Assembly (NCBI RefSeq): GCF_030297015.1
Contig: NZ_AP028056.1
Span: 1,188,939-1,252,938, forward strand
Source: Brooklawnia propionicigenes
Lineage (GTDB): Bacteria > Actinomycetota > Actinomycetes > Propionibacteriales > Propionibacteriaceae
DNA: 64,000 nt
Direction: 5' to 3'
Below the pieces are notes generated by a model, which made no database searches, was not told where the DNA came from, and saw only the letters and a program-made list of their open reading frames with translations. Shown piece after piece: positions 1-64,000 of this stretch (position 1 is its first letter; each line of letters opens with the position of its first letter). The translations under genes and the position numbers were made by a program.

Positions 1-72
1 AAGCTTGCGGACTGCGGCGTGCAGCTCAAGTATGTGGACGATATGTTCTGGGCGCTCGATGACGGCCGCTGA
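1..72 (+). CDS. C-terminal end of an unidentified protein (partial)
   Basis: An open frame enters from the left edge and stops with TGA at 70-72, giving the last 23 residues (ending ...FWALDDGR). The fragment is too short to assign. The next gene follows 62 bp downstream on the same strand, so the two could be cotranscribed. Confidence 0.4.
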   Translation, partial: KLADCGVQLKYVDDMFWALDDGR

Positions 73-134
73 ACCCCGGCCTTGAGAAAGTGATCGGACC
101 GACCCCCTGCAAACAGTGGCGCCAGGAGGAAACC

Positions 135-563
135 ATGAAACCAAGATCAGTGGTCATCGCCATGGCTGTTGCGGCCGGGTTCACCGCTGGGCTGACGGGC
201 TGCACCCCGATCCCCGACTACACCTACGTGACCGTCACCTCGGCGAACCCCTGGATGCCTGGCACGCGAACCATGTGGGTCGTGCAGGGCACCGCCGTCG
301 AGCGGACCGAGACATTCCCGGACGACGGGGTCGAGGCGAGCAGCACCCTCAACTACCAGTTGCTCGACCAACAGGCGTTCCTCAAGGCCGTCCATCGGGC
401 ATTGAACGTCGAGCAGAACTCCCCGTGCATGGATGCCGTCGAGTTCACCGTGCAGGCGCGCGACGCCGAAGGCGGCCTCTACGGCAGCAACCTGCAACAG
501 TGCGGCAACCAGCAGGAATACGTCGCAGATCTGCTGGATGCGCTCGACGCCGACCGGGCCTGA
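135..563 (+). CDS. Small secreted lipoprotein of unknown function
   Basis: A 142-residue protein with a lipoprotein signal peptide: positively charged start (MKPR), a hydrophobic stretch at about residues 6-20 and lipobox LTGC with the lipidated Cys at 23. It should be anchored on the outer face of the membrane. The mature part has two further Cys (near SPCMD and LQQCG) that could form a disulfide. The start at 135 was chosen over the in-frame ATG at 90 because AGGAGG lies just upstream and the signal peptide then begins correctly. I do not recognise the family. Confidence 0.7.
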   Translation: MKPRSVVIAMAVAAGFTAGLTGCTPIPDYTYVTVTSANPWMPGTRTMWVVQGTAVERTETFPDDGVEASSTLNYQLLDQQAFLKAVHRALNVEQNSPCMDAVEFTVQARDAEGGLYGSNLQQCGNQQEYVADLLDALDADRA

Positions 564-593
564 GCGGGGCCGGCCGCGTCCGCTCGGCCTCGG

Positions 594-1328
594 CTAGATG
601 AGGATCAACGCGCCGGCGGCCACCACCGAGGTGAGCAGCGTGAGAATGTCGAAGGTGCGCTGCTTCACGCGTCCGATCACTGCGACGCCGATCACGGTGC
701 CCAGTAGGACGACCGGAATCATCATCGCCGCCGTCGTCAGTACGCGCGGGGTGAACAGCCCCAAAGCCGCGGTCAGCGGAGTCTTGGAAACGTTCACGAT
801 GAAGTAGAACCAGGCCGACGTGCCGAGGAAGCGCATCTTGTCGACCTTGGAGACCTGCAGATACAAGGCCATCACCGGGCCGGCCGCGTTCGCCGCCATC
901 GTTGTGAAGCCGGCCGCCACCCCGGCACCGATCGTCAGCGCGCGAGGTGGACGAGTGTCGTCGCCGGCCACCGGCGGTTTGCGACGGGCGGTCACGGCGA
1001 GCTGGATGAGCACGGAGATCAGCAGGATCGCACCGATCGAACGTCGCAACATCAGATCGTTCACCACACGGATGAAGACCGCGCCGAGCAGCAGGCCGGG
1101 CAGCACGGACGGCAGCAGACTGCGCAGCATGCCCCAGTCGGCATTGCTCCGGTAGCGCAGCACCGCCACGATGTCACCGGTGATCAGCAGGAGCAGCGCG
1201 GCGGCGGTGGATTCCTTGGTGGGCATCACGAGCGCCATCAGCGCGACCGCCACCGAGCCGAGCCCGCCGAAGCTGGTCTTGGCGATGCCGATGATCAGCG
1301 CGGCAACGATCAGCGGCAGCCATTCCAT
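594..1328 (-). CDS. TauE/SafE-family membrane permease
   Basis: A 244-residue polytopic membrane protein with the TauE/SafE pattern: an N-terminal half (starting MEWLPLIVAALIIGIAKTSFGGLG) with the family's GxGGG-like glycine cluster, a charged central linker (TARRKPPVAGDD), and a second half with GVAAGFTTMAANAAGP. Members export or import sulfite, sulfoacetate or other organic anions; the substrate here cannot be read from sequence. A start at 1328 is supported by GGAGG about 8 nt upstream; the longer frame to 1604 overlaps the MFS gene and is not credible. It lies 50 bp after the MFS gene on the same strand, a likely operon. Confidence 0.82.
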   Translation of the reverse strand: MEWLPLIVAALIIGIAKTSFGGLGSVAVALMALVMPTKESTAAALLLLITGDIVAVLRYRSNADWGMLRSLLPSVLPGLLLGAVFIRVVNDLMLRRSIGAILLISVLIQLAVTARRKPPVAGDDTRPPRALTIGAGVAAGFTTMAANAAGPVMALYLQVSKVDKMRFLGTSAWFYFIVNVSKTPLTAALGLFTPRVLTTAAMMIPVVLLGTVIGVAVIGRVKQRTFDILTLLTSVVAAGALILI

Positions 1329-1378
1329 CAGACACCTCCCGGGGATGCGCGCCCCGTTCCGCGAACCCTCGGTGGAGA

Positions 1379-2758
1379 CTACTCCTGCGGGTCCGAGACC
1401 GGGGGCTCGTCTTCGCCGTCGGTCGGCTGCACTGCGGGATCGTCGGCGGCGAGTGACTCGTTGACCAGCGAATCGCGGTACGTCGCCGAAAGCACACTGT
1501 ACGGCCGCGACATCAGGGCGAGCACCGTGACGATCAACCCGATCAGGCTTGCCAACAGGAAAGCCAGGGCGATGCCCCGGGTGGTGCCCGCGCCCAGCAG
1601 CCAACCCAGCTGGTTGCGTCCGGCGTCGGAATTCATATAGGGAATCAGCCAGAATTCGGCGATCGGGCCGATCATCAGCGTGCTGATCGGGGCGGCGGCA
1701 AGTTCGATCGCCATCGCGAAGCCGAAGACCCGTCCCTGCTGGACGAATGGCACCACCTTCTGCAGCACGGTCTGCTCGGAGGCCTCCGCGAAGGTGACCA
1801 GACCCATGTAGATGAAACAGCCGATGGCCAGCAACGCGATCGATTCACGAATGGGCAGGATCGCCGCAACGGTCCACATGGCGATGTTGACCAGCAACAA
1901 GGTGCGCACCGGATTGACGCCCAGACCCGTACGGGAGATGATCATGCCGCCGAGGATGAAGCCGATGCTGCACACCCCCCATAAGATGCCCCAGGCCTGC
2001 ACCGGCATGAGTTCCAGACCGTACGGGTCGAGCAGCGCCATATAGACCCCGCCGAGCAGGTTGTTGAAAGTCGAGAAGAGAACCAGCGCGAGCAGCCCGG
2101 GAACCGCCCGGGTCATCCGGAAGGCTTCTGCGAAATCGACCTTGGCCGGCACTCCCTCGGCATGCTGCACGCCGGGTTCGTTGATCTCGATTGAGCGCAG
2201 ATGCAAGGCACTGACCACGATGAACGCCACCCCGGCCACCAGCAATGGCCCCATCCCGAGGAAGCCCACCGCCAGACCCGAGACCACCGAGTTCAGCGCA
2301 AAACCGATGCCTTGCACCATGCCCACCAGGCCGTTCGCCTTCGGACGTAGTTCGGCGGGCACCAGCATCGTCACGCAGGTCGCCAGGGCGAGGCCGCGGA
2401 TCGATTCGACCAGTGCGCCGAGCAGCAGAATCGTCAGGAAGACCCAGAAGAACGGCCGGCGTAGGTCGAGAAGCACATCGGAGGGGATAACGAAGAAGAG
2501 CGCGGATCCGATCGCGAAGGCGACGGCTGTACAGGCCGTCGCCAGCATCATGGCCGTCTTCTTGCGGATGCGGTCGATGAGCGTCCCAAAGGGCACGCTG
2601 GTGAGCGCGAGAAAGAGCATGTAGCTGCCGCCGAGGATGGAGGTGACCAGCACTGAGCGGGATTCGAGATATGCCCAGAAGGTGAAGCCGAACCACACCA
2701 TCTGCGTGGTGATATTGGCCAGCAGTGTGTTCACCAGCACCCGTTGGAAGGTGCGCAT
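1379..2758 (-). CDS. Major facilitator superfamily transporter
   Basis: A 459-residue membrane protein with about 12 hydrophobic segments. The first cytoplasmic loop carries the MFS motif-A-like sequence (FGTLIDRIRKKTAM, about residues 58-71), and a central loop near residues 195-215 separates the two six-helix halves. The C-terminal tail is acidic and Pro-rich (ending DEPPVSDPQE). The layout resembles proton-driven drug or metabolite efflux proteins; the substrate is unknown. AGGAG lies 5-6 nt upstream of the ATG at 2758. It is transcribed divergently from the HpcH aldolase gene and followed by the TauE-like gene. Confidence 0.82.
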   Translation of the reverse strand: MRTFQRVLVNTLLANITTQMVWFGFTFWAYLESRSVLVTSILGGSYMLFLALTSVPFGTLIDRIRKKTAMMLATACTAVAFAIGSALFFVIPSDVLLDLRRPFFWVFLTILLLGALVESIRGLALATCVTMLVPAELRPKANGLVGMVQGIGFALNSVVSGLAVGFLGMGPLLVAGVAFIVVSALHLRSIEINEPGVQHAEGVPAKVDFAEAFRMTRAVPGLLALVLFSTFNNLLGGVYMALLDPYGLELMPVQAWGILWGVCSIGFILGGMIISRTGLGVNPVRTLLLVNIAMWTVAAILPIRESIALLAIGCFIYMGLVTFAEASEQTVLQKVVPFVQQGRVFGFAMAIELAAAPISTLMIGPIAEFWLIPYMNSDAGRNQLGWLLGAGTTRGIALAFLLASLIGLIVTVLALMSRPYSVLSATYRDSLVNESLAADDPAVQPTDGEDEPPVSDPQE

Positions 2759-2880
2759 GGTTCTCCTGTCGGTTCGGCTGGAACTCGGCGTTGGTCAGAT
2801 GAAGCAGACTACCCGATGCTGCCAACCCGGCCGCCGGCGAAGATGGACCCTATATCGTGTACAACCTGGCGGTCCCCGGT

Positions 2881-2886
2881 TACGCT
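2881..2886 (+). promoter_or_regulatory. Candidate -10 box for the aldolase gene
   Basis: TACGCT fits the actinobacterial -10 consensus TANNNT and would place the transcription start near 2893, giving a leader of about 47 nt before the aldolase ATG at 2940. No convincing -35 is visible. Confidence 0.35.
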
Positions 2887-2939
2887 GGAGGAGATGACAG
2901 TCGGCAATGCGGCCGCGTAGGCGTTTCCGGAGGCGAACA

Positions 2940-3719
2940 ATGCAGAACGATGTGAGGGCGATCATCGAGGCCGGCGAGCATCCGCTCGGCACGTTCTTCC
3001 AACTCGGCAATGAGACCGCTGCCGAGTGCATGGGCTACGGGGGCTTCGACTACATCGTCCTCGACACCGAGCATGGCCCATTCGATGTCGAGACCTCGCT
3101 CAGTCTGATTCGCGCAGCGAAGTCGGCCGGGTGCGTCCCGTTCGCCCGCGTCAAGGATTCGTCACGAGCCTCCATCCTCAAGATGCTGGACGCCGGCGCA
3201 CTGGGCATCATCATCCCGAACGTGCGCAGCCTGGACGAAGCCCGCGAGATCGTGAAATGGGGCAAGTACTTCCCCGTCGGCGAGCGCGGCATCGCTCCCA
3301 CTCCAGGCACCCACTACTGGTACGACGAGTATGCGACCAAGGGCCTCGACAACTACATGCGGGTCTCCAACGATCGGGTGATGCTGATTCCTCAGTGCGA
3401 AACGGTCGGCTGCCTCAACGACATCGAAGAGATCGTCAGGCTGGACGGCATCGACGGCATCTTCGTCGGGCCGTTCGATCTGTCCGCGGCGCTCGGGCGT
3501 CCCGGCGATTTCGCCAATCCCGAGCACGTCGCGGCGATCTCACGCGTGCAGCGCGCCTGTCAGGAGGCTGGGAAGGCATCCTTCATCTACAGTCCGACGG
3601 TCGAGGACGCGAAGAACAGCATCCGTCAGGGATTCGACTCGGTCACCTATTCGATGGACGCCCTACTGCTGATCGATGCCGTGAAGCATGCCGTGGCGCA
3701 GTTGGGTGATCTCGACTAG
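2940..3719 (+). CDS. HpcH/HpaI-family class II aldolase
   Basis: A 259-residue TIM-barrel aldolase of the HpcH/HpaI (2-keto-3-deoxyglucarate / 4-hydroxy-2-oxoheptanedioate) family. Visible motifs: VLDTEHGPFDVE (substrate loop), the ARVKD strand, PNVRSLDEAR, the metal-binding Glu in PQCETVGCLND and the metal-binding Asp in FVGPFDLSAALG. Members make or cleave hydroxy-keto acids to pyruvate plus an aldehyde. The start at 2940 has GGAGG about 8 nt upstream; the ORF opens 11 codons earlier without support. No pathway neighbours are present, so the physiological substrate is unknown. Confidence 0.85.
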   Translation: MQNDVRAIIEAGEHPLGTFFQLGNETAAECMGYGGFDYIVLDTEHGPFDVETSLSLIRAAKSAGCVPFARVKDSSRASILKMLDAGALGIIIPNVRSLDEAREIVKWGKYFPVGERGIAPTPGTHYWYDEYATKGLDNYMRVSNDRVMLIPQCETVGCLNDIEEIVRLDGIDGIFVGPFDLSAALGRPGDFANPEHVAAISRVQRACQEAGKASFIYSPTVEDAKNSIRQGFDSVTYSMDALLLIDAVKHAVAQLGDLD

Positions 3720-3737
3720 CCCGGTGTCGAAGACCGG

Positions 3738-5558
3738 TCATTTGCCGGGTGAATCGTCCTCGTAGAGCACATTCGTCCGCTTGAGCGGTGGCAGGTCATC
3801 GTCGGGGCCGGGCAATGGCATGATCGGTGGCGGGTTCTTGCGGGTCAGCCAGCGCCACAGACTGCCGCCACGGGATTCCTGCCCGGTGACAACGTAGTGC
3901 AGCGCGTTGGAATCGTGCAGGGTCAACTCCAGATGCCGTTTGGCCACCGGCGAACCGGCCAGCAGCACCCGATCGCCCACGCGCAACACGAAGTGGTCGT
4001 CCGGCAACTGGATGTTCTTGTTCGCCCGCCGCACCAGCAGCACCACCATCGACATCCGGCGGCCACGATCGAACGGATTGGCCCGCAGATGGCCGGTGGT
4101 GAAACGTCCGCCGCCACAGATCAGGTCGGCCAATGCGGGAGCTCGCTGCTCGGAGATCGCCAGGTCCCACAGTTCGGGGTGCCGGCCCGGATCGAGCTGG
4201 GACAGCTGCTCATAGAGCTGGGCGCATTCGGTTTCGTTGTGCTGCGGGATGAGCCGCAGAAAACGGTTGAGCAGCGGCGTGGTGATGCGGGCCAGGAACT
4301 CACGGGCGACGATCTGGCTGGGCACCATCAGCAGGTCCTCGTCGAAGGCCTCGATCAGCGGGGTGTTCTTCAGCTGGTTCTGTCTCACCACCACGTAGAT
4401 GTCGTGATTGAGGGCGCGTGCAGTGACGGCGATCGACAGGTTCTTGGGGTCGGACGCATTGCCGGCGACCAGCCCGACCGCGTGCGCGATACCGGCCGCC
4501 TTGAGATCTTCCGATCTGGTTCCGGTGCCCTTGATGTCGACCCCGGGTTCGCCGTAGTGCCGCTCGTCGATCACCGACAGGCTCATCCCTGCTGCCCGCA
4601 ACTCTTCGACCATCATGTGCCCGAATCGGCCGTAGCCGCACATGATCCAGTGCCCCTTCGGCGGCGCAGCGATCGGGACGATGGCCTGGCCCGGCAAGCC
4701 GGTGATGAGATTGCGCAGGCGGTGGCGCTGCGGGGCGGTGATCGCCGCCGCAAGCGACTCGGCGAACTGCTCGAACGGGTTGATCACCAGATCACCGCCG
4801 AAGACCCCGATGTGGGTCTCGGTCTCGACATCGCGGATGCGCGCCAGCACCGGAACTCGCGGGGCGAGCAGCCGCACATTGACCGCGATCGCTTGGTTGG
4901 TGGGATCGTCGTCGGTGAGCGCGACCACACCCTTGCAGTTCGAGTTCATCAGCCCGGCCTGCTGGAGCAGCAGGGGGTCTTTTGCGTCGGCCACCACGGT
5001 GGGAGGGTCGACCCCGAACTCGTCCATCCGCAGCTCTTGCAGGCGGGCGTCATTGAGCTCGATGGCGATGAAGCGCAGGCCCAGATGGTCGAGGCCGTGA
5101 CAGACCATGCGTCCGGTCTCGCCGATGCCGCAGACGATATAGAAGGGCGTGCGGATCTGGTTGACGCGCCGGGTGAACCGGGCGATCTTGACGGCGTTCT
5201 GGAAGCCCTTGTCCTGAAGCAACGCCAAGACATTGACCAGCGAATACGACCAGGCGGCGACCGAGGTGTAGATGGTCAGGGTCATCCACATCCGCTGCAG
5301 GGCGTTGTAGGGGTGCGGCACCTCGCCGAATCCGATGGTCGTGGACGTGAAACTGACGACGTAGAACGCGTCGAAGATCGTGAGTGGCGGGCTGGGGCGC
5401 CCGGTCAACGGATCGGTACCGGGAATCAATGCCAGGCCGGCGGTGCAGAAGGTGTAGACGCCGATGACGAGCAATAGGGGGAATCTCATCCTGCGCAGGA
5501 TGAGATAGAAGACGTCGCTCAGTTCCGTCTGCCGCTGAGCCGATGACGAACTGCGCAT
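3738..5558 (-). CDS. Potassium channel with tandem RCK/TrkA-N domains
   Basis: A 606-residue protein. The N-terminus is a pore unit: TM1 at about 25-46, a pore loop with selectivity filter TTIGFGE at 73-79 (a TVGYG variant) and TM2 at about 90-115. Two Rossmann NAD/nucleotide-binding domains follow, with glycine motifs GIGETG (about residue 142) and GYGRFG (about residue 307), then a TrkA-C-like region (DDHFVLRVGDRVLLAG) near 515-530 and a Pro-rich tail. This matches ligand-gated bacterial K+ channels in which one chain holds two RCK domains. The gene sits 12 bp downstream of the small membrane gene at 5571-5954 and is surely cotranscribed with it. Confidence 0.85.
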   Translation of the reverse strand: MRSSSSAQRQTELSDVFYLILRRMRFPLLLVIGVYTFCTAGLALIPGTDPLTGRPSPPLTIFDAFYVVSFTSTTIGFGEVPHPYNALQRMWMTLTIYTSVAAWSYSLVNVLALLQDKGFQNAVKIARFTRRVNQIRTPFYIVCGIGETGRMVCHGLDHLGLRFIAIELNDARLQELRMDEFGVDPPTVVADAKDPLLLQQAGLMNSNCKGVVALTDDDPTNQAIAVNVRLLAPRVPVLARIRDVETETHIGVFGGDLVINPFEQFAESLAAAITAPQRHRLRNLITGLPGQAIVPIAAPPKGHWIMCGYGRFGHMMVEELRAAGMSLSVIDERHYGEPGVDIKGTGTRSEDLKAAGIAHAVGLVAGNASDPKNLSIAVTARALNHDIYVVVRQNQLKNTPLIEAFDEDLLMVPSQIVAREFLARITTPLLNRFLRLIPQHNETECAQLYEQLSQLDPGRHPELWDLAISEQRAPALADLICGGGRFTTGHLRANPFDRGRRMSMVVLLVRRANKNIQLPDDHFVLRVGDRVLLAGSPVAKRHLELTLHDSNALHYVVTGQESRGGSLWRWLTRKNPPPIMPLPGPDDDLPPLKRTNVLYEDDSPGK

Positions 5559-5570
5559 CTCAGCCCTGGC

Positions 5571-5954
5571 TCAGCGCCGCACCTGAATGATCTCGCTGAC
5601 CATCAGCACGACCGAAACGATATTGGCCAGCAGTGCGCCGCCCGACAGTGAAACGACCACCGACATGTGCGCCTCACTCATCCCGCTCGCCGACATCTGG
5701 CTGGCCCAAACCCAGACGGCGGCGGCGACCAACAACTGCAGATCGGCGACCAGGCTGGTGGCGAGGTGGATCGCACCCAACTGGGTGCGATCGCCGAATT
5801 TCAGGACGGTGGCAACCAGGCTTGCCACCAGTGCCGCGGCCAGTTCAACGCCGTTGTGCACCGTGGGGTTGTCGATCTCACCGACGAAGAAGCCGAAGTT
5901 CAGTGCTGCAGCGAGAGTGATGAAGAAGCCGAAGACGACCTTCTCCAGGTTCAT
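5571..5954 (-). CDS. Small membrane protein paired with K+ channel (DUF6394-like)
   Basis: A 127-residue protein with four predicted membrane helices: near 8-27 (FGFFITLAAALNFGFFVG), 38-53, 70-90 and 100-120. A conserved-looking loop KFGDRTQLGAIHLATSLVADLQL lies between helices two and three. From memory it resembles the DUF6394 family, small proteins found next to K+ channels; I cannot search to confirm. The start at 5954 is set by GGAGG just upstream; the ORF extends 27 codons further without support. It precedes the channel by 12 bp, which suggests an accessory or regulatory subunit. Confidence 0.65.
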   Translation of the reverse strand: MNLEKVVFGFFITLAAALNFGFFVGEIDNPTVHNGVELAAALVASLVATVLKFGDRTQLGAIHLATSLVADLQLLVAAAVWVWASQMSASGMSEAHMSVVVSLSGGALLANIVSVVLMVSEIIQVRR

Positions 5955-6088
5955 ACAGCCTCCAACGAGAGTCAACCGAGGACAGCTCAAGCGTAGGCCC
6001 GCAAGTGGGCCTTGTCTGGCGCTGTGATTCCGCAATCCAAAGATGCGTAGCGGCAGCGCGCATTTGGATCGTGGCCGATTCTGGAGGT

Positions 6089-6742
6089 ATGGCTGAATCC
6101 GTGGCCCGGTCGGAGCGCCGGGAACTGTGTGAGTTGATGACCACGCTGGGGCCCGACGCCCCCACCTTGTGCGAGGGCTGGACTGCCCACCATCTTGCAG
6201 CGCACCTGCACATCCGCGAATCCGATCCGCTCGCCACCGTCGGCGTGGTGATGCCGTTCTTGAAGATCACCGACAAGCGCATGCACAAACTGATGACCGA
6301 GATGAGCTTCGACGACCTGGTCGAGTTGGTTGCCAAGGGCCCCACCGGGCTGAGCCCCTTCCGCATTCCGGTGGTGGACGCCAAGGCGAACTCCGCGGAG
6401 TTCTTCGTCCACCATGAGGATCTGCGGCGCGGCGGCCCTTACCCGGTCGGCCCGCGCGTGCTGCCGCCCCAGACCGATGAGATCTTGTGGAATACCGCGG
6501 TCGGGATGGCCGGATTCCGGCTGCGCAAGGCCAAGGTGGGCATCATCTTGCAGCGGGTCCGCGATGGCAGGGTCAGCGATGAGCAAGCGTTGGTGGCTAC
6601 CGGACGCACTCCGGTGACCGTTACCGGGGAGCCGGGCGAGTTGCTGTTGTGGTTGTTCGGACGCGAGTCCGCCGCCCAGGTTCAACTGACCGGACCGGCC
6701 AACGGATTGGCCCGGGTGCGGTCGATTTCACTGGCGATCTGA
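6089..6742 (+). CDS. TIGR03085-type metal-binding protein (DinB/MDMPI fold)
   Basis: A 217-residue protein that begins with a DinB-like / mycothiol-dependent maleylpyruvate-isomerase N-terminal helix bundle: LCEGWTAHHLAAHLHIRE near residues 30-48 supplies the expected metal-binding His. A second His pair occurs in FFVHHEDLRR (about residue 109), and a C-terminal domain includes TGEPGELLLWLFGRESAA. This order matches the actinobacterial TIGR03085 family, of unknown function and thought to relate to mycothiol-type chemistry. GGAGG precedes the ATG at 6089. It stands alone, between the divergent channel operon and PPi-PEPCK. Confidence 0.7.
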   Translation: MAESVARSERRELCELMTTLGPDAPTLCEGWTAHHLAAHLHIRESDPLATVGVVMPFLKITDKRMHKLMTEMSFDDLVELVAKGPTGLSPFRIPVVDAKANSAEFFVHHEDLRRGGPYPVGPRVLPPQTDEILWNTAVGMAGFRLRKAKVGIILQRVRDGRVSDEQALVATGRTPVTVTGEPGELLLWLFGRESAAQVQLTGPANGLARVRSISLAI

Positions 6743-6848
6743 CACCAGTGCTGCGATCTGCGGCTGACTAGTCGCGATAGCGAAGCGCCGCGCAGGCTGG
6801 TGGCAACCGGTTGGCAACAAGGTCGTACCGCGGGCCCGATGTTCGCGG

Positions 6849-6867
6849 GCAGTGTTCACAACACTGC
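6849..6867. promoter_or_regulatory. 19-bp inverted repeat upstream of PPi-PEPCK
   Basis: GCAGTGTT-CAC-AACACTGC is a perfect palindrome with 8-bp arms and a 3-bp centre, ending 23 bp before the PPi-PEPCK start codon. Its size and symmetry suit a dimeric repressor operator. The regulator is unknown. Confidence 0.5.
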
Positions 6868-6890
6868 AAGCCATCTGGGAAGATGACCGT

Positions 6891-9800
6891 ATGTCTGCCG
6901 ATACCTTGAATGCCGCCATCAACCTGCGGCTGGCTCTGCTGGAGCTGCCCCGCGCAGAAGCCGAAGACGGAAAGATCGAACTCGTCGAACCACTCTTGGC
7001 TCGTCAGCGGGAACTCTCGCGCCGGCTGGCCGATCGCTTGTGTCCGGTCGACCAGCGAATCCAGGATTTTCTCGATGATTACCTCGCTGACGTCGATGTC
7101 AAGCCTCGGCTCCCCAAGCAAACCCTGATTCTCGACCAGGCCGGTCTGGCCCGCGGTCTCAGTCTCCCGGCGGACGGTGACGAGTTCCACTCACCGCTGC
7201 TGTCAAGCTACCGGCTGTCCAATGGCGTGCTGCACAATCCGGCCAACGACCGCCGCACCACCGCCGGTGTCTTCCACATTGCAGAAGGCGGCTTGCCCAT
7301 TCCGGACGACAAGATCATCGTCCGCAAGGATGTGTTCGCCAGGCTGCTCACGCTGGCCATGCAACCTCCGCGCGAAGACATGATCCTGCCCTACACCTCG
7401 GACCAGCCGGACCCGGCGGCCTGCTTCGTGTCGTTGCTGCTGCGCCCGCTGGTGGTGCCGGCGGTGCCCGGACGTGGCGGCGCCAAGACCATGGAGACCC
7501 GCTTCATCGTCCCCGGCGGCCTGGTCTGCAACCTCGACTTCGTCGAAGGCATCTTCGGCAACGCCGGCGACCCGCAACTTCCGCAGAACGATGCGGCGCT
7601 GGATCCGGCCACCTGGTCGGGTCACACCGGATGTGTCATCCTCGCCCCGCACCTCACCAAGGTCACCAAGCGGAGCCTCGGCATGCCGCACTGGGACGAC
7701 GCCACCGAGCGTGAGCGCCGTGATGGCCAGTGCTGGAAGGACGAGGACGAGCTCTACAACGGCGGCCACGCCTTCAAGTGCTGCGCTCGCGACGAGCGCG
7801 GCGTCATGGTCACCGTCATCGCGGACAACTACTTCGGTTACTGCAAGAAGGAAGTCAAGACTCAGCTGTCCTACGCTGCGAACCTGCTCGGCTGCGCCGA
7901 GGAGGAGCATGCCGGCGGTGCCCGGGTCTACCCGGCCTACAACCTGGGTGCGGAATTCCATGACGAGTACACCCCAGCCGACTACACCGTCGCCGATGTG
8001 CTGGCCCGTGATCCGCAGCGTTTCGAACTGCAGCCGCAGGGTCACGCGCTCGACCGCGTCCAGTCGCACATCGTCCTGGTGCCCGGCGGCGCCGACTACT
8101 CCATGCGCAAGCAGACCATCACCTGGACCGACGCGTCCGGCGCCGAACAGACCATCAAGCTGCTCACCGGCAAGGTCTACATCACGCCGAACGGCTACCG
8201 GATCTACGCGAAGCACCGCGAGATGGACGAGACCCAGTGGCATCTGATCGGCGTCTCCCCTATCTCGACCGACTGCCATAAGCCCGCGACCGTGTCGGGC
8301 GGCGGCAAGTCCGAGATCAGCAAGTCGCTGGCTGACGCCTTCGTCTTCGGCAATGCCTATGCGGCTGATTTCGCCGCCGATGTGCAGCGTGTTCAGGAGT
8401 TGCTGGACGCCGACTACTCCGATCGTTTCCTCGACGGCGACCGCAACGGAAAGGACCGTCGTCCGATCCTGTCGCCGGAGCGCTCGCTCGGCTCGGTCAT
8501 CAAGCTGCTCACTCCGCGCAGCGAGTACACCGCCGAGTACAACTCCTTCCTGCGCTCGATCCCCGCGCACGTCAAGGAGCTGCTGTTCACCGTCAAGCGC
8601 TACTACAAGCCCGAATGGGGCACCGACTGGCGCAGCCACTTCAGCGTCGGCATCATGAACGGGCGCCCGGGCAACGCCGTGCGGCTGGAGGGCGAGAAGA
8701 TCCTGGTCAACCAGTTGCGCGTCGGATTCCTGCCCGATAGCAGCTGGCGGCTGTTCAGCCTGCGCCCCGACTTCAGCCCGGCGATCAAGGTACAGACCGA
8801 GGACGACATCACGGCCTCCACCGTCTGCTCGCCGTTCGAGAAGGCCCCGGCCGGCTTCGGCAATCAGGGCGGACTGCCCCGCAAGTATGTGATGAACTGC
8901 GAGCAGCTGCTCTTCCAGCGTCCCGACGATGCCATCCATCGCGGCTACGACAAGCAGGCCGAGCGGGATCTGTCGAAGGAGGGCACCTTCATCTCGAACT
9001 TCGAGCCCCTGACCCACGCTGAGGCTCGCGATCTGATGACCAACGCCCAGGCGTTCAGCGAGTACACCAAGCCGATGCAGGACCTGATCCGCAAGGTCGC
9101 CGCGATGGGTGACGACGAGTCTCCGCGATTCTGGATCGCCTCCGATCAGCCTCGCTTGGTGGGCGGAAAGCGTTCGAAGAATCCGCGCTATCTGCAGACC
9201 CGGCCCGACGTCGCCAATCCGGAGGCGACCGCCGCGGCAGATCTGGCATCGAAGCTGGTGCGCAAGCTGCCGAGTTCGGCCTTCGCACCGCTGTCGGTCG
9301 ATGTGGTGGCCGCCGGACGACGCAACAACCCGAAGGAACCGGGTGTGCCGCCGCTGAGCGTCTACAACCCGTTGCACTACATGGAACTGCCCGAGTTGTT
9401 CATGGAGTTCATCTCCTCGATGACGGGCAAGTCGCCGTCGACCACCGGTGCCGGTAGTGAGGGCGCGCTTACCAAGGGCCCGTTCAATGCGCTGGCACCG
9501 ATCGTCGACCTGAACAACAACTTCCTCGCCTACGCGCTGACCGGCTACGACGGCTGGCTCAGCTCGGCCGGCTACATCGGCCCGAAGGTGCGCGTCGATC
9601 ACGACATCTCGATGCTGGTGCCCGAACTGTTCAGCCGGATGTGGCCCGACGAGCGTCGCGCGTCCAACCTGATCGCCGACGGCTACCTGGAGAAGCTCGA
9701 GGACTTCGAGTTCGACGGACGCAAGGTGCTGGCCTCGCGGCTGGGTTACCGCATGAACGAGCGGTTCGCGACCACGTACTTCGGACGCATTTTCCTGCAT

Positions 9801-10292
9801 CCGGATGTGGTCTTCACCGACGACATGCTGCGCCCCGAGCAGCAGGATCTGGCGACCTTCGCCGAATCGATGGATGTCATCGTGACCACCCATCAGCGGG
9901 TCGCTCAGGCGTACTTCAACGATGGCGGCGTCGAGCTGGCTGTGCCGCCGCTGCGCGGCCTGCTGGAGATCATGGCCGAGGGCCAGACCTCCGAAGGCTG
10001 GACGCTGGGCAGCCCCGAGTTCCGCGAGCAGTTCACCCGCGAGTCCGTGCTCGCCAGCGACTGGTACGCCGCCCGTCTGGATGTCAAGCAGGCGGCCGAT
10101 GTGGCTCACCAGCAACTCGGCCTCGACAGGCTCCGCGAGTTCTCGGCCGCGCCCGAGAACGAGCAGGTCAGCCAGCGGCTCCACCTGCAGGACCGGATCG
10201 CCGATGCCGAAACCGACCTGGCGGCCCTGATCGAGGCGGGCTACCGCGAATCGTTGGTCGGCACCATCGGACGCCAGGAGAAGTTCGACTGA
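6891..10292 (+). CDS. PPi-dependent phosphoenolpyruvate carboxykinase
   Basis: A 1,133-residue cytoplasmic enzyme that I read as diphosphate-type PEPCK (EC 4.1.1.38, the PEP carboxytransphosphorylase of propionibacteria), interconverting PEP + CO2 + Pi and oxaloacetate + PPi. Length (about 1,130) matches this family and is twice that of ATP- or GTP-PEPCK. A PEPCK-like P-loop (VSGGGKSEISKS) lies near residue 468. Other striking segments are GVFHIAEGGLPIPDDK (about 127) and FNALAPIVDLNNNFLAYALTGYDGW (about 865). The start was placed at ATG 6891, where AAINLRLA begins; the frame opens 13 codons earlier without support. The SD is weak (GGAAG). In a propionate fermenter this is the anaplerotic step feeding the oxaloacetate-succinate branch, linking it to the transcarboxylase cluster at 36.6-40.4 kb. 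Recognition is from memory of the family, not from a search. Confidence 0.82.
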   Translation: MSADTLNAAINLRLALLELPRAEAEDGKIELVEPLLARQRELSRRLADRLCPVDQRIQDFLDDYLADVDVKPRLPKQTLILDQAGLARGLSLPADGDEFHSPLLSSYRLSNGVLHNPANDRRTTAGVFHIAEGGLPIPDDKIIVRKDVFARLLTLAMQPPREDMILPYTSDQPDPAACFVSLLLRPLVVPAVPGRGGAKTMETRFIVPGGLVCNLDFVEGIFGNAGDPQLPQNDAALDPATWSGHTGCVILAPHLTKVTKRSLGMPHWDDATERERRDGQCWKDEDELYNGGHAFKCCARDERGVMVTVIADNYFGYCKKEVKTQLSYAANLLGCAEEEHAGGARVYPAYNLGAEFHDEYTPADYTVADVLARDPQRFELQPQGHALDRVQSHIVLVPGGADYSMRKQTITWTDASGAEQTIKLLTGKVYITPNGYRIYAKHREMDETQWHLIGVSPISTDCHKPATVSGGGKSEISKSLADAFVFGNAYAADFAADVQRVQELLDADYSDRFLDGDRNGKDRRPILSPERSLGSVIKLLTPRSEYTAEYNSFLRSIPAHVKELLFTVKRYYKPEWGTDWRSHFSVGIMNGRPGNAVRLEGEKILVNQLRVGFLPDSSWRLFSLRPDFSPAIKVQTEDDITASTVCSPFEKAPAGFGNQGGLPRKYVMNCEQLLFQRPDDAIHRGYDKQAERDLSKEGTFISNFEPLTHAEARDLMTNAQAFSEYTKPMQDLIRKVAAMGDDESPRFWIASDQPRLVGGKRSKNPRYLQTRPDVANPEATAAADLASKLVRKLPSSAFAPLSVDVVAAGRRNNPKEPGVPPLSVYNPLHYMELPELFMEFISSMTGKSPSTTGAGSEGALTKGPFNALAPIVDLNNNFLAYALTGYDGWLSSAGYIGPKVRVDHDISMLVPELFSRMWPDERRASNLIADGYLEKLEDFEFDGRKVLASRLGYRMNERFATTYFGRIFLHPDVVFTDDMLRPEQQDLATFAESMDVIVTTHQRVAQAYFNDGGVELAVPPLRGLLEIMAEGQTSEGWTLGSPEFREQFTRESVLASDWYAARLDVKQAADVAHQQLGLDRLREFSAAPENEQVSQRLHLQDRIADAETDLAALIEAGYRESLVGTIGRQEKFD

Positions 10293-10333
10293 TCCTGATC
10301 TGATCGCCGGCCCGAGCCGGTCGATCAGCGGCA

Positions 10334-10382
10334 GACATGGCTGTGGCCGGTCGCCCTCGGGGTGGCCGGCCACAGCCATGTC
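10334..10382 (+). terminator. Strong hairpin terminator after PPi-PEPCK
   Basis: A perfect 17-bp stem (10334-10350 with 10366-10382) closes a 15-nt loop, 41 bp after the PEPCK stop. There is no T-run after it, as is common for actinobacterial terminators. Confidence 0.8.
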
Positions 10383-10456
10383 CAGCGCCGCCGACAACCG
10401 GCACCTCGGCGGGCGAGGGCTACCGGCCGTCTTGGGGTGAACTGGCGCTTCGGCAA

Positions 10457-10462
10457 TAAACT
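10457..10462 (+). promoter_or_regulatory. Candidate -10 box for the HtrA-like protease
   Basis: TAAACT fits TANNNT; the start of transcription would be near 10469, about 21 nt before the ATG at 10491 and leaving room for the AAGGGGGG Shine-Dalgarno. Confidence 0.4.
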
Positions 10463-10490
10463 GTGCACTAAGTGAACAAGGGGGGTGACG

Positions 10491-11858
10491 ATGTCGCAGC
10501 CGCATGCCGGTGGGCCGGATGCTTCTTCCTCGCCGCCCCCGGATCAGCCGGCGCCGGCGCAGACTCCCCGAATCCCTGCCGACCACCCAGCGGCCACCCG
10601 GCCGCTGTCGTCCCCGGCGGTCCAGACCGGCCCGCAGAACGCGTCGTACTATCAGCCCACCGGGGGCTGGGCACCTCCTACCGGGCAGCCCGCCTGGGCG
10701 CCCCCAACCGGGCAACCGTGGGGGCCCAGCGGTCCGGCGACGTGGCAAAGTGCCCCACCGCCGTTTCCCCCGAGTGGGCCGTATCAACCGCCACGCCGGC
10801 GCAACCGCACCGGGGTCTGGGCGGGTCTCGCCGTGCTGTTGGTGGTCCTGGGGCTGCTCGCCTGGCAGGTCACCGGGTTCGGTGCCCGCGATATGCGGTC
10901 CGGTTACGTGCCCCGCGCGCAGGTTCCGCGCAGTGAGACCCAGGAGATCCCCACCTACTCGACCGCGGTCACCGCCGAGATGAGTGCGGGGATCGTGCTG
11001 GTCACCGGCGACGTCGACAATGGCGTCTCGTCCGGCACGGGCATCATTCTCAGCGAATCCGGGCTGGTGTTGACCAACTATCACGTGGTCTCGGGCACCA
11101 CCGACCTGACGGTCCGGATCGCCGACACGGGTCATGCCTACGACGCCGATCTGCTCGGACGCAATGTGTGGGCCGATATCGCAGTGCTGCAACTGGAGGG
11201 CGCGGGCGGGCTGACCGAGGCCAATATCGCCGCTGATCCGGTGGCCGTCGGCGACCGGGTGGTGGCGGTCGGCAACGGCGATGGCGGCGGTGTACTGCTT
11301 GCCTCCGGAGGCAGCGTGACGGAACTCGATGCGACGGTGATGCTGGAATCGGCGTTCGGCAGCTATGGGTACGAGGATGCGGACGGAATGATCCGCTCGA
11401 CCGCGGGAGCCATTCCCGGCTATTCGGGTGGCCCGACCTACAACGCCGCCACCGAGGTGGTCGGCGTGACCAGCGCGGGGCAGGACGCGGTCGCCGCGCA
11501 GATGAGCACCTATTCGATCCCGATCGCCAAGGCCGCCGCGATCGCCGACGACATCGCCGCCGGGCGCCAGAGCGAGCAGACCCGGATCGGGCCGGGCGCC
11601 TGGCTGGGCGTGAGCCTGGGAACACGCAATGTCGCGGTACTGACCGCGGTGTACCCGAACTCCCCGGCTGCTGCGGCCGGACTCACCCCCGGTTCGACCA
11701 TCACCAGTTTCGACGGTCAGCCAATCAGCTCCGCCAGCGGACTTCTGAAGGTCGTCGAGTCGTACGACCCGGACGACGTCGTCGACGTGGCCTGGCAGGA
11801 CGATCAGGGCGAACCTCGCGAGGCGTCCATCGTCTTGGGCACCAGCCCGACCAACTGA
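10491..11858 (+). CDS. Membrane-anchored trypsin-like serine protease with PDZ domain
   Basis: A 455-residue HtrA/DegP-like protein. The first 100 residues are a Pro/Gln/Trp-rich cytoplasmic tail with a near-repeat (APPTGQP twice). One membrane helix (about 108-128) follows, then the extracytoplasmic protease domain with His in LTNYHVVSG, Asp in WADIAVLQLE and Ser in GYSGGPTYN, and a C-terminal PDZ domain (about 360-440, LGVSLGTRNVAVL). The usual GNSGGP motif is GYSGGP here. The role is probably envelope quality control or signalling proteolysis. ATG 10491 was preferred to the GTG two codons earlier because of the SD spacing. Confidence 0.83.
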   Translation: MSQPHAGGPDASSSPPPDQPAPAQTPRIPADHPAATRPLSSPAVQTGPQNASYYQPTGGWAPPTGQPAWAPPTGQPWGPSGPATWQSAPPPFPPSGPYQPPRRRNRTGVWAGLAVLLVVLGLLAWQVTGFGARDMRSGYVPRAQVPRSETQEIPTYSTAVTAEMSAGIVLVTGDVDNGVSSGTGIILSESGLVLTNYHVVSGTTDLTVRIADTGHAYDADLLGRNVWADIAVLQLEGAGGLTEANIAADPVAVGDRVVAVGNGDGGGVLLASGGSVTELDATVMLESAFGSYGYEDADGMIRSTAGAIPGYSGGPTYNAATEVVGVTSAGQDAVAAQMSTYSIPIAKAAAIADDIAAGRQSEQTRIGPGAWLGVSLGTRNVAVLTAVYPNSPAAAAGLTPGSTITSFDGQPISSASGLLKVVESYDPDDVVDVAWQDDQGEPREASIVLGTSPTN

Positions 11859-11873
11859 CCGATCGCGCCCGGG

Positions 11874-13610
11874 TCAATGCCGGGTGTAGAGCGTGCCCTG
11901 CATCGTGGTGATGAACGACTCAATCGAGAACGGCAGATCCGACAGCTGCCAGTCCTGCGGCGCGCGGTACCAGCTGAGATCGTCCGGGTCGGGAACACCG
12001 GGATCATCGTCGGCATCGGCCAGCGCCTGCAACCAACGATCGAGCCCGCCGAGCACCACCGCGTAGGGCAACACCCGGGAGATCTCCTCGTAGGTGTTCG
12101 CCTTGGGCAGCCGGTCGGTGGGCTGGGTGGCCAGGGTCATCGCCAGCACCTGCAGACCACTAAGGATCGATGCCCCCTTGGCCGTCCGGCGCGGCATCTG
12201 CTGGCTTACCCACAGCAGGCCGACCGCCAGGCCGAGCAGCACCAGGCCGAGCAGGCCGAACTTGGTGAAGGCCGCGAGCAGCACCAGCGCGACGACCGAG
12301 ACCCCGACCGATATCCAGCCGATGCGTCCCCAGCCACTGCGCACCGCATCCGGCCGCTCGACGAACCAGCCCTCGGTCACGACCTCGTCGTAGATCGCAT
12401 CCTGTACCCGTTGGACGGCCTCGCCGACCGCGCCACTGATCTTCGAAACCGTGATCGGCTCGCCATCAACGGGCGCGATCGCGTCCACAATGATCTGCTC
12501 ATAGTGCTGCAGTTCGTCGGGGCCGGTCTTGCGCTCGAAGGTCCAGTCGATGTTGGTATTGGTGTTCTCGTGAGGCAGCTGGACGATAGCCAGGTGCCCG
12601 CGCTGTGCGACATCGAGGATGGTGGCCGTGATGTCGACCGGATCGACCCGCTCGTCGACCAAGGTGCCGATCTCGCCCGGACGCACCTTCTCGACCAGCT
12701 CGAAACGCTCCTCACCAGCAGCGACGGGTTCGAAACGGCCGACCGGGATGGGGCGGCCACCCTTCGCGTCGGTGCCCTTGGAACGGTACAGCGCAAACAG
12801 CGCGGCGCCGCCGAGCACCAGCGCGGCCAGAGCCGCCGCCAGCGGCAGACCCTGGGCGGTGAAGGCGCGGTCCAGCGTCCAATGCTCGGTCAACACCTGA
12901 TTGGCCGCAACGGCCGAAGTCGGCACCGAGAAGGTCAGGACGACGACCTCACCCGGACCGCGTGGGCCGTCGGTGAACTGCGGGTAGATCGCGTCGAAAG
13001 TGCCGGACGCGTAGGTCGTGCACGTCGAGGTCGCAGCCGGCGGACCCGATGCGCAATCGATGTCGTAGGTGTGGGTGTTCGCCGGAAGGGCGATCTCACC
13101 GCTGACCTGCTCGACCCCCACGTTCAGTCCCTGCAGCACCCGCCAGGAGACCTCGGTGAGATCGGCTCGGTCGGGAATCGACGGCAACGCGACTGCGGCA
13201 CCCACCACGGTGTAGCTGATCTCTACCGGATCGTCGCCCGCCTTGGACGCGTCGACGCCGATCACCAGGTAATCGCCGTCGGTACTGATCGTCGGCGACA
13301 GGTCGCTGCCACCAGCGGTGACGGTGACGTCGTTGATCTCGTAGTTGAGCTGTGTGTAGTTCAACTGCGGACGCGTCGTGGCCAGCCGCTGCTCCAGATC
13401 GGTGGGGCCCGGGCCGTCGAAGGTGATCGTCTCGGTGATCGACAACGACCCGTCCGCGGTCACTTCACCACGGACGACATAGCTTTCTGCCACATCGTCC
13501 GCCCGAGCGGGAGATACCAGTCCCAGTGTGCTGAGTAGCAGGGTGATCCCCGCGGCCACAGCCGCGAAGCGCAACGTGTTGGGTCTGCTCGATCCGAGAC
13601 GAGTAGTCAC
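11874..13610 (-). CDS. DUF2207-family membrane protein
   Basis: A 578-residue secreted/membrane protein. A signal peptide (about residues 12-36, ending SPARA) leads a large extracytoplasmic beta-rich DUF2207 domain (about 38-260: VRGEVTADGSLSITETITFDG). A membrane helix lies near 272-290, then a cytoplasmic segment (GRPIPVGRFEP...), two adjacent helices near 440-480, and a C-terminal domain. DUF2207 proteins are common in actinobacteria and lack a firm function. The GTG at 13610 is preferred to the ORF opening at 13667: AAAGGGA lies upstream and the signal peptide is then well placed. It converges on the protease gene with only 15 bp between stops. Confidence 0.78.
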   Translation of the reverse strand: MTTRLGSSRPNTLRFAAVAAGITLLLSTLGLVSPARADDVAESYVVRGEVTADGSLSITETITFDGPGPTDLEQRLATTRPQLNYTQLNYEINDVTVTAGGSDLSPTISTDGDYLVIGVDASKAGDDPVEISYTVVGAAVALPSIPDRADLTEVSWRVLQGLNVGVEQVSGEIALPANTHTYDIDCASGPPAATSTCTTYASGTFDAIYPQFTDGPRGPGEVVVLTFSVPTSAVAANQVLTEHWTLDRAFTAQGLPLAAALAALVLGGAALFALYRSKGTDAKGGRPIPVGRFEPVAAGEERFELVEKVRPGEIGTLVDERVDPVDITATILDVAQRGHLAIVQLPHENTNTNIDWTFERKTGPDELQHYEQIIVDAIAPVDGEPITVSKISGAVGEAVQRVQDAIYDEVVTEGWFVERPDAVRSGWGRIGWISVGVSVVALVLLAAFTKFGLLGLVLLGLAVGLLWVSQQMPRRTAKGASILSGLQVLAMTLATQPTDRLPKANTYEEISRVLPYAVVLGGLDRWLQALADADDDPGVPDPDDLSWYRAPQDWQLSDLPFSIESFITTMQGTLYTRH

Positions 13611-13827
13611 CTGGCGTCCCTTTCTGGAGAGGTCAGTTCGATGATCCACCACGATCTGACGCGGCATATCGTCACCAAGCTATCGCACAGGCGGCCTAGC
13701 GGCGCCGATCGTGGCGGGCCCGAAACCGGCAACCGGGCTGCCGTGCGGACCAGGCCACGAGTCGTAGCCGGATGCCGAGGAATCGTTGAGGCTTCTACCA
13801 GCAGTTCCGGCTGCTCCCGCGATGGCC

Positions 13828-13833
13828 TAGGGT
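13828..13833 (+). promoter_or_regulatory. -10 box of a leaderless zinc-metallopeptidase mRNA
   Basis: TAGGGT (TANNNT) is followed by exactly 7 nt and then the GTG start at 13841, which has no Shine-Dalgarno. This is the geometry expected of a leaderless transcript. Confidence 0.5.
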
Positions 13834-13840
13834 TGTTGAC

Positions 13841-15022
13841 GTGAGTCAGTGGGGGCAGCAGAATCCGCGGTACCGGCCGGATGCCGGCTACAGCGCTTCC
13901 AACCAGTGGGGCGCACCGAGCAATGCGCAGCAGTGGGCACCACAACAGCAATGGGGTGCGCCGCAGCCGCCGCAGTGGGCGCCTCCGCGCGGCCAGCAGA
14001 CCTGGGCACCGAACAATGCCGCCTGGCAGCAGGCCCAGCGTCCACCCGCCAACTACGGCTACAACCTGGGCGTGCCGGGCGGTCGGCCTCCCAAGCGCGG
14101 CGGTGCCTCGAACATCCTGCGGCTGGTGCTGTTCATGATCGGCGGTTTCGCCGTCGCGATGGTGGCATTCAGCCTGTTCAGCTCCACCGACGATCCGGTG
14201 GTCACCCCGCCCGGCGAATACCAGAACGAGGACTACCAGGTTCCGCAGGTCGACACGAACCCACCGGAGATCCCCATTCCGGAGACCTACACCCAAGCCA
14301 CCGAATGGCTGACCAACAACTCCATCTACGACGCCAGCATCGCTGTCCCGGTGCGCTGCGAGGCGACCCCGATCGATCTGAACAACGCCTCGCATGCCGA
14401 ACTGCAGACTCACCTCAATGAGCTCACCGGCTGCCTGATGCGGGTCTTCGGTCCGGCGCTGGAGCAGGCCGGCTACATTGCGGTGCGTCCGAGCGTGACG
14501 ATCTACACCTCCCCGGTCAATACCAAGTGCGGCCAGATGCCCACGGCGAATGCCGCCTACTGCTCCGCGGATCAGCAGATCTACTACGCGGCAGATCTGC
14601 CGACGATCGTGCCGCCCGACCTGCGCAGCACGAACTATGTGGTGGAGTCGGTGATCGCCCACGAATTCGCGCACGCCATCCAGGGCAGAACCGGCATCCT
14701 GATCTCGGAGGCGGCCTGGGAGCAGCGATCCGATGACGCCACCGCCAACAGTCTGTCGCGGCGCCTCGAGGTGCAGGCCGACTGCTGGGCGGGCCAGTTC
14801 ATCGAGTCGGTCGGCCAGTCGGTCGGGGTCGACGCCAATGGTGCTCAGCAGCTCTCGGAGCTGTTCTACTCGATCGGCGACGACGTACTGACCGGTGATT
14901 CGACCTATGACGGCAACCACGGACAGGGTGCCACCCGCCGGGCCTGGTTCCTCGAAGGCTATGGCACGACGCTGATGGGTTCGTGCAACAGCTTCACCGT
15001 CGGCGACGCTCAGGTCCGCTGA
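13841..15022 (+). CDS. Membrane-anchored neutral zinc metallopeptidase
   Basis: A 393-residue protein. The cytoplasmic N-terminus (about 1-85) is rich in Gln, Trp and Pro ([13 protein letters not shown]). A single helix (about 92-112) is followed by the YpfJ/zinc_metalloprotease domain, with the zincin motif in [15 protein letters not shown] (about 270-284) and the downstream [15 protein letters not shown] segment that supplies the third ligand. The catalytic domain should face outside. The GTG start at 13841 has no SD but sits 7 nt after a TANNNT box. The 3' end overlaps ispF by 13 bp on the opposite strand. Confidence 0.82.
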
Positions 15023-15480
15023 ACAAGAGCGGTGGCGATGGCCGCCAGGCCCTCGCCTCGTCCGGTGAACCCCAGGCCATCGGTGGTGGTGGCGCTCAGG
15101 CTCGTGTCGGCTCCCAGCGTGGCGGTCAGCAGGTCTTCGGCCTCGGCACGACGGGCAGCCATCCGGGGACGGTTACCGATCAACTGAACCGACACATTGA
15201 CGATCTGCCAACCGGCGGCCTCCACCCGGCGCCTGGTCTCGCGGAGGAATACCAACCCCGGCGCGCCGGCCCACTCGGGCTCACTGGTGCCGTAGTTGGA
15301 GCCCATATCGCCTAGCCGGGCCGCTGCGAGCAGAGCATCACAGATGGCGTGGCAGACCACATCACCGTCGGAATGGCCGGCCAGACCTGCCTGCTCGTCC
15401 GGAAAGTGCAGGCCCGCCAGCCACATCGGGACACCGGGGGCGAACCGGTGTACATCGGTGCCGATTCCGGTGCGGATCAT
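15010..15480 (-). CDS. ispF: 2-C-methyl-D-erythritol 2,4-cyclodiphosphate synthase
   Basis: A 156-residue protein of normal IspF length. It cyclises CDP-methylerythritol 2-phosphate in the MEP isoprenoid pathway. Metal ligands are in GTDVHRF (residues 7-13) and [16 protein letters not shown] (about 34-49); the C-terminal [14 protein letters not shown] is the family signature. ATG 15480 overlaps the ispD stop by 4 bp (ATGA), so the two are translationally coupled. Many genomes fuse these two genes; here they are separate. Confidence 0.93.
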
Positions 15481-16223
15481 GCGCCGAGATGCCGGCGGAT
15501 CCGGCGCGCCGAGTGATGCCCGAAGGTATCGCGCACTTCCCACAGCGCCTGCGCAACGGTCAGATCGCTCGGCTCGGTGACCTTCATCGACATCCGCGAT
15601 CCCTCGACCAACGTCACGTGGTGACCAGCCCGTTCGGCGCAGGAAACGTCATCGGTGAACTGATCCCCGGACGCCGCCATCTTCTCGTGGGCCTCCAGGA
15701 TCAGCTGAAGCGGAAAGCCCTGCGGGGTCTGGATGGCGCGCAGCAACGACCGGTCGATCACCGCAGACCCTCCGCCGGGATCGAGGATGCGCATCGAATC
15801 GGCCACCGGGATCGCAGGGGCGACAGCCTCCGCACCGCCCTGGACGGCCTCGATCACCGCGGATACCACCTTGGCCGGAACCATCGGCCGAACCGCATCA
15901 TGGACGAGCACGACCTCGGCATGCGACAGCCGCTCGTCGTCGCGAACAGCCTTCAGGCCGTTGTAGACCGATTCCTGACGCGACGCCCCGCCGGGAACCT
16001 GCTTGACGGGGATCGGCAGCGCGGCCAGTTCGGGGCCGAGCTGCTTGGCCACCTGATCGTTGACGACCACGACGGCGTCGGTGCAACCACCGGCCGCCAT
16101 CGCTTCGATCGACATGACCATCAAGGTGCGTCCGGTGACCTTGAGAGCTGGTTTGGGTGTCTTTCCCCCGTACCGCAGCCCCAGTCCGGCCCCGACCACC
16201 ACAGCAACCACCGGTGACGCCAT
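15477..16223 (-). CDS. ispD: 2-C-methyl-D-erythritol 4-phosphate cytidylyltransferase
   Basis: A 248-residue nucleotidyltransferase that activates MEP with CTP. The N-terminal nucleotide loop is [20 protein letters not shown] (about 11-30), where the usual AAGxG is VGAGLG. The signature [12 protein letters not shown] is near 103-114, and RAIQTPQGF (about 160) closes the active site. A C-terminal extension ([13 protein letters not shown]) is basic. It forms an operon with ispF. Confidence 0.92.
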
Positions 16224-16346
16224 AACCAGAAGTCTGGCACAGCGCTGCCGCCGGGCGCAGGCGGGCGAAGGTTGCCGGGTCCGGCCGCGGATGGAAGAAT
16301 CAGGGCGTCACAACGAATGGATACGGGTTGGCCACGGAAGGATGCC

Positions 16347-17099
16347 ATGAACGAGCAGACCACCTCTCGGGTTGTCGAGCCTCCGTTCCTCATCGTCAAT
16401 CCGAAGGCCTACCTGGGTAGCGCCGACACCCTCGAGCTGGCCAGGATCACCGATGAGCTGGCCGCCCAATTCGGCATCGACGTCATCTTCACTGCTCAAC
16501 ACGTCGACCTCCGGATGGTCAAAGACCACACCGAACACCTGACTGTCACCGCGCAGCACATGGATCCGATCGTCAAGGGGCGCGGCATGGGTTACATCCT
16601 GCCGGAGTCGCTGGTCGAGGCCGGCGCGGAGGCGGTCGTCCTGAACCACGCCGAACACCAGCTCACCCTCGACATCCTGGACGCCACTATGCGCCGGGCA
16701 CGAGAAGTCGGCCTGGCGACCATCGTGTGTGCCGACTCGGACGCTCAGTGCCGGGCGATCGCCACGATGGGTCCCGACATGATGATCTGCGAGCCGACCG
16801 CCAATATCGGTACCGGCAGGATGGACGCCGGCGATTACATCTCGCGCACTACCCGGATCGTCAAAGATGTCGACCCCACCATCCTGGTGATCCAGGCGGC
16901 GGGGGTGACCAGCGGCGAAGATGTCGCGCGGGCGCTCGCTCAGGGCGCGGACTCCTCGGGCGGCACCAGCGGGATCGTGCAGAATCCTGATTGGCGGGCC
17001 GTACTCACGCAGATGTTCACTGCCATCGCCGAGCACAAGAAGAACAGAGCACAAGAAGAACAGATGAGGCCCCGGACCGCCTCGCGGGTCAACGGCTGA
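16347..17099 (+). CDS. Triosephosphate-isomerase-like TIM-barrel enzyme
   Basis: A 250-residue protein that keeps all three TIM catalytic positions in context: Lys20 in VNPKAYLG, His in VVLNHAEHQL (about 110, replacing GHSERR) and Glu in MICEPTANIGTGRMDAG (about 150). Overall divergence from housekeeping TpiA (NxKxN and AYEPVW altered) suggests another phosphorylated sugar or polyol, as in L-erythrulose-phosphate isomerases. GGAAGG precedes ATG 16347. A PTS IIA-Gut gene follows 21 bp downstream, hinting at polyol uptake and metabolism. Assignment to the fold is firm; the substrate is not known. Confidence 0.72.
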   Translation: MNEQTTSRVVEPPFLIVNPKAYLGSADTLELARITDELAAQFGIDVIFTAQHVDLRMVKDHTEHLTVTAQHMDPIVKGRGMGYILPESLVEAGAEAVVLNHAEHQLTLDILDATMRRAREVGLATIVCADSDAQCRAIATMGPDMMICEPTANIGTGRMDAGDYISRTTRIVKDVDPTILVIQAAGVTSGEDVARALAQGADSSGGTSGIVQNPDWRAVLTQMFTAIAEHKKNRAQEEQMRPRTASRVNG

Positions 17100-17120
17100 C
17101 GTCACGAACGGGAGATACGC

Positions 17121-17492
17121 ATGTCGACAACGCTCTGGAACTCCACCATCACCCGGATAGGCATCGACGCCGTCGAGATCATCCACTCCGGGGTGTTCAT
17201 CCTGTTCGGCGAGCCGGTACCCGAGGCTCTCGCCGATGTCAGCATCGTGCATGACCGCGCCAGCAGCCTGGCCCGCCCGCTGCAGGCCGGCGATCAGTTC
17301 GTCTTCGGTGGCCAGACCTACGTCCTGGACGAGGTGGGAGGCCGCGCCAGCGACAACCTGACCGAGCTGGGCCATGTGGTGATCTACGTCGACCAGCCCG
17401 ATCAGGTTCTTCTGCCGGGCGCGATCAAGGCGTCCGGCCCGGCACCGCTGGTGCCCGAGCCGGGCAGCAGCATCAGCTTCGTCGAGGTCTGA
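17121..17492 (+). CDS. PTS glucitol/sorbitol-type IIA component (orphan)
   Basis: A 123-residue protein resembling PTS IIA-Gut (GutA/SrlB): VEIIHSGVFILFGEPVPEALADVSIVHDRA (about 15-45, with the candidate phospho-His in VHD), then QAGDQFVFGGQTYVLDEVG and LTELGHVVIYVD, all typical. It would receive phosphate from HPr and pass it to a IIB. No IIB, IIC, EI or HPr gene lies in the window, so it is either a remnant of a sorbitol-type system or a regulatory IIA. It is cotranscribed with the TIM-like gene. Confidence 0.75.
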   Translation: MSTTLWNSTITRIGIDAVEIIHSGVFILFGEPVPEALADVSIVHDRASSLARPLQAGDQFVFGGQTYVLDEVGGRASDNLTELGHVVIYVDQPDQVLLPGAIKASGPAPLVPEPGSSISFVEV

Positions 17493-17509
17493 TCGCCGGC
17501 TCGTCCCAC

Positions 17510-18475
17510 TCAGGAAGCGACCAGTGGTGCACCCGCTGCCGACGGTTCGAGCCACACCTGAGACCCCTCCCGGACGCCGAGGGTGTCGGCGAAGGTCTTG
17601 GTGAGGGGCACCGTCACATCGGGGCCGGGGGTGACCGGACGAACGGTGAGCCGCACCTCGAAGCCGACGCGCTGCGAACGCACCAGCACCCCCGGTATCG
17701 TTCCGGGGCCGGGCACGGTGTGGATCGCGATGTCGTGCGGCCGGATCAAACGGCCGTCGAGCGTGCTCACCTCACCCAGGAAGCTCATCACGAAGTGGTT
17801 GGCGGGTGCGTCATAGAGCTCGTCGGGGCTTCCGATCTGCTCGATGCGTCCCTCGTTGAGCACCACGATGGTGTCCGCCACCTCCAGCGCCTCCTCCTGG
17901 TCGTGGGTGACGAAGACCGTGGTCACATGCACCTCGTCGTGGAGACGGCGCAGCCATTCCCGCAGTTCCTTGCGCACCTTGGCGTCCAGGGCGCCGAACG
18001 GCTCGTCCAGCAGCAGCACCTTCGGCTCCACGGCCAACGCACGGGCCAGAGCCATCCGCTGACGCTGGCCGCCGGACAGCTGGGACGGCAGCCGGTCGGC
18101 GAATTGCCGCAGATGCACCAGGTCGAGTAGTTCGTCCACCCGCCGGCGCACCTCCTGCTTGGGGCGCTTGCGGATCTCCAGCCCGAAGGCGACGTTCTTG
18201 GCCACCGTCATGTGCTTGAAGACGGCGTAGTGCTGGAAGACGAATCCGACATTGCGGCGTTGGGGTGGCAGCCCGGTGGCGTCCACCCCCTCGATGGTCA
18301 CCGTGCCGCTGTCGGCGCTCTCCAACCCGGCGATGATCCGCAGCAGCGTCGACTTGCCGCCACCGGAGGGGCCCAGCAACGCGGTCAGTTGCCCCGAAGG
18401 GATGGTCAGGTTGATGTCGTCCAAGGCGACGAAATCTCCGAAATGCTTACCTACACCGGCGATTTCGATACTCAT
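17510..18475 (-). CDS. cysA: Sulfate/thiosulfate ABC transporter ATPase
   Basis: A 321-residue ABC ATPase. Walker A is GPSGGGKST (about 34-42), signature [15 protein letters not shown] (about 133), Walker [13 protein letters not shown] (about 154), switch His in [11 protein letters not shown]. The C-terminal regulatory domain (about 235-320) begins LIRPHDIAI, as in CysA. It powers the CysTW permease at the inner face of the membrane. ATG 18475 overlaps cysW by 4 bp; the longer frame inside cysW is rejected. Confidence 0.9.
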
Positions 18476-19281
18476 GAGGCATCCTCTCGGGGTCGAAGCA
18501 AAGAAACGGCAGTGATGCAGGCGACTGCCGCGACGGTGAGCAGGAAGGCCACCGCGTAGGCGGTGCCCTGCTGGAAGTTGGCGTAGGTCTCCTCGACGGC
18601 CAACGTGGCGGTCTGGGTGCGCAACGAGATGTTGCCCGAAACCACCTTGACGGCGCCGAACTCGCCCAGGCTGCGGGCCAGCGCGAGCACCACGCCGTAC
18701 ACCACCGCCCACCGGATGGACGGCAGCGTGACCCGCCAGAAGACCTGCCAGCCCGAGCCACCCAGGCTGCGGGCGGCCTGCTCCTGATCGTCGCCGACCT
18801 CGATCAGCACCGGCACCACCTCACGGATCACCAGCGGAAGCGCCACGAAGACGGTTGCCGCGATGATGCCGGGGGTGGCGAAAATGATCTGATAGCCGAG
18901 GTCGTACAGCGCGCCGCCGATCGCCGAGTCACGCCGGTAGACCAGCATCAGGGCCAGGCCGACCACGACCGGCGAGACCGACAGGGGCAGATCGACCAGG
19001 GTCGACAGCACTCGCTTGCCCCAGAAGTCGTAGCGCACCAGCAACAAGGACACGCCCACACCGAAGACCAGGTTGAGCACGACGGCCCAGATCGTCACCT
19101 TGGCTGTCAGCCGCAGCGCGCTGAGCACCGCGGGACTGGTGAACGCGGTCTTGAGATTGGTCAGATCGTCGGCGAAGGTGTTCGTGACGACCAGCGAGAC
19201 CGGCCACAGCACCAGCAGAATCAGGTAGCCGATCACCAGCCAGCGCAGCGCGAGCTTGAGCGGACGAGGTTCACGAATCAT
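18472..19281 (-). CDS. cysW: Sulfate ABC transporter permease CysW
   Basis: A 269-residue permease with six hydrophobic helices and the binding-protein-dependent EAA-type loop ([26 protein letters not shown], about 170-195) that contacts Cys[15 protein letters not shown] (about 207) is characteristic of sulfate permeases. Starts overlap cysT by 11 bp and the end overlaps cysA by 4 bp, so all four genes form one tight operon. Confidence 0.92.
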
Positions 19282-20164
19282 GGCGAGCGGCCTTTCGTTG
19301 CACCAGGTCCAGCGTGGCCAGCACGGCCAGCGCGATCACCAGCATTCCGGTGGCGATCGCCGCTGCCGATCCGAGCTCGCCGTTCTCGATGTGGGAGAGC
19401 ACCCGGACTGACACCACCTCGGTGCGGTTGGGCATATTGCCGGTCAGCAGCACCAGCGAGCCGTACTCGCTGATGCCACGAGCGAACGACAGCGCCACCC
19501 CGGAGGTGATCGCGGGGGCCAGGCTGGGCAGCACGATCCGGCGGAAGGTGACCCAACTTGACGCGCCGAGCGAGCTGGCAGCCTCTTCGACGTCCAATTC
19601 CAGTTCTTCCAGCACCGGCATCACCGTGCGCACCACGAAGGGCAAGGTCACGAAGGCGATGGCCAGCGCTACCGACATCCGGGTATTCGCGATGTTCACC
19701 CCGATCGGACTGCGCGGACCGTACAGCGACAACAGCACGAGCCCCGCGACGATGGTCGGCATCGCGAACGGGATGTCGATCACCACGTTCAGCACGCCCC
19801 GGCCCCAGAACCGATCCCGCACCAGCACCCAGGCGATGATCGTGCCCATCACCGCGTTCAGTAGGGCAATGCCCGCCGCGACGGCGACGGTCAACCCGAT
19901 GGCGTTGAGGGTCTGCGGGGCGGTCAGCGCGGCCCAGAAAGCTCCCGGGCCGCCGGCCACGGCGGTGCCCACCACCGCGGCCAGCGGGATCAGCACCAGC
20001 AGGCTCAGCCAGAGCACCGCCACTCCCAACCCCAGGCCCGAGGCGGCGGTGAGCCGACGATGGTACCGGGGCTGGGCGCGAACGCTGCGGATGGCTGTCG
20101 GAGCCGGCTCGACGATGACCTCGTCGCGGATGACGGGTGCCGGCGCAAGCGCGGTCCCTGTCAT
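19271..20164 (-). CDS. cysT: Sulfate ABC transporter permease CysT/CysU
   Basis: A 297-residue permease with a longer N-terminal cytoplasmic extension (about 45 residues, basic near PRYHRRLTA) than usual, then six helices. The EAA loop is VEEAASSLGASSWVTFRRIVLPSLAPA (about 196-222) and ARGISEYGSLVLLTGN (about 233) is the CysT signature. It pairs with CysW to form the channel. It overlaps the binding-protein gene by 4 bp. Confidence 0.92.
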   Translation of the reverse strand: MTGTALAPAPVIRDEVIVEPAPTAIRSVRAQPRYHRRLTAASGLGLGVAVLWLSLLVLIPLAAVVGTAVAGGPGAFWAALTAPQTLNAIGLTVAVAAGIALLNAVMGTIIAWVLVRDRFWGRGVLNVVIDIPFAMPTIVAGLVLLSLYGPRSPIGVNIANTRMSVALAIAFVTLPFVVRTVMPVLEELELDVEEAASSLGASSWVTFRRIVLPSLAPAITSGVALSFARGISEYGSLVLLTGNMPNRTEVVSVRVLSHIENGELGSAAAIATGMLVIALAVLATLDLVQRKAARHDS

Positions 20165-21201
20165 GACTTGCCGAGTTCGGCCAGCAGCTGGGTCACGATC
20201 CCGATCTGTTCGGCGAAGAAGGTCTTGGACAGTTCCTCCCAGGAGCCGAAATCATTGGCGATCGTGTACAGCCGTTGCGGTTGCGGGAAAGGACTCTCCG
20301 GATCGTTCGCACCCTCGACCCGTGCCGGGGCCTTGCCGTTCAACGGCCGGAAGCCGGTCTCGCCGAAGATCTCCTGGGCCTGATCGGACAGGACGAAATC
20401 GAGCCACTGGGTGGCGGCCGGCTTGGCGTCGATCAGCACGGTGCCGGGGTTCTCGATCAGCAGGGTGTCGTCCGGCACGATGTAGTCGAAATCGGCCCCG
20501 CTCTGCCGGGCGAGGATGGCCTCATTCTCGTAGGTGATGAAGACGTCGCCGGTGCCCGAGGTGAAGGCCGTGGTGGCGTCTCGTCCGCTACCGGGCAGCG
20601 CCACGGCATTGCCCAGCAGCTTCTTCAGGAAATCGGTCGCTTCGGCATCCGAACCACCGTTGGCGGCGATGTGCGCCCAGGCGGCCAGGATGTTCCAGCG
20701 GGCCGCTCCCGACGACGCCGGGTTCGGTGTCACGATCTCGACGCCGGGCTTGATCAGGTCGTCCCAGCCCTTGATACCGAGCGGGTTGCCCGGTCGGACG
20801 GCGAGCACGACCACCGACGTGGAGACCACGCCCTTGTTCGGGCCGGACTTCCAGTCAGGGCTGACCAGGCCGCCATCGACCAGTCGGGTGACGTCGGATT
20901 CGACCGAGAAATGGACATAATCGGCCGGCTGTCCGTTGAGGACATTGCGGCTCTGGTCCCCCGAGGCCCCATAGGAGGTCTCGAAGGTGACGTCCTGGCC
21001 GTCCGGGGTCTGCTGCCAGGCCTCGGCGATGCGGGCATTGGCCTCGGCCGGGACCGCGTAGCCGACGATGCTCAGCACCGTCGATTCGCCGGAGCCGGAG
21101 GGGGCCGACGCGGCGACATTCGAGCAAGCCGTCAACCAGGCCGCGATCAGCAGGGTCAGCGCCGCCAGAGACCGGCGCGGGGAAAGGGATGGGTGAGACA
21201 T
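20161..21201 (-). CDS. cysP: Sulfate-binding lipoprotein of the ABC importer
   Basis: A 346-residue periplasmic-type binding protein (Sbp/CysP family) with a lipoprotein signal: LTAC lipobox, Cys26. Mature motifs: LSIVGYAVPAEANARIAEAW, FETSYGASGDQSRNVLNGQPADYVHFSVESDV (anion-binding loop) and TPNPASSGAARWNILAAWAH, all typical of sulfate binders. GGAGG 8 nt before ATG 21201 supports the start. The leader upstream (21202-21430) carries a cysteine-rich short ORF and an anti-SD segment. It could be named sbp instead of cysP. Confidence 0.9.
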   Translation of the reverse strand: MSHPSLSPRRSLAALTLLIAAWLTACSNVAASAPSGSGESTVLSIVGYAVPAEANARIAEAWQQTPDGQDVTFETSYGASGDQSRNVLNGQPADYVHFSVESDVTRLVDGGLVSPDWKSGPNKGVVSTSVVVLAVRPGNPLGIKGWDDLIKPGVEIVTPNPASSGAARWNILAAWAHIAANGGSDAEATDFLKKLLGNAVALPGSGRDATTAFTSGTGDVFITYENEAILARQSGADFDYIVPDDTLLIENPGTVLIDAKPAATQWLDFVLSDQAQEIFGETGFRPLNGKAPARVEGANDPESPFPQPQRLYTIANDFGSWEELSKTFFAEQIGIVTQLLAELGKS

Positions 21202-21206
21202 GGGTC

Positions 21207-21288
21207 TTCCTCCAAGGGTGCAAGGTTGATGCAGAGTTGGGTGCCGGGTCGAGCGGCACGCACCGAGGTAACCCTGAAAAAGGAGAAA
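21207..21288 (-). promoter_or_regulatory. cysP Shine-Dalgarno and complementary anti-SD segment
   Basis: On the minus strand the SD GGAGGAA (21207-21213) can pair over 7 bp (one G-U) with TTTCTCC at 21282-21288, which lies between the Cys-rich short ORF and cysP. This would hide the ribosome site unless upstream translation changes the fold. Pairing was found by eye; no energy was calculated. Confidence 0.4.
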
Positions 21289-21345
21289 ATCACGCCTCGG
21301 GCGAGCCGACGCTCGCACCCAGGCATTGGGTTGGTCCGGTCGGGC

Positions 21346-21423
21346 TCAGCGGCACTTCAGACACGGACAACACATACGCAACCACCCGCCGAGGGCAGGA
21401 ATCTGGGTTGCGGAGGAGTACAT
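21346..21423 (-). CDS. Cysteine-rich leaderless leader peptide upstream of cysP
   Basis: A 25-codon ORF starting at ATG 21423 and ending TGA at 21346, 144 bp before cysP. It begins MYSSATQIP and ends LRMCCPCLKCR: Cys at residues 18, 19, 21 and 24, four of the last eight. There is no SD; the ATG lies exactly 7 nt after a TAGCCT box. This is the form of the polycysteine leaderless uORFs that act as cysteine-responsive attenuators in mycobacteria: scarce charged Cys-tRNA stalls the ribosome on the Cys codons and exposes the downstream start. Function here is inferred from composition, position and the two sister ORFs in this locus. Confidence 0.72.
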   Translation of the reverse strand: MYSSATQIPALGGWLRMCCPCLKCR

Positions 21424-21430
21424 GGCGGGA

Positions 21431-21436
21431 AGGCTA
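21431..21436 (-). promoter_or_regulatory. -10 box for the cysP leader
   Basis: TAGCCT (TANNNT) read leftward, followed by 7 nt and the ATG of the cysteine-rich ORF at 21423. The 126 bp between this box and the opposite -10 at 21563 form the shared divergent control region; I see no clear repressor palindrome in it. Confidence 0.6.
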
Positions 21437-21562
21437 CCTCAGATCCGAAGCCATTGGCAACCGCCTCACCAGCCGGATGTCGTCCATGCGGGCGATCCGG
21501 TTCGGCGGAAGACCTTCGGCGCCAGCAGGCAGCCGGTGGTAAGAGCTACGCCGAACCTCTGG

Positions 21563-21568
21563 TACCGT
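21563..21568 (+). promoter_or_regulatory. -10 box for the sir leader
   Basis: TACCGT (TANNNT) followed by 7 nt and the ATG of the cysteine-rich ORF at 21576, the same geometry as on the opposite strand at 21431. Confidence 0.6.
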
Positions 21569-21575
21569 TCTCACC

Positions 21576-21653
21576 ATGATCGGCAAGTTCGAGGTTCTCG
21601 CAGCGTCCTGCTGTCGCCTCGGCATGCCCGCGATGACCTGTCGCGTCTGCTGA
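21576..21653 (+). CDS. Cysteine-rich leaderless leader peptide upstream of sir
   Basis: A 25-codon ORF, 102 bp before the sulfite reductase start. It begins MIGKFEVLAASCC and ends MTCRVC: Cys at residues 12, 13, 22 and 25, the last codon before TGA. There is no SD, and the ATG follows a TANNNT box by 7 nt. Length, codon count and promoter spacing equal those of the divergent cysP leader. I infer that it senses Cys-tRNA charging and controls the sulfate-reduction operon. Confidence 0.72.
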   Translation: MIGKFEVLAASCCRLGMPAMTCRVC

Positions 21654-21733
21654 CGAGCGCCCGCAAACCCCACTTTTCCGGCCGGGCTCGTGCAGCCCGA
21701 GCGGGTTTCCTGCCGCGTTCGGCCCTCCGCGAG

Positions 21734-21752
21734 TCCTCAATCGCTATGAGGA
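21734..21752 (+). promoter_or_regulatory. Hairpin hiding the sir Shine-Dalgarno
   Basis: TCCTCA (21734-21739) pairs perfectly with TGAGGA (21747-21752) across a 7-nt loop. The second arm is the Shine-Dalgarno of sir, whose ATG begins at 21756. This is the kind of element a stalled upstream ribosome could indirectly open. Confidence 0.55.
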
Positions 21753-21755
21753 ACC

Positions 21756-23435
21756 ATGACCACCACAACCAAACGAGCACCACGTGCCGAAGGCCAGTGG
21801 GCAGTGGATGGCACTGCACCGCTGAACCCCAACGAGGTATTCAAGGCCGCTGACGACGGCCTCCACGTCCGGAAGCGGATCGAAGAGATCTACGCCAAGC
21901 AGGGCTTCGACTCGATCCCCTCAGATGATCTGCATGGCCGGATGCGCTGGTGGGGTCTTTATACCCAGCGCCGCCAGGGCATCGACGGTTCCCGGACCGC
22001 CGAGCTGACCCCCGACCAGCTGTCCGACCGTTACTTCATGATGCGGGTCCGGCTGGACGGCGGCGCGCTCAGCACCGAGCAGATCCGCACGCTGGCCGGG
22101 ATCTCGCGTGACTTCGCCCGCGGCACCGCCGACATCACCGATCGGCAGAATCTCCAGTTCCACTGGATCACCGTCGAGTCCGTGCCCGAGATCTGGCGCC
22201 GCCTGGAGGATGCCGGAATGCAGACCATCGAGGCCTGTGGCGACACTCCCCGGGTGATTCTCGGCTCGCCGGTGGCCGGTATCTCCGCGGACGAGATCAT
22301 CGATCCCACCCCGGTGATCGCCGAGATCGTCGAGCGGTTCATCGGTGACGAGTCGTTGTCGAATCTGCCTCGCAAGTTCAAGTCGGCGATCACCGGCCAC
22401 CCCAGCCTCGACGTCGTCCATGAGATCAACGACATCTCGCTGGTCGGCGTGGTGCATCCCGAACTGGGCGCCGGCTACGATCTGTGGGCCGGTGGCGGGC
22501 TGTCGGTGGCGCCGCGCCTGGCCCAGCGTCTCGGCGCCTTCGTCACCGCCGAGCAGGCCGCCGATGTCTGGCACGCCGAGATCCGGCTGTTCCGCGACTA
22601 CGGCTATCGCCGCCTGCGCAACCGGGCCCGGCTGAAGTTCCTGCTGGCCGACTGGGGGCCGCAGCGGTTCCGCGAGGTGCTCGAGAACGAGTACCTCGGA
22701 TACCGGCTGGCCGATGGTCCCGAGCCGGGGCCGTCCAGCCTGCCGGCCGATCACATCGGGGTGCACCCCCAGAAGGACGGCCTCAACTATGTGGGGTTCG
22801 CCCCCACCGTCGGACGGGTCTCCGAGGACATTCTCGAGGCCCTGGCCGATGCCGCCGATTCGGTCGGTGCCCGACGCATCCGGTTCACCCCGCACCAGAA
22901 ACTGCTGGTGCTCGACGTGCCGCCCGAGCGAACCGATGAGCTCATCGCCTCATTCGAGAAGCTGGGGCTGAGGGCCAATCCGAGCCCATTCCGGCGAGCC
23001 ACCTTGGCCTGCACCGGTATCGAGTACTGCAAGCTCGCCTTCGTCGAGACCAAGAGCACGGCAGCAGCCGTGATCGACACTCTCGAGCAGCGGCTGGCCG
23101 ACGTATCCCTGGATCGGCCGATCAGCCTGCACATCAACGGCTGCCCGAACTCCTGCGCCCGGATCCAGACCGCCGACATCGGCCTGAAGGGCCAGCTGCA
23201 GAAGAACCCGGACGGCACCGAGGAGTTCGCCTTCCAGGTTCACCTGGGTGGTGGCCTGGCCTCGGTCGACCGGGAGGACGCGGGCCTGGGGCGTACCGTG
23301 CGAGGCCTCAAGGTGACCTCGGCCAATATGCCCGACTACGTCGAGCGGGTCACCCGCAGCTATCTGGCCGGGCGCAAACCCGACGAGACCTTCGCCGACT
23401 GGGCCCACCGGGCCGACGATGAGGAGCTGCGATGA
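21756..23435 (+). CDS. sir: Ferredoxin-type sulfite reductase
   Basis: A 559-residue siroheme/[4Fe-4S] reductase that converts sulfite to sulfide. Cluster ligands appear as CTGIEYCK (about 425) and CPNSC in INGCPNSCARIQ (about 463). The first half has the siroheme-binding GTADITDRQNLQFHWI (about 126). Nitrite and sulfite reductases of this family are alike; the cys neighbours decide for sulfite. It opens an operon of five genes with overlapping ends. The start at 21756 has AGGA about 4 nt upstream, inside a hairpin. Confidence 0.92.
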   Translation: MTTTTKRAPRAEGQWAVDGTAPLNPNEVFKAADDGLHVRKRIEEIYAKQGFDSIPSDDLHGRMRWWGLYTQRRQGIDGSRTAELTPDQLSDRYFMMRVRLDGGALSTEQIRTLAGISRDFARGTADITDRQNLQFHWITVESVPEIWRRLEDAGMQTIEACGDTPRVILGSPVAGISADEIIDPTPVIAEIVERFIGDESLSNLPRKFKSAITGHPSLDVVHEINDISLVGVVHPELGAGYDLWAGGGLSVAPRLAQRLGAFVTAEQAADVWHAEIRLFRDYGYRRLRNRARLKFLLADWGPQRFREVLENEYLGYRLADGPEPGPSSLPADHIGVHPQKDGLNYVGFAPTVGRVSEDILEALADAADSVGARRIRFTPHQKLLVLDVPPERTDELIASFEKLGLRANPSPFRRATLACTGIEYCKLAFVETKSTAAAVIDTLEQRLADVSLDRPISLHINGCPNSCARIQTADIGLKGQLQKNPDGTEEFAFQVHLGGGLASVDREDAGLGRTVRGLKVTSANMPDYVERVTRSYLAGRKPDETFADWAHRADDEELR

Positions 23436-24151
23436 CTCAGACCCCCAACAAGCGCGCCCGTTCCACCGAGGAACTGCAGGCGCTGGCCGATCAGGGCGCC
23501 GCGGAACTGGGCGAGGCCACCGCGGAGGATGTCGCCGCCTGGGCGGCGCGCACCTTCCCGGGCACGCTCGCGGTGGCCTGTTCGATGGCCGGCGACACCG
23601 TGCTACCGCACCTGATCGCCCGGCACTGTCCCGGCGTCGACGTGCTCTTCCTGGAGACCGGCTACCACTTCGCCGAGACCCTGGGCACCCGGGATGCGCT
23701 GGCGTCGGTGATCGACGCGCGGATTATTGACGTCCTGCCTGCCCAGACGGTCGCCGAGCAGGACGCCGAGTACGGCCCCCGGCTGTACGAGCGCGATCCG
23801 GGTTTGTGCTGCCAGCTGCGCAAGGTTGAGCCCATCAACGCCGCCCTGTCCGGCTACGAGGCCTGGGTCACCGGTATCCGGCGCGAGGACAATGCACTGC
23901 GCGCCAACGCCGGGCTGGTCGAGTGGGATGCCACACACCAGCTGGTCAAGATCAACCCACTCGCCGCCTGGAGCTTCGACGACCTGCTCGACTACGCATC
24001 CCAGTGGTCGGTGCCGATCAACCTGCTGCTCACCGACGGCTATCCCTCGATCGGCTGCGAGCCGTGTACGCGCCGGGTCGCTCCCGGTGAAGACCCTCGG
24101 GCCGGCCGATGGGCCGGCCTGGCCAAGACCGAATGCGGGTTACATCTATGA
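23432..24151 (+). CDS. cysH: Adenylyl-sulfate (APS) reductase
   Basis: A 239-residue PAPS/APS reductase. The adenylyl-binding loop is AVACSMAGDTVLPHL (about 50-64). Two Cys pairs, LCCQLRKVEP (about 127) and IGCEPCTRRV (about 210), would bind a [4Fe-4S] cluster, which marks the APS-using form; consistently, no APS kinase gene is present. It forms sulfite for Sir. It overlaps sir by 4 bp and cysD by 4 bp. Confidence 0.92.
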   Translation: MTQTPNKRARSTEELQALADQGAAELGEATAEDVAAWAARTFPGTLAVACSMAGDTVLPHLIARHCPGVDVLFLETGYHFAETLGTRDALASVIDARIIDVLPAQTVAEQDAEYGPRLYERDPGLCCQLRKVEPINAALSGYEAWVTGIRREDNALRANAGLVEWDATHQLVKINPLAAWSFDDLLDYASQWSVPINLLLTDGYPSIGCEPCTRRVAPGEDPRAGRWAGLAKTECGLHL

Positions 24152-25041
24152 GCAGACTCGACCATCTCGACCTGTTGGAGGCCGAGGCCATCCACATCAT
24201 CCGCGAGGCCGTCGCCGAGCTGGAGCGGCCGGTGCTGCTGTTCAGCGGCGGCAAGGACTCGGCCGTCCTGCTCTACCTGGCCGCCAAAGCCTTCTGGCCC
24301 GGACGAGTGCCGTTCCCCCTGCTGCATGTCGACACCGGGCACAACTTCGCCGAGGTGCTCGCGTACCGCGACCGGATGGTCGACCAGTTCGGCGTCCGCC
24401 TGCTGGTGGCCCGGGTCCAGGACTATATCGACGATGGCCGGCTCCTGGAGCGGGCCGACGGCACCCGCAATCCGCTGCAGACTCTGCCGTTGCTGGACGC
24501 CATCGCCGAGCATCGTTTCGATGCGGTTTTCGGCGGCGGGCGCCGCGATGAGGAGAAGGCCCGGGCCAAGGAACGGGTGGTGAGCCTGCGCGACGAGTTC
24601 GGGCAGTGGGACCCGCGCAACCAGCGCCCCGAATTGTGGAATCTGTACAATCCGCGCCACCGGCCCGGCGAGCATGTCCGGGTGTTCCCGCTGTCGAACT
24701 GGACCGAGCTGGACGTGTGGCAGTACATCGCCGCCGAGCACATCGAACTGCCCAGCCTGTACTACGCCCACGACCGGGAGGTCTTCGAGCGGGCCGGAAT
24801 GTGGCTGGCAGTCAGCGAGGTGACACCGCCCAACGGGCATGTCGTCCACACCAAGACGGTGCGCTACCGCACCGTGGGCGACATGTCGTGTACCGGCGCC
24901 GTGGAATCCACCGCCGGTAGCGTCGAACAGGTGCTCGCCGAAGTGGCCGCGTCCACCATCACCGAACGCGGTGCCACCCGGGCCGACGACCGGCTCACCG
25001 AAGCTGCCATGGAAGATCGCAAGAAGGACGGCTATTTCTGA
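24148..25041 (+). CDS. cysD: Sulfate adenylyltransferase subunit 2
   Basis: A 297-residue PP-loop ATP pyrophosphatase that makes APS from sulfate and ATP. PP-loop LLFSGGKDSAVLLYLA is near residues 29-44; GGGRRDEEKARAKER (about 131) and the C-terminal EDRKKDGYF end are CysD hallmarks. ATG 24148 overlaps the cysH stop by 4 bp; the frame opens 13 codons earlier inside cysH. It works as a heterodimer with CysN. Confidence 0.95.
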   Translation: MSRLDHLDLLEAEAIHIIREAVAELERPVLLFSGGKDSAVLLYLAAKAFWPGRVPFPLLHVDTGHNFAEVLAYRDRMVDQFGVRLLVARVQDYIDDGRLLERADGTRNPLQTLPLLDAIAEHRFDAVFGGGRRDEEKARAKERVVSLRDEFGQWDPRNQRPELWNLYNPRHRPGEHVRVFPLSNWTELDVWQYIAAEHIELPSLYYAHDREVFERAGMWLAVSEVTPPNGHVVHTKTVRYRTVGDMSCTGAVESTAGSVEQVLAEVAASTITERGATRADDRLTEAAMEDRKKDGYF

Positions 25042-26363
25042 TGAGCACCCCAGTCGCCACCCGCTCGCTGCTGCGAATGGCCACCGCCGGAAGTGTGGAC
25101 GATGGCAAGTCGACCCTGGTCGGGCGGCTGTTGTACGACTCCAAGGCGATCCTGGCCGACCAGCTGGCCGCCGTGGAACGAGTCAGCCAGGACCGTGGCC
25201 TGGCCGATGTCGATCTCGCCCTGCTCACCGACGGCCTGCGAGCCGAGCGGGAGCAGGGCATCACCATCGATGTCGCCTACCGCTACTTCGCCACTGCGAA
25301 ACGCAGCTTCGTGCTCGCGGACTGCCCCGGCCATGTGCAGTACACCCGCAACACCGTCACCGGCGCGTCCACCGCCGACGTGCTGGTGCTGCTGGTGGAC
25401 GTACGCAAGGGCGTGCTCGAGCAGACCCGCCGCCACCTCGCCGTCGCAGCCCTGCTGCGGGTGCCGGAGGTGGTCGTCGCGGTGAACAAGATCGACCTGC
25501 TGAACTACGACGAGACCGCCTATCGGCGGGTGGCCACCGAGATCAGCGAAGTGGCCGAATGGCTGGGAGCGGCCAAGGTCACGACGCTGCCGGTATCGGC
25601 CCTGCGCGGCGACAACGTCGTCGCGAGGTCGGACCGCACCCCTTGGTACGACGGCCCGAGTCTGCTGGAACTGCTCGAAGACATCGAGGTCACCGCGTCG
25701 GCGCCCCGGATCGGACTGAGGTTCGGCGTCCAGTTGACCCTGCGGCCGCAGTCCGCGGCCATCGACCCCCGCTACGCCGAATACCGTGGCTACGCCGGAC
25801 TGGTCTCGGCCGGGCAGGTCTCGGTCGGCGACGAGGTCGTGGTGCTGCCGGAGGGCCTGCGTACCTCGGTGACCGGGATTGACCTGGCCGGACGCGAACT
25901 GACCACGGCGGTGACCGGGCAGTCGGTATCGCTTCGGCTGGCCCATGAGGTCGACCTGGCGCGCGGTGCCCTGATCAGCTCGGTGGACGATGCACCCGAG
26001 CCCACCGTCGATATCGACGGCACCTTGTGCTGGCTGGACGAGCGGCCGCTGCGGTTGGGCCAGCGGGTGCTGCTCAAGCACTCCACCCGGACCGTGCAGG
26101 CCCTCGTCCGCCAGATCACCAGCCGGCTCGATCTCGACTCGGTCTCGGCCGTCGGCACCGATTCACTGGTGCTCAATGACATCGGACGGGTGACGTTGCG
26201 GCTCGCCGCACCGGTGCTGGCCGAGGACTATGCAACCAACCGCTCCGGGGGTGCCTTCCTGCTGATCGATCCGCAGACCGCCCACACGCTGGCGGCGGGG
26301 ATGGTCCGCGGGCACACCATCTTCGGCGACCGGTTCGGCGATGCCTGGAACTGGGAGATCTGA
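25041..26363 (+). CDS. cysN: Sulfate adenylyltransferase subunit 1 (GTPase)
   Basis: A 440-residue EF-Tu-like GTPase. G1 is AGSVDDGKSTLVGRLL (about 15-30), switch II DCPGHVQYTRN (about 94), G4 NKIDLL (about 151), followed by two beta-barrel domains. It lacks the C-terminal APS-kinase domain of fused CysNC proteins, consistent with an APS-reductase route. Its start overlaps the cysD stop by one base (TGATG), as does its own stop with the next gene. Confidence 0.95.
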   Translation: MSTPVATRSLLRMATAGSVDDGKSTLVGRLLYDSKAILADQLAAVERVSQDRGLADVDLALLTDGLRAEREQGITIDVAYRYFATAKRSFVLADCPGHVQYTRNTVTGASTADVLVLLVDVRKGVLEQTRRHLAVAALLRVPEVVVAVNKIDLLNYDETAYRRVATEISEVAEWLGAAKVTTLPVSALRGDNVVARSDRTPWYDGPSLLELLEDIEVTASAPRIGLRFGVQLTLRPQSAAIDPRYAEYRGYAGLVSAGQVSVGDEVVVLPEGLRTSVTGIDLAGRELTTAVTGQSVSLRLAHEVDLARGALISSVDDAPEPTVDIDGTLCWLDERPLRLGQRVLLKHSTRTVQALVRQITSRLDLDSVSAVGTDSLVLNDIGRVTLRLAAPVLAEDYATNRSGGAFLLIDPQTAHTLAAGMVRGHTIFGDRFGDAWNWEI

Positions 26364-27079
26364 TGTCACCTCCTGATCTCGTACTGGCATTTCATGGCAC
26401 CGAGAAGCCGGCCGGTCAGCAGCTGGCCCGCCGGGTGGTGCTCGCCGTGGCGGCTGCGCTGCCCCAGGTCAAGGTCCATCTCGGCTGGGCGGATGTGCTG
26501 ACTCCCACGCTCACCCAGACGCTGAGCGCCGTGGGTCCGGCCGTGGTGGTGCCGTGCTTCCTCGCCTCCGGCTATCACGTCACCTCCGATCTGCCGGCCG
26601 CGGTGCAGGCGTCCGGTGGGCGGGCCCGGCTCACCCCCTCGCTGGGCGCCGCGCCGGAGGCGGTGCTGGCCGCCCGGCTGGCCGAGGCCGGCGGGCCCGG
26701 TGACGCCGTCGTGCTCGCCGCGGCCGGCTCGAAGCGGGAAACCGCCAACCGGCAGGCGGCCGACGCCGCTGCCCGGCTGGCCCGGGAGATCGGGCGTCCG
26801 GTCCGTCCGGCCTTCGTGACCGCCGCTGCGCCCTCCCCGGCCGAGGTGGTAGCCGCTCTGCGGGCAGCCGGATACCGGCGGGTCGCGATCGCCAGCTTCC
26901 TGCTGGCTCCCGGTGTCTTCCACGACCGGCTGCGGAGCGCCGGCGCCGACCTGGTGTCCGAGCCGATCGGGGATCACCCGCTGGTGATCGCCACGATCGT
27001 CGATCGATACCGGCAGGCGGTGGCCGACGACGACGATCGGATCTGGGCGGGCGCCGACCGGCAAGGCGCCATCGCCTGA
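26363..27079 (+). CDS. Sirohydrochlorin chelatase-like (CbiX/SirB) protein
   Basis: A 238-residue two-domain chelatase. The metal-binding His is in LAFHGTEKPAG (residue 10 region); a second lobe begins AVVLAAAGSKRETANRQ (about 114) and includes FLLAPGVFHDRL (about 175), with a second ligand His. It would insert iron into sirohydrochlorin to make siroheme, the cofactor Sir needs, so its place as last gene of the sulfite-reduction operon is logical. Translationally coupled to cysN. Confidence 0.85.
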   Translation: MSPPDLVLAFHGTEKPAGQQLARRVVLAVAAALPQVKVHLGWADVLTPTLTQTLSAVGPAVVVPCFLASGYHVTSDLPAAVQASGGRARLTPSLGAAPEAVLAARLAEAGGPGDAVVLAAAGSKRETANRQAADAAARLAREIGRPVRPAFVTAAAPSPAEVVAALRAAGYRRVAIASFLLAPGVFHDRLRSAGADLVSEPIGDHPLVIATIVDRYRQAVADDDDRIWAGADRQGAIA

Positions 27080-27093
27080 CCCCCAACAACATG

Positions 27094-27130
27094 GCAATGG
27101 CCCGGTGGTGAGTCACCACCGGGCCATTGC
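27094..27130. terminator. Bidirectional terminator between convergent operons
   Basis: A perfect 18-bp inverted repeat (27094-27111 with 27113-27130) around a single central base, between the chelatase stop and the stop of the convergent YeiH gene. It can end transcription from both sides. Confidence 0.85.
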
Positions 27131-27142
27131 GTTGTCCGCGGA

Positions 27143-28324
27143 TCAGGCAGGAATCTCGAAACCACTCCACAACAGGTGGGCCAGAGCCAATCCGATCACC
27201 AGGTTGGCCACGGTCGCCAGGGCGAACACGGCGATCGGCCGCCAGCCCGCACGCCGCAGCGAAGAGACCTTGAGTTCCAGTCCGATGCTCACGAAAGCGA
27301 AGGTCAGGAACCAGGTGCGCAGGTTGTTCGCGGTGCCGATCAGGGGGGCGGCAGCCTGCGAGCCCACCGAGTTCACGAAGATCGTCGCGATGATCGAGGC
27401 GACCAGGAAGCCGAGCACGAACTTCGGGAATCGCTGCCAGAACAGCGAAGCAGTAGGAGCTGCCTCCCCCGGTTTGCGGTCGATCTTGTAGGCGAAGAAC
27501 ACCGTGAGCAGGACCGCGGCGACACCGAGCAGCGCGTTCTGGGTGCTCTTGACGATGGCTGCGATCTGCAACGGGGCCTCACCGGCGATGCTGCCCGCCG
27601 CGGTGACGGCCGCGGTGGTATCGATGTTGCCACCGATCCAGGCGCCAGTCTGTGCGTCGGTGAGCCCCAGCAGGCCCGCCAACCACGGCAGCAGGAAGAT
27701 CGACGGGAGTGCGAAGATGATCACCAGGCTCGCGGTGTAGGCGAGATCCTCCTTCTTCGCCTTGACCGCGCCCGCTGCGGCGATCGCGGCACTGACACCG
27801 CAGATCGACACGGCGCTCGACAGCAGCGCACGAAGCCGGGCGTCCAGACCGAACAGCCTGCCCAGCCACCAGGTGATGAAGAAGACCGAGGTGATCAGCA
27901 GCGTTGCCTGCGCGATGGCCGGCGCGGCTGCCTTCACGATGATGGCGAAGTTGATGGACGCGCCCAGCAGCACCAGGCCGGTCTTGATCAGGAACTCGGT
28001 GCGGAACCCGGGCGAGAGCCTGTCCCGCAGGTTCAGCGCGCTCAGCAGCGCATTGCCGAGCAGGCCGAAGATGATGGCGTACACGGGATACTCGATCGTG
28101 CCGAGCCAACTCACCGAGGTGCCCTTCGTCCAGATCGGAACGTATTCCGACAGGTACCACGCGGCAGTGCCGAGGATCACCACGACGGCCAGTCCGCCGA
28201 TGATCCACTGCAGGGGGCCACTGGGGCGAGGCTCGTCCAGTTCGTCGTCGAGGGACGCCTGAACAGCGCTGGCGAGTTCGTCATTCAGTTCTTCGTTTGC
28301 ACTGATCGGCTTGATGTCGGTCAT
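27143..28324 (-). CDS. YeiH-family putative sulfate exporter
   Basis: A 393-residue protein with about ten membrane helices after a 40-residue acidic N-terminus. Family markers: LVLLGASINFAIIVKAA (about 119), SSAVSICGVSAAIAAAGAVKAKKEDLAY (about 167-194) and the C-terminal FAFVSIGLELKVSSLRRAGWRP. YeiH proteins are annotated as sulfate exporters with little experimental backing; location beside the cys operons and a polycysteine leader supports a link to sulfur or cysteine balance. It overlaps the preceding small gene by 4 bp. Confidence 0.82.
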   Translation of the reverse strand: MTDIKPISANEELNDELASAVQASLDDELDEPRPSGPLQWIIGGLAVVVILGTAAWYLSEYVPIWTKGTSVSWLGTIEYPVYAIIFGLLGNALLSALNLRDRLSPGFRTEFLIKTGLVLLGASINFAIIVKAAAPAIAQATLLITSVFFITWWLGRLFGLDARLRALLSSAVSICGVSAAIAAAGAVKAKKEDLAYTASLVIIFALPSIFLLPWLAGLLGLTDAQTGAWIGGNIDTTAAVTAAGSIAGEAPLQIAAIVKSTQNALLGVAAVLLTVFFAYKIDRKPGEAAPTASLFWQRFPKFVLGFLVASIIATIFVNSVGSQAAAPLIGTANNLRTWFLTFAFVSIGLELKVSSLRRAGWRPIAVFALATVANLVIGLALAHLLWSGFEIPA

Positions 28325-28494
28325 TGGATGACTCCCGGAGGAATAATGCCGGTGAGGGCGAGAGTGAGCAGGACGAGGCCGGTGATAACAGCCAGCCAGT
28401 CCTCATTGATGGAGAACTTTCCGGCGGAGTCGGGCGCTGAGGGGTCTCTTTCGGGGGCTGCCGACGTAATCCGGGCAGCATCGGATGCAGACAT
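28321..28494 (-). CDS. Small single-helix membrane protein coupled to YeiH
   Basis: A 57-residue protein: a polar N-terminus of 30 residues, then FSINEDWLAVITGLVLLTLALTGIIPP forming one membrane helix. From memory, some longer YeiH-type proteins begin with a similar EDW-xAV-x-x-G helix, so this looks like that N-terminal segment encoded separately. AAAGGAAG precedes ATG 28494, and the stop overlaps the YeiH start by 4 bp, so the two should be made in equal amounts. It may be a subunit of the transporter. Confidence 0.62.
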   Translation of the reverse strand: MSASDAARITSAAPERDPSAPDSAGKFSINEDWLAVITGLVLLTLALTGIIPPGVIQ

Positions 28495-28630
28495 AGAAAT
28501 ACTTCCTTTAAGTGAAGAATTGCGTGCATTCATGCTCGGGCGCAATGGTGGCACGGCACGTAAACCGCGGACATGCGGTTCATTACGGGATATGGGCTCG
28601 GCTGGGGCTAGCCGGCCGGGCCTGGCGAGC

Positions 28631-28717
28631 CTATCGGAGACAGGCGCGAGTTCCGCGGCGACAACAACAGCCGCGGAGCATGAGAAATGCCACAGAAATG
28701 GGAGCAGGGATGCTCAT
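28631..28717 (-). CDS. Polycysteine leaderless leader peptide upstream of yeiH operon
   Basis: A 28-codon ORF from ATG 28717 to TAG at 28631, 136 bp before the small membrane gene. It begins MSIPAPISV and ends LRGCCCRRGTRACLR, with three consecutive Cys codons at 17-19 and a fourth at 26. There is no SD; ATG lies exactly 7 nt after TACATT. It is the third such ORF of the locus. Between it and the next gene is a 6-bp hairpin (ATTGCG/CGCAAT, 28518-28543 region) and a weak CTTC/GAAG pairing at the SD. In the rest of the gap (28731-28926) I see nothing else I can support. Confidence 0.7.
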   Translation of the reverse strand: MSIPAPISVAFLMLRGCCCRRGTRACLR

Positions 28718-28724
28718 GCCCGTC

Positions 28725-28730
28725 AATGTA
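28725..28730 (-). promoter_or_regulatory. -10 box for the yeiH leader
   Basis: TACATT (TANNNT) followed by 7 nt and the leader ATG, the same spacing as at both cys promoters. Confidence 0.58.
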
Positions 28731-28926
28731 CATACTTCGCGGCTCGAATAACAGCGCCGTCTCAACATATGAACGTGGGCATAGCCCGCGCCGGGCGGCC
28801 TTCTGCCTAACACCTGGTTTTCAGGGCCCGGAAATGGCATTCGAGGTTGTCGTGGAATGAGAAATGCTTCTCGGCGATTGCATATCGGTGTTCTGGACGG
28901 CCCGCCAATACCGGCCGGCTGACGGC

Positions 28927-29604
28927 TCAGCTGGCGAACTTGTAGCCGAGGCCACGCACGGTGACCAACTTGACCGGACGCGCGGGGTCGGGCTCGATCT
29001 TGGATCGCAGCCGCTTGACGTGCACGTCCAGCGTCTTGGTGTCGCCCACGTAGTCCGAGCCCCAGACCCGGTCGATCAATTGCGCGCGGGTCATCACCCG
29101 CCCGGCATTGCGCAGCAGCAGTTCGAGCAACTCGAACTCCTTGAGGGCCAGCCGCACCGCCCGCCCGCTGACCGAGACCTCGTGGCGCTCGATGTCCATG
29201 CGCACATCGCCGACCTCGACGACCTCCGGCAGCAACTCCGCCTCTTGTCCGCGGCGCAGCACCGCGCGAATCCTGGCCACCAGCTCGCGGTGGCTGAACG
29301 GCTTGGTCACATAGTCGTCGGCGCCGAGCTCCAGGCCGACGATCTTGTCGATCTCCGAATCGCGGGCCGTGACCATGATGACCGGGACATTGCCCCGCAG
29401 GCGCAGCTGGCGGCAGACCTCGGTGCCACTCATTCCGGGCATCATCAGGTCGAGCAACACCAGATCAGCACCGTTGCGATCGAATTCGGACAGTCCGGAC
29501 TGGCCATCGGCCGCCTCGGCGACGTCGAAGCCCTCCCGTTGCAGCATGTACGACAGGGCATCGCGGTAGGACTGCTCGTCCTCAACGATCAGAATGCGGG
29601 TCAC
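28927..29604 (-). CDS. regX3: Phosphate response regulator (RegX3/PhoB type)
   Basis: A 225-residue OmpR/PhoB-class regulator. The receiver has the acidic pair VEDE (residues 7-10), phospho-acceptor Asp in LVLLDLMMPG (about 52) and Lys in VTKPFSHREL (about 101). The C-terminal winged helix (about 130-225) includes LKEFELLELLLRNAGRVMTRAQL and ends VRGLGYKF. It starts with GTG 29604 overlapping the kinase stop by 4 bp. Pairing with a SenX3-like kinase and adjacent phoU identifies the phosphate-starvation system. Confidence 0.88.
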   Translation of the reverse strand: MTRILIVEDEQSYRDALSYMLQREGFDVAEAADGQSGLSEFDRNGADLVLLDLMMPGMSGTEVCRQLRLRGNVPVIMVTARDSEIDKIVGLELGADDYVTKPFSHRELVARIRAVLRRGQEAELLPEVVEVGDVRMDIERHEVSVSGRAVRLALKEFELLELLLRNAGRVMTRAQLIDRVWGSDYVGDTKTLDVHVKRLRSKIEPDPARPVKLVTVRGLGYKFAS

Positions 29605-30791
29605 GACGTACCTCTCGTCGTCAGCGGCGACTCGGTCGCCGCAGCTGGAATCTCTTCGTAGGCGGGCAGCCGCAGCGTGAAGGTCGAGCCCTGGCCGGGC
29701 TTGCTCCACACGTTCACCGAGCCGCCATGGGCGCCGATGGCATGTTTGACGATCGCCAGGCCGAGTCCGGTGCCACCCTCGGCACGACTGCGCGCGTAGT
29801 CGACGCGGTAGAAGCGCTCGAAGATGCGGTCCAGCTCTTCGGGAGGGATGCCGATGCCGTTGTCGGAGACGGCGATCTCGACGAAATCGTCGCCGTCGTC
29901 GGTGCAGGCGCGACTGCTCACCGATACCCGGGCACCCAGATTGGAGTAGTTGATCGCGTTTTCGATCAGGTTCGTCACCGCGCTGGTCAGCTGGCGCATG
30001 TCACCGAGCACCCGTAGGCCGGGAGTCACGGCCGTGGACAGGTTGACCGAGCGCGATTCGGCGAGCTCACGGCGATTATTGATCGCGTCGGTGATGACTT
30101 CGTCCACCGAGACCACCTCGGGTTGCAGCAGCGGATCGTCGGACTGCAGCCGGGACAGTTCGATGATCTGCCGAATGAGTTCGCTCAGCCGTTCGGCTTC
30201 GGCGATAAGTCGTATAGCGAATCGGTGGACGGCCTCGGGATCGTCGTAGGCGTCCTCCACGGCCTCGGCGAGCACTCGGATGGCGCCGACCGGGGTCTTG
30301 AGTTCGTGGCTGACATTGCCGACGAAGTCGCGTTTGATCTCGTCGGTGCGCACCTGGGCAGAACGATCGTCGACGATCATCAGGACCAGGCCCTCGCCCA
30401 GCGCGGCGATCCGCACGGCGAGTTCGGTCACCGGAGTGCCCGGCTCGCGGCGGCCCTTCAGCACCGAACCGACCGACTGGCCGCTCTGACGTACCCCACG
30501 GACCATGTCGAGCAGTTCCTCGGGGCTGACCCTGCTGCCGCGCACCAGCCCCAGTGTCCGGGCCCTCGGATTGGACAGCAGCACCTCGTCATAGGGGCCG
30601 ACGACCAGCGCGCCGGCCCGCAGCAGTCCCACGGCGACCTGGAGTTGCTCGCTGACTTGGGGACTTGGCTCTGACAGGTCGGCGGCGGTGGCCCGGGAGC
30701 GCTTCTTGATCCAATTCAGCATCGGTATGACGGCCAGGCCGACGGCCAGGCCGAGCACGGTAGCCAACACAACCTCCACAGCATCGATCAT
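29601..30791 (-). CDS. senX3: Phosphate sensor histidine kinase (SenX3 type)
   Basis: A 396-residue kinase: one N-terminal membrane helix (about 5-25), a PAS-like domain (about 60-135), the dimerisation box with phospho-His in FVGNVSHELKTPVGAIR (about 155), and an ATPase domain with N-box NLIENAINYSN, G1 DNGIGIPPEEL and G2 EGGTGLGLAIVKH. The start at 30791 (MIDAVEVVL) puts the helix at the N-terminus; the frame opens 11 codons earlier. It phosphorylates RegX3 and is usually restrained by PhoU. Confidence 0.87.
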   Translation of the reverse strand: MIDAVEVVLATVLGLAVGLAVIPMLNWIKKRSRATAADLSEPSPQVSEQLQVAVGLLRAGALVVGPYDEVLLSNPRARTLGLVRGSRVSPEELLDMVRGVRQSGQSVGSVLKGRREPGTPVTELAVRIAALGEGLVLMIVDDRSAQVRTDEIKRDFVGNVSHELKTPVGAIRVLAEAVEDAYDDPEAVHRFAIRLIAEAERLSELIRQIIELSRLQSDDPLLQPEVVSVDEVITDAINNRRELAESRSVNLSTAVTPGLRVLGDMRQLTSAVTNLIENAINYSNLGARVSVSSRACTDDGDDFVEIAVSDNGIGIPPEELDRIFERFYRVDYARSRAEGGTGLGLAIVKHAIGAHGGSVNVWSKPGQGSTFTLRLPAYEEIPAAATESPLTTRGTS

Positions 30792-30870
30792 GCCAGACGG
30801 CATCGGCCGGCGGCCGCGAGACACCGTATGGGACCCCGCTAGTAGTGTTGTTGTCCACGACTGGCAGTGC

Positions 30871-30913
30871 CAGGTGAACCAGACCGGAGAAGTTCACTCA
30901 CAGTTCACCAAAG
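30871..30913. promoter_or_regulatory. PHO-box-like direct repeats between senX3 and phoU
   Basis: GTTCACTCACA (30892-30902) is followed directly by GTTCACCAAAG (30903-30913): two 11-bp units led by GTTCAC, the layout of actinobacterial PHO boxes. A third copy, GGTTCACCTG, lies on the minus strand at 30871-30880. RegX3 is the likely ligand, giving autoregulation. Confidence 0.6.
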
Positions 30914-30985
30914 CGCCAGGTCTGTCGGGCATGCTGGGCTGACGTGCCTTCGTGAGTCGGACACGGATCTAAAGAGGGGTATCAG

Positions 30986-31651
30986 GTGCGCAAGATCTAT
31001 CAGAGTGACCTTGAAAGCGTCGTCAACGAGCTGGTCGTGATTTCTGACAGTATCCAGATCGCCGTGCGGGACGCCACCCGGGCGCTACTGGATGCCGACC
31101 TGCAGTTGGCTGAACGGGTCATCAGCGGGGACACCCGCATCGATGTGATGCATGACGAGCTCGAAATGCGCACATTCACCATCTTGGCGCGGCAGGCGCC
31201 GGTGGCCGGCGAGTTGCGCACCCTGGTCGCGGTCATCCAGATGGTGGCCGCGCTGGGGAGGATGGGCGATCTGGCGGCGCATGTGGCCAAGATCGCGCGA
31301 CTGCGATACCCGGAGCACGCGGTGCCGGAAGCACTCAACGACAACTTCAGGCAGATGTCGCGGGTCGCCCAGGACATGGTGGGCAATGTCGGTCGGGTGC
31401 TGGCCGAGCGCAACCTTGAAGACGCCAGGGAGCTCGCCGAAGATGACGAGGTGATGGACGAACTGCGCAGCGAACAGTTCCGGGTGATCCTCGGCGATGA
31501 CTGGACCGGCGGGGTCGAGAGCGCCGTCGATGTCGCACTGTTGGGACGCTATTACGAGCGGATCGCCGACCATGCGGTCGCCATGGGACGCCGCATCATC
31601 TACATCATCACCGGTGACCTGCCCGAGGGCGAGAACTGGCCGTCCACCTAG
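30986..31651 (+). CDS. phoU: Phosphate signalling regulator PhoU
   Basis: A 221-residue protein made of two three-helix PhoU domains: metal-binding type acidic motifs occur as DTRIDVMHDELEMRTFTILARQAPVAGELR (about 48-77) and ALLGRYYERIADHAVAMGRRI (about 185-205). PhoU links the Pst transporter state to the SenX3-type kinase. A GTG start at 30986 has GAGGGG about 7 nt upstream. It is transcribed divergently from senX3-regX3 across the PHO-box repeats. No pst genes lie in the window. Confidence 0.9.
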   Translation: MRKIYQSDLESVVNELVVISDSIQIAVRDATRALLDADLQLAERVISGDTRIDVMHDELEMRTFTILARQAPVAGELRTLVAVIQMVAALGRMGDLAAHVAKIARLRYPEHAVPEALNDNFRQMSRVAQDMVGNVGRVLAERNLEDARELAEDDEVMDELRSEQFRVILGDDWTGGVESAVDVALLGRYYERIADHAVAMGRRIIYIITGDLPEGENWPST

Positions 31652-31681
31652 ACCGCTGTCCGGTCCCGTCACCCGGACGCC

Positions 31682-31721
31682 CGCCGTCCGTAGCAGACGC
31701 TCGCCGTCCGTAGCAGACGCT
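31682..31721. repeat. Two identical 20-bp tandem repeats
   Basis: CGCCGTCCGTAGCAGACGCT occurs twice in direct succession (31682-31701, 31702-31721), leading into the large hairpin that follows. The hairpin arm itself begins with the same ACGCTCGCCGT core, so the repeat seems to have arisen by duplication of the terminator arm. Confidence 0.75.
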
Positions 31722-31778
31722 CGCCGTAAGTCAGTTCGCTCGCGTTCCAACGGAAGCGAACTGACTTACGGCGAGCGT
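31717..31778. terminator. 24-bp perfect-stem terminator between phoU and pfkB-like gene
   Basis: 31717-31740 pairs perfectly with 31755-31778 across a 14-nt loop. It lies between convergent genes and would serve both. Confidence 0.82.
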
Positions 31779-31856
31779 TCTTGTGGGCGGGTGGATGGGG
31801 GTGGCGGCTGCAGCTGCCAGCGAGGACGACAGCGCCGGCAGCGGGCGTTGGCAGAG

Positions 31857-32849
31857 CTAGCGCAGCCGGGTGCAGACCACCGGATCGGCGGGCAGATCTT
31901 CGGGACGAGGCAGCGTGGTGCCGGGCAGGGACGCTGCCGCCGAGCCGTACGCGACCGCGCTGGCCAAGGCCTCGGACGACGACTTGCCCGCCACATCGGC
32001 GAGGATGAACCCGGCGACCGACGAGTCGCCCGCGCCCACCGTGCTGGCCACGGTGATCCGCGGCGCGGTGGCATACCAGGCGCCCTCGGCAGTGACCAGT
32101 ACTGCGCCGGAGCCGCCGAGGGTGACCAGCACATTGGCGATACCACGGGCGTGCAGCGCGGTGGCCGCGTCCACGATCTCATCGAGCTCACCGGCCTTGG
32201 CAGCCCGCTCGAAGGCGGCCGCGTCGCCGCCGGTGAGCTGTGCCAGTTCGTCGGAATTGGGCTTGATGAGGTCGAACGAACCGACCGGCAATGCGGCCAG
32301 TACCGCGTCCAGGCTGGCGTCCGAGGTGTCAACGGCGATCTTGGCGCCAGTAGCGTGCAGCCCGTCCACCAGTCGCGCATACCAGTCCACCGGGGCACCC
32401 GGAGGCAATGACCCCGACAGCGCCACCCAGGAGGCGCCCTCTGCCGCGTCCATCAGCAGCAACGATGCCTCGGCGACCTGATTCGCGCTGAGCACCGGCC
32501 CGGGCCCGTTCAATTTGGTGGTGACACCGCTGGGCTCGGTGACGGTGGTATTGCCGCGCACATGCTGCCCGGCGCCCAGCTGAATGCCCTGGATCGGCAG
32601 CGGCTCGGCCGAGCGGGCGGCGAGCATGCTGTACTGCTCGTCCAGCCCGGCACAGACCGCGCTCACCTGGTATCCGGACGCCGCAACGACCCGCGCGACG
32701 TTGATGCCCTTGCCAGCGGCCTGTTCGGTGATGGATACCGCTCGCTGTACCTCGCCGCGGCGCAACTCCGCGTCCAGCGCGATCGTCCGGTCGATGCTGG
32801 GGTTGGCTGTGAAGGTGACGACCAGTGGCGTCGGCTGCGACTCAGTCAT
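31857..32849 (-). CDS. PfkB-family sugar-phosphate kinase (1-phosphofructokinase-like)
   Basis: A 330-residue ribokinase-fold kinase. N-terminal VVTFTANPSIDRTI and the GKGINVARV motif (about 47-55) match 1-phosphofructokinase/tagatose-6-phosphate kinases; the anion hole with catalytic Asp is TVGAGDSSVAGFI (about 270). The most likely reaction is fructose 1-phosphate to the bisphosphate, but no fructose PTS is adjacent and 6-phosphofructokinase activity cannot be ruled out. GAAGGG precedes ATG 32849; the longer frame to 32975 has no support. Confidence 0.8.
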   Translation of the reverse strand: MTESQPTPLVVTFTANPSIDRTIALDAELRRGEVQRAVSITEQAAGKGINVARVVAASGYQVSAVCAGLDEQYSMLAARSAEPLPIQGIQLGAGQHVRGNTTVTEPSGVTTKLNGPGPVLSANQVAEASLLLMDAAEGASWVALSGSLPPGAPVDWYARLVDGLHATGAKIAVDTSDASLDAVLAALPVGSFDLIKPNSDELAQLTGGDAAAFERAAKAGELDEIVDAATALHARGIANVLVTLGGSGAVLVTAEGAWYATAPRITVASTVGAGDSSVAGFILADVAGKSSSEALASAVAYGSAAASLPGTTLPRPEDLPADPVVCTRLR

Positions 32850-32989
32850 GTTCGAGACCCTTCTGAATACGTTGTCGTAGACCAAAAGTAGTCGAACGGC
32901 GACCTCGACACGCGGTGCACGGTCCGGAATCCGACCGGGTCGAAACCGCTGACGAGCTGCGATGCAGCTAGCCAAGATCGGATGACGAC

Positions 32990-33031
32990 AAGGGGGAGGG
33001 ACCCGGCCGTCCGACCGGGTCCCTCCCCCTT
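32990..33031. terminator. 17-bp perfect-stem hairpin
   Basis: 32990-33006 pairs with 33015-33031 across an 8-nt loop. In minus-strand sense it follows the mannitol-dehydrogenase remnant that ends at 33054 and is the likely terminator for gpmA and that remnant; it also insulates the pfkB-like gene. Confidence 0.8.
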
Positions 33032-33053
33032 CAGTGTGATCAGTGCTTGTCGA

Positions 33054-33497
33054 TCAGCCCTGAACCGACTTCACCAGCTCCAGCACCGCCGGGTACAGCG
33101 GATGGTCTGGTTCGAGCCCGGTGACGGTGCCGACAACCACCTCGGCCGGCTCCTCGGCCAGCAGCCGCTGCAATTCGACGGCCTCGGCGTCCTCCGCGTA
33201 GTCGAAGCGGAAGGCCGCACCCATCGCCGCCAACAGGGCCTCCGTGGGCATCCCCCGTTCGGCCAGCTGCGACGCCGGGCCTACGAAGCGGTCGTTGCGC
33301 GAGAGCTTGCGCAGCGGCGATCGTCCCACGCGTTCGACCGTGTCGGGCAGGTACGGCATGATCATGCCCAACATTCCCGCGCTGATTGCGTGGGGTCTGT
33401 TGACGGCTTTCTTCATTCCGGTGGGCTGGGTACCGAACGAGAGCTTCGCGGCTGCCCGCTCCGGAGCGGCCTGTTCGGCTGGGGCCGAGGGGGCCAC
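33054..33497 (-). pseudogene. C-terminal remnant of a mannitol-1-phosphate dehydrogenase-like protein
   Basis: The frame encodes 147 residues from a possible GTG at 33497. Residues from about 48 on ([35 protein letters not shown]...) match the C-terminal domain of MtlD/mannitol dehydrogenases, including the catalytic-domain helix pattern and a RFDY.EDAEAVELQ end. The NAD-binding and most of the catalytic domain are missing; the first 47 residues are Ala/Pro-rich and unrelated. The frame runs straight on from the gpmA stop without another stop. I read it as a decayed or domain-captured gene; an expressed small protein cannot be excluded. Confidence 0.6.
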
Positions 33498-33539
33498 AGC
33501 TGCGGTATCGCCACCGGCATGGTTCAGCGTGCCATACGG

Positions 33540-34289
33540 CTACTTCTTACCCTGATTGGCGACCGCCTTCTGGCCCGCTTCGGCAGCCTCGGGATCCAGG
33601 TAGCGACCGCCCCTGACCAGCGGCTGGAAATCGTCGTCCAGCTCGTAGTACAGCGGGATGCCGGTGGGGATATTGAGCGCCGCGATGTCCTCGTCCGAGA
33701 TTTCATCGAGATGCTTGACCAGCGCGCGCAGCGAATTGCCGTGTGCCGCGACCAGCACGGTCTTGCCGGCGACCAGGTCGGGCTTGATGGCCGACTCCCA
33801 GTACGGCAGCATACGGGCGACGACATCTTTGAGGCACTCGGTGCGGGGACGCTCATCGGCGGGGATGTCGGCGTAACGCACATCATTGAACTGCGAGTAC
33901 TTGGAGTCCTCGTCGAGCAGGGGCGGCGGAACGTCGTAGCTGCGGCGCCACTGCATGAACTGCGTCTGACCGTACTTCTCAAGGGTGTCCGCCTTGTTGA
34001 GGCCCTGCAGGGCACCGTAGTGACGCTCGTTGAGCCGCCAGGAACGCTCCACGGGGATCCAGTGCCGGTCACAGTTGTCCAGCGCGAGGTAAGCCGTGTG
34101 AATCGCACGGCGCAGCAAAGAGGTATGCAGCTTGTCGGGCAGCAGGTCCTGCTCGGCCAGCAGTTCGCCACCGCGCTTGGCCTCTGCAACACCCTTTTCG
34201 GTCAGGTCGACGTCCACCCAGCCGGTGAACAGATTGAGGGAGTTCCATTCGCTCTCGCCGTGGCGGAGCAGGATGAGCTTGTAGGTCAT
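33540..34289 (-). CDS. gpmA: 2,3-bisphosphoglycerate-dependent phosphoglycerate mutase
   Basis: A 249-residue glycolytic mutase. The phospho-His is in [20 protein letters not shown] (His 10), the partner motif is [17 protein letters not shown] (about 85-101), and the second His is [13 protein letters not shown] (about 180). Length is normal for the dPGM family. ATG 34289 lacks a Shine-Dalgarno but lies 6 nt after TAGGAT, so the mRNA is probably leaderless. Confidence 0.95.
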
Positions 34290-34295
34290 GGGGTA

Positions 34296-34301
34296 ATCCT
34301 A
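34296..34301 (-). promoter_or_regulatory. -10 box of a leaderless gpmA mRNA
   Basis: TAGGAT (TANNNT) is followed by 6 nt and the gpmA ATG, which has no SD. Confidence 0.5.
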
Positions 34302-34508
34302 ACGACGCGGACCGGTCTGTGAACGCCGAACGCCAAGGATCTCGGATTGCCCTCTGGCAAGCCCCGAAGCCGGCGTCCGACGGGTTCACAGCAACCCACA
34401 GCCGCCCCTCACGGCCTCTCGGTTTGCCCTTTCGGGAACAAGACCTTAAGATTCCTTAAGAAACCGAGGGGTTCTCTCAGTTTCTGTGAAGGATCAATCA
34501 AGCGTGAT

Positions 34509-34538
34509 GGGTTGCGCAAACAACCCGAAGTTGGGTTG
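34509..34538 (+). promoter_or_regulatory. Two mutually exclusive hairpins in a 5' leader
   Basis: GGGTTG (34509-34514), CAACCC (34521-34526) and GGGTTG (34533-34538) are spaced by 6 nt each. The middle element can pair with either neighbour, but not both. The second hairpin ends 3 nt before the GAGGAA Shine-Dalgarno of the cell-wall hydrolase gene. It looks like a small two-state switch; no ligand is implied. Confidence 0.45.
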
Positions 34539-34550
34539 TCGAGGAAAAAT

Positions 34551-35666
34551 ATGGCTGCAGCAAGGGCCCTGGTGGTAGAAGCGGGCGATCAGATTCCCGG
34601 AGAGACTGACTCGTTCCCATATCTGGCGACACATTCTCAGACCCACACCCCCGCGCGTTCGTTGGCTTACACCGCGACCCGCGCCCTGCCCCACACCCCG
34701 GCTGGCAGCGCCGGCGCTCGCCGTGGGCTGATCGGCACCACCGATGACATCACCATTGATGAGTTCGCCGCCGCTCGCCGCTGCCAGGCGCGCCGGGCCA
34801 TGGACCCGGTCGCCGCTGCGCAGAGCGCCGTGCTCGTCGCCGCCATCGCCGGACCGGTGGCTCGCGCCGCCGAGGCGCTGCGTGCCGCGCAGGCAGCCGA
34901 AGCCGAGCCCGCCACCGAGGCACTCGAGACCACCGCCATCCTGGCAGTCGGATCCACCCTCGCCCCCGAACCGAGCGCTTTCGTCGCCCGGCGCGTTCGC
35001 CGCCGCCGCGGCACCATGGGTATCCTCGGGCTGGCAGCCGCCATCACCTTCACCGGTGTCGGAATGTCGGTTCAGGCCGTTTCTGCAAGCGACATCATCA
35101 ACCCGGACGCGATCTTCGCCACAGCCGACCAGAAGGCCCACGTCGCCTCCCGCGTCGACATGGTCACCCGCGACAGCGCTCGTCCCGACCTCAGGGAGAT
35201 GGCTGCCAGCCAGCCCGTGATGGCGCTCACCGCCGAGCCGAGCATCGAGGGAGTCTTCGCTCCCGGCCAGCGCGCCCCCAAGACGCCCGCCGAGGCCATC
35301 GCGACTGCCCAGTCGATGGTCGGCAACCAGAACTACGGCAACATGTGCCTGGCTCTGGTCTCCGCGTTCTACGGCTACACCAGCGCAGGCATCGCCAGCG
35401 CCCAGGACGCGGCGGCTGTGGTCTCCGCCGCAGGCATGATGCACACCGACATGAGCGACATCCCGGTCGGCGCGCTCATCTGGTACGACGGCGGCCCCGT
35501 CGGCAACCCCTACGGCCATGTGGCCATGTACGCGGGCGACGGCATGATCTACAGCAACGGCGCCAGCACCGGTGTCGGCCTGATGTCGATCAACGTGCCC
35601 GCGGACAGCTGGCACGAGCCGATCATCGGATGGTCGGCGGTCTGGCTGCCCAACGCGACCAAGTAG
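34551..35666 (+). CDS. Cell-wall hydrolase-like protein (NlpC/P60 or CHAP type)
   Basis: A 371-residue protein. The first 155 residues are Ala/Thr-rich and low in complexity (AAQSAVLVAAIAGPVARAAEALRAAQ...). A basic patch RRVRRRRG precedes a membrane helix (about 160-182), so the start is cytoplasmic and the rest outside. The C-terminal 120 residues have a papain-like peptidase pattern: candidate nucleophile Cys in YGNMCLALVSAFYGY, IPVGALIWYD, and His in NPYGHVAMYAGDGMIYS. Such domains cleave peptidoglycan peptides. ATG 34551 has GAGGAA upstream; the frame opens 68 codons earlier without support. The leader holds alternative hairpins. Confidence 0.68.
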   Translation: MAAARALVVEAGDQIPGETDSFPYLATHSQTHTPARSLAYTATRALPHTPAGSAGARRGLIGTTDDITIDEFAAARRCQARRAMDPVAAAQSAVLVAAIAGPVARAAEALRAAQAAEAEPATEALETTAILAVGSTLAPEPSAFVARRVRRRRGTMGILGLAAAITFTGVGMSVQAVSASDIINPDAIFATADQKAHVASRVDMVTRDSARPDLREMAASQPVMALTAEPSIEGVFAPGQRAPKTPAEAIATAQSMVGNQNYGNMCLALVSAFYGYTSAGIASAQDAAAVVSAAGMMHTDMSDIPVGALIWYDGGPVGNPYGHVAMYAGDGMIYSNGASTGVGLMSINVPADSWHEPIIGWSAVWLPNATK

Positions 35667-35732
35667 GCGCGAGCACGGCGGACGAGCATCCGCGGCCGAT
35701 ACCCGCCAGCAACGCTGTGGGACAATGGGCCC

Positions 35733-36494
35733 ATGGCTGCTCTCGCTTCTTCTCACGATGATCGAAAAATCGCCGTCGTCACCGGCGCATCCAGCGGCAT
35801 CGGTGCCGCCAGCGCCCGTGCCCTGGCGGGTGACGGATTCAAGGTGTTCTGCGCGGCGCGGCGCATCGACCGGCTCACCGAACTCGCCGACCAGATCGAT
35901 GGCGTAGCCATCGCGTGCGATGTCACCGATCAGGACCAGGTGGATGCGCTGGCCGCTGCCGTCGGGCCCCGCTGCGACGTGGTCCTCAACAATGCCGGCG
36001 GTGCGGTGGGCCAGGATCCCATCGAGACGGCCGACGTCGCCGACTGGGAGCGGATGTACCAGATCAATGTCGCTGGCACGTTGCGCGTCACCCAGGCTCT
36101 GCTGGGAGCCGTCGAGGCCGCGCACGGGGCGTTCATCTTCATCACCTCGACCGCCGCCGAAACCGCCTACGAGGGTGGCGGCGGTTACTGTGGCGTGAAA
36201 TCGGCGGAGCGCTTCATGGCCGGTTCGCTGCGCCTCGAACTGGTCGGCCGCCCGATCCGAGTGTGTGAGGTCAGCCCCGGCATGGTGCACACCGACGAGT
36301 TCTCGCTGGTGCGCTTCGGCGGTGACCAGGCCAAGGCGGACGCCGTCTATGCCGGCGTGGCGGAGCCACTGGTGGCCGCGGACATCGCGGAGGCCGTGCG
36401 CTGGATCGCCACATTGCCCGAACATGTCAACATCGACCGGCTGGTGATCAGGCCGCGCGCTCAGGCGGCGAACTGGAAGGTCGCCCGCGACTGA
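35733..36494 (+). CDS. Short-chain dehydrogenase/reductase
   Basis: A 253-residue classical SDR. The NADP loop is VVTGASSGIGAASARAL (about 15-31) with basic AARR after strand two, suggesting NADP. NNAGG (about 88), catalytic Ser in FITSTAAET and the YCGVK pair (Tyr/Lys, about 150) complete the active site. The sequence resembles YdfG-like serine/3-hydroxy-acid dehydrogenases, but the substrate is not determined. It lies 66 bp after the cell-wall hydrolase gene. Confidence 0.83.
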   Translation: MAALASSHDDRKIAVVTGASSGIGAASARALAGDGFKVFCAARRIDRLTELADQIDGVAIACDVTDQDQVDALAAAVGPRCDVVLNNAGGAVGQDPIETADVADWERMYQINVAGTLRVTQALLGAVEAAHGAFIFITSTAAETAYEGGGGYCGVKSAERFMAGSLRLELVGRPIRVCEVSPGMVHTDEFSLVRFGGDQAKADAVYAGVAEPLVAADIAEAVRWIATLPEHVNIDRLVIRPRAQAANWKVARD

Positions 36495-36512
36495 AACGAT
36501 CCGGGACTGAAA

Positions 36513-36547
36513 CGATCTGGGTGGGCCCCGCGGGTTCACCCAGATCG
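36513..36547 (+). terminator. Terminator after the SDR gene
   Basis: A perfect 11-bp stem (36513-36523 with 36537-36547) closes a 13-nt loop, 18 bp after the SDR stop. A short repeat of GACTGAAACGATC overlaps the stop codon and the stem. Confidence 0.7.
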
Positions 36548-36581
36548 AGCCGCCGAGCAGCGGTGGCATCCTGGCCGCAAC

Positions 36582-36627
36582 ATCAGCAGGGGCTGGTCGT
36601 CCGCATGGACGACCAGCCCCTGCTGAT
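36582..36627 (-). terminator. Terminator of the transcarboxylase operon
   Basis: 36582-36602 pairs perfectly over 21 bp with 36607-36627 across a 4-nt loop, 15 bp beyond the 1.3S gene stop. Confidence 0.85.
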
Positions 36628-36642
36628 CAAACTACTGAAGGC

Positions 36643-37005
36643 TCAGGCGAGCGTGACCAGAGCCTGGCCACCCTGGACGGCCTCGCGCACCTCGACCAGA
36701 ACCGAGTCCACAGTGCCGGCAGTCGGCGCGGTGATCTCGGTCTCCATCTTCATGGCTTCGAGGACGATGACGACCTGGCCGGCGTCGACCTTGTCACCCT
36801 CCTTCACCAGGATGCGGGCCACCGAACCGGCGAGCGGCGCAGTGATCGCGTTGGCAGCAGCACCCGGCACGGAGGCCGTCGTGGGCGTGGGGGCCGAACC
36901 CGGCCCGCCGCCAATGACGATCGGCGCCGGAACGGCCCGAACCTCCTGCTCGGCTTCCACATCAACGACGTACTCGGTGCCGTTGACTGTCATCTTGAGA
37001 CGCAT
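36643..37005 (-). CDS. Transcarboxylase 1.3S biotin carrier subunit
   Basis: A 120-residue biotinyl protein of methylmalonyl-CoA carboxyltransferase. The N-terminal MRLKMTVNGTEYVVDVE matches known 1.3S starts, an Ala/Pro/Gly linker follows, and the biotinyl domain carries the acceptor Lys in EAMKMETEI (about 87). It swings CO2 between the 12S and 5S subunits. The second of two close ATGs (37005) is chosen because GAGG is 7 nt upstream; from 37011 the spacing would be one base. Last gene of the operon. Confidence 0.93.
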   Translation of the reverse strand: MRLKMTVNGTEYVVDVEAEQEVRAVPAPIVIGGGPGSAPTPTTASVPGAAANAITAPLAGSVARILVKEGDKVDAGQVVIVLEAMKMETEITAPTAGTVDSVLVEVREAVQGGQALVTLA

Positions 37006-37041
37006 TGTCATTCCTCTTTCAGTTCATCAACTGGACACCGG

Positions 37042-37329
37042 TCACAACGATGCCACCGGCATCGTGCCCCGCGAGTTATTGGTGGTCCGGCTGCGACGGC
37101 TCGCCGCGCTCCATGCCGTATGACTGGCGTAGCTGACCGCCTTCACGGTGCCCTTGTAGCCCATGTAGGCCGCCGCTGCGGCCGCGATTGCCAGCAGATC
37201 TGCCTCCGGAATCGGACGGCTCGCCTTCAGCCGGGTGACCTCGGCGTCCAGTTCTTCGACCTGCTTGCTCAGCTTCTCGATCAGCGCCGCCAGATCGGCG
37301 GTCGACAGATCCTTCGTCTCGTTACTCAT
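37042..37329 (-). CDS. Small coiled-coil protein of the transcarboxylase operon
   Basis: A 95-residue protein: an amphipathic coil (LAALIEKLSKQVEELDAEVTRLKA, about 13-36), a helix rich in Ala (EADLLAIAAAAAAYMGYKG, about 42-60) and a basic Ser/Arg tail. Similar Ala-rich LLAxIAAAxAAYxG helices occur in small accessory subunits of acyl-CoA carboxylase and decarboxylase complexes. It lies 8 bp after the 12S gene and 36 bp before 1.3S, suggesting an assembly or epsilon-like subunit. Function is inferred from position only. Confidence 0.62.
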   Translation of the reverse strand: MSNETKDLSTADLAALIEKLSKQVEELDAEVTRLKASRPIPEADLLAIAAAAAAYMGYKGTVKAVSYASHTAWSAASRRSRTTNNSRGTMPVASL

Positions 37330-37337
37330 CTGTGCTC

Positions 37338-38894
37338 CTAGACCGGGAAAATGCCGTGCTTCTTGGGCGGACGCTGGGTTCGCTTGTTCGCAGACAGCGC
37401 GAGAGCGACCGCAACCTGACGGCGGGTGTCGGCCGGATCGATGATGTCGTCCACGTAGCCGTGGGCGGCAGCGGCGAATGGCGTCGCGAACTCATCGCGG
37501 TAAGCCTGCACGACCTCGACCCGCTTGGCCTCCGGATCGGGAGCAGCGTTGATCTCCTTGCGGAAGACCACCGCGGCGGCACCGTCGGCGCCCATCACCG
37601 CGATTTCCGCGCTGGGCCAGGCAAGCACCTTGTCAGCGCCCAATTCCTTGGAGCACATGGCGAGGTACGAGCCACCATAGGCCTTGCGCAGGACGACCGT
37701 GATCTTCGGCACAGTGGCCGCCGAGTATGCGAACAGCATCTTCGCGCCGTGGCGGATGATGCCACCGTGCTCCTGTGCCACGCCGGGCAGGAAGCCCGGT
37801 ACGTCGACCAGGTTGATCACCGGGATGTTGTACGCGTCGCAGATCCGGATGAACCGGGCAGCCTTGTCGGAGGCGTTGATGTCGAGCACACCCGACATCG
37901 ACTTCGGCTGGTTGGCGATGAAGCCGACCGAGCGCCCGACAATGCGTCCGAAACCGGTCACCATGTTGGTCGCATAGCCGGCCTTGACTTCGAGGAAGTC
38001 GCCGTAATCGACCAGCGCTGCGATGACATCGCGAACGTCGTAGCCCTTGTTGCCCTCGATCGGGACGATGTCGCGCAGTCCGGGATTCAGCTCGACATTG
38101 TCATCGGGGAACAGAACCGGAGGCTCCTCCGCGTTGTTCTGCGGCAGGAAGCTCAGAATCTTCTGGGCGATCAGCAGAGCCTGCTCATCGTTGTCCGCGA
38201 CGAAATCGGTGACACCCGAGATCGACTGATGAGCATCGGCGCCGCCGAGGGCGTCCTGGGTGACGACCTCGCCGGTGACCTGCTTGATCACGTCGGGCCC
38301 GGTGATGAACATGTGGGCCTTGCGGGTCTGGATGATGAAGTCGGTCAGCGCGGGGCTGTAGACCGCACCACCGGCGCAGGGACCCGCGATGATCGAGATC
38401 TGCGGAACAACACCGGACAGTTCGACATTGGCGAAGAAGACCTTGCCGTAGCCGGACAGCGAATCGATGCCCTCCTGGACGCGCGCGCCACCCGAGTCGT
38501 TGATGAAGACGAACGGAGCGCCGTTCATCAGCGCGCTCTCCATCGTCTCGGTGACCTTGGTGTTGTGCACCTCGCCGGCTGAACCGCCCACGACGGTGAA
38601 GTCCTGGCTGGCGACGTAGACGGGCCGACCCATCACCGAGGCATGGCCGGTGACCACGCCATCGGCGGGCATGTCCGCCTTGTCCATGCCGAAGGCAGTG
38701 GTGCGGTTCTTACGGAAGGCGCCGGTCTCGATGAATGAGCCCGGGTCGGTGAAAACGGCGATCCGCTCACGAGCGGTCAGCTTGCCCTTCTCGTGCTGCT
38801 TCGCGATACGCGCCTCGCCGCCACCAGCCTGAACGCGTGCCCGCTCCTCATTGAGGTGCGCCAAGCGCTCTTCCATGGTGTTCTGCTTAGCCAT
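37338..38894 (-). CDS. Transcarboxylase 12S subunit (methylmalonyl-CoA carboxyltransferase)
   Basis: A 518-residue carboxyltransferase that moves a carboxyl group from methylmalonyl-CoA to biotin, releasing propionyl-CoA. Two crotonase-fold halves are visible: the oxyanion segment in the first (GGSAGEVHNTKVTETMESALMNGAPFVFINDSGGARVQEG, about 95-137) and IIRHGAKMLFAYSAATVPKITVVLRKAYGGSYLAM in the second (about 375-415). Length fits 12S subunits. It follows the 5S gene by 13 bp. Propionyl-CoA carboxylase beta chains are closely related; the 5S and 1.3S neighbours decide the assignment. Confidence 0.93.
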   Translation of the reverse strand: MAKQNTMEERLAHLNEERARVQAGGGEARIAKQHEKGKLTARERIAVFTDPGSFIETGAFRKNRTTAFGMDKADMPADGVVTGHASVMGRPVYVASQDFTVVGGSAGEVHNTKVTETMESALMNGAPFVFINDSGGARVQEGIDSLSGYGKVFFANVELSGVVPQISIIAGPCAGGAVYSPALTDFIIQTRKAHMFITGPDVIKQVTGEVVTQDALGGADAHQSISGVTDFVADNDEQALLIAQKILSFLPQNNAEEPPVLFPDDNVELNPGLRDIVPIEGNKGYDVRDVIAALVDYGDFLEVKAGYATNMVTGFGRIVGRSVGFIANQPKSMSGVLDINASDKAARFIRICDAYNIPVINLVDVPGFLPGVAQEHGGIIRHGAKMLFAYSAATVPKITVVLRKAYGGSYLAMCSKELGADKVLAWPSAEIAVMGADGAAAVVFRKEINAAPDPEAKRVEVVQAYRDEFATPFAAAAHGYVDDIIDPADTRRQVAVALALSANKRTQRPPKKHGIFPV

Positions 38895-38907
38895 CTAGGT
38901 GTCCCCC

Positions 38908-40416
38908 TCAGGCCGGCTCAACGGAAACGGTGTGACTGGCCCCGTTGACGGTGACGTTGTAGGTGATCGGTCCGGACAGAGCGTTCGCCTGGCCTTCGGC
39001 CGCGGCCTTCATCTGAGCCTCGGTGCGAGCGACCGACTTCGGGCCCTCCTTGCGGTGCTCGAAGAACGTCGGCGCAACGCCCGGGAAGAGCGCAAAGGTG
39101 AGCACGTCTTCCTCGGTGCCGTCGTATCCCGGAAGGGCGGAAGCCTGCTCGACCAGCGAATCCCACTCGGGAGCCAGCAGGTCGGCCGGACGAACGGTGA
39201 TCGGCTCCTTCTTGGCCTGCTCGGCCGCCAGGGCGATGACCTCGGGGTTACGCGGGGCCGGTGAGGCACCGTAGTAGCCGAGCATCATGTCGGCGAACTC
39301 GCCGGTCATGACCTTGTACTCGCCCATCAGGACGTTGAACACGGCCTGGGTACCCACGATCTGCGACGACGGGGTGACCAGGGGCGGGTAACCGGCGTCC
39401 TTGCGGCAGATCGGGACCATCGCCATGACCTCGTCGGTGCGATCGGCCGCACCCTGCGCACGCAGCTGCGACTCCATGTTCGACAGCATGCCGCCGGGGA
39501 TCTGCGAATCGAAGATCTTGGTGTCGACCAGGGTCTTGGACTCGAACTCCGCGTACTTGGGGCGGATCTTCTTGAAGTGGTCGCGCACCTTGTAGACGCG
39601 GGCCATGTCGATCTTGGTGGTGTAACCGGTGCCCTCCAGCATCTCGACGACCGATTCGGTCGGGTTGTGGCCCGGGCCGAGCGACATCGAGCTGACCGAA
39701 GCGTCCACCACATCGGCGCCGGCCTCGATGGCCTTCATCAGCGAGACCTGGGTGACGCCGGTGGTCGAGTGGCAGTGCACGTTGATCTGCACGTCACCGT
39801 AGGTGTCCTTGACGGCCTTGACGATGTCGTAGGCGGGCTGCGGCTTGAGCAGCGCGGCCATGTCTTTCAGGGCGATCGAATCGGCGCCCATGTCAAGCAG
39901 CTCGCCGGCCAGCTTCACGTAACCCTCCACGGTGTGGACCGGGGAGATGGTGTAGCAGATGGTGCCCTGCGCGTGCTTGCCAACCTTCTTCACGGCAGCC
40001 ATGGCGTGTTCAAGGTTGCGCGGATCGTTCATGGCGTCGAAGACGCGGAAAACGTCCATGCCGGCCTCAGCCGACTTGTCGACGAAGCGATCGACCACTT
40101 CGTCCTCGTAGTGGCGGTAGCCGAGCAGGTTCTGGCCACGCAGCAGCATCTGCAGGCGACTGTTCGGCAGCAGCTTGCGGAAGGTCCGCAGGCGCTCCCA
40201 CGGATCCTCATTCAGGAAACGGATACAACTGTCATAGGTCGCTCCGCCCCAACACTCGACTGACCAATAGCCGGCTGCGTCGATGTCGGCGCAAGCACCG
40301 ACCATATCTTCCATGGCCATGCGGGTGGCCAACAGGCTCTGATGGCCATCGCGTAGCACCAGCTCGGTGATACCAATCTCGCGGGGTTCGGAGACCTCAA
40401 TTTGTCGCGGACTCAT
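38908..40416 (-). CDS. Transcarboxylase 5S subunit
   Basis: A 502-residue TIM-barrel carboxyltransferase that passes the carboxyl from biotin to pyruvate, making oxaloacetate. Motifs: ELVLRDGHQSLLATRM (catalytic Asp/Gln, about 19-34), the carbamylated Lys in DSIALKDMAALLKP (about 184), metal ligands in NVHCHSTTG (about 213) and a helical C-terminal domain. Length matches known 5S subunits. First gene of the operon 5S-12S-small-1.3S; a divergent promoter region of 157 bp separates it from asnB. Confidence 0.95.
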   Translation of the reverse strand: MSPRQIEVSEPREIGITELVLRDGHQSLLATRMAMEDMVGACADIDAAGYWSVECWGGATYDSCIRFLNEDPWERLRTFRKLLPNSRLQMLLRGQNLLGYRHYEDEVVDRFVDKSAEAGMDVFRVFDAMNDPRNLEHAMAAVKKVGKHAQGTICYTISPVHTVEGYVKLAGELLDMGADSIALKDMAALLKPQPAYDIVKAVKDTYGDVQINVHCHSTTGVTQVSLMKAIEAGADVVDASVSSMSLGPGHNPTESVVEMLEGTGYTTKIDMARVYKVRDHFKKIRPKYAEFESKTLVDTKIFDSQIPGGMLSNMESQLRAQGAADRTDEVMAMVPICRKDAGYPPLVTPSSQIVGTQAVFNVLMGEYKVMTGEFADMMLGYYGASPAPRNPEVIALAAEQAKKEPITVRPADLLAPEWDSLVEQASALPGYDGTEEDVLTFALFPGVAPTFFEHRKEGPKSVARTEAQMKAAAEGQANALSGPITYNVTVNGASHTVSVEPA

Positions 40417-40573
40417 GAGGCGATTGTTTCATGACCTTTGCTGACGGGGGTAGGCGGGGGCTAAAAGGGCGACCGTGCATTCTTGTGGCTTTCAGCGATA
40501 CTGTCTGAGAAGGCTGTCGGATACCTTGATCGACGGCCGGTCAGCAGGAGTCGGCAGGACGGTAGGTATTCCG

Positions 40574-42484
40574 ATGTGTGGCTTGATGGGCTTCATCTCG
40601 ACCGGCACGCTCGATGAGGCAAGGGTCGGCCAGGTCGCCGAAGGCATGGTCTGCGCACGGCATCGTGGCCCGGACGACACCGCGGTCTGGCATGACGACC
40701 GCGCGATCTTCGGCTTCAACCGGCTGAGCATCATCGACATCGAAGGCTCCAAGCAGCCGCTGCGCTGGGGCCCCCCGGACAATCCCGACCGCTACGCGAT
40801 GACCTTCAACGGGGAGATCTACAACTACGTCGAGCTGCGCGCCCGGCTGGCCACCGATGACAAGGCGGTCTTCCGCACGTCGGGCGACGGCGAGGCGATC
40901 GTGGCGGGCTACCACTATCACGGCCCCGACTGGGTCAAGCAGTTGCGCGGCATGTTCGCATTCGTCATCTGGGACACCGAGACCCAGACGGCTTTCGGCG
41001 CGCGCGACTGGTTCGGCATCAAGCCGCTGTATCTCGCCGAGACCGGCGACGGCTTCGGGTTCGCGTCGGAGGCGAAGAGCTTGCGGGCGCTGACCGGGCC
41101 GGCCGTGGTCGACACCGATGCCCTGCGGCACTACCTCGTCCTGCAGTACGTACCCGAGCCGGAGTCTGCCGATGCGCATCTGCGCCGCATCGAGTCGGGC
41201 ACCAGCTTCACGCTGCGCGATGGTGTGCTGACCGCCAAGCGGTACTTCCGCCCGCGGTTCGCACCCACGAAGGTGAACGGCCCCGAAGCCGAAGCGGAAC
41301 TGTACGCGCAGATCCTCGAGGTACTCGACGATTCGGTCGCCAAGCACATGCGAGCCGATGTCACCGTCGGCTCGTTCCTGTCGGGCGGCATCGACTCCAC
41401 CGCGATCGCCGCGCTGGCCAAGAAGTACAACCCGAACCTGCTGACCTTCACCACCGGCTTCGAACGCGAGGGCTACTCCGAGGTCGACGTGGCAGCCGAG
41501 TCGGCAGAAGCGATCGGCGTCAAGCACTATGTGAAGACGGTCAGTGAGACCGAGTTGTGCGAGACACTGCCGTTGATCGTCTGGTATCTGGACGATCCGG
41601 TCGCCGACCCGGCCCTGGTGCCGCTGTATTTCGTGGCCCGCGAGGCCCGCAAGCACGTCAAGGTGGTGCTGTCGGGTGAGGGCGCGGACGAGCTGTTCGG
41701 CGGCTACAACATTTACCGGGAACCGCTGAGCCTGCGTCCGCTCACCGCACTGCCCAACCCGCTGCGCAAGGGTCTTGCGGCGGTCAGCCGGGTGCTACCG
41801 CAGGGCTTCCGCGGCAAGAGCCTGCTGGAGCGCGGCTCGATCGATCTGGAGCAGCGCTACTACGGCAATGCCCGCAACTTCCGCGAATCCCAGTTGCAGG
41901 CCGTGCTGCGTGACTACACGCCCAGCTCGTTCCGCGAGATCACCGACCCGATCTACGAACTGTCCCGGGGCTGGGATCCGGTGGCCCGGATGCAGCATCT
42001 GGACCTGTTCACCTGGCTGCGCGGCGACATCTTGGTGAAGGCGGACAAGGTCACCATGGCCAACTCGCTGGAGTTGCGGGTGCCCTTCCTCGACAAGGAG
42101 GTATTCGAGGTCGCCCGGCATATCCCGATCAGCCAGAAGATCACCCGCAACCAGTCGAAGGTGGCCATGCGCAAGGCGCTGGAACCGGTCGTTCCGGCGC
42201 ACGTCCTGAACCGCAAGAAGCTCGGTTTCCCGGTGCCGATCCGCGTCTATCTGCGCGATGACTACGGCTACGAGTGGGCCCGCTCGATCATCGAATCAGC
42301 CGGGACCACCGAGTTCATCGATCCACTGGCGGCCCTCGAGATGCTGGACGCCCACCGTCGCGGCGATGCCGACAACTCGCGGCAGATCTGGACACTGCTG
42401 GTCTTCATGCTCTGGTACGACATCTTCGTGACCGAGCAGGTCAAGCCCGAGGTGCCGCATCCGCAGTACCCGGTCCACCTGTGA
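40574..42484 (+). CDS. asnB: Glutamine-hydrolysing asparagine synthase
   Basis: A 636-residue enzyme. The start at 40574 makes the second residue Cys (MCGLMGFIS), the glutaminase nucleophile released after Met removal; the frame opens 33 codons earlier and cannot be right. The N-terminal Ntn domain includes RGPDDTAVW and the synthetase domain has PP-loop FLSGGIDSTAIAAL (about 274). SGEGADELFGGYN (about 372) binds aspartyl-AMP. It makes Asn from Asp, Gln and ATP. No strong SD is visible. Confidence 0.93.
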   Translation: MCGLMGFISTGTLDEARVGQVAEGMVCARHRGPDDTAVWHDDRAIFGFNRLSIIDIEGSKQPLRWGPPDNPDRYAMTFNGEIYNYVELRARLATDDKAVFRTSGDGEAIVAGYHYHGPDWVKQLRGMFAFVIWDTETQTAFGARDWFGIKPLYLAETGDGFGFASEAKSLRALTGPAVVDTDALRHYLVLQYVPEPESADAHLRRIESGTSFTLRDGVLTAKRYFRPRFAPTKVNGPEAEAELYAQILEVLDDSVAKHMRADVTVGSFLSGGIDSTAIAALAKKYNPNLLTFTTGFEREGYSEVDVAAESAEAIGVKHYVKTVSETELCETLPLIVWYLDDPVADPALVPLYFVAREARKHVKVVLSGEGADELFGGYNIYREPLSLRPLTALPNPLRKGLAAVSRVLPQGFRGKSLLERGSIDLEQRYYGNARNFRESQLQAVLRDYTPSSFREITDPIYELSRGWDPVARMQHLDLFTWLRGDILVKADKVTMANSLELRVPFLDKEVFEVARHIPISQKITRNQSKVAMRKALEPVVPAHVLNRKKLGFPVPIRVYLRDDYGYEWARSIIESAGTTEFIDPLAALEMLDAHRRGDADNSRQIWTLLVFMLWYDIFVTEQVKPEVPHPQYPVHL

Positions 42485-42486
42485 GG

Positions 42487-43656
42487 TCAGCGTTCGTCGA
42501 TCACCCGGATGCTCTCCGAAAGCCGGTACGGACGAGACTGCACGACCGTCCCGAGCGCTGAATTGACCCGGCAGATCTCGGCCCGGACCGCGGTCACGGC
42601 GTCCGGGCGCCCATAGACCGCCTCCGCCAGTTCGCGCGCGCTGACGCCAGCGGGATGATCGGCCAGCCAGGCCACGATGGAGGCTCGGCGGCCTGTCAGT
42701 TCGTGAATGCTGGTCGCCTTGGCGCCCGGCGCGGCGAGCCAGCAGCGGTGCGCCCCGATCGTCAACTCGAGTTGCGCCTGAACACCCTCGGACCGAGCAG
42801 CCGGACGCAGCAGCCAGCCGCCCGCCACCCGTTCAGCGCCCGCGACGCCGAGCCCGTCGACCGGGAAGGATCCGCTCAATCCGGAGGGCAGCCTGATCCT
42901 CGCCGAACTGGCGACCCCTTCGGCCGCCGCGACCCAACCCCAGTCGTCCACCAGCATCCAGCGGCCGGCGCCTGGAGTCCTGGTCGCTGCCGCCAGCCGG
43001 CCGAGGTCGCGACGATGCTCCTCCTTGAGCTCGACCCCGATCTGGCGTGCGACGCTGGCCACCAGAGCCACCGCCATCGGATTTGCCTGGTCCGCCGGGG
43101 AGGACAGATCGATCACGCCGAGTGGGCGCATCATCCGCGGATCGATCACCGGCGCCGCCGCACAACTCCAGCCGTGATGGCTGAGGTAGAAATGCTCGGC
43201 CGCATGCACATGCACCGGCGTTCCGGTGCTCAACGCGGTCCCGATCGCGTTCGTGCCGACGGCCTTCTCCGACCAGTGCCCACCGGGACGGAAGGCGAGC
43301 TGATCGGCGCGGCGCAGGATCGCCCGGCCACCCGCCCGCCAGCGGACCGTCCCGTTCGCATCGGCCAGCACCAGCAGGATGTGATCGTCGTCCAGCAGCG
43401 GGCCGATCATGCCCCGCACGATCGGCAGCACCGCCAGAATCGCGGCATCGTCGCCTCTGGCGCGGTCCGCGACGGCCGCGGGTTGGTTGACCGGATTCAG
43501 GCCACAACGCTTCAGCCGCAACCAGGAGTCGCGGATCACCGGACGCGGCTGAGCGGGCGGGCGCTCTCCGCGGAACCAGGCAGCATGAATCTTCTCCAGC
43601 ACCTCGCGGTGCGATCTCTCATCCGACGGTACGAATGCAATGTCATACGAGTTCAC
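42487..43656 (-). CDS. GAF-domain transcriptional regulator (AcoR-like N-terminus)
   Basis: A 389-residue protein. Residues about 1-215 resemble the sensing half of AcoR-type acetoin/glycerol regulators (PVIRDSWLRLKRCGLNP, then a GAF domain with FRPGGHWSEKAVGTNAIGTALSTGTPVHVHAAEHF). The sigma-54 AAA+ domain of AcoR is absent; instead a short C-terminal region (about 315-389: ASIVAWLADHPAGVSARELAEAVYG) forms a winged-helix-like unit. It is divergent from the acetoin dehydrogenase genes and probably controls them. GTG start at 43656 with AAGGTGAG upstream. Confidence 0.78.
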   Translation of the reverse strand: MNSYDIAFVPSDERSHREVLEKIHAAWFRGERPPAQPRPVIRDSWLRLKRCGLNPVNQPAAVADRARGDDAAILAVLPIVRGMIGPLLDDDHILLVLADANGTVRWRAGGRAILRRADQLAFRPGGHWSEKAVGTNAIGTALSTGTPVHVHAAEHFYLSHHGWSCAAAPVIDPRMMRPLGVIDLSSPADQANPMAVALVASVARQIGVELKEEHRRDLGRLAAATRTPGAGRWMLVDDWGWVAAAEGVASSARIRLPSGLSGSFPVDGLGVAGAERVAGGWLLRPAARSEGVQAQLELTIGAHRCWLAAPGAKATSIHELTGRRASIVAWLADHPAGVSARELAEAVYGRPDAVTAVRAEICRVNSALGTVVQSRPYRLSESIRVIDER

Positions 43657-43701
43657 GGCAACTCACCTTCGCTACCCCATTGACGCGCTGGCGATGCCTC
43701 C

Positions 43702-43707
43702 AGCCTA
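43702..43707 (-). promoter_or_regulatory. -10 box for the regulator gene
   Basis: TAGGCT read leftward (TANNNT), about 46 nt before the GTG start. Confidence 0.35.
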
Positions 43708-43809
43708 ACCCGATGTTGCACTTCGTTACAGACCCGGATCGACGCTAGCCAGTGGGCAATCTCCCGGCACGGTCCGGCACCTGCTCTGGTGCGCGGGATC
43801 CGATCCGCC

Positions 43810-43815
43810 TAGCCT
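43810..43815 (+). promoter_or_regulatory. -10 box for the acetoin dehydrogenase operon
   Basis: TAGCCT fits TANNNT and gives a leader of about 45 nt before the acoA ATG. A short inverted repeat, GCACC-TGCTCT-GGTGC, lies just upstream and could be a regulator site. Confidence 0.4.
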
Positions 43816-43866
43816 CTAGAGACCCGCTACCAGCGGAAGCCTCACACGAGTCGATGGAGATATCAA

Positions 43867-44862
43867 ATGAGTGCACCAACCATTGAAGCCGCAAGCCGGG
43901 CCGGCTATTCACGCGCTGATCTGCTTGCCGCCTACCAGCGGATGAGCGAGATCCGCGCATTCGAGGATCGCCTGCACACCGAGAACCTGACCGGCGATAT
44001 TCCCGGATTCATTCACCTCTACGCGGGCGAGGAAGCCATCGCGGTAGGGGTCTGCGACAACCTGCGTCGCAGCGACTACATTGCGTCCACACATCGCGGA
44101 CACGGACACTGCCTTGCCAAGGGCTGCGGTATCCGCCCGATGATGTGCGAGATCTTCGGCAAGGAGGAAGGTCTGTGCCGCGGCAAGGGCGGCTCGATGC
44201 ACATCGCCGATCTGTCGGTGGGCATGCTCGGCGCCAACGGCATCGTCGGCGGTGGACCGCCGCTGATCATCGGGGCTGCGCTGTCGGCCAAGACACTGGG
44301 CACCGATGGTGTCGGGGTCAGCTTCACCGGCGACGGCGGCTCCAACCAAGGGACCACGTTCGAGGCCATGAACATGGCCGTGGTGCTGCAACTTCCCGCG
44401 ATCTTCGTCTTCGAGAACAACGGCATGGGTGAGGCCACCGCGGCCGCCTTCGCCGTCGGCTCCCACGACATCGCCGGACGCGCGGCAGCCTTCGGCATGC
44501 CCGCAGTGAAGGTGGACGGCACCGACTACTTCGCCGTCCGGGCAGCCGCCAAGGAGGCTATCGACCGTGCTCGCGCGGGCGGCGGCCCGTCGGCCATCGA
44601 AGCGACCTCGGTCCGCTTCTACGGACATTTCGAAGGCGATGCCGGGCTGTACCGCACGCCCGAGCAGCTGCAGGAATTCAAGGACACCATGGACCCGCTC
44701 AAGATCTTCCGCAAGAACGTGGCCGATCAGATCGATGCCGCTGAACTCGACGCGATCGACGCGGCCGCTGCCGAAGAGGTCGACGCCGCCGTCGCCTACG
44801 CTCGAGCCGCCGCCTGGCCCGATGCGTCCGAGGTAACCACCGACGTTTACGCGTCCTACTGA
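43867..44862 (+). CDS. acoA: Acetoin dehydrogenase E1 alpha subunit
   Basis: A 331-residue thiamine-diphosphate enzyme. The TPP motif is FTGDGGSNQGTTFEAMNMAVVLQLPAIFVFENN (about 154-186), GDG to NN. HRGHGHCLAKGCG (about 77) and GKGGSMHIAD (about 104) are typical of E1 alpha. Together with E1 beta it cleaves acetoin to acetaldehyde and a hydroxyethyl group passed to E2. The acetoin substrate is inferred from the cluster (E1 alpha, E1 beta, E2, E3, GAF regulator) and similarity; branched-chain 2-oxo acids are the main alternative. Confidence 0.85.
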   Translation: MSAPTIEAASRAGYSRADLLAAYQRMSEIRAFEDRLHTENLTGDIPGFIHLYAGEEAIAVGVCDNLRRSDYIASTHRGHGHCLAKGCGIRPMMCEIFGKEEGLCRGKGGSMHIADLSVGMLGANGIVGGGPPLIIGAALSAKTLGTDGVGVSFTGDGGSNQGTTFEAMNMAVVLQLPAIFVFENNGMGEATAAAFAVGSHDIAGRAAAFGMPAVKVDGTDYFAVRAAAKEAIDRARAGGGPSAIEATSVRFYGHFEGDAGLYRTPEQLQEFKDTMDPLKIFRKNVADQIDAAELDAIDAAAAEEVDAAVAYARAAAWPDASEVTTDVYASY

Positions 44863-44880
44863 TCGGGAAGGACAGACATT

Positions 44881-45897
44881 ATGACTGCAATGAGTTACCG
44901 CGAGTCCATCCGCGCAGCGATCGCCGATGCCATGCGTGAAGACGACACCGTCATCGTCATGGGTGAGGACCAGCGCGGCGGCAAGGGCGGCATCAACCCC
45001 GACCCCACCATCGAGGCATTCGGTGGTGTCATGGGTGTCACCAAGGGTCTGTGGACCGAGTTCGGTGATGCCCGGGTCATCGACACCCCGATCACCGAAT
45101 CGGCGATCATGGGCATGGCGGCGGGAGCCGCCGCGACGGGGCTGCGGCCGGTGGCCGAACTGATGTTCATGGATTTCTTCGGGGTCTGTTATGACCTCAT
45201 CTGGAATCAGGCATCGAAGTTCCGCTACATGTTCGGCGGCAAGGCCAAGACCCCCATGGTGATGCGCGGCATCATCGGAGCCGGCATCGGGGCCGCTGCC
45301 CAGCACTCCGCTTCGCCGTACAACATCTTCACCGCGACCGCGGGCGTGAAGGTGGTCTGCCCGTCGAACGCCTATGATGCGCGCGGCCTGCTGCTGACCT
45401 CGATCCGCGACGACGATCCCGTCATCTTCTGCGAGCACAAGGCGCTCTACGACGTCAAGGGCGAGGTCCCCGACGAGCCGTACACCATTCCACTGGGCGT
45501 GGCCAACTACACGCGTCAAGGCGACGACGTGACCATCGTCGCGCTGGCCAATATGGTCAACGTAGCCAACCGGGTGGCCGATCAGCTCGCTACCGAGGGC
45601 ATCTCCGTGGAGGTCGTCGACCCCCGCACCACCAGCCCGCTCGACGAAGAGGGCATCCTCGAGTCGGTGGCTGCGACCGGACGCGTGGTGATCGCGGACG
45701 AATCGACAGCCCGCTGCGGATTCGGCCATGACGTGGCAGCGCTCATCGCCACAAACCTGTTCAGCGAGCTCAAGGCGCCGATCCAGCTGATCACTCCACC
45801 GCACGCCCCGGTTCCCTTCTCTCCCGCACTGGAGCGCGAATGGTTGCCGAGCGAGGCCAAGGTCGCCGACGCAGTCCGCGCCGTCGTGGGGGCCTGA
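44881..45897 (+). CDS. acoB: Acetoin dehydrogenase E1 beta subunit
   Basis: A 338-residue partner of AcoA. Motifs: VIVMGEDQRGGKGG (about 24-37), TPITESAIMGMAAGAAATGLRPVAE (about 67-91), PSNAYDARGLLLTSIRDDDPVIFCEHKALYD (about 160-190) and the C-terminal transketolase-like domain VDPRTTSPLDEEGI. It lies 18 bp after acoA with an SD (GGAAGG) between. Confidence 0.87.
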   Translation: MTAMSYRESIRAAIADAMREDDTVIVMGEDQRGGKGGINPDPTIEAFGGVMGVTKGLWTEFGDARVIDTPITESAIMGMAAGAAATGLRPVAELMFMDFFGVCYDLIWNQASKFRYMFGGKAKTPMVMRGIIGAGIGAAAQHSASPYNIFTATAGVKVVCPSNAYDARGLLLTSIRDDDPVIFCEHKALYDVKGEVPDEPYTIPLGVANYTRQGDDVTIVALANMVNVANRVADQLATEGISVEVVDPRTTSPLDEEGILESVAATGRVVIADESTARCGFGHDVAALIATNLFSELKAPIQLITPPHAPVPFSPALEREWLPSEAKVADAVRAVVGA

Positions 45898-45900
45898 GCC

Positions 45901-47439
45901 ATGGCAGAGATCAGAGCCATTGAGATCCCCAAGTGGGGTCTGACGATGGAAGAAGGCATGCTCGGCAGCTGGCATGTCGCCGAAGGCACCAGCTTCACCA
46001 AGGGCCAGGCGCTGTGCACGATCGAGTCGTCCAAGATCGCCAACGAACTGGAGGCGCCGTTCGACGGCTTCCTGCGCCGCCAGCTGGCTCAACCGGGCGA
46101 CACCTATCCGGTGGGGGCACTGATCGCCGTCAGTGCCGAACCCGCGATCCCCGACGCCGAGGTCGACGCGTTCATCGCTGCGCGGCTTGGGCTGCCCAAG
46201 CAGACCGCGGATGCGCCGGCCCCGGTCGCGGTCGCCGCGGCACCGGCGCCGGCTGCTCCCCCGCCGACGATGCGGCCTGCCGCGGCGCCGCCGGCACCTG
46301 CGGCTCCGCCGCCCGGCGAGCTCGTGGTGCCGCAGGCTCTGGCCGGGGCATCGGCCGACGATGTGCGGGCGACCCCGCGAGCAGCGGCGTTCGCGAAGCT
46401 GCATGCCATCGACCTGGGCAAGGTGTCGGGCAGCGGTCCGGCCGGCAGGGTCAGCATCTCCGATATCGAGAAGGCGATCACCGCCGCCGGCGGGCAGTTG
46501 GCCGCCAAGCCGGAGTTCGCGCGCCAGCAGGTTCGCCTGCGCTCCCAACGTGATGATGCCGATGTCGCGGCAACCCCGGTGGCCAGGCGCCTGGCAGCCG
46601 CCCGCGGAATCAACCTGCACGACTGCCGGGCGACCGGCTCGCATGGGCGCGTCTGCCGGGCCGATGTGGAAGAGGCGATCCGCAAACTGGACGCCGGGCA
46701 ACCCGCACCGGCAGTTCAGGCGGCGGTGGCCGAGGTCGCGCAGGTCAATGAGGCGACCGCACAGCCACTAACGCCGATGCGCCGCACGATCGCCCAGCGA
46801 CTGCAGTCGTCCTACCAGACCTCGCCGCACTTCAGGGTGAACACCGAGATCCAGATGGACGCCGCACTCGAGTTGCGCGCCCAGATCAATGCCACGGTGC
46901 CCGGCGTCAAGATCAGCGTCAACGATCTGGTCGTCAAGGCGGTGGGGCTGGCGTTGACCCGGATTCCCGAAGTCAATGTGCAGTTCGACGAGGCGAGCAA
47001 GACCGTTCTGCAGTTCGCCGATGCCGATGTCAGCGTCGCCGTCTCGCTGCCCGAGGGCCTGATCACACCGGTCGTCCGAGCCGTGAACAAGCGTTCACTC
47101 GGGCAGATATCGGCTGAGATCAGCGATCTGGTGACCAGGGCGAAGGCCAAGACGTTGACCGCCGAGCAGTTCCAGGGTGGCACGTTCACGGTCTCCAATC
47201 TGGGCATGTACGGGGTGACCTCGTTCGACGCCATCATCAATCCACCGCAGGCAGCGATTCTGGCGGTCAGCGCCGGGGTTCGGCGCCTGGTGGTCGACGA
47301 CGAGGATCAGGTGGACGTCCACACGATCATGGAGGTCTCGTTGGCCAGTGATCACCGGGTGATCGACGGAGCACTGGCGGCGAGGTTCGTCGCGGAACTG
47401 CGCTCGATCCTCGAGTCTCCGGCCCAGATGCTGGTGTAG
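45901..47439 (+). CDS. acoC: Dihydrolipoamide acetyltransferase E2 with two subunit-binding domains
   Basis: A 512-residue E2. The N-terminal lipoyl domain has its acceptor Lys in TIESSKIANELEAPFDG (about 40). An Ala/Pro hinge (about 100-145) leads to two consecutive peripheral-subunit-binding domains: RATPRAAAFAKLHAIDLGKV... (about 156-193) and AATPVARRLAAARGINLHDC... (about 223-260). The catalytic domain (about 285-512) ends with DHRVIDGALAARF, the HxxxDG active site. Most E2 chains have one binding domain; two is unusual. It accepts the acetyl group and transfers it to CoA. It starts 3 bp after acoB stops. Confidence 0.87.
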   Translation: MAEIRAIEIPKWGLTMEEGMLGSWHVAEGTSFTKGQALCTIESSKIANELEAPFDGFLRRQLAQPGDTYPVGALIAVSAEPAIPDAEVDAFIAARLGLPKQTADAPAPVAVAAAPAPAAPPPTMRPAAAPPAPAAPPPGELVVPQALAGASADDVRATPRAAAFAKLHAIDLGKVSGSGPAGRVSISDIEKAITAAGGQLAAKPEFARQQVRLRSQRDDADVAATPVARRLAAARGINLHDCRATGSHGRVCRADVEEAIRKLDAGQPAPAVQAAVAEVAQVNEATAQPLTPMRRTIAQRLQSSYQTSPHFRVNTEIQMDAALELRAQINATVPGVKISVNDLVVKAVGLALTRIPEVNVQFDEASKTVLQFADADVSVAVSLPEGLITPVVRAVNKRSLGQISAEISDLVTRAKAKTLTAEQFQGGTFTVSNLGMYGVTSFDAIINPPQAAILAVSAGVRRLVVDDEDQVDVHTIMEVSLASDHRVIDGALAARFVAELRSILESPAQMLV

Positions 47440-47442
47440 ATC

Positions 47443-48915
47443 ATGACCCGAACAAGCGTTTCATCCGACGCATTCGATGTGGTGGTGATCGGAGCCGGGC
47501 CGGGTGGCTATGTCGCGGCGATCCGCGCTGCACAGTACGGGCTGCGGACCGCGATCGTTGAACGCGGCGAGTTGGGCGGGGTGTGCCTCAACTGGGGGTG
47601 CATCCCGACCAAGGCGCTGCTGCACGGTGCCGACACCGCGCATGCGATCGCCGATGCCGGCCGGTACGGATTCGATGTGCCGGCCGAGGTGGGTTTCGAC
47701 ATGCAGCAGCTGGTGAAGTTCAGCCGCTCGGTGGTGTCCCGGCTGGTCAGCGGGGTGTCGGCCCTGCTGACCGGCAACGGGGTCGAGGTGATTCGGGGCT
47801 CGGCTGTGCTCAGCGGCAAGGGCGAGCTCACCGTCACCGCCGACGGCCAGCCGATTCGCGAACTGCAGGCCGACCACATCATCGTGGCGACCGGTGCCCG
47901 TCCTCGGGTACTGCCGGGGATCACGCCGGACGGCGACCGGATCTGGACGTCCACCGACGCGTTGAGTCCCAAGAAGCTGCCGGAATCGCTGGTGATCATC
48001 GGCTCCGGCGCGATCGGTATCGAGTTCGCCAGCCTGTACGGCGCGCTGGGTACCGAGGTGACCGTGCTGGAGGCGTTGGACCGGGTCCTGCCTGCCGAGG
48101 ACGCCGCCGTCTCGGCGGCGGTGGTCAGGCAGCTGCGGTCCCGCGGTATCCGCTGCGAGGCGGGGGTGACGGTCGGCACGGTGACGGCGGACGGCACCGG
48201 TGTGAGCACCACGTTCACGGTGGCCGGTGGAGCATCCGAGACCATTCGCAGCGAGCACTTGCTGGTCGCCGCGGGGGTCGTGCCCAATACCGAGGGGCTC
48301 GGCTTGGCCGAACTCGGTGTCGGGTTCGAGCGGGGCTTCATCGCCATCGACGAATGGTGCCGCACGGGCGTGGCGGGGCTCTATGCGATCGGCGACGTGG
48401 CCGGCGGTCCGTGCCTGGCTCACAAGGCCAGTCATGAGGCGCTGATCTGCGTCGACCATATCGCAGGAGCACCCGGGGTCCGGCAGCTGGATCGGTGGTT
48501 CGTGCCGCGCTGCACCTACAGCCGTCCACAGATCGCCAGCATCGGCCGCACCGAGCAACAGGCCCGCGCGCTCGGTCGTCCGATCGAGGTGGGAGTCTTC
48601 GATCTGGCGGCCAATGGCAAGGCACTGGCTCAGGGTGAAGGCATCGGGTTCGTGAAGACGATCTTCGATGCCGAATCCGGTGAACTGCTGGGTGCGCACA
48701 TGGTCGGACCCGAGGTGACCGAACTGATCGAAGGATTCTCGATCGCGCACGGCCTGGAAGCCACCGCTGAATCGCTGGCGGAGATCATCTTCCCGCACCC
48801 GTCGGTCTCCGAAGCAATGCATGAATCGGTGCTGGCTGCCCTCGGTCGGGCCATCCACTCGATGCCCACGACGGCCCCGACCCCGAGTCAAACCCGAACC
48901 GCCCAACTGGTTTGA
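47443..48915 (+). CDS. lpdA: Dihydrolipoamide dehydrogenase (E3)
   Basis: A 490-residue flavoprotein. FAD loop VVVIGAGPGGYVAAIRAAQ (about 13-31), redox disulfide GGVCLNWGCIPTKALL (about 45-60), NAD loop IIGSGAIGIEFASLYGALG (about 185) and the catalytic C-terminal IIFPHPSVSEAMHESV (about 447). It reoxidises the E2 lipoyl group. It begins 3 bp after E2 and is the last gene of the operon. Confidence 0.93.
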   Translation: MTRTSVSSDAFDVVVIGAGPGGYVAAIRAAQYGLRTAIVERGELGGVCLNWGCIPTKALLHGADTAHAIADAGRYGFDVPAEVGFDMQQLVKFSRSVVSRLVSGVSALLTGNGVEVIRGSAVLSGKGELTVTADGQPIRELQADHIIVATGARPRVLPGITPDGDRIWTSTDALSPKKLPESLVIIGSGAIGIEFASLYGALGTEVTVLEALDRVLPAEDAAVSAAVVRQLRSRGIRCEAGVTVGTVTADGTGVSTTFTVAGGASETIRSEHLLVAAGVVPNTEGLGLAELGVGFERGFIAIDEWCRTGVAGLYAIGDVAGGPCLAHKASHEALICVDHIAGAPGVRQLDRWFVPRCTYSRPQIASIGRTEQQARALGRPIEVGVFDLAANGKALAQGEGIGFVKTIFDAESGELLGAHMVGPEVTELIEGFSIAHGLEATAESLAEIIFPHPSVSEAMHESVLAALGRAIHSMPTTAPTPSQTRTAQLV

Positions 48916-48942
48916 TCCCTCCCCGGGCGCGCCGGCCATCCC

Positions 48943-49008
48943 AGCGGCTGCCGGAAGTCGTAGCTGCTGCCGAACCTTCGGCAGCAAGCGCGACTCTCGG
49001 CAGCCGCT
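48943..49008. terminator. Nested double hairpin after lpdA
   Basis: Outer arms 48943-48960 and 48991-49008 pair (11 bp and 5 bp with two mismatches). Inside is a second hairpin, GCTGCCGAA / TTCGGCAGC, at 48966-48985. All parts share the core GGCTGCCG, so it may have grown by duplication. Its likely role is ending the acetoin operon. Confidence 0.6.
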
Positions 49009-49066
49009 GTGCTGTGGACTCCTTCAGGTAAGGACGTCCTCAACGGGTCCGGCTGGGATCGGCGGC

Positions 49067-49072
49067 TAGCCT
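49067..49072 (+). promoter_or_regulatory. -10 box for ilvD
   Basis: TAGCCT (TANNNT) would start the transcript near 49079, giving a leader of about 20 nt that contains GAAGGAAGG as Shine-Dalgarno. Confidence 0.4.
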
Positions 49073-49098
49073 TGGTAGGAGCGAAGGAAGGTTGAATC

Positions 49099-50943
49099 AT
49101 GCCGAAGTTGCGATCCCGCACGACCACAGATGGCCGCAATATGGCCGGTGCCCGCGCCCTGTGGCGCGCCACCGGACTCACAAACGAAGACTTCGGCAAG
49201 CCGATTATCGCCATCGCGAACAGCTTCACCCAGTTCGTGCCCGGCCATGTCGGACTGCGCGACGTCGGCACCATCGTGGCTGATGCGGTCAAGCAGGCCG
49301 GCGGCATCGCGCGCGAGTTCAGCACGATCGCCATCGACGACGGCATCGCGATGGGCCACGACGGCATGCTCTACTCGCTGCCCAGCCGCGAGATCATCGC
49401 CGACTCGGTCGAGTACATGGTCAACGGGCACAAGGCCGACGCGCTGGTCTGCATCAGCAACTGCGACAAGATCACTCCCGGCATGCTGCTGGCCGCGCTG
49501 CGGCTGAACATCCCGACGATCTTCGTCTCGGGTGGCCCGATGGAATCCGGGCGTCCGATCACGATGGACGACGGCACCCAGTCGCAACGTCTCGACCTGA
49601 TCGATGCGATGATCAACGCCGTCGATCAGAAGGTCTCGGACGCCGAGTTGTGGCGCATGGAGCAGGAGGCCTGCCCCACCTGCGGTTCGTGTTCGGGCAT
49701 GTTCACGGCGAACTCGATGAACTGCCTGACCGAGGCGCTCGGCCTGGCGCTGCCGGGCAACGGCACCACGCTGGCCACCCATGCCTACCGCCGCGAACTG
49801 TTCGAGCAGGCCGGCAAGACCATCGTCGAGATCTCCAAGCGCTGGTACGACCAGGACGACGAGTCGGTGCTGCCGCTGTCGATCGCCACCAAGAAGGCAT
49901 TCTCGAACGCGATGGTGATGGACATCGCCATGGGCGGCTCGACCAACACGATCCTGCACCTGCTGGCCGCCGCCCAGGAGGCCAACGCCGGATTCACCCA
50001 GGACGACATCGACGACCTCAGCCGCCATGTGCCGTGCATCTGCAAGGTGGCTCCCAACACCAAGAACTACTTCATCGAGGACGTGCACCGCGCAGGTGGC
50101 ATCCCCGCGATCCTCGGCGAGCTCAACCGCGCCGGGCTGCTCGATCCCGACGTGCACTCGGTCCACCACGATTCGATCCAGGGTTATCTGGACGACTGGG
50201 ACGTCCGCGGCGGTCAAGCACTGCCGGAGGCCGAACGGCTCTTCCATGCGGCCCCCGGAGGCGTCCGCACCACCCAGATGTTCTCCGCGACCGCCCTGTG
50301 GGACACCCTCGATCTGGATGCCGAGAACGGGTGCATCCGCTCCGTCGAGCATGCCTACACCACCGATGGCGGCCTGGCGATCCTCAAGGGCAACATCGCC
50401 ACCGACGGTTGCGTGGTCAAGACCGCGGGCGTGCCCGTCGATCAGTGGGTCTTCCGTGGCCCGGCCAAGGTCACCGAATCGCAGGAAGAGGCCGTGGACG
50501 CCATCCTCAGCGGCCGCATCGAGGCCGGCGACGTGGTCGTGGTGCGCTACGAGGGCCCCAAGGGCGGCCCCGGCATGCAGGAGATGCTCTACCCGACCAG
50601 CTACCTGAAGGGCGTCGGGCTCGGCCCGAAGTGCGCCCTGATCACCGACGGACGCTTCTCGGGCGGATCGTCCGGACTCTCGCTGGGTCACATCAGCCCC
50701 GAAGCCGCGAGCGGAGGCGCGATCGGCCTGGTCCGCGACGGCGACATCATCGCGATCGACATCCCCGGGCGCACCATCAACGTGGAGTTGAGCGACGAGG
50801 AACTCGATGCCCGGCGCACCGAGCAGGACGCCAAGGGCTGGCGTCCGGCCACCCGCGACCGCAAGGTCAGCAACTCGCTGAAGATCTTCGCGCTGCTCGC
50901 CCAAAGCGCCGACAAGGGTGCCACCCGCCGCCAGCTCGACTGA
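49099..50943 (+). CDS. ilvD: Dihydroxy-acid dehydratase
   Basis: A 614-residue Fe-S dehydratase of branched-chain amino-acid and pantothenate synthesis. Cluster Cys are in [12 protein letters not shown] (about 119-130) and [19 protein letters not shown] (about 193-211). The C-terminal beta-barrel has [25 protein letters not shown]. It stands alone; no other ilv genes are in the window and no Ile/Leu/Val-rich leader is seen. Confidence 0.95.
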
Positions 50944-51019
50944 GCGTCCGTCGTGGCGATCGGTGCGGGGTTGACTCGACAGCGTTGACTTAACCCCGCG
51001 CCAAGATCAGGCTTGCGGT

Positions 51020-52072
51020 ATGCGCGCCATGATCGTCAAAGAGTTCCGTGAGTTGGGACGAGACCGCCGGACACTCGCGATGGTTGTCCTGCTTCCGGTG
51101 GTCCTGCTGGTGATCTTCGGCTACGCGGCGAACTTCAGCGTCGAGCACATCTCCACCGCGGTCATCGGCAACAATGCCGGCTCCGTCACGGACCGGCTTC
51201 CCGACCTGTTCGACGTCACCGAGGACGTCAGCGGCACTGATCCGGTCGAGTTGTTGCGCTCCGATCAGGTGGACGTGGTGATCGACACCGACACCACGCC
51301 GATGACCGCCTACGTCGACGGATCGGCGCTGTTCGTGGCCCAGTCGGTGCAGGTCGCGACCGGCAACAGCGGTGGGCTGCTGCGCGCCGAGGTGCTCTTC
51401 AACCCCGATCTGTCGACATCGTGGGTGCTGGTGCCGGCCATCGCCGGGCTGGTGATGGCCCTGATCGGCACCATCATCACCTCGATCGGGCTGGTCCGTG
51501 AGAAGGAGACGGGTACCATCGAGCAACTCGCGGTGCTGCCGATCCGCCCGTCGGCGGTGATCATCGGCAAGATCGCGCCGTACTTCGTCTTAGCACTGTT
51601 CGACATCACCGTCGTCACACTGCTCGGGTTGTCGCTGTTCGACGTGCCGTTCAACGGCCCGATCTGGGTTTACGCGCTCGGCGCCGCGCTCTTCCTGCTG
51701 GCGGTGCTGGGCTTCGGGGTGCTCGCCTCGACCCTGGCCGATACCACCGGCCAGGCCATCCAGACCGCGATGTTCTTCATGTTTCCCCAGATTCTGCTGT
51801 CGGGGATGATCTTTCCCCTGGAGGCCATGCCGTGGGGCGTGCGCTGGATCGGCTACGGCCTGCCACTGACGTATTTCATCAAGGTGGCCCACGGGGTTCT
51901 GCTGCGTGGCGCGGGTTTTGGCGATCTGTGGCCGAGCCTGCTCATCCTGGCCGCGATGGCGGTCATCATCTTGTCCGTCGCGATCCTGCGTTTCGGCGCC
52001 TCCCTGGCCCCGCACCAGCGCCACCAGGCCGGCACGACCGGCAAGCACGTTGCCGCGCGCAGGGCTGCCTGA
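51020..52072 (+). CDS. ABC-2 type exporter permease
   Basis: A 350-residue permease of the ABC-2 family (YhhJ/YbhR-like): one N-terminal helix (about 19-37), an extracytoplasmic loop of about 130 residues, then five helices including GLVREKETGTIEQLAVLPIRPSAVIIGKIAPY, the family signature, and PQILLSGMIFPLEAMPWGVRWIGYGLPLTYF. The start follows ilvD by 76 bp. Its ATPase gene begins on the last base of this gene, so an ATPase-permease exporter was once complete here. Confidence 0.83.
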   Translation: MRAMIVKEFRELGRDRRTLAMVVLLPVVLLVIFGYAANFSVEHISTAVIGNNAGSVTDRLPDLFDVTEDVSGTDPVELLRSDQVDVVIDTDTTPMTAYVDGSALFVAQSVQVATGNSGGLLRAEVLFNPDLSTSWVLVPAIAGLVMALIGTIITSIGLVREKETGTIEQLAVLPIRPSAVIIGKIAPYFVLALFDITVVTLLGLSLFDVPFNGPIWVYALGAALFLLAVLGFGVLASTLADTTGQAIQTAMFFMFPQILLSGMIFPLEAMPWGVRWIGYGLPLTYFIKVAHGVLLRGAGFGDLWPSLLILAAMAVIILSVAILRFGASLAPHQRHQAGTTGKHVAARRAA

Positions 52073-52662
52073 TGTTCGGCGTCCGCAATGTCAGCGTGCA
52101 TTTCGGCGAGGTCCCGGCCTTGGACGACGTCAGCTTCGACGTGGCGCCTGGCACCGTGAGCACTGTCGTCGGCGGCGACGGCGCCGGTAAGACGACACTG
52201 CTGCGGGTGCTCGCCGGGCGGGTGGTACCCGAGCGCGGCACCGTCTCGGCACCCATCGGGCGCGACCTCGGCATGCTGCCGGCCTCGGCCGGCTCATGGG
52301 CGAACCTGACCGTGCGCCAGAACCTCGAGTTCGTGGCCTCGGTCTTCGGGCTCAGCCGCAGCCAGGCCGTGGCCCGCAGCAGTGAGCTGATCGAACTGGC
52401 CGGGCTGCAGACAGCACATGACCGGCTCGGCTCGGCGCTGTCGGGCGGCATGCGCCGCAAACTCGGTGTGATCATGGCCCTGGTCGGGCACCCCCAGTTG
52501 GTTCTGCTCGACGAGCCGAGCAGTCAAATGGGAGGTACCCGATTGGTCACTTCCAAGTCTACCGACTTCGCGCTGGCAGCAAGACGGGGCTCGCCGGAGA
52601 GTCGGGTGGTTTGTCAGAGGCGACGCCCCTGGTCAACGCGAGGGGCGCGGCGCTGCTCGTGA
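52072..52662 (+). pseudogene. ABC exporter ATPase, cut off after Walker B
   Basis: The ATG overlaps the permease stop by one base. About 150 residues are normal ABC ATPase: Walker A GGDGAGKTT (about 35), LSGGMRRKLGVIMAL signature (about 124), Walker B LVLLDEPSS (about 144-152). From base 52520 or so the sequence stops resembling an ATPase: no D-loop, no switch His, and a 45-residue unrelated tail to a stop at 52662 that overlaps the end of the relaxase gene on the other strand. The break marks a rearrangement, insertion or assembly junction. Confidence 0.8.
52520..52613. other. Junction between chromosomal and mobile-element-like DNA
   Basis: The ATPase homology ends at about 52520 and the relaxase stop lies at 52614. 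The 94 bp between hold no recognisable gene and begin GTCAAATGGGAGGTACCCG, which could be the end of an insertion sequence, but I cannot name one. No matching repeat is visible elsewhere in the window, so the other boundary is outside it or does not exist. Confidence 0.55.
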
Positions 52663-55600
52663 GCATCACCTGAACGCTTGGTGAGTCGCCGGAGTCGGGT
52701 GAGAGCGGCCTGTGCCGAGCGGTGTTCGGCGGCTTGCTCGGCGGTGCGGACGTCCTTAGTGTCGCCCAGCGGCGACGAGCCGCTGATCTCGTAGCGGTGC
52801 CGGTACAGCGCAACGGTTGCCGCCTCGGTCTGCCACTGCGCTCGCGCTCTCGACGCAGAGGGAGGCTTCCCGAGCCGCGAGAGCAACGCGGCCCCGGCTT
52901 GCTCAGCGTCGTTCACAAGTTGCCGGGCGCGGGCTTCGATGAGTGCTTGGCGTTCGTCGAGCGCGGTCTGCATGTCGTCGGGGATGGGCTGGGCTGGAGT
53001 GGCGATGAGCCCGGCGACCCGTCGCCTGCGGTTCTTGCCCGCTGCGAGTTGGCTGGTCGCCTGGTCGAGCATGGTCGCCAACTGCGCGGCGGGGTCGCTC
53101 TGCTCGTCGCCGGGTGTCAGCCGGGGCGCGAGCGCGTTCAGTGCGACGGCGGCGAGATGCCCGGCGGCTTCGTGTCGGGCGAGTGCTGCTTCGAGGCGTT
53201 CGTAGTAGGGGCTGGTGAATACGTCGTCGGCCACGTCGTCGGGGAACGGGGCGACGTCGAGCAGGGTGGCCCAGCGGTCGATTTGCGCTTCGCGGGCGAG
53301 CACGTCGTACTCGTCCATCAGCGTGGACAGCGAGGCGTGACGATCGACCTCGAGATTCAGCGTCTCGGTGGCCGACAGGTCGGCATCGCTGCGCTTGAGC
53401 ACTTCGGCCAGCCGTTCGATGAGCGTCAACGGCCCCCGCTGGTCGAGATGGGGTTCGACCTCGTGCGGGTCAGGAACGATGACGTAGGCGTGGTTGCGGA
53501 ACTTGCCTCGGGTCATGGCGACGTAGAACAACTCCCGGCCCGCCTTCTCGGGATCAACGAGAGCGTGCGCGGTGTCGACGCTGGCTCCTTGGGCGCGGTG
53601 AACAGTGCTGGCGTAGCCGAGTTCCAGTTCCTCACGGACGTACTTCGCGGGCAGCACGAGAGCCTTGCCGCGCGGCTCGTCGCCACCGCCGAGGCGACGA
53701 ACGGCGAAGGAACCGTCCTCGTAGCGGTGCGTGATCTGCCAGCGGTCACCGTTCTTCACCCACGTCCTGCCGGTGGTCAGGCGACGGTCGTTGAGACGGG
53801 TGACGACCAGATCACCGACCCCGGCGGTGGTGCCGTCGTGCAGCCCGACCCCTTCGGCTTCGACCCGGCCAGCGGCGACGAGATCGGCACGGGCGCGCTC
53901 ATTCAGCTGCGCGACCATCTCGCCGGTGCCCGCGATCATCAACGTGCGCAGGCCCTCGTCGCGGTCGGCGCGCCACGCATCATAGATCGCATCCTGCATC
54001 GTCTCGGCGTCGCCCTCGACCAGCCGGCCTTCTGCGTTGTATGCGTCCAGGGCCTTGGTGTTGCCGTGGCGCAGGCCGAGGCTGGCGGTCTTCTCCCACT
54101 CGTGGGCGAAGCGCCGCACGTCGGTGAGCTCGGGCACGCGGTGGCGGTGCCGCACGAGCATCCCGAACGCCCCGCCCGTCTCCACGGCCGAGAGTTGTGC
54201 CCAGTCCCCGATGAGGACGACTTTGGCCCCGACCTCGGCGGCGTGCGCGGTGATCCGATCCAACGCGAGCGTGCCCGCGACGGAGGACTCGTCGACGAGC
54301 ACGAGCTGCCCGGCCTCCAGGCTCCAGCGCCCCTTGGCGTGTTCGTAGAGGAACTTCGCGGTGTTCTCCGCCCGGAGGCCGAGCGAGTCACCGAGCACTT
54401 CGGCTGCCGCCGCCGACGGCGCGAGCCCGATCACCGAGTCACGCCCGTGCGCTGCCGTCCATGCACGATGCAAGGCCCGCAGCGCCGTCGTCTTCCCGGC
54501 ACCGGCGGGGCCGACCAGCAGGTCAAGCGTCAACCCGGAGCGGGCGATGCGGGTGATCGCGGTGGCCTGATCCGGATCGAGCCGGACACCCCTGATCTTG
54601 CGGGAGACATGCCGAGCCACCAACCGCGCCCTCAACGCTGGCCCGGTCTCGTCCTTGCTGTGCGCGAGGAGGCGCTGTTCGGCGTCGAGGATGTCCTGGC
54701 TGGAGTAGGCGATCTGATCGACGGGCTGGAACCTGCTGCCCTCGTCCTCGACGTAGTGCGCGGGCACGGCCCGGTCGTAGGCCGGGGTCAGCCTGAACGA
54801 TTCCGTCTCGACGCGGGAGACGATCTGATCGAACACCGCCAGCCGATCGGCGGTGGTGGCGAAGCGTGCGCCCATGAGTTGCCGCGCTGCTTCGGCGTGC
54901 ACATTCCAGCGCCCCCAGGTTGCACGCCGGTTCGCCACCGTCATCAGCACGACCGTGGCGAGGTCGTCGAGCTGCTCCAGGCCGAGGTCGTCGGCACGCA
55001 ACAAGGCTTCGGTCGCACCCTGGTCGAGCAGATGCTGCGCCCAGGTGGTGGCGTCCTCGCCCAACGTGAGTGTGGCGCGCTCGCGCCACTCGGCGGTCAA
55101 CTCCGCCAGCGAGTGCAGCACTTTCTCGGGACGGGTCTCCAACGTCGCCTGCTGCCGCAGTCTCGCCACGACCCGCGCCGAGGGCTGCCTGCCGTGCTCG
55201 GCCACGTACTCGGCGATGAGCCGGTTCTTCACCTGCTCGATCCCCTCGGCCCCGTCACGGGTGCCGGTGGTGCGGCGGGAGAACTCCGCCAACAGCGTCG
55301 CGGGCACGCCCGCGATCTCCCAGCCGGTGTTGCGATCCTTGCCGCGATCCACCGGCACCCACGTCACCCCGAGCAGCCGGGCCGTGTGATCGGTCAGGAA
55401 GGCGTTGTACGTCTCCGACAGCGCGACGGCGGCCTTGTGCAGACGGCGCGAGTCCAGCGTCCTCCAGCGACCGTCGATGCCCTGCACCTTGTTCGACACC
55501 ACGACGTGCGTGTGCAGCTGCGGGTCGGCGGCGCGGGAGTCGTAATGGTCGAACGCCGTGGCGATCACCCCGACGATGGGCATCTGCGCGACCCCGCCCC

Positions 55601-56183
55601 GGCCCACCCGCGTTACGGCGACGCGCTGTTCTAGCACGACGATGGTGTCGCGCATCGCGGCGTGATGCGCCTTGGCGATCAAGGCTTGCGTGCCCGCGTC
55701 GGCCACGCCCCAGATCGCGCTCACCGACTTCGGCGGCGAGAACGTCAAGTCGAACCCCGCAACAGTGGTGCGGGGTGGCTTGGCTAGTTCCTCCTCGCGG
55801 ATGCGTTGCACCGCTTGCTCCCGTTGCTCGCCGCGCAACCTGGGGCTCAGGCGTGCAACCCTGGCTGCAATCCGCTCGCGTGGGGGTTGCAACTTCGGGA
55901 ACCGGGTGCCGAGCCGTTCGCCGGTGACCGGGTGGATGCCCTCGCCCAAGAGCCGGGCGAGGTGTTCCTCGGTCACGGTGTCGCCCTCCGCGATCGCCGG
56001 GGAGCGGCCGTCGTCGAGGCTCGTCAGGCCGGTGCCGACCCAGGTACCGGGCGGGCAGCCCGACTCGGTGTAGTACCGGGTCAGGGGGCTGCTCATCTCC
56101 CGGTCGCCGTCACCAACGACGACCGACTTCAGCAGATACTCAAAGCCCTTGCCCGACGACATGGGCCGGATCGTCATCACCAC
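52614..56183 (-). CDS. MobF-family conjugative relaxase-helicase
   Basis: A 1,189-residue TrwC/TraI-type relaxase. The N-terminal HUH domain (about 1-330) includes a Tyr pair in LTRYYTESG (about 35), FDLTFSPPKSVSAIWG (about 143) and the metal-binding HxH in DPQLHTHVVVSNKVQ (about 220). The C-terminal RecD-like helicase has Walker A VGPAGAGKTTALRAL (about 556), Walker B LVLVDESSVAG (about 625) and motif VI-like YVAMTRGKFRNHAYV (about 915), then a coiled helical tail. It nicks oriT and unwinds the transferred strand of a conjugative plasmid or integrative element. The start may be GTG 56183 or ATG 56177. No coupling protein or type IV secretion genes are in the window. Confidence 0.88.
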   Translation of the reverse strand: MVMTIRPMSSGKGFEYLLKSVVVGDGDREMSSPLTRYYTESGCPPGTWVGTGLTSLDDGRSPAIAEGDTVTEEHLARLLGEGIHPVTGERLGTRFPKLQPPRERIAARVARLSPRLRGEQREQAVQRIREEELAKPPRTTVAGFDLTFSPPKSVSAIWGVADAGTQALIAKAHHAAMRDTIVVLEQRVAVTRVGRGGVAQMPIVGVIATAFDHYDSRAADPQLHTHVVVSNKVQGIDGRWRTLDSRRLHKAAVALSETYNAFLTDHTARLLGVTWVPVDRGKDRNTGWEIAGVPATLLAEFSRRTTGTRDGAEGIEQVKNRLIAEYVAEHGRQPSARVVARLRQQATLETRPEKVLHSLAELTAEWRERATLTLGEDATTWAQHLLDQGATEALLRADDLGLEQLDDLATVVLMTVANRRATWGRWNVHAEAARQLMGARFATTADRLAVFDQIVSRVETESFRLTPAYDRAVPAHYVEDEGSRFQPVDQIAYSSQDILDAEQRLLAHSKDETGPALRARLVARHVSRKIRGVRLDPDQATAITRIARSGLTLDLLVGPAGAGKTTALRALHRAWTAAHGRDSVIGLAPSAAAAEVLGDSLGLRAENTAKFLYEHAKGRWSLEAGQLVLVDESSVAGTLALDRITAHAAEVGAKVVLIGDWAQLSAVETGGAFGMLVRHRHRVPELTDVRRFAHEWEKTASLGLRHGNTKALDAYNAEGRLVEGDAETMQDAIYDAWRADRDEGLRTLMIAGTGEMVAQLNERARADLVAAGRVEAEGVGLHDGTTAGVGDLVVTRLNDRRLTTGRTWVKNGDRWQITHRYEDGSFAVRRLGGGDEPRGKALVLPAKYVREELELGYASTVHRAQGASVDTAHALVDPEKAGRELFYVAMTRGKFRNHAYVIVPDPHEVEPHLDQRGPLTLIERLAEVLKRSDADLSATETLNLEVDRHASLSTLMDEYDVLAREAQIDRWATLLDVAPFPDDVADDVFTSPYYERLEAALARHEAAGHLAAVALNALAPRLTPGDEQSDPAAQLATMLDQATSQLAAGKNRRRRVAGLIATPAQPIPDDMQTALDERQALIEARARQLVNDAEQAGAALLSRLGKPPSASRARAQWQTEAATVALYRHRYEISGSSPLGDTKDVRTAEQAAEHRSAQAALTRLRRLTKRSGDAHEQRRAPRVDQGRRL

Positions 56184-56221
56184 GACGGCCCCTCCCCGAG
56201 ACAGGCTCAGGAGGGGCCGTC
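56184..56221 (-). promoter_or_regulatory. Hairpin burying the relaxase Shine-Dalgarno
   Basis: GACGGCCCCTCC pairs perfectly over 12 bp with GGAGGGGCCGTC, whose last base touches the GTG start at 56183. The GGGGAGGGG ribosome site lies mainly in that arm. Translation of the relaxase should be strongly limited unless the stem is opened. It could also be part of an origin of transfer. Confidence 0.6.
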
Positions 56222-56350
56222 TCAGGGGTCAGGTGGGCGCTCCGCGCCCGAGCGGGGCACCCTGGTGCCAGACGTGTGGGGGAACGAACCTGGCCTGAGC
56301 TGGGCTCGCCTACCGAACTGCGTAGTGTCGCAATCTGCCCGGGCGCGTTC

Positions 56351-57380
56351 CTACAGCGTCCTATCGAGGTGTGAGACGATCGCTCGGGTGATGGTGGGCA
56401 AGCCCGGGTAGGGGAACTGGTGGCCTACCCCGTCGAGCCAGAGGGGCTGTGCGTTCGGGATCAGCTCGACGAGCCTGCGGGCGTGCTCGACCGGGAGGAA
56501 CGTATCGGCCGTGCCGTGGATGACCAGCGCCGGAACCCGGAGGCTGCCCAGCGATCCATAGCGAGAACGGGTCACGGTCACCGCGGCCCGGTGCTGGAGG
56601 ACGGCCCGCAGATTGATGCCGCGCCGGTGGCGCAGGCCATTAGACCACGAGCTCGGCGAGCTCCTCGACGTCCAGGCCCTCGTAGCCGTTGCCGCTGATG
56701 GTCTTGGCGACGATCTCCTTGACGAGGTTCTTCTCGCCGCCGAGGAGCCGGTAGCGCAGTATCGGGATGCCGGCCAAAGCGGCGCGCAGCATCGGCCCCA
56801 TGCGGGGCGCTGGGAGGCTGGCATCCGTCGGGTCGGCCGCCGTCGACATGAGCGTGAGGGAGGCCACGCGGCCGGGATGGCCGATTGCGACCTCCTGGGC
56901 GACGAACCCACCGAGGGAGAGCCCGATGAGGTGCGCCTTCTCCACCTGCAGCGCGTCGAGCACCGCGATCGCGTCGTCGGCCATGTCGAGCAGCGAGTAC
57001 GGGTGCCGGCGGCTCCACTCGGGCATCCAGTCCGAAGCGCCGGTGCCGCGCTGGTCGTAGCGGATCACCCGGTATCCCGCACGGCCGAGGTCGCGGATGA
57101 AGCCCGGCGGCCAGAACAGCGAGTCGCCGCCCATCGAAGTGCTCAGCAGCACGACGCCCTTCTCGGGCCCCGCAGCCGGGATGCTCTCGTACCAGATGCG
57201 CACTCCGCCCGAGTCGACATGCCCCGTCTCACCGGCGACGACGTGCGATAGGTCGCTCCCCGCCACTCGCTCGATGATGGCATCGGTGCCCGGCGGGAGC
57301 TTCGGCCCGCCGCGCCAGAACCAGAGCGCCAGACCGGCAAGACCGGCCAGCGCCCCGACTGCCGCTGCGGAGACCTTCAC
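56351..57380 (-). pseudogene. Alpha/beta hydrolase, frameshifted
   Basis: The first 246 residues (57380 to 56640) hold an N-terminal signal-anchor (GALAGLAGLALWFW), VVLLSTSMGGDSLFWPP, YDQRGTGASD and the nucleophile elbow LIGLSLGGFVAQE (Ser near 155). That frame then stops at 56640. The rest of the fold continues in another frame: LRVPALVIHGTADTFLPVEHARRL (catalytic Asp) and WLDGVGHQFPYPG (catalytic His), ending at 56351. A single shift near 56640-56660 would restore about 340 residues. Substrate unknown. Either a real mutation or a sequence error. Confidence 0.75.
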
Positions 57381-57404
57381 GGATCAATCTTCTCAGGGCA
57401 GCAC

Positions 57405-58109
57405 TCACCGCAGCTGGCTGAACGCCTCGGCTTTGCGGGTCTTGCCCGACACGAGGATCACGTCGTCCGGGCGCAGCACGGTCTCGGCCGTGGCGTGCGT
57501 CCATGGGCGGCCGCTCGGCTTGACGGCGACGATGGTGACGCCGTGCTTGGCGCGCAGATCCGTCTCGCTCAGGGGGATCCCGATGAGTGCCCGGCTCGGG
57601 GTGGTGCGGACGAGCACGAAGTCGTCGTCGACCTGGATGTAGTCCTGCATGCTGCCGCGCACGAGGTGGGCGACTCGGCGGCCCATGTCGTGCTCCGGGT
57701 AGATGACGTGCGGGACGCCGAGCTGCTCCAGGATCGCGCCGTGCGCGGGGCTCACGGCCTTGGCCCACACGTTCGTGATGCCGAAGCGCAGCAGCAGCGA
57801 GGTGGTGAGGATGCTGGACTCGAGATCGGTGCCGATCGCGACGACGACGCGGTCGAACTCCGGAACGCCCAGCTGCCGCAGTACCTCCTCGCTCGTGGTG
57901 TCGGCCGCGACGACGTGCGTCAGTCGGCCGTTGAGGGCCTGCACGGCCTCGTGCCGGCTGTCGATGCCCAGCACTTCGGTGCCGCTGTCCATCAGCTCGA
58001 GGGCGAGGGAGCTTCCGAAGCGCCCCAGCCCGAGCACCGCGACGGCATTCGCCGCGGCGACGCGGGAGGCGTCGGTGCCGCCGAACAATCGGATCTTCTT
58101 GTCAGCCAA
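57405..58109 (-). CDS. Trk/Ktr K+ uptake regulatory subunit (RCK domain)
   Basis: A 234-residue KtrA/TrkA-type protein: Rossmann domain with VAVLGLGRFGSSLALEL (about 23-39) and acidic GIDSRHE after strand two, then a TrkA-C domain (about 145-234, DDDFVLVRTTPSRALIGIPLSETDL). It gates the membrane subunit in response to nucleotides. It overlaps the 3' end of the trkH-like gene by 8 bp, so the pair is cotranscribed. Confidence 0.88.
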   Translation of the reverse strand: MADKKIRLFGGTDASRVAAANAVAVLGLGRFGSSLALELMDSGTEVLGIDSRHEAVQALNGRLTHVVAADTTSEEVLRQLGVPEFDRVVVAIGTDLESSILTTSLLLRFGITNVWAKAVSPAHGAILEQLGVPHVIYPEHDMGRRVAHLVRGSMQDYIQVDDDFVLVRTTPSRALIGIPLSETDLRAKHGVTIVAVKPSGRPWTHATAETVLRPDDVILVSGKTRKAEAFSQLR

Positions 58110-59475
58110 TGATCGGCCTTTCCTTGGGGAGTTCGTACAGCATCCGCCGCTCGCGGAGGGCGAGGGCGGAGGCGAAGGTGATCGGCCCGAGTCGGCCGAT
58201 GAACATCATGACGATCAGCAGGAGCTGGCCGGCGGGGGGTATGTCGGCGGTGATCCCGGTCGAGAGGCCAACCGTGCCGAAGGCGGAGGTCGCCTCGAAC
58301 AGCACCTTGTCCAGCGGGTGGTCGGTCAGCAGCATCAGCAGCCCGGTGCAGACCCCCACGAGGGCGACGGCCAGCAATGCGACCGTGATCGCCTGCCGGT
58401 GCACGGCGCGGGAGAGGCGCTTGCCGAACACGTTGACCACCGGGTCGCCGCGCAGCTCGGCGATGATGATGAACAGCAGCACCCCGAAGGTGGTGATCTT
58501 GATCCCGCCGGCGGTGCCCGCGGGGCCGCCGCCGATGAACATCAGGGCGTCCATGCCGAACCAGGTCGCCTCGTGCATCGCGGAGGTGTCGACGCTGTTG
58601 AATCCGGCGGTGCGGGTCTGCACGGACTGGAAGAACCCTGCCAGCAGCTTCGCCGGCCAGTCCAGCGGGCCGAGCGTGCGCGGGTTGGCCCACTCGAGCG
58701 CGGTGATGAGGGCCGTGCCTGCCAGGAGCAGCACGCCCGTGCCCCACACCACCAGGCGCGTATGCATCGACCAGAGCCGCGGCGTGCGGACGTGCCGCCG
58801 CAGTTGCACCAGCACCGGGAAACCGAGGCCGCCGAGGATGATCGCCGCCGCCATCGTGAGGCAGATCACAGGATCTGTGACGTAGCGCATCATGCTGTCC
58901 CCGTACAGCGCGAACCCCGCGTTGTTGAACGAGGACACCGAGTGGAACACCCCCAGCCACAGCGCTTCGCCGAATCCATAGCCGTAGCCGATCGCGAACT
59001 GAGCGGTCAGGATGATCGCGGCCACAGCCTCGATCGCCAGCGAGATCAGCACGACGCCGCGCACTAGCGAACCGACGCCCTCCAGCCCGAGGCTTTTGAC
59101 CTCCGCCGCTGCCACCAGGCGCGAGCGCAGCGAGAAGCGGCGCAGCACCGCCAAGCCGACAACCGACGCGAAGGTCATGACGCCGAAACCGCCCACCTGG
59201 ATCAGGGCGAGGATCGCTGCTTGGCCGAAGCCGGTCCAGTACGTCGGAGTGTCGACGACGACGAGGCCTGTGACGCACAGCGCGGAGGTCGCCGTGAACA
59301 GCGCTTCGAGGAAACTCGCCCCTCCCGGCCCGGTCCTGGCGACAGGCAACATCAGCAGTCCGGTGCCGATCGCTCCGGCACCGAAGAAGCCCAGGAAGAT
59401 GACCTGGACCGGACGCAAACGGCGGATCGAGCCCGATCCGCTTCGCGCCGCTCTCGTGAACAGCACGTACTGCAT
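58102..59475 (-). CDS. Trk/Ktr K+ transporter membrane subunit
   Basis: A 457-residue TrkH/KtrB protein with four pore-loop repeats: FTATSALCVTGLVVVDT (about 61), a second near VSSFNNAGFALYG (about 180), a third near TRTAGFNSVDTSAM (about 294), and a fourth near TSAFGTVGLSTGIT (about 405). It moves K+ (with Na+ or alone) under control of the RCK subunit. Start at 59475 (MQYVLFTRAARSG) is chosen over 59550, because the latter would overlap the operator and divergent gene; the SD is weak. Confidence 0.87.
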   Translation of the reverse strand: MQYVLFTRAARSGSGSIRRLRPVQVIFLGFFGAGAIGTGLLMLPVARTGPGGASFLEALFTATSALCVTGLVVVDTPTYWTGFGQAAILALIQVGGFGVMTFASVVGLAVLRRFSLRSRLVAAAEVKSLGLEGVGSLVRGVVLISLAIEAVAAIILTAQFAIGYGYGFGEALWLGVFHSVSSFNNAGFALYGDSMMRYVTDPVICLTMAAAIILGGLGFPVLVQLRRHVRTPRLWSMHTRLVVWGTGVLLLAGTALITALEWANPRTLGPLDWPAKLLAGFFQSVQTRTAGFNSVDTSAMHEATWFGMDALMFIGGGPAGTAGGIKITTFGVLLFIIIAELRGDPVVNVFGKRLSRAVHRQAITVALLAVALVGVCTGLLMLLTDHPLDKVLFEATSAFGTVGLSTGITADIPPAGQLLLIVMMFIGRLGPITFASALALRERRMLYELPKERPIIG

Positions 59476-59529
59476 TCTATCGATCCGTCTGCTCGCGAGA
59501 AGGCGGCGGGCCGGCGTGGCGGAACCGCT

Positions 59530-59554
59530 CAGAATGTTAGATGCTAACATTCTG
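59530..59554. promoter_or_regulatory. TetR-type operator overlapping a -10 box
   Basis: CAGAATGTTAG-ATG-CTAACATTCTG: a perfect palindrome with 11-bp arms and 3-bp centre. It contains TAACAT (59545-59550), a TANNNT box 6 nt before the tetR ATG. Binding would block the promoter directly. It may also control the divergent K+ transporter genes. Confidence 0.75.
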
Positions 59555-59556
59555 GC

Positions 59557-60120
59557 ATGGGCGAATCAGCGAAGCGGGCCAGGACCCGGCAGCGCCTCGC
59601 CGAGGCGGCGCTCGCCCTTTTCGAGACGCAGGGATACGAAGAGACCACGACGGCGCAGATCGCCGCGGCCGCCGGCGTGAGCGAGATGACACTGTTCCGC
59701 CACTTCCGCTCCAAGGACCGCCTGCTGCTGGACGACCCCTACGATCCGGCGATCGCGGCCGCGGTTGCCGCGACGCCGCTTCATCTGCCCGCGCTCGAAC
59801 GGGTCACGGCCGGGGTGCGAGCGGCGTGGCGGGACGTTCCGGAGCCGGCCGAAGCAGCGGTGCGGCGGCGGATGCGGATCGCGGCGCGCACGCCCGGCCT
59901 GGCCGGGCACGTCCGCGCCAACACCCGCGCGACCGAGGACGCGATCGCGCAGGCGCTCGTCGGCACCGGCGAGGATCCGACGGTCGCGCAGATCGCGGCC
60001 GCCGCCGCGCTCGCGGCGCTCATGGAGGCGCTGTCGACCTGGGCGCAGGAGGAGAGCGATGCACCGCTGAGCCACGCGATCCTCTTGGCGCTCCGAGTGA
60101 TCGAGAAGGGGGCCGACTGA
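59557..60120 (+). CDS. TetR-family transcriptional repressor
   Basis: A 187-residue regulator. The HTH occupies about residues 10-55 (LAEAALALFETQGYEETTTAQIAAAAGVSEMTLFRHFRSKDRLL), and the ligand-binding half is Ala/Arg-rich. The mRNA is probably leaderless (no SD, TAACAT 6 nt upstream). The stop overlaps the ABC ATPase start by 1 base (TGATG), so it likely represses its own operon, tetR-ATPase-permease. Confidence 0.88.
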   Translation: MGESAKRARTRQRLAEAALALFETQGYEETTTAQIAAAAGVSEMTLFRHFRSKDRLLLDDPYDPAIAAAVAATPLHLPALERVTAGVRAAWRDVPEPAEAAVRRRMRIAARTPGLAGHVRANTRATEDAIAQALVGTGEDPTVAQIAAAAALAALMEALSTWAQEESDAPLSHAILLALRVIEKGAD

Positions 60121-60839
60121 TGCTTGCCGCTCACAGCGTGACGCGCACCTTCCGCGGGGGCGCGGGCGTCCGCGCGGTCGACCTCGGAGTGCGGTCCGGC
60201 GAGATCCACGCGCTCGTGGGACTGAACGGCGCGGGCAAGACCACCCTGATGAAGTTGCTGCTCGGGATGCTGCGGCCCACGGAGGGAGAGGTGCGGCTCG
60301 ACGGCACCCCGCTCCCGGCGCTGCCCGCATCCGCCTGGGCGAGGGTCGGGCACGTCATCGAGCACCCGCTCGCCTACGGCGACCTCACCGCGCGGGAGAA
60401 CCTGCTGCTCTCGGCACGGCTGCACGGACTCGCCGCCACTGGCGCGGCAGCCGCGGTGGACGAGGCCCTCGAGGAGCTCAGGCTCGCGCGCTACGCGGGC
60501 GTCCGCGCCCGGCGGCTGTCCGCGGGAAACCGGCAGCGCGTGGGGCTCGCCGCCGCCCTCCAGCACCAGCCGCGCCTCCTCGTGCTGGACGAGCCCACGA
60601 GCACTCTCGACCCCGGCGGCGTCATCCTCCTGCGCGACGCGCTCCGCCGGCGCGCGCGGGACGGGGCGGCGATCCTGATCTCGAGCCACCACCTCGACGA
60701 GGTGGCGCGGATCGCCGACCGCATCACCCTGATCAACGGCGGCGCGGTCATCGGCGAGCTCGACCCGGGCGGTGCCGACCTCGAGCGGACGTTCTTCGCC
60801 CGCATCCTGGCCGACGACCGGCGACGGGAGGGAGCATGA
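60120..60839 (+). CDS. ABC exporter ATPase
   Basis: A 239-residue ABC ATPase. Walker A GLNGAGKTTLMKLLLGML (about 38-55), signature LSAGNRQRVGLAAAL (about 134, Gly-Asn replacing Gly-Gly), Walker B LLVLDEPTSTLDPGG (about 153) and switch His in LISSHHLDEVARIADR. It belongs with the ABC-2-like permease gene that overlaps it by 4 bp. TetR control suggests export of a toxic or antibiotic compound. Confidence 0.87.
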   Translation: MLAAHSVTRTFRGGAGVRAVDLGVRSGEIHALVGLNGAGKTTLMKLLLGMLRPTEGEVRLDGTPLPALPASAWARVGHVIEHPLAYGDLTARENLLLSARLHGLAATGAAAAVDEALEELRLARYAGVRARRLSAGNRQRVGLAAALQHQPRLLVLDEPTSTLDPGGVILLRDALRRRARDGAAILISSHHLDEVARIADRITLINGGAVIGELDPGGADLERTFFARILADDRRREGA

Positions 60840-61598
60840 GCGCCCTCGGCGCTGCGATGGCGACCGAGGTTCGCAAGGCCGCCGTCTCCCGCGTCCTGCG
60901 CTGGATCACCGGCCTCGTCCTCGCGAGCGTCGCCGCACTGGTCGCCGGCATCCTCTCCGCAAAGGGCCTCGGCGATCCCCAGCTGACCGCCAAGCTCGGG
61001 CCGCTGGCAGAGCTCGAGGGATGGGCCCGCGCTGCTCGGCGTCGCCGCGCAGATCACCGCCGCCGGCGTCATGGCCGCCCTCGGCATCGGCCTGAGCTGG
61101 ATCGTCGGCCGCGAGTTCGCCGAGGGCACGGTCACCGGACTCTTCGCGCTCCCGGTGCGGAGGTGGCAGATCGCTCTCGCCAAGCTCCTCGTCTACCTCG
61201 GCTGGGTCTTCGCGGTATCCGTCGCGCTGAGCGGCACGCTCCTGCTGCTGGGCCTGGCGCTGGGCTACGGGGCACCCGGCCCCGAGGCCTGGCGATCTCT
61301 CGCGAGGCACGTCCCGCTGACCGTCCTCGTCGGCCTGACCGCGACCCCCGCCGCCTGGGCGGTCACCCTCGGCCGCGGGCTGCTGCCCGGTATCGCCACC
61401 ACGATCGGCCTGCTCGTCGTCGCACAGGTGAGCGCCTTCATCGGGGCCGGGGCATGGTTCCCCCTCGTCATCCCGGCGCTGTGGGCCATCGGCCCGGAGT
61501 CGGTGACGATCGCCCAGCTCGCTCTCGTCCCGACCGTCCCGCTCGCCTTCGGCGCTCTCACGCTCCTCGCCTGGCACCGCCTCCAACTCGACCGCTAG
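60836..61598 (+). pseudogene. ABC exporter permease, single frameshift
   Basis: The frame from ATG 60836 gives [38 protein letters not shown]... with one helix, then loses homology near 61020. A shifted frame supplies [20 protein letters not shown] and the rest: [31 protein letters not shown] and four more helices, ending at 61598. Removing one G from the GGG at about 61018-61020 joins them into about 253 residues. Typical ABC-2 permease otherwise. Confidence 0.78.
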
Positions 61599-61657
61599 CC
61601 GCACTGGCCGAGCAGGTCTCTCGAGCCGGCGCGAAGGCCGCGGCTGCTCGCACGGCG

Positions 61658-63008
61658 TCAGTCCGCCTGCCGCTGGTACACGTCGGGGACCCCGTCCCCG
61701 TCCTCGTCGATCTCCTCGGCCTCGGCGATCCGGCGGTAGCGGCGGTTCCTGACGGTGAGGAGGACCGAGGCGATCGCGGCCGCGAGCACGGAGGCGAGCA
61801 GGATCGCGACCTTGGCGTGGTCGTGGGCGGGGTCGGACGCGGAGAAGCTGAGCTCGGTCACGAGCAGCGACACCGTGAACCCGATCCCGGCGAGCAGTCC
61901 GACGCCGGCGATGTCGATCCACTTCAGGTCGGGATCGAGCCGGATGCCGCGCACGCGAGTGGCGAGCCAGGTCATCAGCACGATGCCCAGCGGCTTTCCC
62001 GCCACCAGAGCCACGACGATCCCGATCGTCACCGGGTCGGTGAGCGCGGAGACGAAGCCCTCCGCGCCGCCGAGGGCGACCCCGGCGGAGAAGAACGCGA
62101 ACACCGGCACGGCGAAGCCGGCCGAGAGCGGCCGGAAGCGGTGCTCGAACAGCTCGGCGAGCCCGGGCGCGGCCTCGTCGACCCGGTCGCGCCGCCGGTG
62201 CAGGACGGGGATGGTGAACCCGAGCAGGACGCCGGCGATCGTCGCGTGCACGCCGGCCGCGTGGACAAAGGCCCACGCGACCACGCCGATGGGCAGCAGA
62301 ATCAGCCAGGCCGCAGCGGGCCTGAGGCGGAAGACCTGCCGATACCGCTGGGCGAGCACCGCGTAGACACCGATCGTGAGCAGGCCCAGCAGCAGCGGGA
62401 CGACGTCGATGGTCTCGGTGTAGAAGACCGCGATGATGGTGATCGCGATGAGGTCGTCGACGACGGCCAACGTCAGCAGGAAGATCCGCAGCGGGCTGGG
62501 CAGGTGCGAGCCGATGAGCGCGAGCACGGCGACGGCGAAGGCGATGTCGGTCGCCGTTGGGATGGCCCATCCGCGCAGCAGGCCCGGGGTCTGCGCAACG
62601 ATGGCGACGTAGACCAGCGCGGGCACGATCACGCCGCCTACAGCGGCGACGACGGGCACGATCGCGGTGCTGAAGCGGCGCAGGTCGCCGGCGACGAACT
62701 CGCGCTTGAGCTCGAGCCCGGACGAGGAAGAAGAAGATCGCGAGCAGGCCGTCCGCCGCCCAGGCACCGAAGCTCAGCTTCAGATGCCACGGCTCGTAGC
62801 CGATCTCGAGGTCGCGGAGGGCGAAGTAGCTCTCCGCCCAGGGGGAGTTCGCCCAGACGATGCCGATGACGGCCATGAGCACGAGGAGGCCGCCGCCGAC
62901 GGTCTCCTTCCGAAGCACCGCGCCGATGCGCAGCGCTTCGGCGTAGCTGCCGCGTCGGGGGAACCGCGCCTGTGCGCGCGAGGAGGAGGCGGGATCGGGC
63001 ATAGTCAT
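61658..63008 (-). pseudogene. nhaA: Na+/H+ antiporter NhaA, single frameshift
   Basis: The start (ATG 63008) gives [10 protein letters not shown]..., [23 protein letters not shown] and [19 protein letters not shown]. The rest of NhaA continues in another frame from [15 protein letters not shown], with [17 protein letters not shown] and [16 protein letters not shown] (the ion-binding Asp pair), ending at 61658. Removing one C near 62720 (GTCCGGG to GTCGGG) restores a normal antiporter of about 449 residues with a short polar tail. Either inactive or a sequence error. Confidence 0.82.
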
Positions 63009-63024
63009 GCGGAAGGCTCCGAAT

Positions 63025-63052
63025 CTGGTCGACGGACACGGCTGTCGACCAG
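63025..63052 (-). promoter_or_regulatory. Hairpin in the nhaA leader
   Basis: CTGGTCGAC (63025-63033) pairs with GTCGACCAG (63044-63052), with a further 5-bp GGAAG/CTTCC match outside it that reaches within a few bases of the nhaA start. It does not match an ion riboswitch I know. Confidence 0.35.
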
Positions 63053-63141
63053 GCTTCCCGACTCTCCTCCTCCAGGTTACCGGTTCCTCCTGGGACGGCG
63101 CTCGGACGCGCGAAGGGAGGGGACGCTCAGCCTCGCAGGCG

Positions 63142-63147
63142 TAGAAT
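63142..63147 (+). promoter_or_regulatory. Candidate -10 box for the second trkH-like gene
   Basis: TAGAAT fits TANNNT. The leader of about 60 nt holds a 6-bp TCGGCC/GGCCGA hairpin before the AAGGAG Shine-Dalgarno. Confidence 0.4.
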
Positions 63148-63217
63148 GGTCGGCGGTGCGCCGGGAAGTCTGGTCGGCATCGGCCGTTCGGCCGAGGAGG
63201 CTGGACAAGGAGACCCT

Positions 63218-64000
63218 GTGGCACGCGAGATCGGCACGACCTGGAAGACCCCTGTGCTGTTGGCACCGGTCCGGTACCTGCGGGGGTTCGTGAGACGGTC
63301 GCCGTCCCGGGCCGCGGTGCTGATCTTCTTCGTCGCCGCCGGACTCTTCACGCTCCTGCTGAAGCTGCCCATCGCCTCTGCTGACGGTCGCTCGGCCCCG
63401 CTGGAGGACGCGGTGTTCACGGCGACCTCCGCGGTCACCGTGACCGGCCTGACGACCGTCGACACCGCCACGCAGTGGACGTTCTTCGGGCAGGTCGTGA
63501 TCCTCCTCGCCATCCAGGCAGGGGGCCTGGGGATCGTCACCGTCGCGCTGCTGCTGATGCAGGCGGTGACCAGGCACCTCGGCGTGCAGGGGAGGGTGTT
63601 CGCGCAGCAGAACATGGGCGGAGCCTCGCAGATCGGCGAGGTCGGCCGTCTGCTGCGCACGGTGGTGGTCACCACCCTGACCATCGAGGCCGTGCTCGTG
63701 CTCCTCCTCGCTCCTCGGTTCGTCATGCGTGAGGAACACTGGTGGGAGGGGCTGTGGAGCGCCCTGTTCTACGGCGTCTCGGCGTTCAACAACGCCGGAT
63801 TCGTCATCCACGAGGGCGGGCTGACGCCCTTCGAGGGCGACCTGTGGATCCTGGTTCCGATCATGCTCGGCGTGTTCGTGGGCAGCTTCGGCTTCCCGGT
63901 GTTCCTCACCCTCATCATGCACAAGTGGCACCGGCGCAAGTGGAACCTGCACGCCAAGCTCACCCTGGCCACTACCACGATCCTGCTGGCAGCCGGCGCG
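63218..64000 (+). CDS. TrkH-family cation transporter, N-terminal part (cut by window end)
   Basis: An open frame of 261 codons from GTG 63218 to the right edge, with AAGGAG 7 nt upstream. After a basic N-terminus come a helix ([20 protein letters not shown]), the first pore loop [21 protein letters not shown] (about 68-88), [20 protein letters not shown], and the second pore loop [14 protein letters not shown] (about 187). This is a second TrkH-type protein distinct from the one at 58102-59475. A regulatory RCK gene may follow outside the window. Confidence 0.85.

Follow-up and report, generated by a model that had tools for sequence, protein, structure and literature searches.

A divergent pair of putative cysteine-sensing leader ORFs between cysP and sir of Brooklawnia propionicigenes, and related leaders in the Propionibacteriaceae

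In Brooklawnia propionicigenes two short cysteine-rich ORFs face away from each other in the intergenic region that separates the genes of sulfate import from those of sulfite reduction, and comparison with related genomes gives us considerable confidence that both are cysteine-sensing leaders. It is also probable, at a lower level of confidence, that each specifies, on a leaderless mRNA, the leader peptide of an attenuator that responds to cysteine. On the sir side the features of the RNA suggest an attenuator platform with an arm directly after the leader stop codon and a downstream hairpin, to which we give about an even chance.

The two short ORFs and their intergenic region

The DNA analysed (hereafter the window) is a stretch of 64,000 nt of B. 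propionicigenes, positions 1,188,939-1,252,938 of NZ_AP028056.1. The preliminary description had claimed two divergent 25-codon Cys-rich ORFs between cysP and sir, and a TANNNT box 7 nt ahead of each ATG; both statements are confirmed in the sequence (Table 1). The leader stop and the gene start are 144 nt apart for cysP and 102 nt apart for sir. The sulfate-binding protein gene is followed by those of two permeases and then of an ATPase, and the nitrite/sulfite reductase gene by cysH, cysD and cysN. The product of the latter gene passed no NCBIfam equivalog cut-off, so that the name sir rests on the protein family and the neighbouring genes. In the sir leader peptide two of the four Cys residues are adjacent and the other two stand singly. 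At both ORFs clustered Cys codons stand ahead of sulfur genes, as in polycysteine sORF attenuators. A sigma-70 scan found no promoter, and Rfam gave no curated match, the only hit being SNORD23 (22.5 bits, gathering threshold 64) on 20930-21037.

Table 1. Features of the window, with positions counted from its first nucleotide
Feature	Position	Strand	Remarks
cysP, sulfate-binding protein gene	20161..21201	-	TIGR00971 181.6 bits (cut-off 155.5); heads the importer genes
cysP SD GGAGGAAG and ATG	21199..21213	-	cysP ATG at 21201
Candidate anti-SD TTTTCTCC of cysP leader	21277..21289	-	pairs with the SD in blocked-ribosome folds
cysP-side leader ORF MYSSATQIPALGGWLRMCCPCLKCR	21346..21423	-	25 codons; Cys 18, 19, 21, 24
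-10-like box TAGCCT	21431..21436	-	7 nt upstream of cysP-side leader ATG
-10-like box TACCGT	21563..21568	+	7 nt upstream of sir leader ATG
sir leader ORF MIGKFEVLAASCCRLGMPAMTCRVC	21576..21653	+	25 codons; Cys 12, 13, 22, 25
Post-stop arm CGAGCGCCCGC (segment 2)	21654..21664	+	sir leader
Hairpin CGGGCT-CGTGC-AGCCCG (segments 3 and 4)	21683..21699	+	tail AGCGGGTTTC
TCCTCA...TGAGGA	21734..21752	+	possible SD-masking hairpin of sir
sir, nitrite/sulfite reductase family	21756..23435	+	PF01077 and PF03460; heads sir-cysHDN
yeiH family transporter	27143..28324	-	PF03601 177.4 bits (cut-off 24.5)
57-aa membrane-type ORF	28321..28494	-	between third leader and yeiH; similar ORF start in G016
Third leader MSIPAPISVAFLMLRGCCCRRGTRACLR	28631..28717	-	TACATT box 7 nt ahead of ATG

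The window was scanned for ORFs of at most 45 codons with at least two Cys, starting with ATG or GTG 6-8 nt after TANNNT. Four were found, i.e. the cysP leader, the sir leader, one ahead of yeiH and a GTG ORF at 63156. The last of these (63156-63293, plus strand; 45 codons, three Cys, 8 nt after TAGAAT) overlaps longer ORFs on both strands and probably arose by chance. Dinucleotide shuffles of 21202-21755 were examined for TANNNT-N7-ATG ORFs that had four or more Cys in no more than 30 codons, and 0/20000 contained even one on either strand. Chance had earlier been called unlikely from the equal length and spacing of the pair. Chance is indeed excluded by the shuffles, while equal length is weak evidence because the lengths differ elsewhere; in the near relative G178 both leaders again have 25 codons, but those of G067 have 24 and 29, and the divergent leaders of G016 have 30 and 23. 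The spacing from box to start is mostly 6 to 8 nt among the relatives.

Leaders upstream of sir in related genomes

A search for sir found a match at E ≤ 0.001 in 107 of 197 genomes of the family, a number in which weak paralogue hits are counted. The upstream regions analysed were 159, of which 85 were from the family and 74 from a collection of named genomes (from the best 80 of 585). Family hits outside the 159 include those of G029, G107, G113, G139, G151, G175, G183 and G187. Duplicates (L128, L129, L149, L178 and L199), the same-species locus L002, a split hit (L104), a region of 134 nt (L176) and one on the wrong side of the gene (L032) were excluded before counting.

A fixed rule was used to define a leader: 12-50 codons, at least two Cys with one of them in the last ten residues, a box at 6-8 nt, and a position within 450 nt. 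A sense-strand leader was found by this rule in 42 of the 159 sir regions (25/85 in the family and 17/74 in the collection), and the remaining 117 gave none under it. Relaxing the rule to at least one Cys raised the number to 52/159. On the antisense strand there were just two among the 159, both being divergent partners, namely the cysP leader of B. propionicigenes itself and the yeiH leader of G016. Among 2144 controls, each 450 nt long and taken from the collection loci, none had a leader with at least two Cys by the rule, and one had a leader with at least one Cys.

The named genomes with sir leaders include Propionicimonas, Nigerium, Cellulosimicrobium, Oerskovia and Promicromonospora, and no leader was found at the sir loci of Arthrobacter, Brevibacterium and Knoellia. 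The leaders L131-L161, L180 and L192 (Promicromonospora, Oerskovia, Cellulosimicrobium and others) are Cys-rich and have GCGCC after the stop codon, in a different layout.

Leaders upstream of cysP, yeiH and other genes

A cysP-side leader is present in five of 30 cysP loci, two of them of B. propionicigenes and the others of G178, G033 and G067; none was found by the rule in the other 25. Eight further hits were weaker (identity 43% or more) and lay outside the 30 loci; that of G068 is one of them. The cysP leaders have a common Cys run, e.g. CCPCL or CCCLCP. It had been predicted that relatives would have Cys-rich ORFs at the same place, in which the Cys codons are conserved although the rest of the peptide drifts. 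They do, but only in part, i.e. at these five of 30 cysP loci and at the 42 of 159 sir loci.

The arrangement of the genes varies. A leader in each direction between cysP and sir is seen in B. propionicigenes and G067, and in G178 both leaders are present on different contigs. G016 has a divergent yeiH and sir pair with leaders MSSADVPTRDLTCRVAPGTRCCCRSAMLRV and MAAQGCDILFCSRAACPRACRAS, and in G033 cysP is divergent to a sugar-type ABC importer while sir has a separate leader. Judged by these arrangements, the leaders travel with their genes, whose layout as a divergent pair is one among several. The importer of G033 has its own Cys-rich leader divergent to cysP (L238, 4034-3960, minus strand) and it is possible that it imports sulfur-bearing organic compounds. 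In G068 a leader of the sir type (L265), with the full hairpin and a TCTTTT tail, stands ahead of cysP; sir lies downstream on the same strand, so that one leader may serve both arms.

The third leader of the window is ahead of yeiH, the product of which scored 92.4 bits with TIGR00698, under the cut-off of 232.6. Leaders with at least four Cys were found ahead of yeiH in 7 of 30 loci scanned, and in six of the 12 loci with at least 58% identity (one of the 12 has only 292 nt upstream). The second yeiH copy of the B. propionicigenes genome (L243, 65% identity) has no such leader. A sir-type leader element is also seen ahead of an ABC importer in G165 (L266) and G149 (L267). The binding protein of the G165 importer belongs to the SsuA family (TIGR01728, 176.4 bits against 163.5).

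Anatomy of the sir leaders

The anatomy was analysed in 35 sir leaders of the family, from which L002 was excluded and to which nine (L004, L007, L011, L022, L024, L025, L027, L029 and L030) were added by eye; all counts that follow come from related sequences and are uncorrected for kinship. In 29 of the 35, the B. propionicigenes leader included, a Cys codon lies exactly four before the stop codon, where 8.1 would be expected from the last ten codons. Without the leaders added by eye the count is 21/26. This codon is TGT in all 29; the sir gene itself prefers TGC by 4 to 1. The regulatory codons of the window leader are close to its end, at Cys 22 and 25 of 25. We reject the CC at codons 12 and 13 as the main sensor, since G178 has single Cys residues there instead, at 11 and 14. 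The conserved sensor codon is Cys 22.

The motif GCGCC occurs within 12 nt past the stop codon in 25 of the 35 (1.6 expected). It is also a feature of the leaders of other families (14/17, with 1.3 expected), in which a Cys codon at the fourth position before the stop is not enriched (7/17, with 7.1 expected). A complementary triple was found in 21 of the 35 family leaders against an expected 1.2, and the window leader has one. The corresponding numbers are 1/17 for the other families (1.0 expected) and 0/3 for cysP leaders. The arms flanking the stop codon pair better with their cognate partner than when partners are swapped (4/20000 permutations); this applies to 28 of the 35 leaders, the seven without that layout having been excluded.

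Of 38 leaders (the 35 together with L265-L267), 30 have a perfect hairpin of at least five base pairs, which is a raw count without a shuffle control. In leaders with an extended CCGGGC/GCCCGG stem, the pair that follows is A-T, G-C or T-A. The 9 nt past the hairpin have on average 2.67 T in these 30 leaders, compared with 1.33 from composition. Six of the 30 have at least four T, G068 among them, and the tail of the window hairpin is weak, with three in nine. The window hairpin was not listed by a terminator scan.

The RNAalifold consensus of 21 leaders contains 0 pairs, and pairing of the leader end with the next 35 nt beats shuffles in 0/42 leaders. When folds were calculated with the site of the ribosome blocked, the hairpin persisted in most states of 12 leaders, and neither these nor five cysP leaders gave a clean switch. 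A model of the sequence only (R1) was trained on the window leader, and its hit there therefore proves nothing.

A proposed mechanism, and the alternatives

We propose that transcription would start at the leader ATG, and that a ribosome would translate the leader from there. With ample Cys-tRNA the ribosome would reach the stop codon and cover the GCGCC motif, the hairpin at 21683-21699 would form, and expression of sir-cysHDN would be low. When Cys-tRNA is scarce the ribosome would be expected to wait at the conserved TGT codon ahead of the stop. A ribosome that holds the Cys codon in its A site reaches forward by about four codons, and thus the post-stop arm would be free when the ribosome is waiting and covered when it is at the stop. 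The free arm could base-pair with the 5′ half of the hairpin stem, so that the operon is expressed. The direction of the response is something we infer, as is termination rather than control of translation. The minus-strand leader would act likewise for the sulfate importer.

The same sensor might operate on a translational platform, the waiting ribosome unmasking the Shine-Dalgarno (SD) sequences of sir and cysP as in mycobacteria. Pairings that could serve this purpose are present in the sequence, i.e. TCCTCA with TGAGGA for sir and TTTTCTCC with GGAGGAAG for cysP, and in 7 of 42 leaders the anti-SD pairing is better than in shuffles; three of the seven are from Propionicimonas (L006, L008 and L102). 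Against this, neither gene of the window is significant when compared with shuffles (p 0.42 for sir and 0.62 for cysP), and the mean z over the 42 leaders is -0.54. Thirteen further leaders have no clear start with an SD and were outside this set. With seven significant among 42, and neither window leader among them, we reject SD sequestration as a general platform and regard it as rather unlikely to be how these two genes are controlled.

Termination by Rho could also be coupled to the sensor, in that a completed leader would leave naked RNA for Rho. It would be in keeping with the weak T tails of many leaders, and in the available parts of a 2005 paper it is proposed for the cys leaders of mycobacteria and P. 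acnes (PMC1262725). Rho-dependent termination would leave the motif, the triple and the hairpin unexplained, and we consider it improbable.

The ORFs might instead encode functional Cys-rich micropeptides (e.g. binding metals or thiols) that are not sensors. Clustering of Cys would fit such a function, but the peptides drift strongly among relatives outside the Cys codons and matched no Pfam family at a meaningful score, which makes it very improbable. That both are chance ORFs adjoining promoters can be virtually dismissed, for neither the shuffles nor the control stretches contain one, homologues occupy the same place in relatives, and we found no point in support.

Relation to known cysteine leaders

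Polycysteine leaderless sORFs have been described in mycobacteria (Canestrari et al. 2020, doi 10.1111/mmi.14498, as cited in accessible parts of PMC9031893, PMC9094748 and PMC13236596), and Cys-rich leaderless uORFs of mycobacteria appear in the portion of PMC4633059 consulted. Leader attenuation of the kind proposed here resembles these, as far as those sources describe them, in the short Cys-rich ORF, the leaderless-type promoter, the cysteine genes that follow, and the provision of every operon with its own leader. It differs in belonging to another bacterial family and in the divergent pair on one intergenic region; in mycobacteria, moreover, masking of the SD is reportedly the platform, and such masking is not significant here.

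Leader peptides with runs of Cys were predicted in 2005 for the cys operon of Propionibacterium acnes and of mycobacteria and for cbs of B. longum (PMC1262725). According to the sections of that paper available, no terminator hairpin was seen to be conserved among the mycobacteria, and the mode of regulation was called unknown; it was left open because the other elements of an attenuator were missing there. Those leaders are, like ours, from Actinobacteria (one from the same family) and have Cys runs near the stop codon ahead of a cys operon, but the family sir leaders here differ from what is described there in having the post-stop motif, the triple and the hairpin. The uORFC-8-2 motif ahead of cysS in Rhodobacterales (PMC8632094) is likewise described, in the excerpts available, with tandem Cys codons in a uORF, stems and proposed control of a terminator. 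Unlike the present leaders it is from Alphaproteobacteria, precedes another gene and has a run of U in its consensus.

Some of the relatives' peptides pass or come near the NCBIfam models of Cys leaders; the sir leaders L022 (35.1 bits) and L041 (29.2 bits) pass NF042934 cis_reg_atten (cut-off 27). The two window peptides gave no match to NF042933 leader_Ms5788A, NF042934 or NF042936 leader_Ms4527A at E up to 5. A literature search that covered few subscription journals returned, in the text available from each source, neither a divergent pair nor a yeiH gene preceded by a Cys leader.

We conclude that the two ORFs are very probably functional cysteine sensors. They represent a kind of switch already known from the mycobacterial polycysteine sORFs and the 2005 prediction for P. 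acnes, here guarding both halves of the pathway. What is new is the set of family sir leaders in which TGT stands four codons ahead of the stop and is followed by the GCGCC motif, the triple and a terminator-like hairpin, which together have the layout of a classical attenuator and offer a possible new platform for the sir arm.

Implications for sulfur assimilation

The preliminary description had proposed that cysteine-responsive attenuators govern both arms of assimilation, and this is supported by the leaders on both arms here and in G067. If true, one intergenic region can hold both arms, and ribosome-based cysteine sensing on leaderless leaders extends well past mycobacteria. The fixed Cys position and the triple would then provide a concrete model for leaders whose mode of action stayed open in the 2005 account, as far as its available sections go.

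A wider reading, which we offer tentatively and hold at somewhat less than even, is that the sir leader of the Propionibacteriaceae forms a complete attenuator of fixed geometry and, together with sister leaders lacking the triple, would define a ribosome-read cysteine regulon. The geometry would consist of TGT at the fourth codon before the stop, a GCGCCCG arm immediately past the stop and the CCGGGC/GCCCGG terminator-like hairpin, and the regulon would comprise sulfate import, sulfite reduction, sulfonate import of the SsuA family and the YeiH transporter. Since its leader places YeiH in the cysteine regulon, this protein, named as a sulfate exporter, would here serve the supply of sulfur. 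A role in export under cysteine shortage is also possible, because YeiH gives sulfite resistance in Salmonella (in the part of PMC12880088 available). If the leaders do sense cysteine, they also mark yeiH, the SsuA-family importer and the sugar-type ABC importer as probable sulfur-supply genes.
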